A model generated the notes under the pieces. The model saw only the letters and a program-made list of their open reading frames with translations. It ran no database searches and was not told the DNA's origin. Positions 1 to 64,000 of a stretch of DNA of 64,000 nucleotides are shown here, piece after piece. Made by a program: the position numbers and the translations under genes. Source of the stretch: Prochlorococcus marinus str. MIT 9313 (GTDB lineage: Bacteria; Cyanobacteriota; Cyanobacteriia; PCC-6307; Cyanobiaceae); NCBI RefSeq assembly GCF_000011485.1, contig NC_005071.1:1181347-1245346 (forward strand), in the 5' to 3' direction. Positions within the stretch are counted from its first letter, which is position 1; each line of letters begins with the position of its first letter.

Positions 1-1556
1 GGTGTGCTGGGCAACACCAAGCCAAGCAGCCAGCGATCCAGGCACCAGCTGAGGCTATGGGTCTCATCACCACCACGCTCCTCGGCATCAAGTCCCCAGC
101 GAAATCCTGTGCGCTGTAAACAGCGACTAAGGCTACTGGCATCGTCCTGGCTGAAACCTTGCTGCTGCTGTATTGCCGGATTAGCGAGCAAGCCTTCAAG
201 GGCGGTGGCAGTCAATCGCTCGCCTGCGATCTGAAGCAGTTGCAACATCCCCTGCGTCAGCCCAGGGCTGTCCTGCTGGCTGCGATCTGTGAGCCGCCAG
301 GGAAGCTCCACGCCAGTGGCTGCAGCATCGTTGAACACCGAGGCGAGCAGAGGAGCAAAACGATTGACCTGTGGGGTCATCACCAACACATCACGGGGTT
401 CGAGGCTGGGGTCGGCAGCAAACCATTGCAAGATCTGATCGCGGACCAACTGCACCTGGCGCCATTGCCCAGGGCAAGCCAAAAACTGCAAAGAACTGTC
501 CTCTTGCCTGCGCCGCAGAGGTTGATGATCCTCCGGCGAGACAAGCTGCTGCTGAAGCTGCTCAAGCAACGTAGGTTCTTTCCCGGATTCACAAGCCATG
601 GTGGCCGGCGCGGCAAATAGATCACCCTCCTGCCACTGGCCAAGCTGACTCTCACCGCCACCTTCCAGCAACTGCTGAAATTCCGCGCCCATGCGTCCAA
701 GGATGGCTTCTAAGCGCGGCGCTTCGAGCAACCACAAACCATCAGCCGGCTCGGTCCACTGATGCCCCAACATCTCCCTTCTGCTACGACATCGCTGCCA
801 AAGATCCGGGCAGGGGGTCAGCAGAAATATCTGTACGTCCACAAAACCCGAGAGGGCCTGAATCAACTCCACTTGCACCGGAGCAAGACTGCTCAGACCA
901 AAAAGCCGCAGTTGACTTGGCAATGCCATGGCGGGGTTGTCTCCGCTGCGCAGCTTTGAAACAGCCCTATGCACCTGAATCCCGAACGGTTCAACCTGCA
1001 AACGTTCAGCCAATAAACGCAGCAACTGGGGTTGCCAGCGCAGGGTTAAAGGCATCTCCTGCGATGAGTTCAAAAGCCGATCACTGCCCTCCAGCCATTG
1101 ATGGATCAACTTGGGGCGGTAAAGCGCATAGTCGTCAAAGGCATCGGCAATGCTTCTGGCTAACTGCCATTGCACTCGGTTGAGGTGGCCTGGCCGAGAT
1201 GGCTGCCGATTGACCCATTCTCTCAATGGCGCAGCTTCTTCAGTCTCCAAAAGCTGTGGCAACAAATCAAGCAGAGGCCAAACGAGTCGACTAGCCCGCC
1301 AGGGATCTTCAGCATCACTATCGATCCCCAATATCATCCGAACCAATTGCCTTAAACGTGATCCTGGGAAAGGGAATCGCACCAAAGCACTGATGCCATT
1401 CACGCTTGCCAACTGTTCCCCCAGCCAGCGGCTTGTGGGCCAGGTGTTCACCAGGACATCCACTGAGTCAAATAGACCTGGTGGTGCCAGACGCAGCTGC
1501 TCCGCCAACACTCGAGCTAACCACTCCGCTCTGTTGCTGCGGTAGATCGTCAGCAA
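1..1556 (-). CDS. recC: RecC subunit of exodeoxyribonuclease V (C-terminus beyond window)
   Basis: RecC is the scaffold and Chi-recognition subunit of RecBCD, which resects double-strand breaks for recombination. Translating the minus strand from a TTG at 1556 gives an N-terminus LTIYRSNRAEWLARVLAEQL followed by a VNTWPTSRWLGEQLA stretch, typical of the RecC start. Near the window edge the frame still reads HSLSWCLDRWLLGLVLP, like the conserved LDRLLLG region of RecC. An in-frame TAA precedes the TTG immediately, so TTG 1556 (or the adjacent CTG at 1553) must be the start. It overlaps the 3' end of the upstream phosphatase by 7 nt, suggesting co-transcription. About 518 codons are present and the rest of the gene lies outside the window. 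Confidence 0.88.
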   Translation of the reverse strand, partial: MLTIYRSNRAEWLARVLAEQLRLAPPGLFDSVDVLVNTWPTSRWLGEQLASVNGISALVRFPFPGSRLRQLVRMILGIDSDAEDPWRASRLVWPLLDLLPQLLETEEAAPLREWVNRQPSRPGHLNRVQWQLARSIADAFDDYALYRPKLIHQWLEGSDRLLNSSQEMPLTLRWQPQLLRLLAERLQVEPFGIQVHRAVSKLRSGDNPAMALPSQLRLFGLSSLAPVQVELIQALSGFVDVQIFLLTPCPDLWQRCRSRREMLGHQWTEPADGLWLLEAPRLEAILGRMGAEFQQLLEGGGESQLGQWQEGDLFAAPATMACESGKEPTLLEQLQQQLVSPEDHQPLRRRQEDSSLQFLACPGQWRQVQLVRDQILQWFAADPSLEPRDVLVMTPQVNRFAPLLASVFNDAAATGVELPWRLTDRSQQDSPGLTQGMLQLLQIAGERLTATALEGLLANPAIQQQQGFSQDDASSLSRCLQRTGFRWGLDAEERGGDETHSLSWCLDRWLLGLVLPST

Positions 1557-2251
1557 GGCTTAGTAGAAACCAGGGATGATGATGTAGTCATCTCTTGAGT
1601 GAACGACTCTTTGGGCTTGTCGACATCGCATGCAAGATACTGATTCAACTTGCGGTCACCGCAGACCTGAACAACAGCATCGCGTTCTGGGCAATAGGCG
1701 CTCAGCAAGCCCCCGTAGCAAGCTCCCGTATCAATCATCACGATATGGCGATGGCGCTCCACCTGCGGACGAGGGGTATGAGCAACGATCACGCGTCCAT
1801 AGCGACCGTCGTAATCCTCCCAGAATCGCTGACGAATGCTCAAATCAGGATTGCCATCGAGGTCAAAGCCAGCGTGAGTCGCAATCCATCCCTTGGCTTT
1901 GTAAACAAGAGGAAGCCCTTTCAAGCGGCTTAACCACTCTCGAGCCTGGCGATCACCCAATTGCCTGTACGTGTCAATCGCCAGCAAAGCAGCCTGGCCA
2001 TCTTGAGGGTCGACCTCCAGACAATCGATCAGGTGTTGTTCATGGTTTCCACGCAACCAATGAGCACGACCGCCACAGACCATTTCCCAGGCAAGCAACA
2101 TGGTGGCCTCAATGGCCGGCCCTCGATTGATCACATCTCCACAAAACACGAGCTGGTCTGAGCTGGGGAGCAAGGCGATGAGCTCTATCAAGGATTGATA
2201 ACAGCCATGGACATCCCCAATCACCCAGTGACATTCGCGGGGTGACTTCAC
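1550..2251 (-). CDS. PP-type serine/threonine (ApaH-like) metallophosphatase
   Basis: A calcineurin-like metallophosphoesterase of about 233 residues. The metal-binding motifs appear in order: GDVHGC near the N-terminus, GDVINRG, GNHEQH, and a downstream IVAHTPRP. These match PPP-type bacterial phosphatases (PrpE, ApaH-like, Ser/Thr phosphatases), so the substrate may be phosphoproteins or dinucleotide polyphosphates. The frame is open further upstream, but that part lies antisense to the gene at 2298 and looks non-coding. GTG 2251 places the first motif about 12 residues from the start, as is normal for the family. The 3' end overlaps recC by 7 nt. Confidence 0.8.
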   Translation of the reverse strand: MKSPRECHWVIGDVHGCYQSLIELIALLPSSDQLVFCGDVINRGPAIEATMLLAWEMVCGGRAHWLRGNHEQHLIDCLEVDPQDGQAALLAIDTYRQLGDRQAREWLSRLKGLPLVYKAKGWIATHAGFDLDGNPDLSIRQRFWEDYDGRYGRVIVAHTPRPQVERHRHIVMIDTGACYGGLLSAYCPERDAVVQVCGDRKLNQYLACDVDKPKESFTQEMTTSSSLVSTKPC

Positions 2252-2297
2252 AATCGCAGCAGCATTCTCTTCAAGATTCTGGCTGGGCAGTAGCCAT

Positions 2298-2672
2298 ATG
2301 TCAGCGCTACTGCGTACGGTGAACAGTCTTGAAGTGTTTGATTTGGATCCACGCACGTTGCCGGTCATCAAACGAGTCGACTTACTCGTCAAATCCCTCA
2401 ATGGTGCTGAGCGCACCAATGAAGCTTTGGCGCGTTGCGAGGATGCAGACTCCATGATTGACGTCCTTCTAGGTGCGGCAGCCCAGCTTGAGCTTGGTCT
2501 CACCCGGGAAGATTTGATGACCACACCACCAATCCGTGACTGGATCTGGTGGAAGGAGAAAGAGGCCCTGATTACCATCGGTGAAACCAAGCCCCGTTAC
2601 AAACAGGACGATCGAGCCTCCACAGAGAATTCGACTGGACGTCGCACATTCCTAGGGTTATTCAGATTCTGA
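2298..2672 (+). CDS. Conserved hypothetical acidic helical protein
   Basis: A 124-residue soluble protein with no signal peptide. I do not recognise the family with certainty. It begins MSALLRTVNSLEVFDLD, is rich in Leu, Asp and Glu, and contains an LGLTREDL turn followed by a WIWWKEKEA patch; the LGLTREDL part loosely resembles Nif11-type helical domains. It is divergent from the phosphatase at 2251, so the 46-nt gap should hold both promoters. The last 25 residues are polar and probably disordered. Confidence 0.6.
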   Translation: MSALLRTVNSLEVFDLDPRTLPVIKRVDLLVKSLNGAERTNEALARCEDADSMIDVLLGAAAQLELGLTREDLMTTPPIRDWIWWKEKEALITIGETKPRYKQDDRASTENSTGRRTFLGLFRF

Positions 2673-2847
2673 TTCCTCAATGTTGGAGGGCCTGTTTTAG
2701 GCTTCAGCAGAAGGATCAGTAACGATCGAGATCACCTTCACTGCAGGCAAATTCATCTTTTTTACTCAGTCAAGATGTCCGGCATCAAATATTTACTGAG
2801 TAACCATTGATTTGCAGAGATCAATAATGCCTACCCATCCTTACTGA

Positions 2848-3585
2848 CTACCCAAAAAGAGGCTCTCGTCGGGGATTCTGGACAAGACGCTTCATCTCTC
2901 TTACAGCTTCTTTAAGGCCTACAGCAATCGAACGGGCCACAATCGTATGACCAATATTCAATTCTTCAATCCCTTCAATCGCAGCCACGGCTTCTACATT
3001 CTGATAAGTGAGGCCATGCCCAGCATTCACGCGTAAGCCAAGGCTGCGCGCTCTTGCTGTCGCTTCAGTCAAGCGTGCAAGTTCAAAGGATTGATCAGCC
3101 CAACAGGCTTCGGCGTAAGCGCCAGTGTGCAGCTCCACCCACCGAGCACCACTCTTAAAAGCTGCCTCCAGTTGTTGAGAAACAGGATCTACAAACAAGC
3201 TGACGGGAATCCCTGCAACCTGCAGCTGATCAACCATGCCTTTCAAGGATCCCTGCTGGGCAGCAACATCCAAACCTCCTTCTGTGGTCACCTCCTGCCG
3301 TCGCTCTGGTACGAGTGTCACCATGTCAGGTTGAATTTTTAAAGCAATTCCCACCATTTCAGCAGTGGCTGCCATCTCCAAATTGAGACGACTGCGCACT
3401 GTTGCCCGAAGCAGGTCCAGGTCTCGATCCTGAATATGACGGCGATCTTCTCTTAAGTGAACTGTGATGCCATCGGCTCCACCAAGTTCCGCCAATAGAG
3501 CCATCGGCACTGGATCGGGTTCCACGGTTTGGCGAGCCTGGCGCACATTGGCAATGTGGTCGATGTTGACCCCGAGGCTGGCCAT
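2848..3585 (-). CDS. pdxJ: Pyridoxine 5'-phosphate synthase
   Basis: PdxJ condenses 1-deoxyxylulose 5-phosphate with 3-amino-2-oxopropyl phosphate to give pyridoxine 5'-phosphate, the last ring-forming step of DXP-dependent vitamin B6 synthesis. The protein is 245 residues, the usual length. It shows the hallmark N-terminus [15 protein letters not shown], then [16 protein letters not shown], the C-terminal LRVNAGHGL and the phosphate-binding [12 protein letters not shown]. The ATG at 3585 sits directly before LGVNIDH, so the start is clear. It is divergent from the acyltransferase at about 3.7 kb. Confidence 0.96.
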
Positions 3586-3695
3586 AAAGAAAGGGAAACA
3601 GGCCTGATCCTATTGGGGATAATTGACCGCCTTCTATTCTCTAAGGGATTTGACCGCCGGTTCAACTGCCCAATCAACATTGGGTTCAGAGGTTC

Positions 3696-4433
3696 TTGGC
3701 CTTTAACTTCGGATGTTTGAACTCGCCAGAGACGGTGTCCTCGGCCCTAGCGACTCGTGAAAATTCCCTGGGTCTCGCAATAGACCCTTTTTTGGCCCCC
3801 GTTGCCATGGTGGCGACTCAAGACATCGTCCTGCGCCAATACTTTCGAGAGCGCATCGTTCTGGGTCAAGAGAATCTGCCCATGCAAGGGCCAGTGTTGC
3901 TGGCTCCCACCCATCGTTCACGCTGGGATGCATTGATGTTACCCATGGCCGCTGGCCGTCGGGTTACGGGTCGTGATTGTCGATTTATGGTCACTGTTGA
4001 TGAAATGAAGGGCCTACAGGGATGGTTTCTCCATCGCTTGGGATGTTTCCCGGTGAATCAGAGCAAACCTTCGCTCACCAGCCTGCGCTATGCGATTGAT
4101 CTGATGGCTGATGGTCAACAGGTCGTGGTTTTTCCAGAAGGAACAATCAATCGCACAGAAAAACCCATCAAGCTCTATCAAGGTTTGGCACGTCTGGCTC
4201 AACTTGCAAAAAGCCAAAATATTGATGTCCAAGTCGTACCAGTTGGTCTTGGCTATAGCGAAGTCATTCCCAAAGCCTGTGGACGGGCATCAATTTGCTT
4301 CGCAGAACCGATGAAGGTCTTGGAGACTGGTCGTGAGGCGGTGAAAAGCTTCAATGCTGAGCTGTCAGAAAAGATGCATGCAGCTGAACAAGCGGCCCTC
4401 CATGCAGTAGGCCGTCTCAAGAAAGCACCTTAA
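3696..4433 (+). CDS. plsC: PlsC-like 1-acyl-glycerol-3-phosphate acyltransferase
   Basis: A membrane-associated acyltransferase that probably makes phosphatidic acid from lysophosphatidic acid. The family HX4D motif is present as HRSRWD within LLAPTHRSRWDAL, and the second block is VVVFPEGTINR, which contains the conserved phosphate-binding EGT. Length, up to 245 residues, fits. The start is uncertain: TTG 3696 gives the longest form, GTG 3735 and ATG 3807 are alternatives, and the conserved domain begins shortly after the last of these. The next gene begins 26 nt downstream on the same strand. Its substrate could be another lysolipid. Confidence 0.8.
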   Translation: MAFNFGCLNSPETVSSALATRENSLGLAIDPFLAPVAMVATQDIVLRQYFRERIVLGQENLPMQGPVLLAPTHRSRWDALMLPMAAGRRVTGRDCRFMVTVDEMKGLQGWFLHRLGCFPVNQSKPSLTSLRYAIDLMADGQQVVVFPEGTINRTEKPIKLYQGLARLAQLAKSQNIDVQVVPVGLGYSEVIPKACGRASICFAEPMKVLETGREAVKSFNAELSEKMHAAEQAALHAVGRLKKAP

Positions 4434-4459
4434 AGTTTCGCCCATCTGTTCTTCAGTTC

Positions 4460-4996
4460 ATGCGTTGTCGCCTTCCGCTGACGGCCCTTGCTCTTTCTGC
4501 TGGCCTACTTCTCTCATCTGGTTCAGCACTAGCTCAAACAGCAGCTTCATCCAATGACAAGGTGCTGGCCCAAGCGGGCGGTGGATTCAATGTGGCAGCA
4601 GTTCAAGCCCTCCTGAATCAAGGAGATGCTGCTGTATCCGCTGGAAATCTCACTGAAGCCCGAAATGACTACGACAACGCTCGCGATGCTGCAAAGCAGC
4701 TGCTTTCCTTTTATCGAGACCTCAGTGGAGCCTTCCGCGGTCTGGATGCTCGTATCCCTCGCGAAATGGATGCCAAAGGGCGTAAAGCCATGGGGCTCCT
4801 TGCCCAGGCCAACCTTCGCCTTGCAGCACTTTTCCGCCAACAAAACCAACCTGAGGTCGCTGTACCGGTGTTGGTAGAAGTGGTGAGAGTGATGTCGCCC
4901 TCCCGCCCCGAAGGCCAAAAGGCCTATCAGAGCCTTCTGGAGCTGGGGTTCGTAGAAACCCCCTATGCCGGCGCCAAGCTGACAGCTCCCAACTGA
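4460..4996 (+). CDS. Exported TPR-like helical protein
   Basis: A 178-residue protein with a clear Sec signal peptide: a basic start MRCRLPL, a hydrophobic core, and an ALAQ cleavage site near residue 26. The mature part is helical with repeats resembling TPR units ([20 protein letters not shown] and [19 protein letters not shown]). It probably acts in the periplasm or thylakoid lumen as a protein-protein adaptor. I cannot name the family. It is followed 56 nt later by bolA on the same strand. Confidence 0.7.
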
Positions 4997-5052
4997 GTCA
5001 ACTTTCGACTTGGATCTGCCAGCATCAAGCTTTGAAGTCAACATTGGTCTCC

Positions 5053-5286
5053 ATGGTTCAATCCGACGAGGTGGGTGCAGCGATCCGGCTAGCCCTACCT
5101 GATGCTCAAGTCACCGTTGAAGACCTCACTGGCGGCGGCGACCATCTACAGGTGAGCGTCATCTCAAACGCCTTCGCTGGCCTTTCCAGAATCCGTCAGC
5201 ATCAGTTGGTCTATGGGGCCCTCAAAGATCAGCTCGCCAGTGAAGTTATCCATGCCCTGGCCTTAAGCACCTCTACTCCTAACTAA
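5053..5286 (+). CDS. bolA: BolA-family protein
   Basis: A small BolA/IbaG-like protein of 77 residues. The fold signature is visible: [14 protein letters not shown] for the beta strands and a C-terminal [16 protein letters not shown] helix containing the conserved RxxxHxxVY pattern. BolA proteins pair with monothiol (CGFS) glutaredoxins to carry or sense [2Fe-2S] clusters; here the CGFS glutaredoxin is the very next gene, 22 nt downstream, which supports that role. A TTG at 5032 would add seven residues, but ATG 5053 fits the family better. Confidence 0.93.
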
Positions 5287-5308
5287 ACCCTATCCCCCCT
5301 CGTTTTCG

Positions 5309-5632
5309 ATGGATCCCACTACCAAAACACGTATTGAAGCCCTGATCCAATCAAGCCCGATCATGGTGTTCATGAAAGGCACAAAACTGATGCCTCAGTG
5401 CGGCTTCTCCAACAATTGTGTGCAGATCCTCAACTCCCTCGGCATGAGCTTCGAAACCTTTGATGTGCTCTCCGATATGGAAATTCGCCAAGGGATCAAG
5501 GACTACTCCAATTGGCCGACAATTCCCCAGGTTTATGTAAAAGGAGAATTCATCGGCGGATCAGACATCTTGATTGAGATGTACAACGCGGGAGAACTGG
5601 CCGAGAAGCTTGAGATCGCTCTTAACAGCTAG
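5309..5632 (+). CDS. grxD: Monothiol glutaredoxin (CGFS type)
   Basis: A 107-residue Grx4/Grx5-type glutaredoxin. The single active-site cysteine lies in PQCGFS, preceded by VFMKGTKLMP, and the glutathione-binding NWPTIPQVYVKGEFIGGSD block is intact. Monothiol glutaredoxins bind and transfer [2Fe-2S] clusters with glutathione rather than act as general disulfide reductases. Its position directly behind bolA points to a BolA-Grx heterocomplex in iron-sulfur trafficking or iron sensing. Confidence 0.96.
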   Translation: MDPTTKTRIEALIQSSPIMVFMKGTKLMPQCGFSNNCVQILNSLGMSFETFDVLSDMEIRQGIKDYSNWPTIPQVYVKGEFIGGSDILIEMYNAGELAEKLEIALNS

Positions 5633-5669
5633 GAGCTCAAGTTTTAATTCGTTAAGTCTTAGCAATTAA

Positions 5670-5843
5670 ATGCCGTTACTACTCGCCACAACCTTGCAAG
5701 CAAATCTCCTCTATGGAGTGGCTGTGATCGGATTTTTTGCTGGTTCCTGGTTTTTGGGTCGAGCGATCACAGTGATCACCAAAGGCAATAACCCGCTGGT
5801 TTGGCGAGGCTGGAAGAAATTGTTTGGCCTTAAAAAGGACTGA
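5670..5843 (+). CDS. Small single-pass membrane protein (57 aa)
   Basis: A short frame from ATG 5670 to TGA 5841-5843. It encodes one hydrophobic segment, LLYGVAVIGFFAGSWFLG, followed by a basic tail containing WRGWKKLFGLKKD, so it is predicted N-out/C-in by the positive-inside rule. It lies 37 nt behind the glutaredoxin on the same strand and a hairpin follows. I do not recognise the family. The strong hydrophobic/basic organisation argues for real coding. Confidence 0.6.
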   Translation: MPLLLATTLQANLLYGVAVIGFFAGSWFLGRAITVITKGNNPLVWRGWKKLFGLKKD

Positions 5844-5875
5844 ACGACTCAGCAGCATTGCCCCCCTAGGGCATC

Positions 5876-5908
5876 CCCATCAGCCCTAGAGAGGCTTGGG
5901 GTGATGGG
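5876..5908 (+). terminator. Imperfect hairpin between convergent genes
   Basis: CCCATCA (5876-5882) pairs with TGATGGG (5902-5908), with an inner CCC/GGG pairing after one mismatch. It sits between the 3' end of the small membrane protein gene and the minus-strand DUF6761 region. It has no clear T-tract, so a terminator role is inferred from position only. Confidence 0.3.
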
Positions 5909-5933
5909 CTTAAACGAGATACCTCTCCAAAAC

Positions 5934-6086
5934 TTAGGGAACCAGGCCCATGTTGGTGGTCACCGAGCCAATCATGGCCAACACAGCAAGCGAAAACAAA
6001 AGGCAGCTACCCAATCCCTGGGATGTAAACAGGGAGCTTGCCCTGGCCAGCTGGTCTGCAAAGGCTGCTGGAATTCCAAAAAGGAA
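5934..6086 (-). other. In-frame hydrophobic continuation after the DUF6761 stop
   Basis: Directly after the TAA that ends the DUF6761 gene, the same frame runs open for 50 codons to another TAA at 5934-5936. It encodes FLFGIPAAFADQLARA and then a transmembrane-like stretch LLFSLAVLAMIGSVTTNMGL. There is no ATG, GTG or TTG near its beginning; the first TTG is about 25 codons in. It could be a small membrane protein with an unusual start, the product of stop readthrough, or a decayed segment. I cannot choose between these from the sequence. Confidence 0.3.
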
Positions 6087-6359
6087 TTACCAACCCGCTT
6101 CTTTTTTGCGATAAAGAGTTCCCATATCGCCATCTGGGCCAATAAAGCTGGAGGGATCCAAAATCCAACGATCGACAAGATCTTCAAACCTGGCCTGATC
6201 CCTTATCTCCAGTTGTCCACTACGCCTTAGAGCATGAATGTAGCCGTCTGCATAGAGCCGAAGCTCCGACTGACTGTGGTAACGACTGGTCAGTTCCTGA
6301 CAGGCATCACAAAGCGACTGGAAGTGTCTAATCGCCTCAGGGTGATCAAGAGATGTCAT
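6087..6359 (-). CDS. DUF6761-family cyanobacterial protein
   Basis: A 90-residue soluble protein that I recognise as the cyanobacterial DUF6761 family from HPEAIRHFQSLCDACQEL, ELRLYADGYIHALRRSG and WILDPSSFIGPDGD followed by LYRKK. The function is unknown. The family normally ends just after that last motif, as this one does, and the in-frame hydrophobic stretch behind the stop is therefore unexpected. The start is ATG 6359, 77 nt from the divergently transcribed response regulator. Confidence 0.82.
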   Translation of the reverse strand: MTSLDHPEAIRHFQSLCDACQELTSRYHSQSELRLYADGYIHALRRSGQLEIRDQARFEDLVDRWILDPSSFIGPDGDMGTLYRKKEAGW

Positions 6360-6436
6360 GGTCGGAGATCACGGCAGCCTCTTTTGGCAGCTTGCCATTG
6401 GATTGGGTTTAGCGTAAGCGCGATCTGTGATCACAT

Positions 6437-7210
6437 GTGACCTCCATTCCCCGCAATCTTCATTCCAATGAGGACACCCAAGTGTCTTCATCGGGGTCTT
6501 TGCAGATGCAGACCACGCCAAAGCAGCCCTCAAGGGTCCTTGTGGTGGAACCTCACCAAACTCTTCGCACGGTGCTGGTCCATCGCCTCCGTCAGGACGG
6601 CCATCTCACCGCTGCAGTGGCATCAGCCGTGGAAGCCCTTGACGTCTGCCGAGATCAATCACCGGATCTTCTAGTTAGTGCTGAGTTACTTGAGAGGAGT
6701 TCTGCAATGCGACTCTCTCATCAGCTCCGTTGCCCTGTGATCGTGTTAACAGCTCGAACAGGCACAGAGCCCATGGTGGGCCTCCTGAATGAAGGCGCCG
6801 ACGATGTGTTGCGCAAACCATTTGGACTTGAAGAACTCGCCGCACGCTGTCGCACCTTGCTGAAACGGGGACATAGCGGTTTACAGGAGCGCGTCACAGT
6901 GGGCCCCCTTGAAGTCCACTTGTTGCTCAGACAAGTGACTCTGCGCGATAAACCTGTGGAATTAAGCCCCAGAGAATTTGCACTTCTCTGTGCACTTTTA
7001 ATGCCTCCAGGTATCGTACGAAGCCGCCAAGAATTATTGCGAATGGCTTGGCCTCCCTTCAGCGGCGGGCCTCGTTCTGTAGACACCCAGATCCTTACCT
7101 TGCGACGCAAACTTGAGCAAGCTGGGCTTGGCGAAGGAGGTGGCATCACCACCATGCGCCAGCAGGGCTATAGATTCAGCCTGGATACTCTTCCTGATTC
7201 TGAATCATAA
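6437..7210 (+). CDS. OmpR-type response regulator with degenerate receiver
   Basis: It has an N-terminal receiver domain and a C-terminal winged-helix DNA-binding domain (LSPREFALLCALLMPPG, VDTQILTLRRKLE, GYRFSL), the OmpR/PhoB layout, 257 residues. The receiver has lost key phosphorylation residues: the usual VDD acidic pair is VEP, and the phospho-accepting Asp position after PDLLVS is Ala. The conserved Thr (LTAR) and Lys (RKPF) remain. It is therefore predicted to act without conventional phosphorylation. GTG 6437 gives the long form; ATG 6506 just before SRVLVVEP is an alternative. No kinase gene is adjacent; sasA lies about 1.5 kb downstream. Confidence 0.85.
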   Translation: MTSIPRNLHSNEDTQVSSSGSLQMQTTPKQPSRVLVVEPHQTLRTVLVHRLRQDGHLTAAVASAVEALDVCRDQSPDLLVSAELLERSSAMRLSHQLRCPVIVLTARTGTEPMVGLLNEGADDVLRKPFGLEELAARCRTLLKRGHSGLQERVTVGPLEVHLLLRQVTLRDKPVELSPREFALLCALLMPPGIVRSRQELLRMAWPPFSGGPRSVDTQILTLRRKLEQAGLGEGGGITTMRQQGYRFSLDTLPDSES

Positions 7211-7407
7211 ATATTGAACCTCACAACTATCGATTAGCCAATGATTAAAGGCCCTGGCTGAAGTGGCCGAAACAGATTCTAGGCATTACTAGAGGTTGAT
7301 GATTTATAATTTAATCAAAAGATGAGCGCAATAGGTTGATACTCAGAAAACTAGAGCAAGTGGTCAATCCTTAAGGAATTCTGTTATCAAAACAAGCTCT
7401 AAAAGGC

Positions 7408-7512
7408 TTACAAGCTTGGATGAGCAGCAATTGCCCAGATCAGCGGAGCGGTACCAATAGCGGTTGCAGTCAGCAGTTGAGCACCGACAACAGCGAAGTG
7501 TTTTGCAGTCAT
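7408..7512 (-). CDS. Small single-pass membrane protein (34 aa)
   Basis: ATG 7512 to TAA 7408 encodes MTAKHFAVVGAQLLTATAIG followed by TAPLIWAIAAHPSL. Almost the entire peptide is one membrane-spanning segment. Its size is that of accessory photosystem or cytochrome b6f subunits, but it matches none I can name. It lies alone between the response regulator and an exported protein on the same strand as the latter. Confidence 0.5.
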   Translation of the reverse strand: MTAKHFAVVGAQLLTATAIGTAPLIWAIAAHPSL

Positions 7513-7751
7513 GATCTAGGACTGATGGCTGCACACACCATCCATCAGATCAACCACTTCTGTTCTAACCTTGCTCAAATACTGCAGTGAGATTGATCAC
7601 AGTGATGAAAGCTGCATCGAACATCATCAGCATTTATTAGTCAACAAGTTGACAGAGGCTTAATCAGCCAGCAAGAAGATGTTGATGCTCTCAAGCATGA
7701 GCTACTCATCAAAGATGCTTTCTCCAGCTTTAAGCGCAATTTGCATGCAAA

Positions 7752-7791
7752 GCTGTTTAACAGCTGCATTTTGATGCAGCTGTTAAACAGC
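7752..7791 (-). terminator. Perfect 17-bp inverted repeat, probable terminator
   Basis: GCTGTTTAACAGCTGCA (7752-7768) is an exact inverted match of 7775-7791, with a six-base loop TTTTGA. It lies 20 nt beyond the stop of the minus-strand gene at 7811, where a terminator would be expected. The T-run after the stem on the minus strand is short, so it may also be an RNA stability element. Confidence 0.55.
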
Positions 7792-7810
7792 ACCTGAAAA
7801 CTCACCTCGT

Positions 7811-8236
7811 CTACTTGCTGTCCTGTTGTTTCTTGACAGCCTCCTCAACCTTGGCCTTCACATCTGCTGGCACCTCCTTAGGGCAGTACTGAATAGCCCC
7901 AGTGATGATCTGAAACTCAGCACCAGCGAAAAGCTGTTTGGTGGTGAGTTTGCTAGTTCCTGCCGAAGCCACTAATCCACCATGGCGGCCCGTCAGGATC
8001 TGCGCGTACGTAGCGGCAGCGATACCAACGGCCTTGGGAAATTCCACGCCAGCGGCACGTGCATTACAAACGTACGAAGAGCCAATGCCTCGATAGAGAA
8101 AGATGTCTTCGTTGCTAGCCGGTGTTGCTTTGGACCCACCAGCTTGTTGAGCAAGCGCAGCAGGACTAATCAAACTGAGGGGCATCAACAACGAAGCCGC
8201 CAAAACTGGACGAAGTCGACGGGAAAGGGTTTGCAA
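7811..8236 (-). CDS. Exported conserved protein of marine cyanobacteria
   Basis: A 141-residue protein with a Sec signal peptide (basic MQTLSRRLRP, hydrophobic core, ALAQ cleavage near residue 30). The mature part contains YRGIGSSYVCNARAAGVEF and a FQIITGAIQYCPKEVP motif, giving two cysteines that may form a disulfide in the periplasm or lumen. It ends in a Lys/Glu-rich helix. I recall similar proteins carrying a doubtful cAMP phosphodiesterase label; nothing in this sequence supports that enzyme activity. Confidence 0.7.
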   Translation of the reverse strand: MQTLSRRLRPVLAASLLMPLSLISPAALAQQAGGSKATPASNEDIFLYRGIGSSYVCNARAAGVEFPKAVGIAAATYAQILTGRHGGLVASAGTSKLTTKQLFAGAEFQIITGAIQYCPKEVPADVKAKVEEAVKKQQDSK

Positions 8237-8693
8237 TGGATCTGGTCTTCAAGACTTCGCCATGGTGCCCTATCCGACAAGGGTTTAACCACCCCAACCG
8301 AGTCAGTTATGACATATCAACGCTTTAGAAAGTCGAATCAACTCCTATCCCTTCTGAATCGAGGCTGAGGCCCTCTCAAGCAAATTCTGATGGTGGATAA
8401 ACCCTCGTCTTCAATCAGCCCGTCCCACTCATCGCCAGGTTTTTCGTCAATGAGTCGCACTGCTTGTATAGCAAAAAGGTGCAGCGATAACAGCTATGCC
8501 CCTCTTTGGCTTATGCAACAACCTCCACGCCGATCAACTGATCCACATTTGGGAGCAACCAATTCTTGCAATGGGAAGAGAGCTATCAGCAACGCCCACT
8601 GAGCAACAGACTGTTCATCAAGGTCTTAGCGGCTCTACCAATTCAAGTAAAAACCCATAATGTGAACCTCAACCTTGCCAGGCACCCGCCACA
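8237..8693. other. Gene-poor spacer upstream of sasA
   Basis: I see no convincing gene in this 457-nt spacer. It should hold divergent promoters for the exported protein at 8236 and for sasA at 8694. A 70-codon plus-strand frame at 8390-8602 is low-complexity and was not accepted. Confidence 0.5.
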
Positions 8694-9806
8694 GTGGATG
8701 GGGTCAAAGCCAATCAGCGACAACAGCTTCAGCTCCTGCTTGTAGCAGCTCGCCATCAGCTCTCCAGAAGCGATCTGCGATCAATGATCCAGTTTCTGGA
8801 GAATGAAGACTGCGGCTTCAATGTCACGCTGCAGATGGCTGATCCAAGTGAACAGCCGGAGTTGCTTGAACTGCATCGACTAGTGGCTACCCCTGCCCTA
8901 ATCAAGCTATCGCCAACGCCAAAGCAAGTGTTCGCAGGCAGCAGTATTTTCCAGCAACTACAAAACTGGATCACTCGCTGGCAGCAAGACATCGTCGTCA
9001 CTGGCCTGGGCCTGAGCTTGAGGCCAACAGAACTAGATGGGAGCCGCACTCAAAGGGAATTGCAACTGGAAGATCAGCTGCTGGTATTGCGCCAGGAGAA
9101 CGAAACCCTGATCGACCGCCTCAATGCACAGGAAAGAACACTGAGAATGGTGGCTCATGAGTTAAGAACTCCTCTAACCGCAGCAGTCCTAGCGTTGCAG
9201 AGTCAACAGCTGGGGCAAATCAATATTGAACACTTTCAGGATGTCGTCAAACGGCGTCTTGATGAAATCGAATTGCTATCAAAAGACCTGCTGGAAGTAA
9301 AAAGCACGAAATGGGAAGACCTTTTCAATCCACAAAATCTTGATCTAGGAAATATCGCCGCTGAAGCGATCCTAGAGCTCGAAAAGCTATGGCTGGATCG
9401 AAACATCGAGATCCGTACAGATATTCCCTCCGACCTACCCAAGGTATTTGCTGATCAGAGGCGCATGCGACAGGTGCTGCTCAACCTGCTGGAAAATGCC
9501 CTGAAGTTCACTGAGGATGGCGGGGAAGTTTCACTGACCATGCTGCACCGCACAAGTCATTGGGTGCAGGTGAGCATCTGTGACAACGGGCCAGGGATTC
9601 CAGAAGATGAGCAAGAGCGGATTTTTCTTGACCGAGTGCGCTTGCCACAAACTTCAGTGTCAACATCTGGATTCGGAGTCGGCCTATCGGTATGCCGCCG
9701 CATCGTGGAGGTCCATGGGGGCAAAATCTGGGTTGTCTCAGAACCCGACAAGGGCGCATGCTTTTACTTAACAGTTCCAGTCTGGCAACGAAATGGACAA
9801 GAATGA
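8694..9806 (+). CDS. sasA: Circadian clock-associated histidine kinase SasA
   Basis: SasA reads the KaiABC oscillator and phosphorylates RpaA. The first 100 residues form the KaiB-like thioredoxin-fold sensor ([20 protein letters not shown], then [18 protein letters not shown]). Next come a coiled coil and the kinase: H-box [14 protein letters not shown]-box [12 protein letters not shown]1 DNGPGIP and G2 GFGVGLSV. All catalytic motifs are intact and the length of 370 residues is right. The start is GTG 8694. The partner kai genes are outside the window. Confidence 0.95.
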
Positions 9807-9890
9807 ACTCCGCTTGCCTTGACGGAGGGTCAGGCTTAAACGTAGTTTTCCCGAGTGATCACAAGCACAGACAGCTGTGATTACGGCCTC

Positions 9891-9963
9891 GCCCCCATCG
9901 TCTAGAGGCCTAGGACACCTCCCTTTCACGGAGGCGACAGGGGTTCGAATCCCCTTGGGGGTA
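9891..9963 (+). tRNA. trnE: tRNA-Glu (anticodon TTC)
   Basis: A 73-nt cloverleaf. The acceptor stem GCCCCCA pairs with TGGGGGT including a terminal G-U pair. The anticodon arm CCTCC-CTTTCAC-GGAGG carries TTC and the T-arm has GGGGTTCGAATCCCC. CCA is not encoded. In cyanobacteria this tRNA also supplies glutamate for tetrapyrrole synthesis through HemA. Confidence 0.97.
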
Positions 9964-10093
9964 TCAGTTGATAAAGGATTGAGGTTGCTAAAGGTGGGCT
10001 TCTATTCGCAAAAGCTATGACCTTTTTCGTAGACCCTTAGCTCGAACAATTTAAACAAACGCTGCTCAAGATGATCTGCATATTTTGAGGTGT

Positions 10094-10666
10094 TCAAACC
10101 AAGGACTGGCGACGCAAGCCCTCCATCTCCACTGCAAGTAGATTTGCAGTGAGATCATCTCTCAATCGCTGTTCAATCAAGGCAACTGGCATACCAATGC
10201 AGCCCTGAACAGTGAGCTCGTAGAGAAGGGAAGTTGACGTTCCCTCAGCCAGCTCACGCATGATCCAACTTCCCTCAAAACGTCTGAAGTCCCCTTTAAG
10301 CAAATGGAACTGCAACTTGCCCTCAGCTCGATATTCCACCAACTCCAACTGAACCTGAGCTGAAAACCTCAGCCCCAGCAACTGTTGAGAACCCACCTGG
10401 TTCAGCCACACTCGATTGCCAGTGCGTTCCAACACTGTGCTGCTGGCAAGGTTTGGGATGAATTCACTAAGTTTGTCGTAATCGGTCAGAACGTCCCATA
10501 GCAAAGACTCTTTGATCGGCGTCCTCAGCTGGACCGCAAGTCGTCGCGCCCCATGAGGCAAGCGTTCCATCGTCTGCTCGATGGCCTGTCGCTTCACAGA
10601 GACCGACTCTGGTGAGGCTATGAGCACGGAACCCGAACGTGGTTGAAGATCCTGGATAGGTACCAC
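10094..10666 (-). CDS. SRPBCC (COQ10/START-like cyclase) family protein
   Basis: A 190-residue protein of the polyketide-cyclase/dehydrase superfamily. Evidence is the TPIKESLLWDVLTDYDKLSEFIPN block near residue 50, the typical ligand-cavity opening, and the C-terminal long helix VALIEQRLRDDLTANLLA. Members bind lipids, quinones or pigments; the ligand here is unknown. The first 30 residues are probably a disordered extension, and a later start, for example near MERLPHGARR, is possible. It is divergent from petH. Confidence 0.78.
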   Translation of the reverse strand: MVPIQDLQPRSGSVLIASPESVSVKRQAIEQTMERLPHGARRLAVQLRTPIKESLLWDVLTDYDKLSEFIPNLASSTVLERTGNRVWLNQVGSQQLLGLRFSAQVQLELVEYRAEGKLQFHLLKGDFRRFEGSWIMRELAEGTSTSLLYELTVQGCIGMPVALIEQRLRDDLTANLLAVEMEGLRRQSLV

Positions 10667-10807
10667 AAGAAGAGGCTGTGCTCAAGACGCCTAAGAATAC
10701 CGAAAGAATTCAATGACCGTTGAGCCAATGCCCAGAGACTGAGCTGTGCCAATCGCTAAACGTAACCCGAAAACGCGGATGAGTATGCATACCATCACAC
10801 CTTCTAA

Positions 10808-11938
<1,131 letters not shown>

Positions 11939-11950
11939 TCCTGCACTCTC

Positions 11951-12001
11951 CAGGTTTTTTAACCTGATAAAAAGACCCGCCCAAATGGGCGGGTCTTTTT
12001 A
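11951..12001 (+). terminator. Rho-independent terminator of petH
   Basis: A strong stem GACCCGCCC (11974-11982) / GGGCGGGTC (11987-11995) has a four-base loop, A-run before and T-run after (to 12000). A smaller hairpin CAGGTT/AACCTG (11951-11966) precedes it. It lies 13-60 nt behind the petH stop and separates it from zwf. Confidence 0.92.
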
Positions 12002-12109
12002 TGCTTCCTCAAATTTTTTTGGGCATACGACGACAAACCATGCCGGGATGGTCTGGAGCACTTTGAATTCACAGATCCTTGGTTACCCGTCAGAAGAGGT
12101 CTGTGTTCC

Positions 12110-13633
12110 ATGAGCACCACGATCACCAACCCTTTACGGGTTGGACTACGTCAAGAGCGGGTTATCGCTCCGCAGTGCCTAGTCATCTTTGGTGCAAGTG
12201 GCGACCTGACCCACCGAAAATTGGTTCCAGCCCTTTTCGAGCTATACAAACAACGGCGGCTACCGAGTGAATTCGCCCTACTTGGCTGCGCGCGACGTCC
12301 TTGGAGCAACGAAATATTTCGCCAAAAAATGGCTGAAGCCCTCGGCGAGACTATCAACGAAAACCATCTTGCTTGGGATCAATTCGCCGCTGGTCTTTTT
12401 TACGAACCTGTCGATCTACAGAAGCCAGAAGACCTCATCAAACTCAGCCATCGGCTGGAAGAGATTGATCGACTCCGCGCCACCCGCAGCAATCGCACCT
12501 TCTATCTTTCGGTGTCACCAAAGTTCTACGGCAGTGGCTGCAAAGCTCTTGCTAATGCCGGTCTTCTAAGTGATCCCAAACGCAGTCGAGTGGTTATCGA
12601 AAAACCATTCGGGCGTGATTACGCCAGTGCTCAGTCTTTAAATCAAATCGTCCAAAGCTGTGGCCAAGAGAATCAAATCTTCCGCATCGACCACTACCTC
12701 GGCAAAGAAACAGTCCAGAACATCCTTGTGCTGCGATTCGCAAATACCATCTTTGAACCAATCTGGAACCGGAATTACATCTCCAGCGTTCAAATCACAG
12801 CCGCTGAAACCGTAGGGGTTGAAGAACGAGCCAACTACTACGAATCGTCAGGGGCCCTGCGCGACATGGTGCAAAACCATCTCACCCAGATGCTGGCCAT
12901 CACCACGATGGAACCGCCAGGGCGCTTTGACCCTGAGGCAATCCGCAATGAAAAAGCCAAGGTTTTGCTAGCGGCTCGCCTAGCGGATGAGTTGGAACCT
13001 TGGAACTGCTGCATCCGTGGCCAGTACGCACCTGGCGGCACCAAGGAAGCTCCGATAGCAGGCTACCGACAGGAGCCGGGTGTCGATCCCAGCAGCACCA
13101 CCGAGACCTATGTAGCGATGAAACTTTTCATCGACAACTGGCGCTGGCAGGGAGTGCCCTTTTACGTTCGCACTGGCAAACGACTGGCAAAGCGTCTTAG
13201 TGAAGTGGTTCTCACCTTTCGAGAAGCACCCGTGCATCTTTTCGATGCCGCTGGGGGCAGCCCTACAGCGAACCAACTCATCCTGCGAATCCAACCGGAT
13301 GAAGGAGCCGAGTGGCGCTTTGAGGTGAAGTCACCTGGTTCAGGCATGCGCAGCCGACCAGTAGAGATGGAATTCTCCTATGACGAATCCTTCGGTGAGC
13401 CATCCGATGAGGGATACGTCCGACTTTTAGCCGATGCCATGCTCAGTGACCCAACTTTATTCACCCGCAGTGATGAGGTTGAAGCAGCGTGGCGCCTTTA
13501 CACCCCTCTCCTGGAACTGATTGAAGACAGCCCATGGCAATTGCCCATTCATCCCTATGAATCACGTACCTGGGGGCCCGCTGCTGCCGATACCCTGCTT
13601 GCCAATGACGGATTGCTCTGGCGCCGACCCTGA
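12110..13633 (+). CDS. zwf: Glucose-6-phosphate 1-dehydrogenase
   Basis: It catalyses the NADP-dependent entry step of the oxidative pentose phosphate pathway, the main dark source of NADPH in cyanobacteria. Motifs are the nucleotide-binding VIFGASGDLTHRKL, the substrate-binding RIDHYLGKE with the catalytic His region, and VIEKPFGRD. The length of 507 residues is normal. It is followed 41 nt later by opcA, its allosteric activator, the usual cyanobacterial arrangement. Redox control is expected from the family but cannot be judged from this sequence. Confidence 0.98.
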   Translation: MSTTITNPLRVGLRQERVIAPQCLVIFGASGDLTHRKLVPALFELYKQRRLPSEFALLGCARRPWSNEIFRQKMAEALGETINENHLAWDQFAAGLFYEPVDLQKPEDLIKLSHRLEEIDRLRATRSNRTFYLSVSPKFYGSGCKALANAGLLSDPKRSRVVIEKPFGRDYASAQSLNQIVQSCGQENQIFRIDHYLGKETVQNILVLRFANTIFEPIWNRNYISSVQITAAETVGVEERANYYESSGALRDMVQNHLTQMLAITTMEPPGRFDPEAIRNEKAKVLLAARLADELEPWNCCIRGQYAPGGTKEAPIAGYRQEPGVDPSSTTETYVAMKLFIDNWRWQGVPFYVRTGKRLAKRLSEVVLTFREAPVHLFDAAGGSPTANQLILRIQPDEGAEWRFEVKSPGSGMRSRPVEMEFSYDESFGEPSDEGYVRLLADAMLSDPTLFTRSDEVEAAWRLYTPLLELIEDSPWQLPIHPYESRTWGPAAADTLLANDGLLWRRP

Positions 13634-13674
13634 TTCCGCCTGGCTCATCTCATCTTGATTACTCAGCTCTATCC

Positions 13675-14964
13675 ATGTCCCCCCAGCTCACGCTTCAGAG
13701 CCCTCTGCAACTCCCTCCTAGTGAGGTCCCTAGCTATCTCGAGCAGCTCTGGTTAAACGATCAACCTGGCAACACAGGCGCCAAAACATTCTCCCTGCTG
13801 GTTTGGCAGCCGGCCTGGGTCGAACAGCAGCTGGTTAGAACCGGCCAGATTGATGGCCCGATCATTGGATCGCAGAGCCAAGAGCTCATCCAAGCTGCCC
13901 GCCAAGCCGTTACCGAAGGCGATCTACCCCACAGCACACCTCCTCTGGATTCAAGTGTTGCAGCAGTCCTTGCCAATCGCAAAGGCAATCAACATGGCGA
14001 GGATTTACGTGGGCAACACATTGATGCTGCCATCAGTGCCTTAGAACCCCGACGCCTGATCACACTGGCACCAACCCTCGAGAAGGGGCATGACCTCGAG
14101 ACACTCGTGGCTGCTTATTGCCCATTACCAGAAGAAGGAGGAGGAAACAGCGCCTGCGGAGATGTGGTGGTGCTTCGCGGTGACCATCACGCCCTAACAG
14201 ATGGGCTGGGAATCCTTCAACCTCTACTACCTGCAGAACTGCCCTCCTGGGTCTGGTGGAACGGCAGCCTGGACGAAGCCCCCGAATTGCTCGAGCGGCT
14301 GGCTGTGACCCCACGGCGCCTGGTGATCGATACAGCACTAGGAGATCCCCATCGCTGCATTGAGCTGCTCAATGCCCATGTGGAAGCAGGCCGAGCGGTG
14401 AATGATCTGAATTGGTTAAGGCTGCGCACTTGGCGAGAACACCTCGCAATGGTGTTTGACCCACCACACCGCCGCAATGCCCTTAGTCATGTTGATCAGC
14501 TCGAAATCGACGTTGAGGGTCATCACCCCGTCCAGGGGCTGTTGTTAGCCGCCTGGATCGCCGATCGACTGGGATGGCAATTACAAGCCACCCAGACAAT
14601 AAAAGGGGAAGGCATTGCTGCCGAATTCCGCCGAACCGATGGCACCACTGTTCAGTTTCGCCTTATGCCTGTACCCATGGGGCAACCGAGCATTCATCCT
14701 GGCCAGATCGTGGGGGTCAGGTTGATCTGCAAGCCAGATGCACAACTCGAACATGCCGTTTGCGTGATTCTCTGTGCCGAATCTGGCGGCTGCATGAGAC
14801 TCGAAGCAGGTGGCATGGCCAGCATGGAGCTGATTGAAGAAGTCGTCCCCATGCAGGTCGCCTCTGTAGAGATGGATGTAGCCAGACTCCTCGCTGGTGG
14901 CCATAACAGCACCACCCCCCTGCTTGCCGCTGCAGCCCCCCTTGCTGCCAAGCTGCTTAGCTAA
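13675..14964 (+). CDS. opcA: Glucose-6-phosphate dehydrogenase assembly protein OpcA
   Basis: OpcA promotes oligomerisation and activation of Zwf. This 429-residue protein follows zwf directly and contains the family blocks FSLLVWQPAWVEQQL near the N-terminus, DVVVLRGDHHALTDGLGIL and LNDLNWLRLRTWREHLA (as VNDLNWLRLR here) in the middle. The C-terminus is Ala/Leu rich. ATG 13675 is the first in-frame start. Co-transcription with zwf is likely. Confidence 0.93.
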   Translation: MSPQLTLQSPLQLPPSEVPSYLEQLWLNDQPGNTGAKTFSLLVWQPAWVEQQLVRTGQIDGPIIGSQSQELIQAARQAVTEGDLPHSTPPLDSSVAAVLANRKGNQHGEDLRGQHIDAAISALEPRRLITLAPTLEKGHDLETLVAAYCPLPEEGGGNSACGDVVVLRGDHHALTDGLGILQPLLPAELPSWVWWNGSLDEAPELLERLAVTPRRLVIDTALGDPHRCIELLNAHVEAGRAVNDLNWLRLRTWREHLAMVFDPPHRRNALSHVDQLEIDVEGHHPVQGLLLAAWIADRLGWQLQATQTIKGEGIAAEFRRTDGTTVQFRLMPVPMGQPSIHPGQIVGVRLICKPDAQLEHAVCVILCAESGGCMRLEAGGMASMELIEEVVPMQVASVEMDVARLLAGGHNSTTPLLAAAAPLAAKLLS

Positions 14965-15005
14965 GACCCCCCTTTGGCGAAGCCCTTTTTCAGCCGCCAC
15001 CCGTC

Positions 15006-16433
15006 ATGGCCTGTGTGATTGCTGCCCCAGCCAGTGGCACTGGAAAAACCTTACTAAGCCTCACCCTCACAGCCTGGGCACGCAGCCGTGATCTAAGCCT
15101 CCAACCATTCAAGGTGGGGCCCGACTATCTCGACCCGCAACAACTAACAGTTGCTTCCGGTAGACCCTGTCGAAACCTTGACCTACTGCTCTGTGGCCCC
15201 GACTGGGTGCAAAACAGCTTTCATGGCTTTGGTGCAGCTGCCGACCTTGCGCTGGTGGAAGGCGTCATGGGCCTATTCGATGGTGTCGGCACATCGCAGC
15301 AAGGCAGTACTGCTGCCGTAGCTCGTCACCTGCAACTACCAGTCGTGCTTGTCGTGGATGCAAGCGGCCAAGCAGGCTCCCTAGCGGCCCTTGTTAAAGG
15401 CTTCCGAGACCACGATCCACAACTGACTCTGGCCGGGGTGGTGTTGAACCGGGTCAATAGCAATCGCCACAAAGAATTACTGAAAGAAGTCCTCAACAGC
15501 ATTGAGGTCAAAGTGCTCGGTTGCTTGCCCCGAGATCCTGAACTCATTCTTCCCAGCAGACATCTCGGCCTTGCCCCAGCCCATGAGCTTGAGCGATTGG
15601 AAGCTCGACTACAAGCCTGGAGCGCCCTCGCAGAAACTCATCTCGATCTAACGAGCTTCAAAACGTTGCTCCGCGCGCCTACACCGGCAATAGATCCAAT
15701 TGATGCCCTGCTTGGAGAAAAGAGCATCCAATCACCACAACCCCTACGGCCTGTAGCAGTCGCTCAAGACGATGCCTTTCACTTTCGCTATCCAGAAACC
15801 AAAGATTGCCTTGAAGCTCTTGGGATGCCAGTCCTGCCCTGGAAACCACTGGAGGATGAACCCCTACCTGCACAAGCGAAAGGTGTGATCCTTCCAGGCG
15901 GCTTCCCCGAACAATATGCGGCGAGTCTTAGTCAATGTGATCGCAGCATGGCAGACCTACGAGCCTGGTATGGACGGCGCCCGATTTATGCCGAATGTGG
16001 CGGGATGCTGCTGCTTGGACAGACCCTCACTGATCTGGAAGGACAAGCCCATCCAATGACAGGCCTACTTCCTTTTCATGCCAAAAAAGGCTCTCTTCAA
16101 GTGGGTTATCGCAGCCTTGATGGCACTGAAGACAGTCTTGTTGTACGCAAAGGTGATCGACTGATCGGCCATGAATTCCACCGCTGGGAACTCCACCCCA
16201 TGGGCCCTAACGATGGCTTAAAAAAACCTCTTGATCGACCACACATGATCAACAAGCCAAGCTCTCTATGGCAAGTTCAAGGGTGGCGGGTGCCGCAACA
16301 CAAAGAAGGATGGAGCCATCAGACATTGCATGCCAGCTGGGTGCACCTCCACTGGGCGAGCTGCTCAATGATCTCCCGTCGATGGCGAGCCGCACTCGAG
16401 CCGCAATCAATCCCAGCAACAAGTGATTTCTGA
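15006..16433 (+). CDS. cobB: Cobyrinic acid a,c-diamide synthase
   Basis: CobB/CbiA amidates cobyrinic acid during (pseudo)cobalamin synthesis. The N-terminal synthetase part has the P-loop APASGTGKT and KVGPDYLDP; the C-terminal glutamine amidotransferase part has ILPGGFPEQYA, YAECGGMLLLG with the catalytic Cys, and GHEFHRWEL. The length of 475 residues matches. It is 41 nt behind opcA on the same strand and may be co-transcribed with it, although the two functions are unrelated. Confidence 0.95.
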   Translation: MACVIAAPASGTGKTLLSLTLTAWARSRDLSLQPFKVGPDYLDPQQLTVASGRPCRNLDLLLCGPDWVQNSFHGFGAAADLALVEGVMGLFDGVGTSQQGSTAAVARHLQLPVVLVVDASGQAGSLAALVKGFRDHDPQLTLAGVVLNRVNSNRHKELLKEVLNSIEVKVLGCLPRDPELILPSRHLGLAPAHELERLEARLQAWSALAETHLDLTSFKTLLRAPTPAIDPIDALLGEKSIQSPQPLRPVAVAQDDAFHFRYPETKDCLEALGMPVLPWKPLEDEPLPAQAKGVILPGGFPEQYAASLSQCDRSMADLRAWYGRRPIYAECGGMLLLGQTLTDLEGQAHPMTGLLPFHAKKGSLQVGYRSLDGTEDSLVVRKGDRLIGHEFHRWELHPMGPNDGLKKPLDRPHMINKPSSLWQVQGWRVPQHKEGWSHQTLHASWVHLHWASCSMISRRWRAALEPQSIPATSDF

Positions 16434-16502
16434 ACAGCACAAACCCAGGAAGACATCATTTGAAGATGCTCGTCAAAATTCAGCCAGCAGCAACCGTCCT
16501 GC

Positions 16503-17093
16503 ATGACATCTCGTCAACTTTGGATCATCCGCCATGGGGCTACCGAATGGGCACTCCAAGGCCGTCATACCGGCAGCACCGACCTCCCCTTGCTACCCCA
16601 GGGGGAAGAAGAGGCGAAGGCTCTTGCTCCTGTGCTCAAAGGCGTGACATTTGCCGCTGTGTTGTCATCTCCCCTGCAACGAGCCATACGCACCTGTGCG
16701 CTGGCTGAGCTTGAAATACCTGCTGAAATCATGCCGGAGCTGATCGAATGGAACTACGGAAACTATGAAGGCATCACCACAGCAGAGATCCGTCAAACCG
16801 TTCCTGCGTGGACCATTTGGGACCAAGGTTGTCCTGGTGGCGAGCACGCTACTGCCGTGCAAGAGCGTTGTGAACGAATTATTGAACATGCCCTCGGCAT
16901 CTCAAACAACGGTGACATCGTTCTCTTCGCCCATGGACATATCTTGCGAGCCCTGACTGGCACCTGGCTAGGTCTCGGTGCCGCAGCAGGCCGACTGTTC
17001 AGACTAGATACCGGCAGCATTTGCATTCTTGGTTTCGAAAGAGAGCAGCGCGTGATCACACGCTGGAATGCCCTCTGCACTGGCACGTTCTAA
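16503..17093 (+). CDS. Histidine phosphatase (phosphoglycerate mutase-like) family protein
   Basis: A 196-residue branch 1 histidine phosphatase. The catalytic motif is WIIRHGATEW at residues 7-16, with SSPLQRAIRT, the acidic EWNYGNYEG and the second histidine in LFAHGHILRAL. Substrates in the family range from phosphoglycerate to sugar phosphates and cobalamin intermediates. The neighbouring cobB makes a CobC-like alpha-ribazole phosphatase role tempting, but the sequence does not decide it. Confidence 0.88.
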   Translation: MTSRQLWIIRHGATEWALQGRHTGSTDLPLLPQGEEEAKALAPVLKGVTFAAVLSSPLQRAIRTCALAELEIPAEIMPELIEWNYGNYEGITTAEIRQTVPAWTIWDQGCPGGEHATAVQERCERIIEHALGISNNGDIVLFAHGHILRALTGTWLGLGAAAGRLFRLDTGSICILGFEREQRVITRWNALCTGTF

Positions 17094-17172
17094 ATCGAAC
17101 AACGAAAGGTTCTTGCGCCAAGATTGACCATTGATCATGAGCGAATATTGACAAGCTCACCTGATCGCCTCA

Positions 17173-17862
17173 ATGGCTGACACCACCCTATGGGCCGAAC
17201 TATTGGCCTTTGGCACCGGCTTAGCTCTCTCGCCGATCCATTTAGGTGTCCTACTTCTCCTACTGCTAGGGCCTAAACCAATTCAGCGGGGAAGTTGGTT
17301 CGTTACTGGCTGGATCGTAACCACTCTGGTCACCGTCATCCTATTGCTGACTGTGGGCCACAGCTTGGTGTTGGACATGACCCAAGGCTCTCATCATCGA
17401 ACAGCTCTCGACCTTCTTGGCGGAGGAGCTTTGATCTCGTTGGGATTAAAGGAGCTCTTGCGTTCGTTTGCTGCAGGAGAAGAACAACCAGCCTGGACCC
17501 ATACGATCGAACGATTTATCAATTTGCCGCTGCCGCTTTTGATCGCCGTTGGTGCGCTAACAGAACTCATCAGCCCAGATGACCTCTTCCTGTTTGCCAA
17601 GACTTCAGCCGTGGTACTAGCCGCAAGCCTCCCCAGCTGGCAAGAAATCGTTGGCTTGGTATTTTTCACATTTGGCTCGAGCCTGCTGCTACTGATCCCA
17701 CTGGTCGCCGTGATCATTGGCAGAGAACGCGTGATTCCCTTGCTGCAATCTGGGAAACAACTTTTATTTGCCAAAGGTGACTTAATCGTTGGTGGGGTGA
17801 GTTTTGCTCTAGGTGCCTACCTTGGTTGGCAAGGAATCAGCGGTCTGACGATTGTGATCTGA
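17173..17862 (+). CDS. Six-span membrane protein, GAP/Sap-like
   Basis: A 229-residue integral membrane protein with about six hydrophobic segments (for example LAFGTGLALSPIHLGVLLLL, VTTLVTVILLLTVG, LLLLIPLVAVIIG and a C-terminal one). The ALSPIHLGV start resembles GAP-family/LysE-type exporters, which is suggestive only. Its 3' end overlaps the 3' end of the convergent helicase gene by 26 nt. Confidence 0.65.
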   Translation: MADTTLWAELLAFGTGLALSPIHLGVLLLLLLGPKPIQRGSWFVTGWIVTTLVTVILLLTVGHSLVLDMTQGSHHRTALDLLGGGALISLGLKELLRSFAAGEEQPAWTHTIERFINLPLPLLIAVGALTELISPDDLFLFAKTSAVVLAASLPSWQEIVGLVFFTFGSSLLLLIPLVAVIIGRERVIPLLQSGKQLLFAKGDLIVGGVSFALGAYLGWQGISGLTIVI

Positions 17863-19305
17863 GTTGATCCAGCCAGCGACTTTGTGCGGCGGCTCCTGTT
17901 TTCCCCACAAGCCACACACCTGTACGGGCACGACTAACAGCCACATAAACCAGTTGTCGTCTCAAGCTGAGATCTTGAGGCCAGAAAACATCACCAGCAA
18001 CAAACACTTCCCCGAAGCTGCTCCCCTGGCTGCGATGGACGGTAAGAACCGCCGCAGGGCCCAATGATGCGAAGGCATCTCGAAGCAGAAAAAAACGCCG
18101 CCATAAAGAGCGACCATCACTTTTGCCCGCCGCTTTTGCCTCAACCCTGAGCCTTTGCAACGTGGTATCGAGCAAACGTCTGCCCTCAGAACCAACTGGC
18201 GGCTGCAAACGCAACTCCAAATCCAGCTCACCTGCTCGAACTTTGGCCGTCAGGGTGTCAACCACCGGTACAGACCAATCGCTTTGGCCTTCTAAACCAA
18301 ACTCTGCAAGATCACAGCGTTCCGGAGTGACGTCACGGACAACCACCTCTCGGTTTGATCCGAGCACCATGTCGGGTTCCTCGCCAGTCTCGGCACCACT
18401 ACGAGAAGCCGGTGCCATGACTGCTTTGCGTGCAATCAAGACCTCTCCGGGGAGTACCGGCAACTGATCGGCCATATCACCATGAATCGCCCGCCTTGCA
18501 TGGGGAACCAATTGCTCCAAGCTGCGATTCGTGTAGCAAAGAATCCTTGCTGCATCAGGGTTATCCTGAATGGCCGCGGATTGCAAGGCAGCCTGAGCTC
18601 GCTTCAGCCAGTTGTTTTGATCCATGCATCCAACCCGGCCCAGCTCATCCTCAATCAAGGGAAAGCATGGCGGGGACTGACAGGGCAAGCTGCCATCGCG
18701 AAGACGACTCGCCAATCGCAACACAGGGCCCTGATGACGCACCACCTGCTGCAATGTTGCTGTACAGGCTCTATGCATCGAGAACACAGGGCTTTGGGCC
18801 TCACCGATAGGAGGCAGTTGAGCAGGATCACCTACAAAAACGAGACGTGTCCGAAAGGGGTGGGCACACTGCAGAGCAAGACCCAGCAGGGTGCTGTCGA
18901 TCATCGAAGATTCATCGATCAGAACCAGGCCCAATTGCTCTAGAGACTGGGCCGTTTGCTCTGTTGACTCACACAGCTCAAGATCACCCTGCCGCTTCAA
19001 TTTCAGGCGAAGCAGCCGATGAATCGTGGAGGGATACCAGGTGGGCCTGAGGCCTTCAAGATCTAGAGCCTGACGAAGCACACCAACAGCCTTATGAGTT
19101 GGCGCAACAACTGTCCAACACAGTCCAGCGTCCTCCACCTGACGCAACAATCGCATCGAAAGGAACGTCTTCCCACTGCCGGCGAAACCACTCAGAACAA
19201 AGGGATTGCCATGATTCGCATCATCCAACCAAGAACTGAACGCTTCGGCAGCCTGCTGCTGATCTGCGGTGAGCTCAACAGTCGCAGGATCTAAAGAAGA
19301 CTGCG

Positions 19306-19309
<4 letters not shown>
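17837..19309 (-). CDS. RecD/Dda-like SF1 DNA helicase
   Basis: A 490-residue superfamily 1B helicase. Walker A is GFAGSGKT near residue 45, motif II LVLIDESSM, motif III FVGDPAQLPPIGE, and the C-terminal motifs VLTVHRSQGSSF and YVAVSRAR. The RecD/Dda family unwinds 5'-3'. It is compact compared with RecD itself and has no long N-terminal RecB-interaction domain, so I would not call it RecD. GTG 19309 overlaps the stop of the DUF212 gene as GTGA, indicating translational coupling. Confidence 0.88.
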
Positions 19310-20744
<1,435 letters not shown>

Positions 20745-20759
20745 TCAGGCCAACCAGTC

Positions 20760-21668
20760 TCAAACCAGCAAATCTCTCAGGCCGAAGGGCAAACCGCAAT
20801 GCTGCTGCCATCTAGCCACGGTATTCACCAAGAGCATGGTCACGGTCATCGGACCTACACCACCAGGGACAGGGGTCAATGCACTTGCTAAAGGTTCAAC
20901 TTCTTGCGTTCGTACATCTCCACACAACCTGGCCTTGGCTTGCGTCCCTAGTTCAGGATCTAGGGGAAGGCGATGAATGCCAACATCGACAACCACTGCT
21001 CCGGGTTTGACATGCTCTGCGCCAATCATCCGCGCTCGCCCTGCCGCCACCACCAACACATCGGCCTGCTGAGTTAACGAGGCCAGATCACCGGTATGAG
21101 AATGGGCCACGCTCACAGTGGCATTGGCCGCCTGAAGCATCAATGCCATTGGTTGGCCTACCAGGATGCTGCGCCCAATCACAACAGCCCTTTTCCGCTC
21201 CAGAGAAATCTGATGGCGTGCCAACAAGGCCATCACACCGGCAGGGGTACAACTACGAGGCCCAGGTTCACCTTTCAACAATCGGCCAAGGTTGAGGGTA
21301 TGCAGACCATCGGCATCCTTCTCGGGATCAATGGCAGCCAGCAAAGGCCCTTCATCAAGGCCCTTGGGTAGAGGCAATTGCAAAAGAATGCCGTCCACTC
21401 GCTCATCGATGTTTAAGGCCTGGATCGTGGCCAAAACCTTTGAAACTGAAACCGTTTCCGGCAAATGGGTTAGATGGCTGGCCACGCCAATACGCCCACA
21501 AGCTTTCTGCTTGTTGGCCACATACACCCCACTGGCGGGGTCGTCCCCAATACGCAACACAGCTAACCCTGGCGGCCTTCCGGCTTGCACCAAGCCAGCC
21601 GCAATTTCAGCTTGGAGACGCTGCTCCAATTCTGCGGCCAGTTGTTTGCCATCAAGCCTAAGGGCCAT
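20760..21668 (-). CDS. folD: Bifunctional methylene-THF dehydrogenase/cyclohydrolase
   Basis: FolD interconverts 5,10-methylene-, methenyl- and 10-formyl-tetrahydrofolate. The protein has 302 residues with [13 protein letters not shown] (catalytic Lys), [22 protein letters not shown], the Rossmann [14 protein letters not shown] and the C-terminal [17 protein letters not shown]. It is the first gene of the minus-strand operon; the promoter lies in the 58-nt gap to the divergent PgpH gene. Confidence 0.98.
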
Positions 21669-21726
21669 TCACCGATCCGATGCTTCCCCAAGCATGCACG
21701 CAGAAGAGAGCTAGCGTTTAGGACAA

Positions 21727-23832
21727 GTGCCAGCTTCTGTGGTCCGTCTTCCAACCTTAAACAGGCTCTGGCAGAGCTGGTTACGCAGCGAGTCGCCGCA
21801 GCGTCCGCTGCTCCGCTGGTCGATGCCCCACAAGGCTGCTCTACTGATGAGTTGCTTTGCTGTAGCAATTATCTCTAGCTGGCCCTGGTTGTTTCAACCG
21901 AATTTGAACCCAGGACTTCCAGCTCCATTTGAGGCGCGAGCTCCCAGGGATGCTCGCGTCGTTGACAGTGAAGCTCAAGAGCAAAGGCGATCTCAGCTCG
22001 TACAGAGCACCTTTGTGCAAGTGATCGATCAACAAGAAACAACCCGACTCAAAAAACGGCTAGAGCGCAATCTCGCTGAGCTGGAACGTGTTGCTCGCAA
22101 CAGTGATGCAGGACGGATAGGGCCTGTCAATCTCAACGCCGAAGAACAAATCTGGCTCCAAGCGCGCTCCCAACAAGAACGAAAACGCTGGGATATGGCC
22201 ATCCGCCGTGCCTCAGAACGCATGCTCAGTCAAGGACTGAACAATCTCGCCCTTGAGCAGCTACAAGAGGCGGCCGCAATTCAATTAGCCGACCTAGGGG
22301 AGCAGAACGGCCCTGCCAGAAGTCTTAGCAGCAAGCTGCTCGCCAGCACCTATCAAGGCAGTAGCAATCTGCGCACAGATCCAGCCCTCAGCCAACGCCT
22401 CATTGAAGAGCTGATCACCAAACAAGACATTCCAATCATTGAAGTCCGCCGCGGCGATCTGATCACGAGCAAAGGAGAACCCATCAGCCCAAGGGCCTAT
22501 GCCGTTTTAAATCACTTCGGTCTTGTCAGTCGAGGCCCAGAATGGGGTCCTTTGCTCAGCCGATTCAGTACAGCCCTTGCCGGCTGTGGCGTGATGCTGC
22601 TGATCATGCGACGGGAACGTCCCTGCCTAGAAGCACGTCATGGGCTACTGGCAGTGGGATTGCTATTGGTCACTCAGGCCAGCAAACTCTGGTTCGTTCC
22701 TACTGTGAGCCCCCTAGCAGTAATCGTTCCGCCGACACTCCTGCTCGCCCAAGGTCTTGGTACAACCTGTGGCTTGGCTTGGATGGCGGTAGAGAGCCTG
22801 CTATGGCCTATGCCAGTCAACGGCCTTGGAGAAGGCCGAATGATCATTGCCTGTGCAATCGCTGCAGTGGCAGCTATCTATAGCCGTCGTCTTCGGAGCA
22901 GAGCACAGCTGCTGCAAATGGCATTTTTGTTGCCCTTAGGAGCCCTACTGGCTGAGTGGCTGCTCCTTAGTGCCGGCGGCAGCGGGGCCTGGGGTCGATT
23001 TGCACCCAATGGCAACGAACTTCTCTCAGAAGCACTGCTAATGGGGATCTTGCTGATGCTAGCGATCCTACTGATCCCAATTTTGGAGACCTCTTTTGGC
23101 CTGCTCACCAGAGCCCGCTTGATGGAACTAGCCGATCAAGAGCGTCCCCTTCTGCGCCGCCTCTCCTCAGAAGCTCCAGGGACTTTCGAGCACACATTAA
23201 TGATCTGCGGACTTGCAGAGGAAGGGGCCAGAGCAATCGGTGCCGATGTCGACCTGATCCGAACCGGTGCCTTGTACCACGATGTTGGCAAGCTCCACGC
23301 TCCTCAGTGGTTTATCGAGAATCAGGTCGAAGGAGAAAAAAACCCTCACGATCAACTGAACAATCCCATCGCCAGCGCAGAGGTCCTTCAAGCCCATGTG
23401 GATGAGGGATTAAAACTTGCCCGTCGCTACCGCCTACCGCGCCGAGTAGCGGACTTCATCCCTGAGCATCAAGGCACCTTGAAGATGGGGTATTTCCTTC
23501 ATCGTGCAAGAGAACTGGACCCCTCCGTTCCCGAAAAGAACTTCCGCTACCGCGGACCGATACCTCGTTCCCGAGAGACCGGAATCTTAATGCTGGCCGA
23601 CGGCTGTGAAGCATGCCTTCGATCCCTACCACCGAACACCTCTGATAGCAAGGCACACTCCACTGTGAAGAGGATTATTGAGGAGCGGCAACGGGATGGT
23701 CAACTGAATAAAAGCAGCCTCAGCCGAGCCGAAGTAGAACTCGTTGTGCGAGCTTTCGTACGCGTCTGGCGACGCATGCGCCATCGCCGTATCCCTTACC
23801 CGATACCTGCACAAAAGGCTTTCCCCGATTAA
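21727..23832 (+). CDS. PgpH-like 7TM HD-domain phosphohydrolase
   Basis: A 701-residue protein: an N-terminal membrane span (near residue 45), a long 7TMR-HD extracytoplasmic domain (about 60-280), a bundle of hydrophobic segments (about 280-460), then a cytosolic HD domain. The HD domain starts with FEHTLMICGLAEEGA, has ALYHDVGKL as the metal-binding HD and RRVADFIPEHQGTLKMGYF. Homologues such as PgpH hydrolyse cyclic di-AMP. The start is GTG 21727. It is an orphan in this neighbourhood. Confidence 0.9.
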   Translation: MPASVVRLPTLNRLWQSWLRSESPQRPLLRWSMPHKAALLMSCFAVAIISSWPWLFQPNLNPGLPAPFEARAPRDARVVDSEAQEQRRSQLVQSTFVQVIDQQETTRLKKRLERNLAELERVARNSDAGRIGPVNLNAEEQIWLQARSQQERKRWDMAIRRASERMLSQGLNNLALEQLQEAAAIQLADLGEQNGPARSLSSKLLASTYQGSSNLRTDPALSQRLIEELITKQDIPIIEVRRGDLITSKGEPISPRAYAVLNHFGLVSRGPEWGPLLSRFSTALAGCGVMLLIMRRERPCLEARHGLLAVGLLLVTQASKLWFVPTVSPLAVIVPPTLLLAQGLGTTCGLAWMAVESLLWPMPVNGLGEGRMIIACAIAAVAAIYSRRLRSRAQLLQMAFLLPLGALLAEWLLLSAGGSGAWGRFAPNGNELLSEALLMGILLMLAILLIPILETSFGLLTRARLMELADQERPLLRRLSSEAPGTFEHTLMICGLAEEGARAIGADVDLIRTGALYHDVGKLHAPQWFIENQVEGEKNPHDQLNNPIASAEVLQAHVDEGLKLARRYRLPRRVADFIPEHQGTLKMGYFLHRARELDPSVPEKNFRYRGPIPRSRETGILMLADGCEACLRSLPPNTSDSKAHSTVKRIIEERQRDGQLNKSSLSRAEVELVVRAFVRVWRRMRHRRIPYPIPAQKAFPD

Positions 23833-23922
23833 AGGCACTGTTTAACTTGCTGGACATTCATCTATTTCAGCAACAACGAGGAAAGACCTATCTACATTTT
23901 TGAAGCTGTACTTTTCTCTTAC

Positions 23923-24546
23923 TTAATTTTCCTGAGCAGGAAGGAATGGAGCCCTACTTCGTAGGCGAAGCCTCAGGCCTGTAAAAGGATGTCGAAAGCT
24001 CAAGGCTGTCGCATGTAGATACATCCTTTCAAAGAAAACTTCTTTGCCATAAATCGGATCACCCAAAATCGGATGTCCAACACTTGCTAAGTGTGCACGC
24101 AATTGATGGGATCGACCTGTCAAGGGCCAAAGCCATAACGTTGAGCCGTTTGCGTGGCAGCTTCTAACCCTCCATTGGGATCGGCTTTCTTTCCCTTGCG
24201 GGTTCTTGCCATATAGAGGCGGATTCTTCTGTAGCCGGGCTATCGGGAAGCTGATCGTTCCAGCATTGCGATTCATCCGGCCAACCACCACTGCCAAATA
24301 AAGCTTGCGCACTCGACGCGCTGAAAAAAGCATGCTGCAACGCCGCAAGCTCTCCGCCCCTCGCGCCAACAACAACAACCCTGAAGTATCTCGATCAAGG
24401 CGATGCACCAATCGCAGCTCAGGGTCAATAAACTGCATGCGACCAATCAGAGAATCCTGCTGATCAACACCAAGACCAGGCTGACTCAATAAGCCTGGTG
24501 GCTTCTCCACAGCTATTAGCCAGGAATCCTGAAATAAAATCCTCAT
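23923..24546 (-). CDS. RluA-family pseudouridine synthase
   Basis: A 207-residue RNA pseudouridine synthase with the catalytic motif LVHRLDRDTSGLLLLAR (catalytic Asp in RLDRD), the preceding AVEKPPGLLSQPG, and the C-terminal LTGRSHQLRAHLASVGHPILGDPIYG. It has no S4 domain and is short, like RluA/TruC-type enzymes. The RNA target cannot be told from the sequence. Confidence 0.93.
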   Translation of the reverse strand: MRILFQDSWLIAVEKPPGLLSQPGLGVDQQDSLIGRMQFIDPELRLVHRLDRDTSGLLLLARGAESLRRCSMLFSARRVRKLYLAVVVGRMNRNAGTISFPIARLQKNPPLYGKNPQGKESRSQWRVRSCHANGSTLWLWPLTGRSHQLRAHLASVGHPILGDPIYGKEVFFERMYLHATALSFRHPFTGLRLRLRSRAPFLPAQEN

Positions 24547-24614
24547 TCATTAAGCCCACGCGAGCTCAATGAACAGGCAATGAAAACTGATCAGAAAATC
24601 ATCAACGACTGAGA

Positions 24615-25022
24615 TCAAAGTCGACCTCCTTGACGATGAATCGGACGACACCAATAAAGCAGCGCCAGCAGATTCACAACGAACATCAGCAGGGACAAGC
24701 CACCAAGAGCCTGAGAGTCAGGCACCACCAATGCCTTATCCAAAACCAGGCGGACAATTCCGTAAGGCAACGACCCTGCTAAGGCCATCGATAAAGCAAC
24801 AATGGCAACGATGACGCCCCATCGCCGCTCAGCCAAAAGGCCAGCAGATGCCACGATGCCAACGATGGCAGCCGGCCAGGCGAGGCTAAAGGCGAGGCTG
24901 ATATTGGTTGTTTGCAAAGCCTGATTAGTAAATGCAACCACTCCAATAATGGGGAGGGCCGCCACATTGGCTAGCAAGCCGATCCAGGCCATCAACCAAT
25001 AACCACGAACCACAGCACTCAT
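24615..25022 (-). CDS. Four-span integral membrane protein
   Basis: About 135 residues with four hydrophobic segments (WLMAWIGLLANVAALPIIGV, LAFSLAWPAAIVGIVASAGL, VIVAIVALSMALAGSL, and GGLSLLMFVVNLLALLYW). I do not recognise the family. ATG 25022 is preferred; the frame extends eight codons further to 25046. It is on the same strand as the pseudouridine synthase, 68 nt upstream of it. Confidence 0.62.
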   Translation of the reverse strand: MSAVVRGYWLMAWIGLLANVAALPIIGVVAFTNQALQTTNISLAFSLAWPAAIVGIVASAGLLAERRWGVIVAIVALSMALAGSLPYGIVRLVLDKALVVPDSQALGGLSLLMFVVNLLALLYWCRPIHRQGGRL

Positions 25023-25090
25023 CACAAAAACCCTGACTAGTGCCAACGTAAGCAGGCCTACTAGACGCTTCTAAAAGAAATCAGGTTGAT

Positions 25091-25225
25091 TCAGGAATTG
25101 GACTGAGCTCGCGGATCGACAAGAACGCCACCTTGAGAAGACTTTTCGGCGGCGGCGCCATTGTTTGCGGCCTCATCGCTAGAGACTTCTCCTGCACTCT
25201 CAAGCTCAGTCTCAAGAGTAGACAA
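25091..25225 (-). CDS. Possible small polar protein (44 aa)
   Basis: A short frame from TTG 25225 to TGA 25091. It reads MSTLETELESAGEVSSDEAA and ends in SSQGGVLVDPRAQSNS. It is acidic, Ala/Ser-rich and probably disordered. The only start is TTG, and an in-frame stop lies just upstream. It may be a real micro-gene or chance. Confidence 0.3.
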   Translation of the reverse strand: MSTLETELESAGEVSSDEAANNGAAAEKSSQGGVLVDPRAQSNS

Positions 25226-25324
25226 CAGCAGAACTATTGCTTATTTACAGCCTAGAGGAGAGGCCATGACCCACTCAATAGAGCCCAAGCAAAAGCTTTC
25301 AATCTCCTGGATCAGCTGGCTTAG

Positions 25325-25492
25325 TTAGCAAAGAGCTTTCGTTACTTGGGCAGAACGTTGCAGGCCAAGATCATCGCCATCAAACTCCAACACCACATAA
25401 CGGCGACAATCTTCGCCCAGGTAAGTGAGCAGACTTTCGCTATCAATCGTTGGCCCTGTTAGAGACGTGGTCAAATCATCTGCCATGACCAT
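25325..25492 (-). CDS. Small uncharacterised protein (55 aa)
   Basis: ATG 25492 to TAA 25325. The peptide reads MADDLTTSLTGPTIDSESLL from the second Met and continues with TYLGEDCRRYVVLEFDGDDL and LQRSAQVTKALC. It is a balanced soluble sequence with a plausible beta-strand (RRYVVLEF), and it looks coding. The family is unknown. It is 29 nt behind the peptidase gene on the same strand and could share its transcript. Confidence 0.55.
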   Translation of the reverse strand: MVMADDLTTSLTGPTIDSESLLTYLGEDCRRYVVLEFDGDDLGLQRSAQVTKALC

Positions 25493-25521
25493 CTATGGCG
25501 CGGCGGACCACTCTCAATGAG

Positions 25522-26019
25522 CTAAGGCTCTAAGCGATGGGCACAGTACTGCAAAAAAAGACTTTTCACTTCCTCAAAAGGAAGGGCCTGCACAAGGCGT
25601 GCCTCAACCTCCTCACGTTGTTGACTCTGGTGATAGAGGCGAAGCTCCCTAACCACCTCCGGAGAGCTCCGTTGCACAGTTAAAAGTGCTTTGCCTAGCT
25701 GATGATCTGCCAACAAGGGACCGTCCTTGCAAGCTTGCATCACATGGGCCGACTCATGGGCAAGCACTGTCCAAACCTCTGTCGGATCATCCTCAAGGTT
25801 GTTGGCACAAAGCAGCACTGCATTCCTGCCAACATGAAAAGCACCCATCAATCCTGATGGACAGTCACCCGCTACCAGAGTATTCGTACCAGCCTGCTGC
25901 AAAAGGTTTTGATAACGACCAATCTGCTCCCAACTACTGGCATTGCAAACATCAAGCCAAGCCAAACCAGACACGGAAACCAGCAAACATCCCAACCATC
26001 GCAATAACACCACAGCCAA
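25522..26019 (-). CDS. Secreted HExxH zinc metallopeptidase-like protein
   Basis: A 165-residue protein with an N-terminal signal or membrane segment (VVLLRWLGCLLVSVSGLAWL) and a zincin motif VLAHESAHVMQACKDG, in which the two His and the Glu are intact. Upstream is GLMGAFHVGRNAVLLCANN, a strand-like stretch usual before the HExxH helix. Several cysteines suggest an extracytoplasmic, disulfide-containing enzyme. The third zinc ligand is not obvious. The substrate is unknown. Confidence 0.72.
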   Translation of the reverse strand: MAVVLLRWLGCLLVSVSGLAWLDVCNASSWEQIGRYQNLLQQAGTNTLVAGDCPSGLMGAFHVGRNAVLLCANNLEDDPTEVWTVLAHESAHVMQACKDGPLLADHQLGKALLTVQRSSPEVVRELRLYHQSQQREEVEARLVQALPFEEVKSLFLQYCAHRLEP

Positions 26020-26833
26020 TCGGGCAATCCTCTGTTCTTATTGGATACAGATCGGCCGCGTTGGTTGCTTCAATGCACCGAACTTCTACGGTTTTCATTC
26101 AAGCTCCTCAGAGCAAAAGCCCCCCAGGGATCCTCAACGCAATGAGCGATTCAGCATGAGGTTGACCAAATGCGCTGAGCAGGGCCCTCATCAGCCAGAG
26201 GAAGGGGCTGGAAGGTCCCCATATTCAACCAAGACGAGTCACGAGTTAGGCTTTCAAGGCCTGATCGGAAAGCCTTGCCAATCAGGCTCAAAAGAATCCC
26301 AACGATTAAATCATTTCCTAGGCCAATCCCTCCAGGAATCTCTTCAAGAAAAACCCTGCAAATCCCTAAATACGATCAGCCTAAAACTTCTGCGGAAATC
26401 AAAGAACAAAGCCTTGCCGATACAAGTCAAATGAAATTCAAATCTCCGCAGACTAAATCTTGAAGCCAAAAGAGCCTATCGCCAATTTAAACCCTTCTTT
26501 TCATCCTATCCTTGCAGTACATGTCGACAAGCCTCTTTGAGAAAAAGCTACAAAGAATCACTAAAACACCAAGACAAGTATTCTTGACTATTTAAAAATA
26601 AAGCCAACTTTTGCTCGAATCAAGCTTCAAACCCTGCTTTCAAAAGCATCAGTACAGAAAATTTTATCACTGGGCCATTGCCAAGCTTTTCATGCATTCT
26701 TCTTCCCTGAGATAGAAAATCTATTAAAATTAAAACAGGGCCTCTTAGCACTCGCTCACTTTTACAAGTCAATGCACTGCCAACCCGAGCGCCCAATAGC
26801 CTCTATAGTTTTCCAACCAGAAAGGCTGGCCAT
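26020..26833. other. Gene-poor AT-richer spacer
   Basis: I find no gene I can support in these roughly 800 nt. Overlapping plus-strand frames at 25943-26463 are Lys/Ser/Gln-rich without structure and run partly antisense to the peptidase. The base composition is AT-richer than the flanking core genes. Confidence 0.5.
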
Positions 26834-27163
26834 TTGTTAAAAAGACATTTCAGCACTGTGGCCAAGGTGTCACAAAAGAACCAACCACAAAGTCATCTCG
26901 CGCAGCTGCGCAATCAGCCCAGCCTGATTATTAGGGCTTTCACCGCACTGACAGCAGCTCTTTTGATTCTGCTACCAATGCAACCAAGCTGGGCTGCCTT
27001 GGACTATGCCAAGCAGGATGACATCCTTAGCAACACCAACATGCCAGAGGAAACCTTCGATTCGGCAATGTTTGACGACCTTCCTTTCGCACAACGCCGC
27101 CAAGCGCTTCGAGAGGAATCTGGGATCAGGCGTCGTGACGCCTCTACACCTCTAATCCCTTAA
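26834..27163 (+). CDS. Small exported protein, uncharacterised
   Basis: About 109 residues from TTG 26834. The middle contains a hydrophobic stretch AFTALTAALLILLPMQPSWA that looks like a signal peptide ending in AALD, which means the true start may lie later than TTG 26834 (a GTG occurs about 10 codons in). The mature part is short and polar: DDILSNTNMPEETFDSAMF and an Arg-rich end RRQALREESGIRRRD. No family is recognised. Confidence 0.55.
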   Translation: MLKRHFSTVAKVSQKNQPQSHLAQLRNQPSLIIRAFTALTAALLILLPMQPSWAALDYAKQDDILSNTNMPEETFDSAMFDDLPFAQRRQALREESGIRRRDASTPLIP

Positions 27164-27418
27164 GGATGAGCATTTCACTCATCAAAATGTTGTAAAGCTG
27201 GCTCATCAAATAGCGTCTAGTCAACCCTGCCAATGAATAGCCGCTGGACTAACAACCGGACTCAAGATCAGGCAATCAACAATTAACCAGGTCCACGACA
27301 CCCACAGCAGCAATAGGAGTAACGCCTCTTCTATTTGAACGCGTATTTGTACATAATCGCCAAGGCCCTAACTATATATTTAGCCACTCGAGTATCAAGT
27401 TGGCACAATGGGTTAGCC

Positions 27419-27637
27419 TCAATTTCTGGGATAGCCCACAGTTCGGCAAGACCCACTGCGCGTCATCACTTCAACACCAATAGCCCTTTGACTGATTGAG
27501 CAGTTAAACCCCTGTCCATCACACCAATTCTTTGCAGCGGCAAGAGCTGCTTCCTATGAGTCATATGGAGAATCCAGCACAGGGCGGGGAGTTCCATCAA
27601 GAGCAACCAACCTGTAAAGCAGTCATTGGGACGCCAT
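27419..27637 (-). pseudogene. Decayed small gene with two in-frame stops
   Basis: The minus strand from ATG 27637 reads MASQ, a TGA, LLYRLVALDGTPRPVLDSPY then DS, a TAG, EAALAAAKNWCDGQGFNCSI and onwards to TGA 27419. The 73-codon frame keeps protein-like composition on both sides of the stops, in one frame, and resembles small picocyanobacterial proteins that pair an RLVALD start with an EAALAAAKNWC helix. Two internal stops indicate a pseudogene. Confidence 0.55.
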
Positions 27638-27884
27638 ATTTCTTCCTTTGCTCAACACACCCATAACCTCATGACTATGGAAAAACTTGCAAAACCAGAA
27701 AACGATCTCTCTAGCAGTGTTCTTCCCTGCCAAAAACCCATCTCTCGACTGAACCTGCCAGAACTTGATCAACAAGACTGCCACACAAACTCTTTTTCAA
27801 TGAAAAATACACTTCTATACATCCAGAAAGCCAGTGAAGATCAAGCAACTACAAGCTGTTCATACTTTAACCTGCGACCTTTGA

Positions 27885-27923
27885 GCGATTGTTTCTTGCA
27901 GCAACAATCGCAGGTCGAGTTTT
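27885..27923 (+). terminator. Stem-loop followed by T-run in a gene-poor stretch
   Basis: GCGATTGTT (27885-27893) pairs exactly with AACAATCGC (27903-27911), with a nine-base loop, and TTTT follows at 27920-27923. No accepted gene ends here on the plus strand, so it may end an unannotated small RNA. Confidence 0.4.
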
Positions 27924-28156
27924 AGGACTTACCACAAGAAATTTACGAGGTAAATCCTGTTATTGCCAAAACATAACTAATGTATTTATCTCTAAAAGTA
28001 TGTATTCAATCATCAATGATTCAGAGTCATGCTGAATTAATAGTCAGTCAATCGAAAAGGCCAAAGTCGAATTTATGGCGCCACATTAACTTTGGGCCGC
28101 CAGCACACAAAATCCTATGGAGTCGTCTTGCTTAGACGCCATCCTCATCAATCTTT

Positions 28157-28402
28157 TCAGCCTTGGATGAAGTGACGCAAACGACGAGACTCTTCAGCCA
28201 TGCGGCGTTGCAATTCCTCAGCAGGAAGAGAACCCTCATCGCGTTGTTGAGCAGCAAAAAGATCAGCTTCCGTCACATCAAGCCCACGGTCCTGGGCTAA
28301 CTCCAGGAACTGCTCAACCTCGATAGAGTCCTCAAGTTGCTTATCAAGCAATGGATCCTCCTTCCTTAAAGCCAACAGACGGTCTAGGTCCTTAATCGAC
28401 AC
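28157..28402 (-). CDS. Nif11-like helical small protein
   Basis: 81 residues: MSIKDLDRLLALRKEDPLLD, then IEVEQFLELAQDRGLDVTEADL and a charged C-terminal helix with RRMAEESRRLRHFIQ. The spacing of the LDRLLAL, DPLL, ELAQDRGLDVTEADL blocks is that of the Nif11 domain, used as leader sequence in prochlorosin-type peptides. Here there is no GG/GA cleavage site and no cysteine-containing core, so it is not a lanthipeptide precursor as it stands. Confidence 0.65.
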   Translation of the reverse strand: MSIKDLDRLLALRKEDPLLDKQLEDSIEVEQFLELAQDRGLDVTEADLFAAQQRDEGSLPAEELQRRMAEESRRLRHFIQG

Positions 28403-28544
28403 GACCCCAATGCGAGAGTGATAGGTCTACATCAGCCAGCAGCAAATTTGCAGATGATGCGTTCAAGCATGCCTGAATTTGTAGCTGCATAGATGCAAAT
28501 TCAACACAGAACCGCTACACCCATAAAGTCTCCTTAACGACGGC

Positions 28545-28907
28545 ATGAAGAACTGGAAAGGCTGGCGGCTGATTGGTGCCGGAGGGATGAGCATGTTGAC
28601 AGTGCTTTTTATCGTGATTTGGCAAGCGGTTGCCAAGCAGACCAACACTCTTAACCAGGTTATGGAACGGCTGAGTGAGCTTGAACAAAAGCCACAAACA
28701 AGCAGCAGCCGTTTGCTGGGCGAGCAACTACACAGCCTTCAGATCCGGCTCAATAATCAAGGGGAAAGGCTTAACGCACTCATCGAACAACAACGACAGA
28801 TCACCAAGCCGCAAAAAGAGTCCATCCATAGTCAATCTGACCCATGGCGAATGCAACCTGAACCTCCAGCCACACCATCAGCTCCAGGGCTGTCACCACA
28901 ACCTTGA
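28545..28907 (+). CDS. Membrane-anchored coiled-coil protein
   Basis: 120 residues. One N-terminal span (GGMSMLTVLFIVIWQAVA) is followed by a predicted coiled coil (MERLSELEQKPQTSSSRLLG and LHSLQIRLNNQGERLNALIE) and a Pro/Ser-rich tail. ATG 28545. No family is recognised; the layout resembles scaffold or tether proteins. Confidence 0.6.
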   Translation: MKNWKGWRLIGAGGMSMLTVLFIVIWQAVAKQTNTLNQVMERLSELEQKPQTSSSRLLGEQLHSLQIRLNNQGERLNALIEQQRQITKPQKESIHSQSDPWRMQPEPPATPSAPGLSPQP

Positions 28908-28968
28908 GCTTCATAGAACCCTGACAGTCTTGACAAGAGCCTGGGATTGATTCTTGGCGATCAAAAAC

Positions 28969-29832
28969 CTATCCCTTCACCGCATCACCACTTGCACTAG
29001 GGAGAATAAAACGCTGCAAAAGGATGAAGAGTGCCAGCACCGGCAAAATCGACACCACCGACCCAGCTGCCACAATTCTCCAGTCAAGAGAGAAGCTGCT
29101 GGCGAGCTGCTGTAGGCCAAGTGGAAGGGTGTAAAGGCTGGGGTCATCCAAGATCACCAAAGGCCAAAGGAAATCGCTCCAAGTGCCGATAAACACAAAC
29201 ATGGCCAGGGTGATTAGATCAGCACGAGCAGCCGGAATCATCACGTTCCACCATTCACCCAATCGACTACAACCATCGATTCGCGCAGCCTCTTCAAGTT
29301 CCACGGGCACCGTCAAAAAACTCTGTCGCAAGAGATAGAGCCCAAAGGCTGTTGCGGCCTGTGGAATCACCAAGGCCATCAGAGAGTTACGCAATCCCAA
29401 CTGCACCATCAAAAGATACAAAGGGATCATCACCACCTGAAAAGGAATGAGGATGGTTGCCACCACAAGGGCCAAGACCAGACCTCTTCCGGCAAAGCGC
29501 ATCCGAGCGAGTGGATAGGCCGCCAGGGAGCAGAAAAGCAAATTGGCCACCACCGCCAAACAGCTCACTACTGTGCTGTTGAGCAAATAAATCCCTAGCG
29601 GATTGTCGGCGAATAGTCGCCAATACGCCATCAGGCTCGGTTCAGCAGGTAGTAAGGCTGGAGGATTAGTAAAAATCTCTTCAGCGGGCCCTTTCAAAGA
29701 CGTGCTTACCAGCCAAAGCAATGGAAGGAGAATGACAAGCGCCAACACGATAAGGACCCCTAACTGAAGACCTTTCAGCAGTGGCAAAGCCAAGCTCTTA
29801 CGCCTCATCTCCACATAGGGAAAACGCCCCAT
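28969..29832 (-). CDS. Sugar-type ABC transporter permease (MalG/GgtD-like)
   Basis: A 287-residue inner-membrane permease with six spans. The ATPase-contact EAA loop is clear: EEAARIDGCSRLGEWWNVMI followed by PAARADLITLA. The C-terminus ends in FILPSASGDAVKG. MalG-type permeases import sugars or compatible solutes such as glucosylglycerol. It starts only 3 nt behind leuA and is alone here, so the second permease, binding protein and ATPase must be encoded elsewhere. Confidence 0.88.
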   Translation of the reverse strand: MGRFPYVEMRRKSLALPLLKGLQLGVLIVLALVILLPLLWLVSTSLKGPAEEIFTNPPALLPAEPSLMAYWRLFADNPLGIYLLNSTVVSCLAVVANLLFCSLAAYPLARMRFAGRGLVLALVVATILIPFQVVMIPLYLLMVQLGLRNSLMALVIPQAATAFGLYLLRQSFLTVPVELEEAARIDGCSRLGEWWNVMIPAARADLITLAMFVFIGTWSDFLWPLVILDDPSLYTLPLGLQQLASSFSLDWRIVAAGSVVSILPVLALFILLQRFILPSASGDAVKG

Positions 29833-29835
29833 TGT

Positions 29836-31458
29836 TCAGATGCCTGACCGTAGATCAGCTAGCACAGCATCATGTTGGGGATGAAGAGACTGGCGACCGC
29901 AACCTGCCACCAGCCGATTAAGCGCATTCACAAATGCTTGAGCTGCAGCAACAACCACATCAGTGTCAGCGGAATGACCTGAGAAAAGCTGCCCATCCCG
30001 ACGTAGCCGAATCGTGACTTCACCCATCGCATCAATCCCTTCCGTTACCGACTTCACCGAGAACTCGATCAGCTCATTAGGTTCGCCAGCTAGAGCATTC
30101 AATGCACGACAGACAGCATCTACTGGACCGGTGCCCACTGCAGCGGCAGTCTGCTCCTGTCCATCCTCTTGCGCAAGAATGACAGTAGCCGTAGGCCTAA
30201 GACTGCTACCGCAACTGACTTGCACCAGTCGTAACTGAAAACGAGCTTCAGACTGCTGAACCTGTTCGCTGACAATGGCCTCAAGATCTCGATCGGTTAT
30301 ATCGCGCTTGCGATCGGCCAGATCCTTAAATCGTGCAAAGGCCTCGTCAAGATCCTCCCGAGTCAAGTCGTAACCGAGCTCCTCAAGGCGAGCTCGGACG
30401 GCACTGCGGCCACTTAGCTTGCCAAGCGAGATCCGATTGTCGCTCAGCCCAACCGTACGGGCATCAACAATTTCATAAGTCAGACGATTTTTAAGCACAC
30501 CATCTTGATGAATACCAGACTCATGGGCGAAAGCATTGCTGCCTACAATCGCCTTATTGGGCTGCACCACCATGCCGGTGAGATTTGAGACCAATCGAGA
30601 GGTCTTGGTGATTTCCTCCGTGCGAACGGCTGTTAGAGGAGTAGGGCTATCAGGTTCACGCCCAAAGAAGGGATTGAAATAACGCCGCCTCACATACAAA
30701 GCCATCACCAACTCCTCAAGCGCAGCATTCCCTGCTCGCTCTCCAATGCCGTTGATTGTGCATTCAAACTGCCGGGCTCCACTCTTCACAGCTTCTAAAA
30801 AATTGGCTACAGCCAGTCCGAGGTCGTTGTGACCATGAACAGAAATAACCGCCTCATTCATGTTTGGAACATGGCAATCGATACCAGCAATCAACGCCCC
30901 GAACTCAGAGGGAGTTGTAAAACCAACTGTGTCGGGGATATTGATGGTGCCCGCCCCCGCAGCAATCGCAGCCTCGATCACCTCATAAAGAAACTCAGGA
31001 TCGCTTCTAGCGGCGTCCTCACAAGAGAACTCAACATCATCAACAAGTGAGCGGGCGTAGGCAACCATCTCTGGAACAATCGCCAGAACCTCCGCCCGAG
31101 ATTTACGCAGCTTGTGCTCCAAGTGAATATCACTCGTGGCAATGAATGTGTGAATTCGTCGTCGAGGTGCTGGGGCAACGGCATCAGCACAAGCCTTGAT
31201 ATCAGCACGCGAAGCCCTAGCCAAGCCACAAATGATTGGCCCTTCATCCCCACCAACCTGCTGGGCAATACGTTGCACGGCAGCAAAATCGCCCTGGCTG
31301 GCAAAAGGAAAGCCAGCTTCTATCACATCCACACCCAAACGAGCGAGTTGCTGGGCAATAGCCAGCTTTTCCTCAAGATTGAGACTTGCCCCAGGGGACT
31401 GCTCTCCATCCCTGAGGGTGGTGTCAAAAATCAAAACGCGGCCTGGATCCTTGGCCAT
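29836..31458 (-). CDS. leuA: 2-Isopropylmalate synthase
   Basis: It catalyses the first committed step of leucine synthesis (acetyl-CoA plus 2-oxoisovalerate). 540 residues. Motifs are [16 protein letters not shown], the metal-binding [16 protein letters not shown], and [18 protein letters not shown]; the C-terminal third is the leucine-binding regulatory domain. ATG 31458 is clear. No leader peptide was recognised upstream. The ABC permease follows directly. Confidence 0.98.
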
Positions 31459-31605
31459 GACAGCACCCTTCAGGGAGTTAGTCGAAATGACTATGAGTTA
31501 AACAAGTCTAAGGGGGGACTGCCTACTGCGAAGCGACAACTCAGCAAACCAAGGTCGGCTTTATCAACAAAGTCGTTCTAAATTCAACTCCACTGAAATC
31601 AGAAC

Positions 31606-33174
31606 GTGGGCAAAGGTGCTCTGGCCCTGGTTCTCCATGCCCATCTCCCATATGTGCGATCGGCAGAGCCCGATTCATTGGAAGAAGACTGGTTTTTTCA
31701 AGCCCTGATTGAGTGCTATTTACCTCTTCTCCAGGTTCTGGAAGAAGCTGCCGCAGCACCCAACCAACACCCCAGGCTCACGATCAGCCTTTCTCCGACC
31801 CTGCTCTCCCTACTCAGTGACGACGATCTAAAACACCGATTCCCCGCCTGGCTCGCTGTTCGTCTGGACCTCCTAGCCCAAACCTCCTCAGACCTACAAC
31901 CTGCAGCGGACCACCTCGCTGAGATCATCCAACGACATCTGCATCAGTGGTTGGCATGCGAAGGCGATCTCATTGGTCGCTTTGCCCAACTTCAAAGGTC
32001 AAAGGTTGTCGACCTGCTCACCTGCGGAGCCACCCATGGCTACATGCCATTACTGAGGGAACACCCTGAGGCAGTGCGTGGTCAGTTGCGCACTGCCGTG
32101 CGCGAGCACCTCCGCCTAGTAGGAGAGCAGCCCCTGGGAATCTGGCTGCCTGAATGTGCCTACTACGAAGGGCTGGACCGTTGGATACTCGATGCTGGAC
32201 TGCGCTACACCGTGCTCGACGGACATGGCCTCCTGCATGCCACTCCTCGTCCACGTTATGGCGTATATGCCCCAATCTGCAGCCGAAATGGCGTGGCCTT
32301 CTTCGGCAGAGACAGTGATGCCACGCTTCCTGTCTGGTCAGCAGAGCAAGGATATCCAGGCGACCCTTTTTACCGTGAATTTCATAGGGATCTTGGTTGG
32401 GACCTACCAATCGAACAACTCCATGAGATCGGGCTAAAGGAACCCAGACCCTTAGGGCTGAAAATGCATCGAGTGACAGACCAAACGTCACCCCTTGATG
32501 CCAAAGCAGTTTATGAGCCCGCCATAGCTTGCGCACGTACCAAAGAACACGCTCAGCTCTACCTAAAGGGTCGCCGTATCCAACTCGATCAATTAGCTAA
32601 CACCATGGCCATCGAGCCATTGTTAGTGGCTCCCTTCGACGCAGAGCTCTTTGGACACTGGTGGTTTGAGGGGCCAACTTTCCTTGCCGAAATCTTCCGC
32701 CAGGCCAGCAAGGAGCAAGTGTATTTCACCAGGCTGCGAGACGTCCTCACATCAAACCCCCAACTCCAACTTTGTGAACCATGTCCCTCAAGCTGGGGGC
32801 AAGGTGGCTACCACGACTATTGGCTCAATGACAGCAATGCATGGGTGGTTCCTGAGTGGAGCCGAGCCGGAAAAGCAATGGTGGAGAGATGCAGCCTAGG
32901 AGTTGCTCGAGAATCGGACCTACGGCTGCTGCAACAGGCTGCTCGAGAACTTCTCCTGGCCCAGTCCTCTGACTGGAGTTTCATTCTGCGAGCAGGCACA
33001 ACCACGGAGCTTGCGAAGGAACGCATCCATCGCCACCTCAACCGCTTCTGGCAATTAATGCAGGCCATCAATGACAAGCAACATCTGCCCGAAGACTGGC
33101 TGATCACACTCGAATCGGAAGATGGCCTCTTCCCATTCATTCAAGCGACGGACTGGGCTCGCATTCGTGACTAG
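31606..33174 (+). CDS. GH57 family 1,4-alpha-glucan branching enzyme
   Basis: A 522-residue glycoside hydrolase of family 57. The catalytic nucleophile is Glu183 in IWLPECAYYEG and the acid/base is Asp345 in VAPFDAELFGHWWFEG; both blocks match the GH57 branching-enzyme subgroup (TK1436-like) rather than amylopullulanases. It would act on glycogen in the cytosol. The start is GTG 31606, immediately before the conserved GALALVLHAHLPYVR. Its stop and the crtL stop overlap by 3 nt within CTAG, convergent. Confidence 0.88.
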   Translation: MGKGALALVLHAHLPYVRSAEPDSLEEDWFFQALIECYLPLLQVLEEAAAAPNQHPRLTISLSPTLLSLLSDDDLKHRFPAWLAVRLDLLAQTSSDLQPAADHLAEIIQRHLHQWLACEGDLIGRFAQLQRSKVVDLLTCGATHGYMPLLREHPEAVRGQLRTAVREHLRLVGEQPLGIWLPECAYYEGLDRWILDAGLRYTVLDGHGLLHATPRPRYGVYAPICSRNGVAFFGRDSDATLPVWSAEQGYPGDPFYREFHRDLGWDLPIEQLHEIGLKEPRPLGLKMHRVTDQTSPLDAKAVYEPAIACARTKEHAQLYLKGRRIQLDQLANTMAIEPLLVAPFDAELFGHWWFEGPTFLAEIFRQASKEQVYFTRLRDVLTSNPQLQLCEPCPSSWGQGGYHDYWLNDSNAWVVPEWSRAGKAMVERCSLGVARESDLRLLQQAARELLLAQSSDWSFILRAGTTTELAKERIHRHLNRFWQLMQAINDKQHLPEDWLITLESEDGLFPFIQATDWARIRD

Positions 33175-34397
33175 GTCGAAGAGGCCCCAAAAAGCATCCC
33201 TAACCGAATCTCCCAGGAGGAAAGCAAGAACAACCGCAGCATCACCATCAGAAGACGAGGTAGTGGCAGCGTGTTGGCCAGAAAACCTGCCCAATCCTCA
33301 CGTGGCAACCGAAAGAAAGTGGCAAAGAAGCTGCGCAAGCGAGCTTCGTCAAAGCTCATCAGTCGCCGCAAACCAAACTGATAAAGGCGATGACGCTGCA
33401 CAAGCTCCGGCGACCAAAGCACCTGCCACCCTTCCCTAGCAAGAGCGGAAGAATCCAGAGGAGGCTCCACAGCCAAAGCCATTGCCAAATGCTTTGCCAA
33501 TGCCGGAGCTCGACGTAAAAGAGCTCCAACCATGTAGCCCGAAGCAGGATGGACCATGCTTGCTGCACCACCAAACGCGAGCAAAGGTTGACGACGATCA
33601 GGCAAAGGCAAGTTCATCGGGAACAGGCAATATTCCTCATGGATCACTTCTTTAATCTCCACCCCGCGGTGAGACAAGCGTGCATGCAGCCTTTCCCTTA
33701 ATTCACTCCATGACAATGGAGGCGCGCAGGCAAGCGAAGTCTCCTCAACAAAAAAGATTCCCTCACCAAAATCCATGGCATAGAGAAAGCTGGGGGGTTT
33801 CTCTCGTTGTTCATCACTGAGATGGTCGGGACGAAAATCCATTAATACGAACTGACCAGACTCCACTGGTGATGAACTGAAGCGTCCCACGACGCCATAG
33901 GCCGCCTGCTCCGCTACGGGCCCATGATCAGGGCGACGGATAAATCGACTGCGATGACCACTGGCATCAATGACAACCCGTGCTCGATAAGCGTTGCCAG
34001 AGTGACAGAGAACTTCCGTATCTCTCCCCAACACCTTAATGCTCACAGCGGTTTCAACATTCCAACTCAATTCACCACAACGACTCAGCAATGAATCTTG
34101 TAATGCGGCTGGATCGAAAAGGCCGTAGTCGAAATGATGTTGAATTGGAGCAAGACCCTCCTCGTTATCACCATCACCGAAATAGCTAACTGTGTTGGTC
34201 CAACGCTGGCCCAGTAAAGAAGCCATCCCAAGAGACTCAAGCTCCTCAGCCCAGATTCCATAAGTATTGGGCCATGGCTGCTCAGGTGTATGCGAGGCGA
34301 GGGCAGTCACTGCCAAGCCTTGCTCGACTAACTCAGCAACGATACAGAGAGCCGCCGGACCAGCTCCCATCACTAAAACATCCGTACGACTGGTCAA
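33171..34397 (-). CDS. crtL: Lycopene cyclase (CrtL type)
   Basis: A FAD/NAD(P)-dependent cyclase that closes the rings of lycopene. 408 residues; the dinucleotide-binding motif VLVMGAGPAALCIVAEL is at the N-terminus, followed by NTYGIWAEELESLG (the plant/CrtL-type YGxW motif), and ASMVHPASGYMVG in the second half. Picocyanobacteria have beta and epsilon type paralogues; ring specificity is not decided here. It lies 2 nt behind gyrA and probably shares its transcript. Confidence 0.92.
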   Translation of the reverse strand: MTSRTDVLVMGAGPAALCIVAELVEQGLAVTALASHTPEQPWPNTYGIWAEELESLGMASLLGQRWTNTVSYFGDGDNEEGLAPIQHHFDYGLFDPAALQDSLLSRCGELSWNVETAVSIKVLGRDTEVLCHSGNAYRARVVIDASGHRSRFIRRPDHGPVAEQAAYGVVGRFSSSPVESGQFVLMDFRPDHLSDEQREKPPSFLYAMDFGEGIFFVEETSLACAPPLSWSELRERLHARLSHRGVEIKEVIHEEYCLFPMNLPLPDRRQPLLAFGGAASMVHPASGYMVGALLRRAPALAKHLAMALAVEPPLDSSALAREGWQVLWSPELVQRHRLYQFGLRRLMSFDEARLRSFFATFFRLPREDWAGFLANTLPLPRLLMVMLRLFLLSSWEIRLGMLFGASST

Positions 34398-34399
34398 TG

Positions 34400-37027
34400 T
34401 CAGCTGGAAGGAGCGTCGTCAACCCCAGCCACTTCACTGGGATCAGATCGATCATCTGGCTGGTCCTGATCCTCAGAATCAGGCGGCACAAGCACCACCT
34501 CAGAGAGGCGATCACCTGCATCCAAGCGCTGAAGCCGAACACCAGTAGCAGCCCTTGACTGCTGAGGAATTTTATCGGCACTGGTACGCACAATCACTCC
34601 ACGCTCGCTTACCAACAAAAGCTCTTCTCCGTAGCCAAGCACCCTTAAACCCACCAACTCGTCTCCTTCGCGCCTGAACTTGATGGCACGCAGACCCATA
34701 CCTGCACGTTTCTGCAAACGGAACTGATTGACCGGTACCCGCTTACCCAGTCCACTAGCGGAAGCAACAAGCACCCATGGTCCATCACTAACGACAACGG
34801 TCTCGCCGCTTTCATCCTGATCATCCTCAAGACTCTTGGCGACCTGATCGGCAAGCTCGACAGGCAATACATCCATGCTCACCAAGGAATCGCCGCCGCG
34901 TAAATTCATGGCACGCACGCCACGAGCAGTTCGTCCTAAGGGTCGTAACTCCTCATCACAGAGTCGGAAATGAATGGTCATTCCAGCCCTAGAAGCAATC
35001 AAAACACTGTCACCAGGAACAGCCAACCTCACCCAAGTAAGAGCATCACCCTCCTCCAGACCAATGGCAATCAAACCATTGGAACGAATCTTGCTGAAAG
35101 CTGATAGAGAGGTGCGCTTGATAAAGCCACCCTTCGTCAACATCAACAAGTGGGTGTCGTCATCGAAGGATATAACTGACAGAAGGGAGGTAATTGCCTC
35201 TTCACGGGGAATGGGCAAGAGCTGTACGACAGGTGTTCCCTTCGCTGTGCGGCTGCACTGAGGCACACGATAAGCAGGAAGGGCATAGGAGACACCGCGG
35301 TCACTGAACAACAGCAACGTGTCATGGTCATTGCAGCTGATAAACAGCTTCACCGCCTCCTCACCTTGACTGCGAGTGCCTGCCTTGCCTCGTGTCCCAC
35401 GACTAGTGGCCTCAAACTCGCTTACCGGCATGCGCTTGAGATAACCGGTCTCAGTGAGCAACACCACAGATCGCTCGTTGGCAATCAAGTCGATGTCTTC
35501 GAGCCCCCCTCCTAAATCGAGGATCTCGGTGCGCCGAGGCAAGCAATGCTTCTCGCGCAGCTTGGTCAATTCGTCCTCAATTAGACCGAAAACACGCTCA
35601 CGTCGGCCAAGGATGTCCTTGTAATTGGCGATCTTGGTGACAAGATCCTCGTGTTCCAAACGAATCTTGTCAGCCTCTAAAGCGGTCAAACGCCGCAACT
35701 GCATCTGCAGGATGGCATCCGCCTGAATCTCCGTGAGACCATGATGCTCCTGCAACTGTTGACGAGCTGTAGCCGTATCAGAGGCAGCACGAATCAACGC
35801 GATGATTGGATCAAGCTGATCGAGAGCAAGCAAAAGACCCAACAAGATGTGGTCGCGTTCCTCAGCTTTACGAAGGAAATAGCGGGTCCGACGTTCAACA
35901 GTATCAACGCGAAAATCGAGGAATACCTGCAGCATCTTGCGCAGGGTGAGCAGCACCGGCTCGCCATTGACTAGCGCCAACATATGGGCACTAAAGTTGC
36001 TCTGAAGAGGAGTGAGCTTGAAAAGATTATTGAGCACTACCTGAGGGTAGGCATCACGTCGCAGCTCCACGACAATACGCATGCCATCGCGATCGCTTTC
36101 GTCGCGAATATCAGAAATACCCTCCAGCTTCTTATCATTAACCATCTCTGCAATCCGCTCAATCAGCGCCGCTTTATTGGTCTGATAGGGCAATTCAGTA
36201 ATGATCACTGCATCCCGGTCTGCTCGACCGGGATGTTCAATCGTCTCAATATTTGCCACGCCGCGCATCGTTACCGAACCACGACCGGTGAGATAGGTTT
36301 CACGAATACCACTACGACCAAGAATCTGACCACCAGTTGGAAAGTCCGGCCCAGGGATAAGCGTCATCAACTCAGAATCACTTAGCTCGGGATTACTGAT
36401 CAGAGCCTGCAGACCATCGATTAATTCACTGAGATTGTGCGGTGGAATATTGGTAGCCATGCCAACGGCGATCCCTGAGGAGCCATTCAGCAGCAACTGA
36501 GGAATACGTGCTGGCAATACCATTGGCTCCTGTTGGGAGCCATCAAAGTTGTCCGCGTAGTCAACTGTCTCTGCCTCGATATCCTCAAGCAGACTGTCTG
36601 TCGTAAGCGACTGAAGACGCGATTCGGTGTATCGCATGGCCGCAGGTGGATCGTTATCGACCGAACCAAAATTGCCGTGACCATCAATCAACGGCATTTG
36701 CATGGAAAAATCCTGAGCCATGCGAACCAGCGCGTCGTAGACGGCCGTATCCCCATGGGGATGGTATTTACCCAGAACCTCACCAACAACTCGGGCACAC
36801 TTTCGGTAAGGCCGATCGCTGGTCAGGCCCAACTCATACATCGCATAAAGGATGCGCCTATGCACAGGCTTAAGACCATCGCGAGCGTCGGGCAACGCAC
36901 GCCCAACGATCACACTCATCGCGTACTCCAGATAGGAGCGCGACATTTCAATGCGCAGGTCCGTCTGGATTATCCGATCGTCGGACTCGCCGGGACCGCC
37001 GTCACTGGGTCCCAATGGATCCGCCAT
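34400..37027 (-). CDS. gyrA: DNA gyrase subunit A
   Basis: The breakage-reunion subunit of type II topoisomerase, about 875 residues. Motifs are [58 protein letters not shown], and the active tyrosine in [10 protein letters not shown]. The C-terminal half has the six-bladed DNA-wrapping repeats (for example [19 protein letters not shown]), with a gyrase-box-like [11 protein letters not shown] 37027 is preferred over TTG 37045. It is upstream of crtL on one strand. Confidence 0.97.
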
Positions 37028-37185
37028 AAAAGAGCTGGTTGCCAATAATCAGGTTATCTCGGAAGCTGATGAATTGAGCCACCAGCATCAACAAAAACCA
37101 GCCTCTGCACTGTTAGGGCTTAATACAGCTAAAGGCTCAGTATTAAAGAGGCCTCTTAAACTATTTAGAGTGTGATATTTGGACC

Positions 37186-38325
37186 ATGAGCTCGGCTGAG
37201 GAATCCAAAGCAGAAGGAGCCTCCGAAGCAACGGAAGGCACCGAGTCCTCATCTGAACCCGCTGAGTCCTCAGCTGCTGCAAACGACCTCAAAGTGAGTG
37301 CAGCCCAAGCTGCTCCCTCACAAGCCAACCCTGCTGTCCCTAAGACACCAGCTCAACAACAACCTGCTCCAGTTCAAGACAGCCCTGCTATCTCCAAGCC
37401 AAGCACCATCCCCTCAAGCCCAACACCAACTCCCAAACCCTCAGACGCTTCAGATGACCTCAAAGTGAGTGCAGCCCAAGCTGCTCCCTCACAAGCCAAC
37501 CCTGCTGTCCCTAAGACACCAGCTCAACAACAACCTGCTCCAGTTCAAGACAGCCCTGCTATCTCCAAGCCAAGCACCATCCCCTCAAGCCCAACACCAA
37601 CTCCCAAACCCTCAGACGCTTCAGATGACCTCAAAGTGAGTGCAGCCCAAGCTGCTCCCTCACAAGCCAACCCTGCTGTCCCTAAGACACCAGCTCAACA
37701 ACAACCTGCTCCAGTTCAAGACAGCCCTGCTATCTCCAAGCCAAGCACCATCCCCTCAAGCCCAACACCAACTCCCAAACCCTCAGACGCTTCAGATGAC
37801 CTCAAAGTGAGTGCAGCCCAAGCTGCTCCCTCACAAGCCAACCCTGCTGTCCCTAAGACACCAGCTCAACAACAACCTGCTCCAGTTCAAGACAGCCCTG
37901 CTATCTCCAAGCCAAGCACCATCCCCTCAAGCCCAACACCAACTCCCAAACCCTCAGACGGGCCCGAAGGCCTTGATCAAGGAGAGGAGTTGAAGCTGCT
38001 TTTGGAGAGACTGCGCAACTTCTTCAAGTTGAGCAACTGGATTAAGCAAGACGATCAGGCAAGCCCATGGCAACAACTGAGACGACCCGTTCTTCTCATT
38101 GCTGCACTGATCACCCTTGTGATTTTTGTTCGTATCTACGGCGGTATTTTGTCCACGATTGAGAGTGTTCCTCTGGCTCCATCTCTCTTCGAACTGGCCG
38201 GCATCCTCTGGCTGACATGGTTTTCAATCACCCGCCTGATCCGCAGCGAAGATCGACAGGATGTGATCTCCAAAGTGCGCACCCGATGGGAAGCCTTCCG
38301 TGGAACAACTGACAACAAGCCCTAG
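37186..38325 (+). CDS. CAAD-domain (CURT1-like) membrane protein with tandem Pro-rich repeats
   Basis: 379 residues. An acidic start (SSAEESKAEGASEATEG) is followed by four 57-residue repeats of the DLKVSAAQAAPSQANPAVPK type, rich in Pro, Ser, Ala and Gln, and then a C-terminal CAAD domain of about 110 residues with an amphipathic helix and two membrane spans (LLIAALITLVIFVRIYGGIL and LFELAGILWLTWFSITRL). CAAD domains occur in cyanobacterial aminoacyl-tRNA synthetases and in CURT1 thylakoid-curvature proteins. The repeat part is predicted disordered. It is divergent from gyrA. Confidence 0.85.
   Translation: MSSAEESKAEGASEATEGTESSSEPAESSAAANDLKVSAAQAAPSQANPAVPKTPAQQQPAPVQDSPAISKPSTIPSSPTPTPKPSDASDDLKVSAAQAAPSQANPAVPKTPAQQQPAPVQDSPAISKPSTIPSSPTPTPKPSDASDDLKVSAAQAAPSQANPAVPKTPAQQQPAPVQDSPAISKPSTIPSSPTPTPKPSDASDDLKVSAAQAAPSQANPAVPKTPAQQQPAPVQDSPAISKPSTIPSSPTPTPKPSDGPEGLDQGEELKLLLERLRNFFKLSNWIKQDDQASPWQQLRRPVLLIAALITLVIFVRIYGGILSTIESVPLAPSLFELAGILWLTWFSITRLIRSEDRQDVISKVRTRWEAFRGTTDNKP
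37285..37960 (+). repeat. Four in-frame 171-bp tandem repeats within the CAAD gene
   Basis: Copies begin at 37285, 37456, 37627 and 37798 (each at GACCTCAAAGTGAGTGCAGC); the last ends at 37960, 163 nt into the unit. I see no differences between copies along the parts I compared by eye, so they look recently duplicated or homogenised. The unit is 57 codons, so copy-number change preserves the frame. Confidence 0.95.
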
Positions 38326-38401
38326 CTAAAGCTCTTTTTTCCTCAAGGCAAAATTTGAATCACCCCAGTTGGTAACTTGGCGTGACTTTATTTGGTCTGT
38401 G

Positions 38402-39565
38402 GTGAACATTCAGCTCGGACGCACCAAGGTCGTTCGCCGGGCCTATGGCATCGACGAAACCGCCCTTGTTCCGGGTGGACGAACCGTAGACCCGGAGATC
38501 ACTGACACCTGCTGGAACCTCGCAGGCATCGAACGTGAGATACCAATCATTGCGAGCGCTATGGATAGCGTTGTCAATGTCGATATGGCTGTTGCCCTAT
38601 CTCGCCTTGGAGCCCTCGGCGTAATGAATCTGGAAGGAGTCCAAACCCGCTACAAAGACCCCAACCCAGTACTGGATCGGATCTCCTCAATCGGAAATGA
38701 TGCCTTCGTGCCACTGATGCAGGAGATCTACAGCAAACCTGTGCAAGAAGCCCTGATCTATCAACGCATTAAAGAGATCAAAAATCAGGGGGGCATTGCT
38801 GCTGTGAGTGGCACACCCGTGGCAGCAATGCGCTTTAGCAAAACCATTGCAGAAGCGGGTGCTGACCTCTTTTTTGTGCAGGCGACAGTGGTATCAACCG
38901 AACACATTGGTCCTGAAGGTCAACAAACTCTCGACCTCGAAGCCCTTTGTCAAGGCATGGGGGTCCCTGTGGTGATGGGTAATTGCGTCACCTACGAGGT
39001 CGCTCTGAAACTCATGCGTGCAGGTGCCGCAGGAGTGATGGTTGGCATCGGCCCTGGTGCTGCTTGCACCTCTCGTGGGGTTCTTGGCGTGGGCATCCCC
39101 CAAGCCACCGCCGTAGCGGACTGCGCTGCCGCCCGTGAGGACTACGAGCGAGAGAGTGGTCGATACGTTCCGATCGTTGCAGATGGCGGCATCATTACAG
39201 GAGGGGACGTATGTAAGTGCATTGCCTGCGGAGCCGATGCGGTCATGATCGGCTCTCCGATCGCCCGAGCATTGGAGGCGCCTGGTCGTGGCTTCCACTG
39301 GGGCATGGCCACTCCCAGTCCAGTACTGCCAAGGGGCACAAGAATCAAGGTGGGCAGCACAGGCAGCCTGGAACGCATCCTTAGAGGGCCTGCTCTGCTA
39401 GACGATGGCACCCATAACCTTCTAGGAGCTCTCAAAACGTCCATGGGCACTCTTGGGGCCCGTACGATCAAAGAGATGCAACAGGTTGAGGTCGTCATCG
39501 CCCCATCTCTGCTGACCGAAGGGAAGGTTTATCAGAAAGCCCAGCAGCTAGGCATGGGCAAGTAA
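38402..39565 (+). CDS. guaB: IMP dehydrogenase-related protein, GuaB3 type
   Basis: 387 residues, shorter than classic GuaB because it lacks the CBS pair; this is the GuaB3 form common in cyanobacteria. IMP dehydrogenase makes XMP in guanine nucleotide synthesis. Motifs are the N-terminal IQLGRTKVVRRAYGIDE, IPIIASAMDSVV, the catalytic-loop GPGAACTSRGVLGVGIPQ and VADGGIITGGDVCKC. GTG 38402 gives the usual N-terminus; the frame is open to TTG 38369. It is followed by yfr1 and trxA, the known cyanobacterial order. Confidence 0.92.
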   Translation: MNIQLGRTKVVRRAYGIDETALVPGGRTVDPEITDTCWNLAGIEREIPIIASAMDSVVNVDMAVALSRLGALGVMNLEGVQTRYKDPNPVLDRISSIGNDAFVPLMQEIYSKPVQEALIYQRIKEIKNQGGIAAVSGTPVAAMRFSKTIAEAGADLFFVQATVVSTEHIGPEGQQTLDLEALCQGMGVPVVMGNCVTYEVALKLMRAGAAGVMVGIGPGAACTSRGVLGVGIPQATAVADCAAAREDYERESGRYVPIVADGGIITGGDVCKCIACGADAVMIGSPIARALEAPGRGFHWGMATPSPVLPRGTRIKVGSTGSLERILRGPALLDDGTHNLLGALKTSMGTLGARTIKEMQQVEVVIAPSLLTEGKVYQKAQQLGMGK

Positions 39566-39591
39566 ACATTCCGATCGCAGACGAAAACCAA

Positions 39592-39620
39592 TTGGATCCG
39601 AGAGAGGCCATGGCTAGTAT
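39592..39620 (+). promoter_or_regulatory. Promoter of yfr1
   Basis: A sigma70-like TTGGAT (39592-39597) and TAGTAT (39615-39620) are separated by 17 nt, placing the transcription start near 39627, at the 5' end of the Yfr1 hairpin. Confidence 0.7.
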
Positions 39621-39626
39621 GAATTC

Positions 39627-39684
39627 GTGAGGGCTACGGCCCACACACTCCTCACACACACCGGCCCGACGAGCTCGGGCTTTT
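39627..39684 (+). ncRNA. yfr1: Yfr1 small regulatory RNA
   Basis: Yfr1 is a short trans-acting RNA of cyanobacteria that base-pairs with mRNAs, notably of outer-membrane porins. The hallmark single-stranded motif ACTCCTCACAC is present at 39647-39657. It is flanked by a 5' hairpin (GGGC/GCCC, 39631-39642) and a 3' terminator hairpin GCCCGA (39664-39669) / TCGGGC (39675-39680) with TTTT. The position between guaB and trxA matches its known location. The length is about 58 nt. Boundaries are inferred from the promoter and the T-run. Confidence 0.93.
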
Positions 39685-39789
39685 CGTCTTCTGTGCAAGA
39701 GACCGTCACAGTTCCTACCTGTGGAGGCTCTTAAGCATGAATAAAATACAAACGATTGCTAAATTTCCGCAAAATCAACGACCTAAGGA

Positions 39790-40113
39790 ATGTCCAATGC
39801 CGCCGCAGTTACCGACGCCTCCTTCGAGCAGGACGTCCTTCAAAGCGACGTGCCTGTGCTAGTTGATTTCTGGGCGCCTTGGTGTGGCCCATGTCGCATG
39901 GTTGCTCCGATCGTCGATGAGATTGCCAAGGAATTCGAGAGCAAGATCAAAGTCTTCAAGCTCAACACTGACGAAAACCCCAACGTCGCAAGCCAATACG
40001 GTATTCGCAGTATCCCCACCCTGATGGTGTTCAAAGGAGGTCAAAAAGTCGACACAGTTGTTGGTGCAGTGCCCAAAGCCACGCTTTCAGGAACCATTTC
40101 AAAGTACCTCTGA
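39790..40113 (+). CDS. trxA: Thioredoxin
   Basis: A 107-residue m-type thioredoxin with the redox motif [14 protein letters not shown], the cis-Pro loop [14 protein letters not shown], and a buried Asp in VLVDFWAP. It reduces disulfides of light-regulated enzymes using electrons from ferredoxin- or NADPH-thioredoxin reductase. ATG 39790 lies 105 nt behind the end of yfr1. Confidence 0.98.
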
Positions 40114-40192
40114 AGCTTGATCCAACTTCGATTCCAGCCCTCCTAGATCACCATTGGCCTGATTCAATGCCTCACATGGCTAAAAGGCCAGA

Positions 40193-40849
40193 TTGCGGAG
40201 GGTTTCTTTGATTACACGTCTAGGCTTAATTGATTACGGCATGGGCAATCTGCGCTCTGTGCAGATTGCCTTTGAAAGGCTCCACAAGGCTCTTCACATA
40301 GTGAGGCAGCCCGCCGACCTCAGCCGCTGTGATGCCTTGATCTTGCCTGGAGTCGGTGCCTTTGATCCCGCCATGGTGCACCTTGAGCAGACCAGATTGG
40401 TTCCAGACCTCAAGAGTTGGGTGAAAGGAGGACGACCTCTGCTAGGCATCTGTCTGGGCCTGCAGTTGTTGTTCGAATCGAGTGACGAAGGAAATGCCAC
40501 CGGCCTAGGGTTGCTTAAGGGCCACGTTCAACGACTGCCCTCCAATCAAGGCGAACGCATTCCCCACATGGGCTGGGCTGCTCTAGAACATCGAAACGAC
40601 TGCCCGCTGCTTGACAAGGAAGATCCAGACAGCTGGATGTATTTCGTGCATTCCTATGCTGCAGTCCCCAGCCAAAACAGTGATCTTGCGGCCATAGCGC
40701 CGTTTGGCCGAGACAACATCACAGCGATGGTCTGGAAAGGCCGACTAGGGGCCTGTCAGTTTCACCCAGAGAAATCCGCCGCAGCCGGCGAGCGCATGCT
40801 GCGGCGTTGGCTGAATTGGCTGGAGACCGGCGCAAAACCTGTGCCATGA
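40193..40849 (+). CDS. hisH: Imidazole glycerol phosphate synthase, glutaminase subunit
   Basis: HisH supplies ammonia to HisF in histidine synthesis. The glutamine amidotransferase nucleophile is Cys in LLGICLGLQLLFE, and the His-Glu pair is in CQFHPEKS. Near the start is LIDYGMGNLRSVQ, as usual. The N-terminal start is either TTG 40193 or TTG 40208 (before ITRLGLIDYG); the first is given. The stop overlaps rsmD as ATGA. Confidence 0.94.
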   Translation: MRRVSLITRLGLIDYGMGNLRSVQIAFERLHKALHIVRQPADLSRCDALILPGVGAFDPAMVHLEQTRLVPDLKSWVKGGRPLLGICLGLQLLFESSDEGNATGLGLLKGHVQRLPSNQGERIPHMGWAALEHRNDCPLLDKEDPDSWMYFVHSYAAVPSQNSDLAAIAPFGRDNITAMVWKGRLGACQFHPEKSAAAGERMLRRWLNWLETGAKPVP

Positions 40850-41490
40850 GTAGCCAGCTAAGGCTTTCCGGAGGGCGCAAGCTTCAGAGTCCCGCTGGCC
40901 AAGGCACTAGACCCACGACGAGTCGTGTTCGTGAAGCAGTGATGAACGTGCTAGCCCCACGCTTGCATGACTGCCACTGGCTTGACCTATTTAGCGGCAG
41001 TGGAGTAATGGGCTGCGAGGCGTTGCAAAGCGGCGCACGACGTGTAGTAGCTGTTGAACGAAACGCGAAGACAGCCAAAGTCTGTCAAGCCAACCTCATT
41101 GCCACCGCCTCTGGCCTCTCCCAGCAGAGCAACATTGAAGTGATCCGCCATGACGTACTGACCTGGCTGAAGAGAGGTTGCCATGCCGCCAAGTTCAATC
41201 AACCTTGGGCAGGGGAAAACCCTGGTTTCAACCTGGTCTACCTCGATCCACCTTATTCTTCAAAACTCTATTCAGAAGTCTTCAAAGCCCTGCTTTCAGG
41301 CCATTGGCTGCAGAGAGATGCCCTAGTGATCTGTGAGCATGCCACGAACAACAGCGTGGAAACCCCAATGCAGTGGTTTGAACAAGATCGCCGTATCTAT
41401 GGCAGCAGCGCCTTACTGTTCACCAATCCCCCAGAACAGTATCGCGACGATACTGATTCCAAGCATCCACAAACAATCCAAGCAAAGTGA
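40846..41490 (+). CDS. rsmD: 16S rRNA (guanine-966-N2) methyltransferase RsmD
   Basis: A 214-residue Rossmann-fold methyltransferase with [15 protein letters not shown], the SAM-binding [20 protein letters not shown], and the catalytic [15 protein letters not shown] (the NPPY-like DPPY). It methylates G966 of 16S rRNA. ATG 40846 overlaps the hisH stop by 4 nt. The last 71 nt overlap petG on the opposite strand. Confidence 0.93.
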
Positions 41491-41536
41491 CCGGAATTAA
41501 ACCCAGAACGATGCCGCAGAGAAGTGGTTCGATCAT
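41420..41536 (-). CDS. petG: Cytochrome b6f complex subunit V (PetG)
   Basis: PetG is a single-span small subunit needed for assembly of the b6f complex. The minus strand from ATG 41536 encodes [20 protein letters not shown] then [18 protein letters not shown], a full-length 38-residue PetG; the [18 protein letters not shown] start is diagnostic. The 3' half lies antisense over the C-terminus of rsmD (71 nt overlap). It is divergent from the cytochrome c gene at 41593, with only 56 nt between the two starts. Confidence 0.97.
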
Positions 41537-41592
41537 GGCCTCGCGCCCAGTTGAAAGATTAAGCACAATTGTTTCATGCTCCTGAACTCACC

Positions 41593-41970
41593 GTGACGGG
41601 CCCGTCATCAAACAATCAAAGAAAAAACGGGTTCATTGGACCCCTAGTGGTACTGGCAGCAGCTGTCTGCATTGCAATTTTGTTATGGGTACTAGGGCAC
41701 TCACAACGAGACCCCTACGTCAACGCCACCCTTGATTTAGAGGGATCTTTGGAGCAAGGAGGTCGGCTGTTCCGCATCAACTGCGCTGGCTGCCACGGGA
41801 TTACTGCCCAAGGAAACTTAGGCCCGAATCTCCTTGACGTGAGCGAACGCCGCAACGACGCCCAGCTGATCAGGCAAGTGGTAAGCGGCAATACGCCGCC
41901 CATGCCCAGGTTCCAGCTTGAGCCTCAAGAAATGGCCGACCTACTGGCTTATTTAAATTCCCTGAATTGA
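41593..41970 (+). CDS. Membrane-anchored c-type cytochrome (CytM-like)
   Basis: A class I cytochrome of about 125 residues. An uncleaved-looking N-terminal span (GPLVVLAAAVCIAILLWVLG) is followed by a haem-binding CAGCH, the axial-Met region NTPPMPRF and the C-terminal helix MADLLAYLNSLN. This layout and the vicinity of petG fit cytochrome cM or a related photosynthetic/respiratory carrier. GTG 41593 is preferred over TTG 41569. Its stop overlaps the next gene by 4 nt. Confidence 0.85.
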   Translation: MTGPSSNNQRKNGFIGPLVVLAAAVCIAILLWVLGHSQRDPYVNATLDLEGSLEQGGRLFRINCAGCHGITAQGNLGPNLLDVSERRNDAQLIRQVVSGNTPPMPRFQLEPQEMADLLAYLNSLN

Positions 41971-42716
41971 ACAAGGACATCCGCTCAATCCAAACGACTG
42001 TTGTTCTGGTTGAGCCAATTGGTCCACTGAATCTGGGCAGTGTGGCCAGACTCTGCGCCAACTTCGGAGTACAAGAACTACGCCTGGTCTCGCCCCGCTG
42101 CGACCCTGCTGATCCCGAGGCAAGACGCATGGCTGTCCATGGCGTAGCAATGCTTAAGCAGGCAAAACAATTCTCATGCTTGCTCGATGCCGTAGCTGAC
42201 TGTCACAGAGTTGTAGCCAGCTGCGGCCGATTGGATCATGGCAACATCCCCCTGCAAACCCCCGAACAAGCAGTGCCATGGTTACTAGAGAGCATGAGTG
42301 CAGCACCTGTGGCACTGGTATTTGGCCGTGAAGACAGGGGCCTAACCAACGAGGAACTTCAACTCGCCCAACGTGTACTCACTCTGCACAGCTCCCACGG
42401 ATATCCATCCCTCAACCTCTCGCATGCAGTAGCGATCGTGCTGCATGAGCTACAACGTTGCCAAGGGCAAGGAACGCTCAGGGAAGGGCAATCGGCATGG
42501 CCGGACCCAGCATCACCTCGTCAACTCGACGCATGCTTAACAGACGCACAGGATCTCCTGTTAGAGGTGGGATTTCTTTTGAGCCATACGGCCCAAGCCC
42601 GCATGGCCAAAGTCCGTGGTTTACTTCAACGCGCTGCCGTCCGTCCCGAGGAAGTAGCCCTGCTGAGAGGGATGGTGAGGCAACTTCGCTGGGCCATCCA
42701 TTCTCGTCACTCTTAA
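41967..42716 (+). CDS. SPOUT RNA methyltransferase (TrmJ/TrmH-like)
   Basis: 249 residues. The knotted SPOUT fold is shown by VLVEPIGPLNLGSVARLCANFG, the central ALVFGREDRGLTNEEL and HGYPSLNLSHAVAIVLHEL. These blocks are most like TrmJ (2'-O-methylation of position 32 in tRNA), though rRNA targets are possible. The start is TTG 41967, overlapping the cytochrome stop as TTGA. Confidence 0.9.
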   Translation: MNKDIRSIQTTVVLVEPIGPLNLGSVARLCANFGVQELRLVSPRCDPADPEARRMAVHGVAMLKQAKQFSCLLDAVADCHRVVASCGRLDHGNIPLQTPEQAVPWLLESMSAAPVALVFGREDRGLTNEELQLAQRVLTLHSSHGYPSLNLSHAVAIVLHELQRCQGQGTLREGQSAWPDPASPRQLDACLTDAQDLLLEVGFLLSHTAQARMAKVRGLLQRAAVRPEEVALLRGMVRQLRWAIHSRHS

Positions 42717-42746
42717 CCTCAGCCGAACTCACTGATCTTCACTTCC

Positions 42747-43907
42747 TTGTCAAGCAGTCGCCCTTACCGCAACCGCTCAAACGGGGCTGGACCCCTACGG
42801 CTTTTGTTGCGTCTGATCTTGATGGGCATCGGCCTCGGCGTGATTACAGGTTCAGCGCTCAAGATGCTCGGCCCACAGGTGAAGCAGGGCAAACTGGACT
42901 TGCCGGAGTGGCTTCCTGGGCGAAATTGGATTTCCCTGAAGGGCCTCCCCAGTCGCTTCAACATCGTTGAGGAAGCCACAAACCCCATGCTCAGCAATGG
43001 GAATAGTTTGCAACTAGGCAATTTCCAGACGAAGCAAGAACTCACAACGTTGAGCAACCGCTGGAGAGAACTGGCCAAGCAACAAAAAGACTTACAAGCA
43101 AGCGCATTCTTGCTAGTGCTTGATGATGGACGCTATGCCGAGCTCTCCGCCGAGACAGCACTGCCTGCTGCTAGCTCAATCAAAACAGCAATCCTGCTGG
43201 TAGCTCTCGAACTCATCGATTCCGGTCAGCTCAGCTGGAATGAACCCCTGAAGCTCACGAAAGAGATTATTGGTGGTGGTGCTGGCTGGATGGCCAGCAA
43301 GCCGCTTGGCAGCCAATTCCCTGCCCACGAAGTTGCCACCGAGATGATTCGGGTGAGCGATAACACCGCCACCAATCTGCTGATTCAACGCATTGGTGGC
43401 AAGGACGTCCTCAATGCACGCTTCAATGCTCTCGGCCTGAGCTCCACGGTGGTGAATAACTGGTTGCCGGATCTACAAGGCACCAATACCACCAGCAGCC
43501 ACGATCTGGCACGGGCCATCGCACTTGTCGATACTGGGAAAGCCCTTAGCCCACGCACACGGGATCTATTCAGGGAGGCAATGAGCACCTCCGTCAGCAA
43601 CCGCCTATTACCTGGTGGATTTCTTAAGGGACTGGGCGGCAAGCAAGGAGAGCCTGACAACAGCCTCCTGGCAAAGGGCTACCGCATCTACAACAAAACC
43701 GGCGACATCGGCATCGCTTATGCGGATGCTGGCCTAATCGAACTACCTGATGGCAGTCGTGCAGTGGCAGGGTTCATGGTGAAAGGCCCCTTCAACGACC
43801 CCCGCTCCACAGAACTAATCCGCGACATGGCAGCCGCTATGGCTCCAGTACTCAAGCCAAAGCCATCGACACCTCGAACGGAATCAACAAACAGCAATCA
43901 GCCATGA
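42747..43907 (+). CDS. Class A beta-lactamase-like serine hydrolase
   Basis: 386 residues with an N-terminal membrane segment (LILMGIGLGVITGSAL). The class A motifs are all present: SSIK (SxxK), VSDNTATNLL (SDN) and NKTGDIG (KTG). This places it near beta-lactamases and peptidoglycan-acting D,D-peptidases; the physiological substrate is unknown. It is anchored to face the periplasm. The start is TTG 42747, with no better codon nearby. ATGA overlap with the next gene. Confidence 0.88.
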   Translation: MSSSRPYRNRSNGAGPLRLLLRLILMGIGLGVITGSALKMLGPQVKQGKLDLPEWLPGRNWISLKGLPSRFNIVEEATNPMLSNGNSLQLGNFQTKQELTTLSNRWRELAKQQKDLQASAFLLVLDDGRYAELSAETALPAASSIKTAILLVALELIDSGQLSWNEPLKLTKEIIGGGAGWMASKPLGSQFPAHEVATEMIRVSDNTATNLLIQRIGGKDVLNARFNALGLSSTVVNNWLPDLQGTNTTSSHDLARAIALVDTGKALSPRTRDLFREAMSTSVSNRLLPGGFLKGLGGKQGEPDNSLLAKGYRIYNKTGDIGIAYADAGLIELPDGSRAVAGFMVKGPFNDPRSTELIRDMAAAMAPVLKPKPSTPRTESTNSNQP

Positions 43908-45322
43908 AGATTCCCGCCCTTTTGTCAGTTGCGCTTTTCAACTTATCCGGAGCAGTGCTTGACACCCCCGCTCTGATTGCTGCCCCAACCGTCAAACAAA
44001 GACAGCAACAGGTCAGGCCCCTACCAGGCGGGCTTGACAAGGTGCTGATGGTTAATGACAACAATCCCGAACTCATTACAGGCGAAGGGATTCTGCTCTC
44101 CACCTTCCCTACCAAAAACACACAAAGTTCAAGCGCCAAAGCTGACAAAAGCAACCTGGCCGTGCCACTCGATGGTCGTTTCGATCTATTCAGTCACCAC
44201 GTGTATGCCGGCCTTCCTGATCATCTCGAATCCACCCTCTGGCTAGCAGTGCTGGCTCAGCCACGGGGTGACGAGCCTGTGCAACTGACCCTATTGAGAG
44301 GCAGCACCTCCCTATCGCAAGCCACCGAAGCAGGACAGACAGCTGCACCATTTCTGCCTCTGCCGAAAGTGATTGCCGAAACCACGACCCCTATTGCCGC
44401 TGGCCCAGGCAGCAGGGTAGCTGGCGATCTCCTGCGGGGAGAGCGAGCTCAAGAGCTGCCAGAGCGATGGGAACTCCTGCCAGGCAGCCCGAGTGCCCTA
44501 TTGGTACTCCCCATTCCCGTAGCAGGTCTCGATCCACTGCTCAACGGTCGCAACCTTCAGATGCGGCTGCATAGCTCCGGCCCCATCTCACTAGCAACCG
44601 TGGCTGCATACGGCAATCCCAAAACAGCCCCTCCACTCTCTCGCTGGATTGAGCTGCTTGAAAGCGGCGAACTCAGCCCCAAGGAACATCACCCCACGCC
44701 TCGAGGTAGCAGCGGCAAGATCGTGTATTCGCGCGTCAGCGGAATCCAATTGGGCAGCACATGGAAGACAACCCTGACTGATCCTGATAGCACCGTGCTA
44801 AGCGCAATCAACACTCCCATCTCCTGGCCTATCAGCAGCCTCGAGAGGGGCAGCCTCGGCACAGATCAGGTCCAAACTGCTGAATTACAAGCGCACTACG
44901 ACAACACGGCATGGGCTGCCCATGGCAACTACGGAGTTGAATATGACCTCACCCTGCCGCTACACAACGGATCAAAGCAGGAAAAATCCTTCTTGCTGAC
45001 CCTTGAGTCCCCCTTAAAGAAGGACAACAACAACACAAGCCTGGACTTTCGCGTTTCAGCCAGCGGACCTGTGATGTATCGAGGGCTAATCGAGGTCAGT
45101 GGACTCGATAGCGAGTCCAGTCGACCCATGGGCCGTCGCCGCTTCCACCTAGTCCTGCGGCAGGGGGAGATGGGGCCAGACCTTGGTCGCATCAGCTTGA
45201 CGCCAGGAGAAACTAGAGATGTCCGAATTCGACTGATCTACCCCGCTGATGCCACCCCACCGCAAGTGCTCACACTCATGCCTGTGAAACAATCCAAAAC
45301 AACTCCAGACATCAACCCGTGA
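43904..45322 (+). CDS. Exported DUF3370-family protein
   Basis: 472 residues with a signal peptide (ALLSVALFNLSGAVLDTPAL) and a mature part that I recognise as the cyanobacterial DUF3370 family from VRPLPGGLDKVLMVNDNNPE and TGEGILLSTFP, and FSHHVYAG. It is predicted beta-rich and periplasmic or surface-located. The function is unknown. ATG 43904 overlaps the previous stop, and chlI overlaps its 3' end as GTGA. Confidence 0.8.
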   Translation: MKIPALLSVALFNLSGAVLDTPALIAAPTVKQRQQQVRPLPGGLDKVLMVNDNNPELITGEGILLSTFPTKNTQSSSAKADKSNLAVPLDGRFDLFSHHVYAGLPDHLESTLWLAVLAQPRGDEPVQLTLLRGSTSLSQATEAGQTAAPFLPLPKVIAETTTPIAAGPGSRVAGDLLRGERAQELPERWELLPGSPSALLVLPIPVAGLDPLLNGRNLQMRLHSSGPISLATVAAYGNPKTAPPLSRWIELLESGELSPKEHHPTPRGSSGKIVYSRVSGIQLGSTWKTTLTDPDSTVLSAINTPISWPISSLERGSLGTDQVQTAELQAHYDNTAWAAHGNYGVEYDLTLPLHNGSKQEKSFLLTLESPLKKDNNNTSLDFRVSASGPVMYRGLIEVSGLDSESSRPMGRRRFHLVLRQGEMGPDLGRISLTPGETRDVRIRLIYPADATPPQVLTLMPVKQSKTTPDINP

Positions 45323-46410
45323 GTTCAACCCGCAAGCGCAGGGTCTTTCCCTTTACCTCCGTGATTGGCCAGGAAGAGATGAAACTGGCTCTGCTGCTCA
45401 ACGTGATCGACCCGCGAATCGGCGGAGTCATGATCATGGGAGATCGAGGCACGGGCAAGTCCACCGCGATCCGAGCCCTAGCAGATCTCCTTCCAGGGAT
45501 TGATGTCGTCGCTGGCGACCCTTACAACAGCTCACCCACTGATCCGGATCTACAGAGCAGTGACGTGCGCCAACGCATTGAACATGGTGAAAGCCTTGCC
45601 ACTGAGGAGCGGCAGGTGCCAATGGTGGATTTGCCTCTCGGTGCCACTGAAGATCGTCTTTGCGGCACCATCGACATCGAGAAGGCCCTCAGCGAAGGAG
45701 TTCGTGCATTCGAGCCAGGCCTGCTGGCCAAGGCCAACCGCGGCTTGCTCTACGTCGATGAAGTCAATCTGCTTGACGACCATCTTGTCGATGTGCTGCT
45801 GGATTCAGCGGCATCAGGATGGAACACGGTGGAACGTGAAGGGGTATCAGTGCGACACCCTGCCCGATTCGTACTGATCGGCTCCGGCAACCCCGAGGAG
45901 GGCGAGCTACGCCCCCAACTCCTTGATCGCTTTGGCATGAGTGTTGAGGTGCGCACTGTCCGCGATCCAGATCTACGGGTGCAGGTGGTTGATCAGCGCA
46001 CCGCCTTTGATAGCGATCCCGATACCTTTGCTACATCGGTGCAAGCCAACCAAGACGCCTTACAACAACGCGTTATTGAGGCCCAGCAACGTCTTGAACA
46101 GGTGAGCCTCGACAACGATTTGCGCCTACGAATCTCGGCTGTCTGTGGCGAACTAGATGTAGATGGACTACGTGGCGATATCGTCACAAACCGTGCCGCC
46201 AGGGCTCTAGCAGCCTTTGCAGGACGAACAGAGGTTTCGGAAGAAGATGTGGCACGCGTGATCTCTTGCTCTCTACGCCATCGATTGCGAAAAGACCCCC
46301 TCGAGCAGATTGATTCAGGGGATCGGGTCGTCAAAATTTTCTGCAAAGTATTCGAACGCAGCGAGAACAGCGATCAGGCTGACTTCGAGCTAACAACTCA
46401 AGCAGGCTGA
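45319..46410 (+). CDS. chlI: Magnesium chelatase ATPase subunit I
   Basis: An AAA+ ATPase that powers Mg insertion into protoporphyrin IX together with ChlD and ChlH. 363 residues: Walker [17 protein letters not shown], Walker [17 protein letters not shown], sensor [18 protein letters not shown], arginine finger region [14 protein letters not shown]. The start is GTG 45319. It is in a tight plus-strand run from hisH to MTHFS. Confidence 0.97.
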
Positions 46411-46414
46411 ACGC

Positions 46415-46879
46415 TTGCGCATCCTTGGCATCGACCCTGGCATTGCCAGGGTGGGCTACGGGGTCATCGACACCAGCAACGGACAACAGCAGATGCTCGA
46501 TTGCGGCATCATCCGCACCAATCCCGGCATTGACGATGGTGAACGGATGGTGGAAATCGCCAGCGATCTACGCCAGCTCATCCGTCGTTGGAAGCCCCAA
46601 CTGGCCGCTGTGGAGAAATTCTTCTTCTACCGCTCCAGCACGACAATCAGCGTGGTCCAGGCACGTGGAGTCATCATCATGACCCTGGCACGCTTTCGAG
46701 TGCCAGTGATGGAATTCCCACCGATGCAGATCAAGCTTGCTCTGGCGGGCTCAGGCCATGCTGAAAAAGATGAAGTGCTCGATGCGGTGATGCGCGAATT
46801 GAATCTTGATCAGCCGCCCCGACCCGATGATGCCGCCGACGCCCTGGCCATAGCACTCACGGGTTGGTTCCAGCGCTAA
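46415..46879 (+). CDS. ruvC: Holliday junction resolvase RuvC
   Basis: A 154-residue structure-specific endonuclease. The catalytic acids are visible: Asp in [15 protein letters not shown], Glu in [11 protein letters not shown], and the C-terminal Asp pair in [13 protein letters not shown]. The start is TTG 46415, five nt behind the chlI stop. The order chlI-ruvC is shared by picocyanobacteria as far as I recall. Confidence 0.96.
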
Positions 46880-46887
46880 AACCACTG

Positions 46888-47655
46888 ATGGACTCCTCCT
46901 GCTCACCAAAACACGGCTGGTTTGACAGCGTGGCTGAGTCCTACGCCCAACAGCGCCCCTATTACCCGGAATCCCTGTTTACCTGGATCAGCAGTAAAGC
47001 CGCCAGCCACCAACGTTGCTGGGACGTTGCCTGTGGTAGCGGCCAGGCCTCTCTAGGGCTTGCAAGGCACTTTGATCGCGTCGATGCAAGCGATCTCAGC
47101 CCAGCTCAGGTTGCTGCCGCACCAGCTCACTCAAACATTCATTACCAAGTAGCAGCAGCTGAAGATTCCGGGTTTCCCAACGCATGCATGGACGCAATTG
47201 TGGTGGCCGCCGCCATTCACTGGCTAGATGTACCCCGATTCAACGAAGAAGCATTAAAGGTGGCACGCCCAGGTGGACTGATGGTCTGGGTGGGCTATGA
47301 CCCGCCGCAAGGGGCTCCCCCTGCACTGCAGTTGTGGCTAGACCAGCTTTACAGCGAAAGGCTATCGAGCTGGTGGCCTCCCCAGCGTCACCATGTCGAC
47401 AACCACTATCAGAACCTGCCATTCCCCACCATCAGCAAAACGTTGCCCCAAGAGCTCTGCATCTCCCTCAAATGGAGCTGTGAACAGCTGATCGGTTACA
47501 TAGGCACCTGGTCGGCTTTGAGGAAAGCAACGCAGGAGGGACATGACTTGCTGCCACAACTCAGCATGGAACTGCAGAGACTCTGGCCAGCAGATCAAAA
47601 AACAATCCCCCTGATCTTTCCACTCATGGGCCGCTGGGGTTATCTAGCGCGATGA
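46888..47655 (+). CDS. SAM-dependent methyltransferase (type 11-like)
   Basis: 255 residues. The SAM-binding site is CWDVACGSGQASLGLARHF, followed by DASDLSPAQVAAA and the hydrophobic IVVAAAIHWLDVPRF. The family is the Tam/Methyltransf_11 group (trans-aconitate methyltransferase-like); the substrate is unknown. ATG 46888 lies 8 nt behind the ruvC stop. It overlaps MTHFS by 4 nt. Confidence 0.86.
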   Translation: MDSSCSPKHGWFDSVAESYAQQRPYYPESLFTWISSKAASHQRCWDVACGSGQASLGLARHFDRVDASDLSPAQVAAAPAHSNIHYQVAAAEDSGFPNACMDAIVVAAAIHWLDVPRFNEEALKVARPGGLMVWVGYDPPQGAPPALQLWLDQLYSERLSSWWPPQRHHVDNHYQNLPFPTISKTLPQELCISLKWSCEQLIGYIGTWSALRKATQEGHDLLPQLSMELQRLWPADQKTIPLIFPLMGRWGYLAR

Positions 47656-48221
47656 ATCAAGCCATCGCCAAAGCCAAGCTTCGCCGTCAATTCAAGGCCC
47701 TGCGCGCTCAACAATTACCTAAAGTTCAAGACACAATCATTCAGCAGGTTGTCAACACTATTCAGGGTTACTTAAAAGCTGGGAGGCTACGAGGGCACAT
47801 TGGTGTTTATTGGCCGCTTAGCGGAGAAGTAGATCTCCGCGAACTGAAACTCAACTTGAAGTTACCCTTGGCACTCCCAGTCAGTGGAGAAGACGGAAGT
47901 CTCAGTTACCACCCTTGGACTCTTACTCCACTGCGAAAAGATGCCTGCATGATCCCCGCCCCGCTAGATGAAGCCATCCTTGACGCTGATGAAATAGGCC
48001 TCTTGCTGATACCTGCTCTGGCGATGGATCAACGAGGGATCAGACTCGGCTATGGAGGCGGTTTCTTCGACCGCTTCAGAAGCAATTTGGCTTGGCGCAA
48101 AGTGCGAACGCTTGCAGTCTTGCCACAAGCCTGCATATCAACAGAGTTACTGCCTCGTGACAGTTGGGATGTACCCCTTGATGGCTGGATTAGTGAAAGC
48201 GGAGTTGCCAGAGTAAAATAA
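47652..48221 (+). CDS. 5-Formyltetrahydrofolate cyclo-ligase
   Basis: MTHFS converts 5-formyl-THF to 5,10-methenyl-THF with ATP. 189 residues. The ATP/folate-binding motif is RGIRLGYGGGFFDRF, preceded by LLIPALAMDQ. A central GVYWPLSGEVDLREL also fits. The N-terminal basic helix KLRRQFKALRAQQLP is typical. ATG 47652 overlaps the methyltransferase stop as ATGA. It is the last gene of the plus-strand run. Confidence 0.93.
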   Translation: MNQAIAKAKLRRQFKALRAQQLPKVQDTIIQQVVNTIQGYLKAGRLRGHIGVYWPLSGEVDLRELKLNLKLPLALPVSGEDGSLSYHPWTLTPLRKDACMIPAPLDEAILDADEIGLLLIPALAMDQRGIRLGYGGGFFDRFRSNLAWRKVRTLAVLPQACISTELLPRDSWDVPLDGWISESGVARVK

Positions 48222-48368
48222 AAATTTAGATTCAGCTCCCAACTTACGAATAAAAAATGCATCAAGAAAGCCGTGCCACTAAAAAGAGACAAGCTTTATA
48301 TTTAACACTTCCTTAACTCTTAGTCATCATTGAATTAGCCTGCTTTAAGGCTTAAATGATCGAGCACA

Positions 48369-48626
48369 ATGACAGCACCAGCACTTTATTCGTACGCAAA
48401 AGTTCAGTCCATAGAGATAGATGGCAAAGAAGACGTGATCACCCTTAGACCAGTGTTTAAATCTAACTCGTTCAATTCATTGGACGAGGGTGATCATTAT
48501 GCATTCCAGACAACTATCGGCGACAAAACCTTCACCTTTGAGACTGTTGTCAATAATCAAGGGCCAAGCACAACCCTGGGACTAGAGAATGATGACGCCG
48601 CTGCAATCGTTGAGATGCTCGACTAA
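48369..48626 (+). CDS. Small acidic beta-rich protein, uncharacterised
   Basis: 85 residues, soluble, no signal peptide. It has several likely beta strands (VQSIEIDGKEDVITLRPVF, FTFETVVNN) and an acidic end DDAAAIVEMLD. I do not recognise it. The AT-richer composition and the position between core genes and a second unknown gene suggest an accessory gene. Confidence 0.6.
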   Translation: MTAPALYSYAKVQSIEIDGKEDVITLRPVFKSNSFNSLDEGDHYAFQTTIGDKTFTFETVVNNQGPSTTLGLENDDAAAIVEMLD

Positions 48627-48668
48627 AATGAAGACAATAAGATTAGCGATTAGGAATTCGAGAAAGGC

Positions 48669-49118
48669 ATGGAGAATGCCGTGGTGTCATATGAGGAAGA
48701 TATCAGGCTTCATGGAAATCATTCCTTAGACTCAGAAGTGAAATTAATGCTAGAAGCAGAGGATGTTGTTTTTCAATACGATCCTATAGAAGGCAATCCT
48801 GGCAAACTGTTATTTGGGCAATCAATTGTTTCCGTTGGTGCGGACACTCAAGGCAATATCCTTTCGTTTATTTGCCCTCAAAGATCATTTAATCCGTCTT
48901 TACTAGGCTACACTCTCAACCTTACAGGAGAAGTCGAAATCGGCCAAGTTGGAGGAGGTATCGACACTGTTACAGGAGAGGAAAACATCTATGGTGATGA
49001 AGTGAAATGTCTATTTTGGGGAAACATCACCACACCAAATGGTAGTTCATATGGATTCACTAAAGACGAAGCTGCATTCATCCCCATCAGGGATAATGAC
49101 AATAGTAGGGCCTGCTAA
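48669..49118 (+). CDS. Uncharacterised protein, 149 aa
   Basis: 149 residues, acidic, with predicted beta structure (FQYDPIEGNPGKLLFGQSIV, LNLTGEVEIGQVGGGIDTVT). No signal peptide and no recognised family. It follows the previous unknown gene by 42 nt on the same strand, so the two may be a pair. A short hairpin CTTTCGA/TCGAAAG (49121-49137) follows the stop but lacks a T-tract. Confidence 0.55.
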   Translation: MENAVVSYEEDIRLHGNHSLDSEVKLMLEAEDVVFQYDPIEGNPGKLLFGQSIVSVGADTQGNILSFICPQRSFNPSLLGYTLNLTGEVEIGQVGGGIDTVTGEENIYGDEVKCLFWGNITTPNGSSYGFTKDEAAFIPIRDNDNSRAC

Positions 49119-49606
49119 CTCTTTCGAGTATCGAAAGATCTGCCCATGGTAGCGGGAAGATATAAAGCGTTTTCAGCTATTATTTTGTCAGCGGACTGCA
49201 AGGCTCTGCGAATCAAGATAGCTTTTGAAAGACCCCATGCTTCAATGAATTAATCTACTTTATCCAGGCCTTGCTGGTGAAGGCACTGCACTTCAGTAGT
49301 ATATCGACTCACAAGATCCGACTCCTATTTCAGGTCCTGCATATGAAGAGATGGCTCATTCGTTGCACATGGGTCATTGATCAATGGAAGGCCAAATGAA
49401 TTAAATCCGAATAAAGTCTACCCTTAATAATTGGCATCAAAAAGTTTTCAACACGCCATTGCTGCCATTTTCAGCCGCCAAATATTCGCCTCTGGTAAAT
49501 ATTTCGTACGGCAATCATCTCAACCGTCTCAAAGGCTGCCACACAAGTACTAGTCAATCCTGCAAGAATCTCTCAAAATGATTTCAGAGTTTTCAGAGCT
49601 CGTTCA
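49119..49606. other. Gene-poor spacer
   Basis: Apart from the hairpin just behind the preceding gene I see nothing I can support here. Several short frames are broken by stops, and one or more could be decayed coding sequence. Confidence 0.4.
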
Positions 49607-50083
49607 ATGCGGACCCTGATCCAGCCTTTGTTTCTATTGATCGCAACAGCATCTCTTGGTCTCGGGCAAGGTCAGCCAGCGAAAGCCCATGCCATTGAAA
49701 GCACTCTCAACTACCTCGATGGAAGCCTGGAGCTTCAAAGCTATTTCTCAACGGGAACACCTGTTGAGGGAGCAGTGGTACGCGTCTTAGAGGCCAACGG
49801 AGCACCAGGCCGAGAACTGGGTCGAATGGATCAACAGGGAAAACTGTGCTTGAGCCTGCCAAACATGCAAGAAGGAACACTCGACCTGCAGGTGGATGCT
49901 GGCCCAGGTCACCGTGACTATCTGATGCTGCCAATCCGCTCAGGCAAGGTGAAGCTCGATGAGGTGGTCAGCCAACCCAAAACTCCACAAACACCATGGT
50001 TCCTCGCCAGCACTGGCTCGCCTCTCTTGCTTGGTCTTGCAGGTGTTTTGTTTAGCGTGAGTGAGCAGCGCCTCAAATTCTGA
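49607..50083 (+). CDS. Exported beta-sandwich protein with C-terminal anchor
   Basis: 158 residues: signal peptide (PLFLLIATASLGLGQGQPA, AHA cleavage near residue 30), a beta-sandwich-like mature part (LNYLDGSLELQSYFS, VEGAVVRVLEANG, GKLCLSLPNMQEGTLDLQV) and a C-terminal hydrophobic segment (PLLLGLAGVLFSVS). The layout resembles carboxypeptidase-regulatory or DUF4198-like periplasmic domains attached to the membrane. No definite family. It is 9 nt upstream of sufE. Confidence 0.6.
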   Translation: MRTLIQPLFLLIATASLGLGQGQPAKAHAIESTLNYLDGSLELQSYFSTGTPVEGAVVRVLEANGAPGRELGRMDQQGKLCLSLPNMQEGTLDLQVDAGPGHRDYLMLPIRSGKVKLDEVVSQPKTPQTPWFLASTGSPLLLGLAGVLFSVSEQRLKF

Positions 50084-50092
50084 TCCTTCGCC

Positions 50093-50554
50093 ATGGCTGA
50101 GCCCACCGCCGCACCTTCAAGCTTTGGCAGTGAAGCCCTTGACAGCATGGTCGAACGACTTAACGGCACCTCTGATCCCCGCCGCCGCTACGAATATGTT
50201 CTATGGCTGGCCAAAAAGCTGCCACCAATGTCCCCGGAATTACAAACCGACGCCATCAAGGTGAAGGGATGCGTTTCCCAGGTCCATGTGCTTGGTGAAC
50301 TCGTGGAAGGACGGCTTCACTGGCAGGGAGACTCCGACGCGATGATTACACGAGGCTTGCTGGCAATGCTGATTCAAGGCCTCAACAATCTCACACCTGA
50401 GCAAGTCATGGCCGTGGATCCAAGCTTCATTGAAGCCACAGGCCTTCAAGGCAGCCTTACCCCATCAAGAGCTAACGGATTCCTCAATATCCTCCTCAAT
50501 ATGAAGGCCCAGGCCCAGCAACTTGCCAGGGTTTCGTCTTCAACAACTTCTTAG
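50093..50554 (+). CDS. sufE: Cysteine desulfurase-activating sulfur carrier SufE
   Basis: 153 residues. SufE accepts sulfur from SufS on a conserved cysteine, here in KVKGCVSQVHV near residue 60, and passes it on for Fe-S assembly. Other family blocks are YEYVLWLAKKLPPM, GDSDAMITRGLLAML and LTPSRANGFLNILLNM. ATG 50093. It is followed by hom, which starts 37 nt later. Confidence 0.95.
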   Translation: MAEPTAAPSSFGSEALDSMVERLNGTSDPRRRYEYVLWLAKKLPPMSPELQTDAIKVKGCVSQVHVLGELVEGRLHWQGDSDAMITRGLLAMLIQGLNNLTPEQVMAVDPSFIEATGLQGSLTPSRANGFLNILLNMKAQAQQLARVSSSTTS

Positions 50555-50591
50555 AGTCCGGCCAGCAATTAAACGACTGGACGCAGTTGCC

Positions 50592-51908
50592 ATGGGCACG
50601 AAATTAGGAATAGGTCTCCTGGGGCTTGGAACAGTAGGCGCCGGTGTAGCAGGCATCCTCCAAGCCCCTGAAGGGCGGCATCCACTGGTGGCTGAGCTTG
50701 AACTGGTCCGTGTAGCGGTTCGAGATCTACAACGACCTCGCCCAATTGAGCTCCGCCCATCCTTAGTGACCAACAACCCACAGGCCGTTGTTGATGATCC
50801 CTCTGTTCAAGTGGTTGTTGAAGTCATGGGAGGGATCGAACCAGCCCGAACCCTGATCATGCGAGCCATTGCCGCCGGCAAAGCGGTCGTTACAGCTAAC
50901 AAAGCGGTGATTGCAAGACATGGCGAAGAGATTGCCTCTGCTGCTGCAGCTGCTGGGGTCTACGTCCTGATCGAAGCTGCCGTCGGCGGTGGCATCCCGA
51001 TCATCGAGCCACTTAAGCAATCACTAGGTGGCAACCGGATCGAACGCGTGAGCGGCATCATCAACGGCACCACCAACTACATCCTCAGCCGCATGGCACA
51101 GGAAGGGGTGGCCTATGACGACGTGCTCAAGACCGCCCAAGATCTTGGCTACGCAGAGGCAGATCCAGCTGCCGACGTTGAGGGGTTCGATGCGGCCGAC
51201 AAGATTGCCATCCTCACTGGGCTCGCCTTCGGTGGACCTGTCGACCGTGACTCAATTCCCACCCAAGGCATCAACAACCTTCAAAGCCGCGATGTGGACT
51301 ACGCCACACAGCTTGGCTACAGGGTGAAACTATTGGCTATCGCCGAACGTCTCAACTCAGACGCTCAGACCAGTCAGTCCTTGCCCTTAGCGGTAAGGGT
51401 GCAGCCAACCATGATTCCTCTCGACCACCCGCTTGCTGGCGTGAATGGCGTGAACAACGCCATCCTGGTTGAGGGCGATCCGATCGGCCGCGTGATGTTT
51501 TATGGCCCAGGAGCAGGCTCTGGACCCACCGCCTCAGCTGTGGTGGCGGACATCCTCAACATCGCTGGCATACGCCAATTAGGTGAAATCAACGGCAGCC
51601 TCGACCCCCTTCTTGCCGCAAGCAGTTGGCGTTCCTGTCACCTCGTTGATCCAAGCGCCATCCTTCAGCGCAACTATGTGCGCTTCAACGCAGAAGACAC
51701 CCCAGGAGTGATCGGTCGGATCGGTAGCTGCTTCGGCGATCGTGGCATCTCGATTCAATCAATCGTTCAATTCGATGCCTCCGATGCCGGCGCCGAAATC
51801 GTTGTGATTACCCATGAAATAAGTCAAGGCCAGATGCAAGATGCCCTGACCGCAATCACCTCCATGGCTGAGGTCAAAGGACTTGCCGCCCATCTGAGCT
51901 GTCTTTAA
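50592..51908 (+). CDS. hom: Homoserine dehydrogenase
   Basis: 438 residues. It reduces aspartate semialdehyde to homoserine on the route to threonine and methionine. The Rossmann motif is IGLLGLGTVGAGVAGIL, the middle has KAVVTANKAVIARHGEEI and GIINGTTNYILSRM, and the end is an ACT domain (TPGVIGRIGSCFGDRGISIQ). ATG 50592 is the true start; the frame is open upstream into sufE. Confidence 0.97.
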   Translation: MGTKLGIGLLGLGTVGAGVAGILQAPEGRHPLVAELELVRVAVRDLQRPRPIELRPSLVTNNPQAVVDDPSVQVVVEVMGGIEPARTLIMRAIAAGKAVVTANKAVIARHGEEIASAAAAAGVYVLIEAAVGGGIPIIEPLKQSLGGNRIERVSGIINGTTNYILSRMAQEGVAYDDVLKTAQDLGYAEADPAADVEGFDAADKIAILTGLAFGGPVDRDSIPTQGINNLQSRDVDYATQLGYRVKLLAIAERLNSDAQTSQSLPLAVRVQPTMIPLDHPLAGVNGVNNAILVEGDPIGRVMFYGPGAGSGPTASAVVADILNIAGIRQLGEINGSLDPLLAASSWRSCHLVDPSAILQRNYVRFNAEDTPGVIGRIGSCFGDRGISIQSIVQFDASDAGAEIVVITHEISQGQMQDALTAITSMAEVKGLAAHLSCL

Positions 51909-52009
51909 CTTCCAGCCTCCCCCTGACGAAGAGCCCCCTACTTACTTAAGAGTTATAAAACAAGTTGAGAGGCAAGTCTGCAGACGCTGACCTGTGCCCC
52001 CAAAGGTTC

Positions 52010-52249
52010 ATGTCTACCGCTTCGATGATGTCAAGAGTCCAACTCTTTCCCAAGCCGGACTTCCTACCCATCATGGATCTCCATCAAGGCGACTGTGTTC
52101 AACTCCTCAGTGGTAATAAGGAGCAAGTCCAGGTGATCGGAATCGACGATGACCACAACCGCTGTTGGGTAAGACGTTGGCCTCTGCTTCCAAATGGATC
52201 GCCTGTGTTTGAAGTGTCGATACAACAAATCTCCTGCGCCTCCAAGTAA
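52010..52249 (+). CDS. Small conserved protein of unknown function
   Basis: 79 residues from ATG 52010. It contains LHQGDCVQLLSGNKEQVQVI and CWVRRWPLLPNGSPVFEVSI, which suggest a small SH3-like beta barrel. No family is named. The frame extends to 51965 but the first part is unlike coding. Confidence 0.6.
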   Translation: MSTASMMSRVQLFPKPDFLPIMDLHQGDCVQLLSGNKEQVQVIGIDDDHNRCWVRRWPLLPNGSPVFEVSIQQISCASK

Positions 52250-52306
52250 ACAGAACGACACTCACTAGCAAGTCTTTAAATCAAGGCCATCCGATCCGCC
52301 CGCGTT

Positions 52307-53896
52307 GTGTCAAGCTCTGGCCGTCGTGATTCTCTGCTCTGGGCCGCTGCTCTATTTGCTTGCTCCCTAGCGCTGAGCCAGGTTGCCTGTCAGCCGCCTC
52401 GCCGTAGTGAGCGACTTGTCGTGGCCAGTGCCGGCAAGATCACCTCTCTCGATCCTGCCCAGGCCAGTACTTTTGATGCTCTGCAACTGTTGAGCGCCCT
52501 CGGAGAGCCCCTCTACCAACTTGATCACAAAGGGGAGCTAGAGCCACGACTGGCATCCGCCCCACCTCAGATAAGTGATGGCGGCTTCACCATCTCGATC
52601 CCTCTGCGCAGGGATGTGCTGTTTCACGACGGCACCCAATTCAACGCCGCCGCGATGGCCTTCAGCCTGCGGCGATTTCTGAGTATCGGCACCCTCAACT
52701 ACGTGGTAGGAGGACGGATTGCCGCCGTGGAGACAGCCGGTCCCTACCTGCTACGCCTTCGACTAACACGACCCTCAACTTCTCTAGAGGGACTACTCAG
52801 CTCAATCAATCTGACGCCGGTATCACCAACGGCCTACGCCAAGCACAGAGATCAGTTCCTCAATAAGCAATTCATTGGAACCGGCCCTTACCGACTCACT
52901 AGCTTCCAGACCCAGCAACAACGCCTTGAGCCTTTTCAGCAGTACTGGAGTACCCAGGCCAGTAATGCTGGAATCGATTTCATCAATCTGAGCAACTCCA
53001 CGGCCCTATTCGGTGCCCTACGAAGCGGTGAAGTGGATGTACTCCTTTCCAATTCTCTGGATGAAGACCAACGCCTTGCCCTCCATCGCCTTGCCAAGCA
53101 AGGGAAGCTCCGCGAAGGAGAGGGACCAGCACTTGAGATCGGCTACATCACTCTCCTGAGTAATGCCCCTCCACTCAATCAACCCCTCTTACGTCAGGCC
53201 CTCGCCTACAGCCTCGACCGTCAGCTGATGGTGAAGCGCGTGAGCTATGGACTAAGACGCCCGCTGCGGTCTTTAGTGCCGCCAAACTTGCAGGCTGAAC
53301 CACTCACACCTTGGCCCAGCTACAACCCTCAACGAGCCAAACAGCTGCTGAAAAAGGCAGGCTATTGCGGAACTCAAACGCTGACACTACCTTTTACTTT
53401 CCGTTCCAACGTGCCAGCAGACAAGTTATTGGCGCTTACATGGCAGGCACAGGTGGAACGTGATCTCTCGGATTGCCTGACACTGAAGCTCAATAGCGTC
53501 GAATCGACCACCGTTTATCGCCAACTGGGGGAAGGCGCATTCCAGGCCGTCATCCTTGAGTGGCGAGGCGCCTATCCCGACCCGGAAGCCTATTTAGCTC
53601 CATTATTAAGCTGCAGCAAAGCCAATGGATCTGTATGCGAAGAAGGGGAAGCGGCAATTAGCGGCAGCTTCTGGACCGCAGATGGGCTGGAAACGAGCCT
53701 TCGCTACAGCGATGAACTTCGCGGACCCGATCGTCTCCACCAGCTCAGAGAGATCGAACGCTCCGCCGCCGGCGGAGCGGCCTATCTACCAATCTGGCTG
53801 GTAGCTCCACGAGCTTGGGCCCAGCGGCGGTTATCCAAACCAGAGTTTGACGGGAGCGGCCATTTAATGCTCCAGCATCTACGGGAGCTGCACTGA
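52307..53896 (+). CDS. ABC transporter substrate-binding protein, peptide/nickel type
   Basis: 529 residues, solute-binding family 5 (DppA/OppA/NikA). A hydrophobic export signal ends in a cysteine at residue 28 (ALSQVAC), a possible lipoprotein site though not a perfect lipobox. Family motifs are LVVASAGKITSLDPAQAST, the ligand-domain VLFHDGTQFNAAAMAFSL and PLLRQALAYSLDRQLMV. The start is GTG 52307. The permease gene overlaps the stop by 1 nt. No second permease or ATPase genes follow. Confidence 0.9.
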   Translation: MSSSGRRDSLLWAAALFACSLALSQVACQPPRRSERLVVASAGKITSLDPAQASTFDALQLLSALGEPLYQLDHKGELEPRLASAPPQISDGGFTISIPLRRDVLFHDGTQFNAAAMAFSLRRFLSIGTLNYVVGGRIAAVETAGPYLLRLRLTRPSTSLEGLLSSINLTPVSPTAYAKHRDQFLNKQFIGTGPYRLTSFQTQQQRLEPFQQYWSTQASNAGIDFINLSNSTALFGALRSGEVDVLLSNSLDEDQRLALHRLAKQGKLREGEGPALEIGYITLLSNAPPLNQPLLRQALAYSLDRQLMVKRVSYGLRRPLRSLVPPNLQAEPLTPWPSYNPQRAKQLLKKAGYCGTQTLTLPFTFRSNVPADKLLALTWQAQVERDLSDCLTLKLNSVESTTVYRQLGEGAFQAVILEWRGAYPDPEAYLAPLLSCSKANGSVCEEGEAAISGSFWTADGLETSLRYSDELRGPDRLHQLREIERSAAGGAAYLPIWLVAPRAWAQRRLSKPEFDGSGHLMLQHLRELH

Positions 53897-54915
53897 TGGG
53901 CCGCGGGAGAGAACTACTGCGCTACAGCTCGACCCGCTTGGCCCTGGCACCGGTGATGCTCTGGCTCATTGCCAGCATGGTGTTTCTCCTCCTACGGGTG
54001 GCACCAGGAGACCCAGTCGATGCCGTGTTAGGCAATCGTGCGCCGGCTGCAGCCCGCGCTGCTCTGCGCACCAGGCTTGGACTGGATCAACCGCTTTTGC
54101 ATCAATACCTGCACTTCATCAAAGACTTAATTCATGGCGATCTAGGCCAAGCTCTTCTCAACCAGGAACCAGTGAGCCAGATCATTGCCAGAGCCCTGCC
54201 AGCCAGCTTGGAACTAAGCCTGACGGCTCTATTGATTGCAGCATTGGTTGGTCTGGTCGTTGGTTTCAGTGGTATTGCCCGCCCGGAAGGCAAGCTAGAT
54301 CTCGCAGGCCGCCTCTACGGCATTGGCACCTATGCCCTGCCACCGTTCTGGGCCGCGATGATCGTTCAACTGCTGTTTGCAGTCATTCTCGGTTGGCTAC
54401 CAATTGGCGGACGTTTTCCCCCGAGCTTGCTACCACCAGAGGGGAGCGGCTTCCTGATCCTCGACAGTCTTAGGAGCAGCGACTGGATATCTCTTAAAGG
54501 AGCTGTGAGACACCTGGTGTTACCGGCAGGGACCCTAGGCCTTCTCCTCAGTGGGATTTTCACCCGTACCCTGCGACTCAATCTTGGCCGCACACTGCAA
54601 TCCGATTACGTTGAAGCTGCCCGTAGCCGAGGGCTGAATGAGCAACAGGTGGTGCTCAACCATGCCCTCCCTAATGCCCTTCTGCCAGTACTCACCATTA
54701 CGGGGATCACAGTGGCATCGCTGATTGGCGGCGCACTGTTAATTGAAGTCACCTTCTCCTGGCCAGGCATCGCCCTACGGCTCCAAGAAGCAATCAACCA
54801 ACGCGACTACCCAGTGGTTCAAGGAATTGTGGTTGTCGTGGCTGCCCTGATGGTGCTGGTAAGCGTGAGCGTGGATCTGCTCGTTGCTCTGATTGATCCC
54901 CGCGTCCGCTACTGA
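53896..54915 (+). CDS. ABC transporter permease, DppB type
   Basis: 339 residues, six spans. The N-terminal span is LALAPVMLWLIASMVFLLL, then RVAPGDPVDAVLGNRAP, a typical DppB start, and the EAA loop is VEAARSRGLNEQQVVLNHAL followed by PNALLPVLTITG. It is co-transcribed with the binding protein. It converges with, and overlaps by 7 nt, the DUF1400 hydrolase gene. Confidence 0.92.
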   Translation: MGRGRELLRYSSTRLALAPVMLWLIASMVFLLLRVAPGDPVDAVLGNRAPAAARAALRTRLGLDQPLLHQYLHFIKDLIHGDLGQALLNQEPVSQIIARALPASLELSLTALLIAALVGLVVGFSGIARPEGKLDLAGRLYGIGTYALPPFWAAMIVQLLFAVILGWLPIGGRFPPSLLPPEGSGFLILDSLRSSDWISLKGAVRHLVLPAGTLGLLLSGIFTRTLRLNLGRTLQSDYVEAARSRGLNEQQVVLNHALPNALLPVLTITGITVASLIGGALLIEVTFSWPGIALRLQEAINQRDYPVVQGIVVVVAALMVLVSVSVDLLVALIDPRVRY

Positions 54916-56501
54916 GATTTGCGAAGTCTCTTTGCTGCGTTGCGATCCAAACGATGAAGCCGCAAATCCCCGACCTGCTGATGTGTGGCGCCCTGAAGGG
55001 CTTCGCCAGCCTCAACCTGCTCCAAAAAGATTTGAATCTCCACTGCTAACAATCGCTGCACAGCTAGCGGCTCACGCCCTACCAGCTCTTCGCCTAGTTG
55101 AAAGAGATCATCGCCACGACCCTCACCCATCTGACCTTCAACCCGCACCGGTGAAAAATGGCTAGCGCCCTCCACAAGCACGACTCGACTAGCGGGATGG
55201 GGTGAGATTGCCAAAAGCAAATCGAGCTGCTCAGTCAGCGGAGGAGTAATCAAATCAAGGGTGCCGCCAGTCAGTAACACTGGAACCGACAAAGGCACAG
55301 CCCCATGACGAGGCCACAGCAAGCTACCAAAACTGTTGAGAGCCACGATTGCCTCTAGCTGGGGGATTGACTGCAGTTTTGGCATTTGCACATCAACCAA
55401 CTGACATTGCAATAAGCGCGAGAGATTGGTGAGAGGAAGATCGTCGAGAGCCTTACGACAGCGGGTATACAAACCAGGCTCCGGGGTCATATCAGCAGCC
55501 AATAGAGCCGTCAGTGCCCCAAGGGAGTGACCCATAAGCACCAACTTCTGACCAGGCAATACCAACGTGCCTTGCTCTCGTGCCTGCAGGACAGCCTGCA
55601 GATCCGCCAAGCGGTCAGGCAACACCTCTGCTCCAGGTGCAAGTCGTTGCCCCTTCAGCAGGGCATGCACCGCTTTGGCATCACTACCTGGATGCTCAAG
55701 CACCACAACCGGCCAGCCCTTACGTTGAAGGCTGAGAGCCAACCAACGAAAATGATCCTGGCTTCCACCCAAGCCTGGCATGAGCACCACCCAGCTCGAC
55801 CGCAACGGAGTGCCATCAGGTGGGCGCCACAGCTCTAGCTGGAGGGGCTTGGTGCGATGAGCCACTGGCAAAGGTTTGAACTCAGGTCCTGCGGCAAAAA
55901 CTTCCTTACCTGCAAGCTCTTGCAAAACTGGAACTTGTGTGGCTGGAAACCTCCCTAGCGTTAACACCAACTGCTGCTGCTGTTGCAACTGACGCCGCCA
56001 GCGACTTGCGACCTGAAGTAAAGCATCAAGATCGAGGCGTACATTTTCAGCAGGGAGATCCTCAAGCAAATCCTGAGCGGTCACCTCTGACTGACTGTTC
56101 AAGAGCAGTTCCAGAGTGTTGAACAAGACAATGCCACTACTGTCGTCATCGACCCTCACCAAATCACTAACGGCATCAAGCAGCTGACGTCCTGCCCAAC
56201 TACGCAGCATCTGTCGAGCCATGCTCTGATCTGTAAGCAAAGGTGCCTGAAGCAGCTCAAAGAGATCGAAGCGGCTATCGGCATCGAGCAAATTGAGCCA
56301 GGTGATGAGTTCAGAACTACTGCTGCCCCCAGGCCGCCCCAAATCGACCAACTCCCTAATCCAAACCGGTATCACCATCCCCTCAAGCTGCACCTCCAAT
56401 CGCTCCGCAGCTCTCAGCGGCGATACTCCAGCAAGTCCGAACAGCAAAGCGCCGAATAGCCCAATCACAATTCGCTGTCCAATTGGGCGTGTTAATGCCA
56501 A
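54909..56501 (-). CDS. Exported alpha/beta hydrolase with DUF1400 domain
   Basis: 530 residues. A signal segment (VIGLFGALLFGLAGVSPLRA) is followed by the cyanobacterial DUF1400 domain (residues about 30-150: LEVQLEGMVIPVWIRELVD, DLLEDLPAENVRLDLDALL) and an alpha/beta hydrolase domain with the oxyanion block WVVLMPGLGGSQDHFRWLA and nucleophile elbow LMGHSLGALTALLA; the late histidine is in VLVEGASHFSP. It is probably a periplasmic lipase or esterase. Confidence 0.88.
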   Translation of the reverse strand: MALTRPIGQRIVIGLFGALLFGLAGVSPLRAAERLEVQLEGMVIPVWIRELVDLGRPGGSSSSELITWLNLLDADSRFDLFELLQAPLLTDQSMARQMLRSWAGRQLLDAVSDLVRVDDDSSGIVLFNTLELLLNSQSEVTAQDLLEDLPAENVRLDLDALLQVASRWRRQLQQQQQLVLTLGRFPATQVPVLQELAGKEVFAAGPEFKPLPVAHRTKPLQLELWRPPDGTPLRSSWVVLMPGLGGSQDHFRWLALSLQRKGWPVVVLEHPGSDAKAVHALLKGQRLAPGAEVLPDRLADLQAVLQAREQGTLVLPGQKLVLMGHSLGALTALLAADMTPEPGLYTRCRKALDDLPLTNLSRLLQCQLVDVQMPKLQSIPQLEAIVALNSFGSLLWPRHGAVPLSVPVLLTGGTLDLITPPLTEQLDLLLAISPHPASRVVLVEGASHFSPVRVEGQMGEGRGDDLFQLGEELVGREPLAVQRLLAVEIQIFLEQVEAGEALQGATHQQVGDLRLHRLDRNAAKRLRKSQ

Positions 56502-56552
56502 CGCCGAATACCGCTAACGAGTCAAACCATTTTCACTCAAGCATTGAAGGGC

Positions 56553-56669
56553 TTAGATCGGTTCAGTGAATGGTGCTCCTGGGTGCCATCGACAGATCAA
56601 ATGCCGCCATTGAGCTTCCAACTTCTTCTCAAGCCAGGCGAGAAACGACTTATCAGCAGTGTCCGCCAT
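56553..56669 (-). CDS. Small soluble protein (38 aa)
   Basis: ATG 56669 to TAA 56553 encodes MADTADKSFLAWLEKKLEAQ followed by WRHLICRWHPGAPFTEPI. It is amphipathic and tryptophan-rich and looks like a conserved microprotein. Family unknown. It lies alone in the spacer between the hydrolase and the next secreted protein. Confidence 0.5.
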   Translation of the reverse strand: MADTADKSFLAWLEKKLEAQWRHLICRWHPGAPFTEPI

Positions 56670-57032
56670 TTGCCAAGCGAGCCAAGTAGCCGAGAAAGAG
56701 CTAGCAAAGAACAATCTCGTCAACACCTATAACTGAATAATCAACACAGCGAATAACAACAATCAATCACCCCAAACAGCTCGCCTGAGATCTGTATCCA
56801 AAACCCATCCGGCTATATCATTGGTCAGATTAAAGAGGCTCTCTTGCTAAAGCACCATACAGACCAGCAGAAGAGACGAATCAAACAATGAAGGGCGATC
56901 CAAGTAACAAGCGAGCATTAAAGGCCTAAGAAGAGTGGTACAAGGAAATATTTGCGCACGCAAATGAAATTTATAAAATATATTATGATTGCCAGCAATT
57001 TCCACCCCTATAAAAGAAAGCGTCCAAGCAAC

Positions 57033-57395
57033 ATGAGAATGCTATTAGGCGCAACAACTGCTATGGCACTTTTGATTACATCCGCAGCCTCCGCCAATGA
57101 AACCAACCTTCAAATCAAAAACGCCAGCAAACAACTTGCGGTGAGCATTCGCGCCTTTGCAACTGGGACATCTGCCGCTAGCGAATGTCTCGTCAAAAGC
57201 GGACAACTGAGCAAGAGGATTGCAAAAGAGATATTACCCTTATCACTTCTCGAGGTTGGCATTAGCCCTGAAGTCCTTGACAATCCTCAGGTCATCAAAG
57301 CAACCTCAATCTTGAGCCCTACACTTAATTCTGACTGCACATCTACGAAGATGAGCATCGAAGCAATCAATCGTCTGATCAAGGATGAGCTATAG
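57033..57395 (+). CDS. Small exported protein, uncharacterised
   Basis: About 120 residues from ATG 57033: a signal peptide (MRMLLGATTAMALLITSAAS, cleavage after ASA) and a helical mature part with two cysteines (AASECLVKSGQLSKRIAKEI and LNSDCTSTKMSIEAINRLI). They may form a disulfide. The frame extends to 56952 but the extra N-terminus is basic and would displace the signal peptide. Confidence 0.6.
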   Translation: MRMLLGATTAMALLITSAASANETNLQIKNASKQLAVSIRAFATGTSAASECLVKSGQLSKRIAKEILPLSLLEVGISPEVLDNPQVIKATSILSPTLNSDCTSTKMSIEAINRLIKDEL

Positions 57396-57638
57396 AAATA
57401 CTTCTAACCGGAAAACAGATCAGTAAAAGAAAAATTCTACGAATCAGTCTCTCCTAAAGCATATGAAGAACTAGACCGTTCAGCCTGACCAAGGGATACA
57501 AAAAGCGTAGTCAATAGGTAAACTACTTACGCGAAGCAAGAAATGCGATTCAACTGACAAAGATAAGATAAGTAATTAAGGCCTGTAAGCCGGCTCTAGA
57601 ACAGCCTATGATTACTCATGTTTGCCTAAACACCAAAG

Positions 57639-58013
57639 ATGGCTTACCCCGAGTCTCAAGTCGTAATGGGCGGTTTGGTGCATATCCCCATTATCATTGG
57701 TGTTTTTTGGGCGCTAAACAACCTAACCACAGGCGGCAGCAAAGCCAAGAAAGCCGCAGAAGCTCAGGCCAAACAAGCGGCTGAGGAAGCTGCTGCCAAA
57801 GCCGCTGCGGAAGCGGCAGCCAAACAGGCTGCTGAGCAAGCTGCTGCCAAAGCTGCTGCGGAAGCGGCAGCCGCCAAAAAGGCTGCTGAGGCCGCAGCTT
57901 CCGCAGCTCCAGCGGCAACAGCAGCGACTCCAGTCAGCGGCGAAGCTGAAACATCACAAGCTTCTAATAACGACACTCAAGCCACTCCTGCCCCAGACCA
58001 AGAAGTGCTCTAG
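57639..58013 (+). CDS. Ala/Lys-rich protein with FNR-like N-terminal membrane segment
   Basis: 124 residues. The N-terminus MAYPESQVVMGGLVHIPIII followed by GVFWALNNL is a predicted membrane segment; residues 8-23 (VVMGGLVHIPIIIGVF) match residues 8-23 of FNR ([16 protein letters not shown]) at 10 of 16 positions, the rest conservative. The rest is a long Ala/Lys/Glu helix (KKAAEAQAKQAAEEAAAKAA), with an internal duplicated unit, then an Ala/Thr/Pro tail. It is TolA-like in composition only. It could share a membrane partner with FNR. Confidence 0.75.
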   Translation: MAYPESQVVMGGLVHIPIIIGVFWALNNLTTGGSKAKKAAEAQAKQAAEEAAAKAAAEAAAKQAAEQAAAKAAAEAAAAKKAAEAAASAAPAATAATPVSGEAETSQASNNDTQATPAPDQEVL

Positions 58014-58740
58014 GTATATAGTGCAGATTCTAAAAAGTCGTAAACATCAATCGATATAGATACACGTTCCCAAAAGTTGCTTGCAATCAAAAAAGCCTTG
58101 AGAAAGGCCAAATTTTCAATGGATTCAACTTTAAATAAATAGCCTCAGGGGAAAATTAATAGCAAAATATAATCAAGAGAGGGGCAACTTGAACTAAAAC
58201 TTCTCAAAGACATAGCTCATTAATAAGTTGACGCCAACCTAGTCAATACACAGGCACCTAGGGCTAGGACGTTCCAAGCGAAAGCAAACCATCAAATACA
58301 CAAGAAGACGAATAACAATTGGCCACCAACCCTAACTCGATATTTACATTCAGCCACCAATACGCAACACTCTCGCAGAAGACATGAAAACATAAACACA
58401 CAGCATCAACAAATCAACTCATACACCCCACAAGAAGCTCTAAATTCAAAGAAACAAGATAAACTATAAGGAAGAATTCGGTTGCAATAAAAAATGACTA
58501 CTAAACAATGTTCGCCAGAAAAGCCGATACTTATTCACGAACAAGCACAGGCAAGGACTTTGATTAACCACAAATGCTTTTCTTAAAATCCCTAACCGAG
58601 CAAACGTGAAAATTAATTCTAGAAATAAATCGATGAAATATTGAGCATTGCAGGATCAGAGATTTATCCAGAGATGACGAAAGAGAAGTTAATGACCAAA
58701 ATTGAAACGGTACATTAAGCCTATCTGTGTAAGGAACCAA
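58014..58740. other. AT-rich spacer upstream of porin stub
   Basis: A 727-nt stretch without a gene I can support; strongly AT-rich and A-rich on the plus strand. It probably contains the promoter and leader of the porin-like gene. A 64-codon minus-strand frame at 58564-58758 was not accepted. Confidence 0.5.
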
Positions 58741-59310
58741 ATGAAACTCTTCCAGCAATTGCTGGTGGCTCCTGCTGCTTTGGGCCTTATGGCACCAATG
58801 GCTGCTAATGCCGCAGACCTAGACATCAAAGGTGTGTCCGATTATTCGGCCTCCAGCGAGCAGGTCACCAGCATCTCCCAATCCCAAGATGTTTACCCAA
58901 CCGATTGGGCTTACCAGGCGCTGAGCAACCTGATTGAGCGCTACGGCTGTGTAGCTGGCTATCCAAGCGGAAGCTACCTCGGCAACAGAGCAATGACCCG
59001 CTTTGAAGCGGCTGCTCTATTGAATGCTTGCCTCGATCGCATCACTGAAGTCACCGACGAACTGCGTCGTCTGCTCAACGAATTCGAGCAGGAGCTCGCA
59101 ATCCTCAAGGGCCGTGTTGATGGGCTAGAAGCCCGCGTTGGTGAACTCGAAGCCACTCAGTTTTCCACCACCACCAAGCTGAAAGGTAAGGCATTCTTAA
59201 TAAGTCGAAGACTCAAAGGAGCCTGGATCAAATGCGTTGCTCAATACAAATACTGCTTTAACTTTTATCAGGATGAGATCGGCTTACAACAATCATCAGT
59301 CAAGAGCTAG
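58741..59310 (+). CDS. Truncated SLH-domain porin (barrel missing)
   Basis: 189 residues. The N-terminal part is that of cyanobacterial SLH/OprB porins: signal peptide (LLVAPAALGLMAPMAANA), the SLH domain DVYPTDWAYQALSNLIERYG with GNRAMTRFEAAALLNACLDR, and a coiled coil (ELRRLLNEFEQELAILKGRV). Full-length members (about 400-550 residues) then enter the beta barrel after FSTTTKLKG. Here the sequence switches to a basic, AT-rich tail (FLISRRLKGAWIKCVAQ) and stops. It may be a stub or a peptidoglycan/outer-membrane tether. ATG 58741 is the start. Confidence 0.78.
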   Translation: MKLFQQLLVAPAALGLMAPMAANAADLDIKGVSDYSASSEQVTSISQSQDVYPTDWAYQALSNLIERYGCVAGYPSGSYLGNRAMTRFEAAALLNACLDRITEVTDELRRLLNEFEQELAILKGRVDGLEARVGELEATQFSTTTKLKGKAFLISRRLKGAWIKCVAQYKYCFNFYQDEIGLQQSSVKS

Positions 59311-59359
59311 ATCAATAAGGCCCAAAAAACAGCTCTTATCATCGTCTACACATATAAGA

Positions 59360-59716
59360 TTAGTTCAATAACGAACCATCAGCATTGCAATCACGTAGAC
59401 TATTCCACTTGGCCAAATTTTCTTCTAAGTTGTCAAACTCATTTTCTGAGTCATTGATTTGTTGGGCTTTAATTAATGCTTGAAAAGCCTCGACGCCATA
59501 CTTGCTTGCGATTCTTTGCTTGATACAGGCTTTATACTTAGATCCAGCCTTTAATTCCTCCTCTGCCCATCTTAAATTATCCTGAGCCAACTCACTCTTT
59601 TCTCTCCATTCCAGCATGTGGTTCGTGAATTCTTCTTGTGCACCATCAGCGAAAGCAGATTCACTATGTACTACAAGTAAGAGAAATAACACTAATCCTA
59701 CTAAGAAATGACGCAT
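59360..59716 (-). CDS. Small exported protein, uncharacterised
   Basis: 118 residues: signal peptide (MRHFLVGLVLFLLLVVHSES, AFA cleavage) and a helical, charged mature part with two cysteines (KYKACIKQRIASKYGVEAF and SLRDCNADGS). No family. Its ATG lies inside the 3' end of the upstream gene (16-nt overlap), so the two are probably co-translated. Confidence 0.6.
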   Translation of the reverse strand: MRHFLVGLVLFLLLVVHSESAFADGAQEEFTNHMLEWREKSELAQDNLRWAEEELKAGSKYKACIKQRIASKYGVEAFQALIKAQQINDSENEFDNLEENLAKWNSLRDCNADGSLLN

Positions 59717-60090
59717 TCCTCGTCCCTAGAGGCCTCATGATTATCCCATAAAAGTTTATAACACCATTTCTCTTTCGGCGAATGCCTAACTCTTTCAACA
59801 CCTTTCTTTGTTAGAATAAAGATTGGCTTACCTGATTCTGAGACCTGCTTGATGTCTACATTGCCGAGCATCCACATGCGCATAAATACTTGATTGTCCG
59901 TCATGGTCCCAAGATATTCCACGCAACTTTTACCAACATCAATAAACCAGAGGGAAAGTAGTTCTGCCTTCTCTCTATCTCCCTTACAAAGCTGAAGCGT
60001 AGTCCGCAAAATAGCCGTTGCATCGCCTTGCTTAAGCGCAAAACGAATCAAGGCATTTCCAAGGCTAATCTGCTCGCGATCTACACTCAT
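59701..60090 (-). CDS. Uncharacterised soluble protein
   Basis: 129 residues from ATG 60090; the frame is open to 60177 but that part is probably leader. It is a mixed helical protein (ISLGNALIRFALKQGDATAI) ending in a basic KKGVERVRHSPKEKWCYKLL. No signal peptide, no family. It overlaps the downstream secreted-protein gene by 16 nt. Confidence 0.55.
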   Translation of the reverse strand: MSVDREQISLGNALIRFALKQGDATAILRTTLQLCKGDREKAELLSLWFIDVGKSCVEYLGTMTDNQVFMRMWMLGNVDIKQVSESGKPIFILTKKGVERVRHSPKEKWCYKLLWDNHEASRDEECVIS

Positions 60091-60177
60091 GGCGCCATTT
60101 CTATTGGGCATATATAAGGAGTTGAAATTCGTAAACAAAGTTATAAACCTGACTCTAGCCAAGAAAGCACGTTGCAC

Positions 60178-60660
60178 TCCAGCTTAAAGACTCGCAAGTT
60201 ATGGAATGCAGATGAGCAGCAAAATAGCTTAGATTAGAAGGGTTTACAAGCTGAGCCTATCAAGCGAGCATTCTGTTCAAATAGAATCTAAAAGGTCTAG
60301 AATGGTTATTGAAAGCCTAATATTCAAAACCAATGTTTATTTAATTGGAATAGAAAAATCTCTCGTATGCTGCAAGCCAAACCTCAAAAAGGTTTATTTA
60401 ATAGCTATCAGAGCTGAGTCAACACAATCAATTCAACCTCAGCAGCCACTGCAAGGGTAATTCAAACTCAACAAAGCAACTAGCTTCTCTTGAAGAAACC
60501 TCCAAGAAGATTGGATGCCGTCAATGAAAAAGGCTAGTCACAACCAAGCCTTGGATTGATCATCTAAGCAAAACTGTCAATACATACTCAACAGACTATC
60601 CTTATAAGCTAGAGGCCCTAGTCCAAATAAGAGAAGGGGCCTCTAACCAAAAAGAATTTT
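60178..60660. other. AT-rich spacer
   Basis: No gene is supported in these roughly 480 nt, which are AT-rich. It probably holds the promoter for the minus-strand pair below 60090. Confidence 0.5.
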
Positions 60661-60771
60661 TCAAAATATGCCTGGAATAATCCAACCAGTCAGTGCATAA
60701 TCATAGCGATTAGACCTTTTAACAAGCCTTTTCGTGAATTTCTTGAGAGAGTTAAGGGGGTTAAATTCCAT
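60661..60771 (-). pseudogene. hli gene remnant (lost chlorophyll-binding helix core)
   Basis: ATG 60771 to TGA 60661 encodes MEFNPLNSLKKFTKRLVKRS then NRYDYALTGWIIPGIF. The C-terminus YALTGWIIPGIF is the conserved end of high-light-inducible proteins (compare TGQIIPGLF in the next gene), but the ExxNGRxAMxGF motif that binds chlorophyll is gone. It lies in line with three intact hli genes on the same strand, so it looks like a decayed copy. Confidence 0.6.
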
Positions 60772-60788
60772 AATAAATGAGGAGAGAG

Positions 60789-60821
60789 TAAAAATGCCCT
60801 AAAGCTTTAACTTAAGGGCAT
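60789..60821 (-). terminator. Terminator behind an hli gene
   Basis: On the minus strand ATGCCCTTAAG opens a stem that closes with CTTTAGGGCAT and is followed by a run of T. It lies 18 nt downstream of the hli gene ending at 60839 and separates it from the hli remnant. Confidence 0.7.
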
Positions 60822-60838
60822 GAATGTCTATTAAGCGC

Positions 60839-60946
60839 TTAAAATAATCCAGGAATAATCTGCCCTGTAGCAGCATAACTGGCGAGTGCTCCAATAAAGC
60901 CAATCATTGCCCAGCGGCCGTTTTGTAGCTCTGCATTTTCATTCAT
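60839..60946 (-). CDS. hli: High-light-inducible protein
   Basis: 35 residues from ATG 60946: MNENAELQNGRWAMIGFIGA followed by LASYAATGQIIPGLF. The complete single-helix chlorophyll-binding signature (ExxNGRWAMIGF) is present. Hli proteins bind chlorophyll and carotenoid and protect photosystem assembly under stress. This is one of the shortest forms, almost only the membrane helix. Confidence 0.93.
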   Translation of the reverse strand: MNENAELQNGRWAMIGFIGALASYAATGQIIPGLF

Positions 60947-61101
60947 GATGATTAGGAGGTAGAGGAATTGTGTAAGGAAAGGCTGAAGGGCACAAAGGTC
61001 TCATGCCAATTGGCCACCAGACAAGAAGTACAGTCAATGTCATATTCTCGACTAATCCGCTTTTTAAAAAAGATGATTAGCCTGAACAGTGATCATTAAA
61101 A

Positions 61102-61305
61102 TCAAAAAATGCCGGGTAAGATTTGCCCTGTGAATAAATAAGCCACGACAGCAGACAAGAAGCCAATCATTGCCCCACGTCCGTTGGCCAGTTCTGCTTC
61201 TTTACTAAAAGCGGTGTATTCAGGATCAATTTGCATGCGAGGTTCGCTTGCATACATGTTCTGACGTCCACCGTCTTCAGTGATGACATTTGTAGAAGAG
61301 GTCAT
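61102..61305 (-). CDS. hli: High-light-inducible protein
   Basis: 67 residues from ATG 61305: a polar N-terminus (TSSTNVITEDGGRQNMYASE) and the Hli helix EAELANGRGAMIGFLSAVVA ending in FTGQILPGIF. The Glu, Asn and Arg pigment ligands are intact. The frame extends into the next hli gene to 61374, but 61305 gives a normal Hli. It lies 11 nt behind the hli gene at 61317 and is probably co-transcribed with it. Confidence 0.92.
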   Translation of the reverse strand: MTSSTNVITEDGGRQNMYASEPRMQIDPEYTAFSKEAELANGRGAMIGFLSAVVAYLFTGQILPGIF

Positions 61306-61316
61306 GATTTTTCTGC

Positions 61317-61460
61317 TTAAACCACACCAGGAATAATTTGGCCTGTCGTTAGATATGCTCCGACCGCAGCCCAAAATCCCATCATTGCGGCCATTCCATT
61401 AACACGCTCAGCGGTTAACTTCTGATTTTCGACCCTATTGGTCTTGGGTGTTTTTTTCAT
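61317..61460 (-). CDS. hli: High-light-inducible protein
   Basis: 47 residues from ATG 61460: a basic N-terminus MKKTPKTNRVENQKLTAERV, then NGMAAMMGFWAAVGAYLTTG and QIIPGVV. The helix keeps the E and N ligands but has NGMAAM where NGRxAM is usual, so the Arg of the generic motif is replaced by Met. It is the first gene of the hli pair. Confidence 0.9.
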   Translation of the reverse strand: MKKTPKTNRVENQKLTAERVNGMAAMMGFWAAVGAYLTTGQIIPGVV

Positions 61461-62411
61461 AAGAAGGAATTTGAGTTCAGGTCACTTTGATCACGAAGAC
61501 CAGCACTCCGGCCTTCGTTACAAAAGCTTAACACAAGAGGTTGCGAAGTGTGACGATCCTGTTTGCAGGGGCAGTTCCACCAGCTCAAAGCCCTCAAAAC
61601 TCCCATTAAAGCAGGGTACTTACATGTCTAAACCTTGTCACCAAGCTCTCAAATTAATGCATTAAAAGAAGAAAATTTTAGAAATATGCGCGAATTCATA
61701 TTACTAAGATGTTTTTTGGGACGCCTTGGCTCATATGATCTCAATCATTCACGGCAGCTACAATGACTGCTTGCCAACATTTAATAATGTAAACATCAAC
61801 AAGTCTATTGGGTTTGAATTCTTCTCACTATTCTTGTAAGAGAGTTTAGAAACTTAAGCCTCTATCATTTCTCTATCTAACTCAATATAGAGGCAGACGA
61901 CTAATGAATGCTCAAAAGAGCACTCCATCCATGCTTGCTCAACCGCTCTCTAAATTTTAGGACTTGCATCAAAGCCTCAAAAGGCTTGAACTGCACAAGC
62001 CTGAATCAAGCAAAATCCCACGACCTCCATAGGCTTAGGTGCAAACACCTAGACGCCGCTTGGCATGGGCCGTAATTGGAAGAATTTATTTCAAAGCCCT
62101 TCCTAGGCTCTTGATAGAGCTATTCCATAGATACTGGCATTTGGCTGATGGTGACAAGCTCATCACATTCAACAAACTGGCAAGAAGCCTTTATTGGTGC
62201 TCTTACCACCTGTTCAAGTCTTTTAAATTACCGTTTACCAGGTAGATCATCTATGCGAGTTCAGCTTAGTGAATTCAGAACTCAAGGTGAACTGAACAGA
62301 AATTAAATTGACTTGATCAATCAACAAACCAAGAGTTTTGCTTACCTTCAGGGCTATGTTTTGGTTTGCTTTTTTTGGTCGAATAGAAAGTATGCCCCAG
62401 AAGAATAAAAA
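61461..62411. other. Gene-poor AT-rich spacer
   Basis: About 950 nt with one doubtful frame (62039-62245). I see no tRNA, insertion sequence or clear terminator. The 5' part should hold the hli promoter on the minus strand. Confidence 0.45.
62039..62245 (+). CDS. Doubtful basic small protein (68 aa)
   Basis: GTG 62039 to TAG. The frame is basic and aromatic (RRRLAWAVIGRIYFKALPRL, ARSLYWCSYHLFKSFKLPF) and could be an amphipathic peptide, but there is no recognised family and the codon use is not clearly like its neighbours. It may be chance. Confidence 0.25.
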   Translation: MQTPRRRLAWAVIGRIYFKALPRLLIELFHRYWHLADGDKLITFNKLARSLYWCSYHLFKSFKLPFTR

Positions 62412-63503
62412 CTAGACGTTAAAGAGAAACTCCATAACATCACCCTCCTCTACGACGTAGTCCTTACCCTCACTACGCAGCCAACCCTTGTTGCGTGCTT
62501 CAGCAAAGGAACCGGCCTCAAGCAACTTCTGGTAAGCAATGGTTTGAGCACGTATGAAACCACGCTCGAAGTCAGTATGGATCACACCAGCTGTCTGCGG
62601 CGCTGTCATGCCGGCCTTAAACGTCCAAGCACGGGTTTCCTTCTCCCCAGTGGTGAAGTAAGTACGAAGACCTAGAAGCCGATAGGTCGCCTTGATCAAA
62701 CTCTTCAGCCCCCCCTCACTCACTCCGAGGCCTTCTAGGTAATCAATACGCTCTGCTTCGCCGAGTTCAATTAACTCAGCTTCCACCTGAGCTGAAATGC
62801 GCACGCATTCAGCACCCTCACGCGTCGCCAAGGTCGTCACCTCCTCACAGTAGGCATTGCCGCCGGCAAGATCGTCTTCGCTCACATTGGTGGCGTAAAT
62901 AATTGGCTTAGCCGTTAGTAGGCCAAGCGGTTTAATGATTTTCGCTTCTTCATCACTGAGCTCTACAGCACGAGCAGCACCACCTTGCTCAAGCACAGAT
63001 TGAATCCGCTCAAGCGCAGCATCTTCGAACTGGGCGTCATTGCTTGTGCGCGTCTGTTTTTTCAAGCGCAAGCGCCGTTTCTCGATCTGACTGAGATCTG
63101 CAAAGCCGAGTTCAAGGTTGATGACCTCAGCATCCCTAGAAGGATCCACTGATCCAGAGACATGGATCACATCCTCGTCTTCAAAGCAACGCACCACATG
63201 CACGATGGCGTCAACCTCGCGAATATTGGCAAGAAATTTGTTGCCCAACCCCTCTCCCTCACTAGCCCCCTTGACCAAACCAGCGATATCAACAAACTCC
63301 ATGCGCGTTGGAATCATCTCCTTGCTCTTACTTAGATCGCAAAGCAGCTGCAAGCGCTCATCAGGTACCGCAACACTGCCCACATTCGGTTCAATGGTGC
63401 AGAAGGGAAAATTGGCAGCTTGAGCCTGCGCGTTGGCCACAAGTGCATTGAAAAGCGTGGACTTACCCACATTGGGTAGTCCAACAATTCCGGCTTTAAG
63501 CAT
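62412..63503 (-). CDS. ychF: Ribosome-associated GTPase/ATPase YchF
   Basis: A 363-residue Obg-related P-loop protein that prefers ATP. G1 is [19 protein letters not shown]3 [20 protein letters not shown], and the variant G4 region is [11 protein letters not shown]. The C-terminal TGS domain contains [20 protein letters not shown] and ends in [18 protein letters not shown] 63503 gives the standard N-terminus MLKAGIVG; the frame is open to 63539. Confidence 0.97.
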
Positions 63504-63657
63504 GGGGGCAAATCTAGCCGTGCCCATGCCAGAAACCATTGCAACAGCGATATGGCACTGCAGAGAAACGCTAACAGCACTAAAGAGTTACGCTACGGTG
63601 CCTTACTGCAGTCAGGCTCGCTGACCAGCGAGACTGCTTGACATCGTTGGTGGGTTG

Positions 63658-64000
63658 ATGGCCAGTACAAAGGCCTCGCCCATATCGGCACATCAGGAGC
63701 AGGGATTGGTCCATCTCACACAACTCAAAGGTGCTTTAGGGCAACGCAAACGCTTGATCAGCCTCAGTGCAGCTGTGGTGCTAATCACTGCAGGGGGGAT
63801 GGCATGGAGGTTCAGCCCCCAGCAGCGCTTGGGTCGCGATCTCAGCAATTACACCGTAGAAACCGAGAGGGGCACCCTTCCTGGGATCGTGAGCGCCAAC
63901 GGCGAATTGCAGGCGAAGCGGAGCGTGAATGTCAGTCCCAAAAAAGCAGGTTTGCTGAAAGAGCTCTATGTCGATCAAGGCGACGAGGTCAAAAAGGGAG
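63658..64000 (+). CDS. Efflux membrane-fusion protein, N-terminus only (MacA/HlyD-like)
   Basis: From ATG 63658 the frame runs off the window end (114 codons). A cytosolic N-terminus, one span (LISLSAAVVLITAGGMAW) and the start of a biotinyl-lipoyl hybrid domain (VETERGTLPGIVSANGELQA, VNVSPKKAGLLKELYVDQGD) are seen. This is the usual start of periplasmic adaptor subunits of MacAB or RND-type exporters. It is divergent from ychF. Confidence 0.85.
   Translation, partial: MASTKASPISAHQEQGLVHLTQLKGALGQRKRLISLSAAVVLITAGGMAWRFSPQQRLGRDLSNYTVETERGTLPGIVSANGELQAKRSVNVSPKKAGLLKELYVDQGDEVKKG

Follow-up and report, generated by a model that had tools for sequence, protein, structure and literature searches.

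A hydrophobic N-terminal module on the FNR of Prochlorococcus and on further picocyanobacterial proteins: a candidate docking segment at the PSI antenna

In most cyanobacteria, FNR is held by the phycobilisome. Where the enzyme sits on the membrane matters for the partitioning of electrons between cyclic flow and the production of NADPH. In plants, the enzyme is kept at the membrane by TROL/Tic62, and the CAAD domain of cyanobacterial aminoacyl-tRNA synthetases provides a precedent for a membrane-anchoring domain that is reused on soluble enzymes. Older remarks furthermore describe the FNR of Prochlorococcus as devoid of CpcD, and a transmembrane anchor fused to the enzyme would answer where it sits in these organisms. 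According to two reports, phycobilisomes of the CpcL type (CpcL-PBS) associate with PSI via their hydrophobic linker and carry FNR by its CpcD domain (PMC6479007, PMC10322944). A further report states that low-light Prochlorococcus have kept short rods that are detached, along with the linkers of phycoerythrin rods (PMC6921069), and the loss of CpcD is therefore not simply a loss of every rod. In the accessible portions of the open-access literature, we found no account that assigns a transmembrane N-terminus to the FNR of Prochlorococcus (an earlier notice is possible), nor one of a fused FNR transmembrane anchor that is reused on other proteins.

The shared segment in the MIT 9313 window

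The window, that is, the whole stretch of 64,000 nucleotides of Prochlorococcus marinus MIT 9313 analyzed here, encodes petH (10838–11938, ATG at 10838, with an in-frame TTG at 10829) and, in an open reading frame on the forward strand (57639–58013, ATG start), an Ala/Lys-rich protein of 124 aa that begins MAYPESQVVMGGLVHIPIIIGVFWALNN. The features of both genes are as follows:

10838–10927, forward strand: the module on petH (residues 1–30), in place of the CpcD domain; recovered by the profile; helix 5–30 in the AlphaFold model, block pLDDT 52–75; V8, G11, G12, H15, and P17 invariant in 24 FNRs
10928–11059, forward strand: FNR linker (residues 31–74), unconserved and rich in Ala, Lys, Pro, Ser, and Thr, as judged from composition and length; pLDDT mostly <50; no invariant residue
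11060–11938, forward strand: catalytic part of FNR (FAD- and NADP-binding, residues 75–366) with the stop codon; PF00175 at E=3.2e-24, PF00970 just above and PF00667 below cut-off, NF045929 from position 92 to its end
57639–57719, forward strand: N-terminal module of the Ala/Lys-rich protein (residues 1–27), consisting of a MAYPESQ head and the hydrophobic span VVMGGLVHIPIIIGVFWALN; profile E=1.6e-18; Kyte–Doolittle 19-residue maximum of 2.21 from residue 8
57720–58010, forward strand: tail of low complexity, rich in Ala, Lys, and Glu, followed by an end rich in Pro, Thr, and Ser

A first-pass annotation had claimed that the two proteins have an N-terminal segment in common at the same register and are otherwise unrelated, and both parts of this claim were borne out. 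The core occupies residues 8–23 in either protein (VVMGGLVHIPIIIGVF in the Ala/Lys-rich one) with 10 of 16 positions identical, and is preceded by MAYPESQ in the Ala/Lys-rich protein and by MAFNQTE in petH. When the organism's own genome (one contig of 2,410,873 bases) was searched with the first 43 residues of the Ala/Lys-rich protein, petH was recovered at E=1.3e-5 next to the query itself (1.3e-24), and nothing else matched at E≤0.1. A profile of 48 modules, which contains both window sequences, retrieved petH at E=2.5e-15; a third match of this profile, at E=0.009 to a 45-aa frame that starts with TTG (G000:389234), was discarded as chance. These values place the sharing of the segment beyond chance. 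Two hydrophobic 16-mers in the same register could in principle resemble each other fortuitously, and yet next to no weight can be given to this explanation, which is already refuted by the 43-residue query, the profile matches, and the conservation pattern of FNR: profile E-values reach down to 1e-20 in many genomes, and the same protein classes and conserved non-hydrophobic residues recur. As far as tested, the remainders of the two proteins have nothing in common: Pfam detected FNR domains in petH, whereas no Pfam or NCBIfam family scored above cut-off in the Ala/Lys-rich protein. The latter matches YidC and TolA models weakly (best E=8e-4), probably on account of its low-complexity tail. 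A search of PDB chains with the module gave no credible match either, the best one (E=0.15) being a designed protein.

Its FAD/NADP-binding domains identify petH as a cyanobacterial PetH/FNR, and it is distinct from the CpcD-domain type (FNRL), since its alignment to a CpcD-type FNR begins only at query residue 54. In agreement, NF058510 aligns only from profile position 90, and NF045929 covers petH with its positions 92–411 at 547.4 bits (cut-off 600 bits), the first 91 positions being unmatched. In the AlphaFold model, the catalytic part is better ordered (mean 71.9, pTM 0.65). A conserved internal start from which a short soluble FNR could be made was not seen in 35 FNR linkers: only five contain an ATG, the others GTG/TTG only or none, and the window linker has none.

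The module family and its alternation with CpcD

At E≤0.1, the 43-residue query matched 62 of 121 family genomes, of which the three weakest (G018, G059, and G111; E 0.01–0.1) are probably chance; a profile that includes divergent members matched 72 of 151, eight of them of Synechococcus type. Among the 64 matching genomes not of Synechococcus type, 52 encode at least two module proteins (E≤0.01). Other picocyanobacterial genomes with the segment on both kinds of protein of the noted pair were found, the absence of which had been named as the sequence-side argument against the first-pass annotation. Moreover, the segment is reused beyond this pair and occurs in no fewer than four architectures, namely as a fusion to FNR, on proteins of about 100 aa that are mostly Ala/Lys-rich, on longer proteins, and nearly alone. 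Reading proteins from the fetched loci and sorting them into rough length classes (with L078, which lacks the core motif, left out) gave 77 distinct module proteins, namely 35 FNR fusions, 24 proteins of 71–124 aa, 12 of 130–272 aa, and 6 of 36–46 aa. Gene conversion between copies was considered and rejected, as modules of different classes are not homogenized within genomes (identity 0.518 in 30 pairs vs 0.504 between genomes in 1879 pairs); modules of the same class share 0.593 between genomes (940 pairs).

Across the phylum (291 genomes), 28 genomes matched, including 5 outside the family; these five were dismissed as weak (E 4.7e-4 to 0.0046), covering positions 13–38 at most and lying in unrelated frames. 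When viral contigs were scanned with two module alignments, 0 of 9 and 0 of 12 pattern stretches were confirmed, and tblastn of phage records with two modules gave no match. In these collections, phages were not seen to carry the module.

A second hydrophobic stretch is present in 10 of the 12 longer proteins and absent in L071 and in L079, the one protein of Synechococcus type in this class. LysM was found in one of two longer proteins scanned: L067 (218–1033, reverse strand) consists of the module, a charged middle, a second hydrophobic stretch, and a terminal LysM domain. As LysM domains are normally extracellular and that of L067 comes after the second stretch, the middle would be cytoplasmic and the module head outside if both stretches span the membrane, and the module may be at work in the plasma membrane, too.

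The segment is a strongly conserved hydrophobic span throughout the family. The 19-residue hydropathy maximum (Kyte–Doolittle) is at least 1.64 in all 77 distinct modules. In an alignment of 24 of the 35 FNRs, the five invariant core positions are followed by a stretch without any invariant residue between 18 and 74 (F23 and V74 are nearly so). In the 48 mixed-class modules of the profile, picked by hand from the 77, G11 is invariant, H15 and P17 are kept in 47, and G12, V8, and Y3 in 45. The C-terminal flank is more positive than the N-terminal one in 68 of the 77, which fits an N-out/C-in orientation with FNR on the cytoplasmic side; nine do not show this bias, the window FNR with its equal flank charges among them, and for this protein the orientation relies on the family and on the need of FNR to face the cytoplasm. 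Taken together, hydropathy, charge bias, and the predicted helix are consistent with a module that would be inserted in the membrane in N-out/C-in fashion.

With the N-terminus of the window FNR as query, petH was matched in 113 of 121 genomes, and the same 113 were obtained with a CpcD-type FNR. Sorted by match start (CpcD-type denoting a start at query residues 1–24), 53 are of the module type and 58 reach into CpcD; the remaining two are G068, the petH of which is cut at the contig start, and G003. No FNR with both N-termini occurs in the matches of these 113 genomes. The proposal that the segment replaces the CpcD-like domain on FNR is accordingly supported by the 53 genomes, set against the 58 with a CpcD-type start.

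The exception, G003 (a single contig; petH region L087:583–2098), is instructive. Its FNR starts MYITFASLLSTPAPTAVLAGIGSILLFAIVGLVVGPDYDG, a different hydrophobic segment, and the module together with its own linker forms a separate protein of 115 aa, the frame of which stops 34 bases upstream of FNR. Over 48 residues, the new segment shares 65% identity with a small protein (73 aa) encoded elsewhere in this genome. Relatives of the segment were detected in 16 of 61 genomes, a count that includes G003 itself and two weak cases. The FNR anchor has thus been exchanged rather than lost, in a natural swap in one genome. That one hydrophobic segment was swapped for another argues that membrane attachment matters, and it also means that the module helix is not indispensable. 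The donor belongs to an unnamed family of small proteins with one hydrophobic stretch (for example, L173:762–983 and, on the reverse strand, L174:5565–5786), of which G003, G027, G056, and G060 carry a copy within at most about 3.5 kb of a stand-alone module gene.

These observations bear on the main rival of a specific docking segment, a generic anchor in the thylakoid or plasma membrane that has no specific partner and was spread by duplication and fusion as a signal-anchor. Cargoes as different as FNR and the LysM protein would suit such an anchor, as would the use of another hydrophobic segment by the FNR of G003. However, a mere hydrophobic anchor would be expected to drift, and the conservation of the core therefore counts against it: V8, G11, G12, H15, P17, and Y3 are kept across protein classes, and the core that is invariant in FNRs directly adjoins an unconserved linker. 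Considering also that the relatives of Synechococcus type adjoin PSI-antenna genes (see the following section), we regard the generic anchor as unlikely, albeit as the strongest competitor of the docking segment.

Gene neighborhoods

In the eight Synechococcus-type genomes with the module (G004, G025, G061, G089, G101, G119, G329, and G384, of 151), its sequence mostly has the form MALSxFExxxGGxTSIPV, with Ser where Prochlorococcus has His. A CpcD-type FNR is present in six of them, G329 and G384 lying outside the 121-genome FNR set. In these eight genomes, a gene encoding an IsiA/Pcb-like protein or a CpcL-like linker is found within 3 kb at 8 of 9 module loci; the same holds for 9 of 12 loci from a set of named Synechococcus single cells and MAGs, which overlaps the former by at least one record (L196 corresponding to G119). 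The arrangements differ: the module gene is divergent from an IsiA/Pcb-like gene in G101 and G329, upstream of it on the same strand in G384, downstream of it in G119, and divergent from a CpcL-like gene in G004, G061, and G089; a second copy in G061 lies about 1.3 kb from an IsiA-like gene, and near the module of G025 (L168) there is no IsiA or CpcL match. Such variety makes inherited synteny alone an unlikely cause. In the named set, an IsiA-like gene lies within 0.3 kb at four loci and a CpcL-like gene at five, with no IsiA or CpcL match at L187, L191 (where the sequence ends just after the module), and L192. The identity of the neighbors is supported by PF00427 in all three CpcL-like proteins scanned, a C-terminal hydrophobic stretch in all seven measured (2.25–2.83), and PF00421 in both IsiA-like proteins scanned. 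An IsiA/Pcb-like protein at least 76% identical to the query occurs, among the Synechococcus-type genomes of the 151, in exactly those eight with the module; the module is absent in ten genomes with IsiA/Pcb-like identities of 62–73% and in G099 and G114, for which the identity figure is lacking. This co-occurrence is not phylogenetically independent, as the counts share ancestry.

Directly following cpcL, a gene for a 4Fe-4S ferredoxin is found at six of eight CpcL-type loci (the exceptions being L165 and L186), which is company from the acceptor side of PSI. The ferredoxin and flavodoxin genes located near modules of Synechococcus type include:

L138:3085–3405, reverse strand: 4Fe-4S ferredoxin beside a CpcL-like gene
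L166:5699–6010, forward strand: the same; further cases at L185, L188, L189, and L190 (PF13370 in both ferredoxins scanned)
L192:9550–10113, forward strand: flavodoxin, 1.2 kb downstream of the module
L169:7694–8239, reverse strand: flavodoxin

The flavodoxins are a possible further link to iron limitation at PSI. In several Synechococcus-type stretches, flavodoxins and 2Fe-2S ferredoxins lie 1 to 7 kb away, a proximity that is suggestive only. Regulation by Fur or iron is not claimed: scored with a Fur-box consensus in 13 Synechococcus-type and 2 window regions, the best sites reached 14 at L185, 13 at L186, and 10–12 elsewhere, and shuffles of three regions gave a median of 11 and a 95% point of 13, which leaves all sites except that of L185 no better than shuffled sequence. 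As an aside, in one Synechococcus-type genome a protein of the nitroreductase family that weakly matches the model of the cyanobactin oxidase ThcOx is encoded 1.2 kb from the module gene (L135:1160–2650, forward strand).

Another scenario is that NDH-1 or cytochrome b6f, and not the PSI antenna, is the site to which the module fixes FNR, in support of cyclic electron flow. The reports on CpcL-PBS lend themselves to this reading, as they place CpcL-PBS with FNR in an NDH-1–PSI supercomplex (PMC6479007, PMC10322944). On inspection by eye, however, no ndh or b6f gene was recognized in the neighborhoods inspected, the recurrent neighbors being isiA-like and cpcL-like genes. By inference, these neighbors favor the PSI antenna, and docking to NDH-1 or b6f appears quite improbable, more so than a generic anchor.

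In Prochlorococcus, tblastn of 14 neighborhoods and the window found no IsiA/Pcb, CpcL, query-like ferredoxin, or flavodoxin; the neighbors recognized by eye are methionine-synthesis, transporter, and other genes. Adjoining the Ala/Lys-rich gene of the window is a reading frame (58702–59310, forward strand) that has the start of an SLH-plus-OprB porin and stops after 202 aa. Porins are usually far longer, and the gene is probably truncated. Elsewhere in the window, a CAAD-domain (PF14159) protein (37186–38325, forward strand) contains in its N-terminal part a unit of 171 bases that is repeated four times in perfect tandem (37285–37960), each copy encoding 57 aa rich in Pro, Ala, Gln, and Ser; the 100% identity of the copies suggests a very recent expansion.

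Proposed docking at the PSI antenna and comparison with known systems

Given that CpcL-PBS combine an association with PSI with FNR held via CpcD, the module is read here as a helical docking element for PSI antenna assemblies. It would represent a transferable single-pass transmembrane unit: the short MAYSE-like head would lie outside (in the lumen or periplasm), the GG..HIP core within the span, and the C-terminal cargo in the cytoplasm, attached through a flexible linker. In Prochlorococcus, where the FNR N-terminus is the module instead of CpcD, the enzyme would be held directly at the membrane and not at a phycobilisome rod, with a conceivable influence on electron flow. It is probable that the conserved core packs on a specific membrane partner, most likely a PSI antenna assembly, for which Pcb in Prochlorococcus and IsiA or CpcL-rod complexes in Synechococcus are candidates. 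The Ala/Lys-rich protein of the window would be a sister protein that occupies such a site with a flexible cytoplasmic tail of its own, which may act as a spacer or compete for the site. FNR would thereby have been placed at the PSI antenna directly when regular phycobilisomes were given up.

Of this proposal, the tethering of FNR is well supported and the partner is what we infer from the gene neighbors. On balance, we lean towards a single-helix docking segment that replaced CpcD and tethers FNR, probably at the PSI antenna. Several observations speak against this reading, namely the lack of antenna neighbors in Prochlorococcus, the LysM relative, Ser for His in Synechococcus, the four Synechococcus-type loci devoid of an IsiA or CpcL match, the shared ancestry of the eight genomes, the rods retained by low-light Prochlorococcus, the equal flank charges of the window FNR, and a module pLDDT of only 52–75. 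A wider version can be put forward more tentatively, as a possibility that we do not favor to the same degree: an undescribed family of single-helix docking proteins may serve the PSI antenna in marine picocyanobacteria, its members being encoded next to IsiA- and CpcL-like genes in Synechococcus and forming the FNR N-terminus in Prochlorococcus. In the latter, FNR would have exchanged the rod-binding CpcD domain for this helix as phycobilisomes were given up, and would thereby have entered the Pcb–PSI assembly, with Ala/Lys-tailed or bare paralogues occupying, spacing, or competing for sites.

Tethering of FNR as such is known; a fused, probably transmembrane anchor shared with other proteins appears to be new, and new is also the finding that its Synechococcus-type relatives are mostly encoded beside PSI-antenna genes. 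The isiA-like and cpcL-like neighbors point to an unrecognized small membrane protein of PSI antennas. Compared with TROL/Tic62, which are separate FNR-binding proteins, the anchor is here fused to FNR itself. The CAAD domain belongs to another Pfam family (PF14159, CAAD/CURT1, 85 positions) that is matched by neither module protein of the window. CpcL (CpcG2) likewise uses one hydrophobic span to fix antenna rods with FNR to the membrane and PSI, and in several Synechococcus-type genomes module genes are divergent from a CpcL-like gene; its span is C-terminal, however, whereas that of the module is N-terminal, and a Pfam search did not detect the CpcL linker domain PF00427 in the Ala/Lys-rich protein. 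Closest is the three-domain FNR of phycobilisome-containing cyanobacteria (FNRL), with the same FAD/NADP catalytic part, a flexible linker, and an N-terminal tether that places FNR at a light-harvesting complex. In FNRL, tethering relies on a soluble CpcD domain and its binding to a rod linker, whereas the module FNR carries a single hydrophobic helix in its stead.
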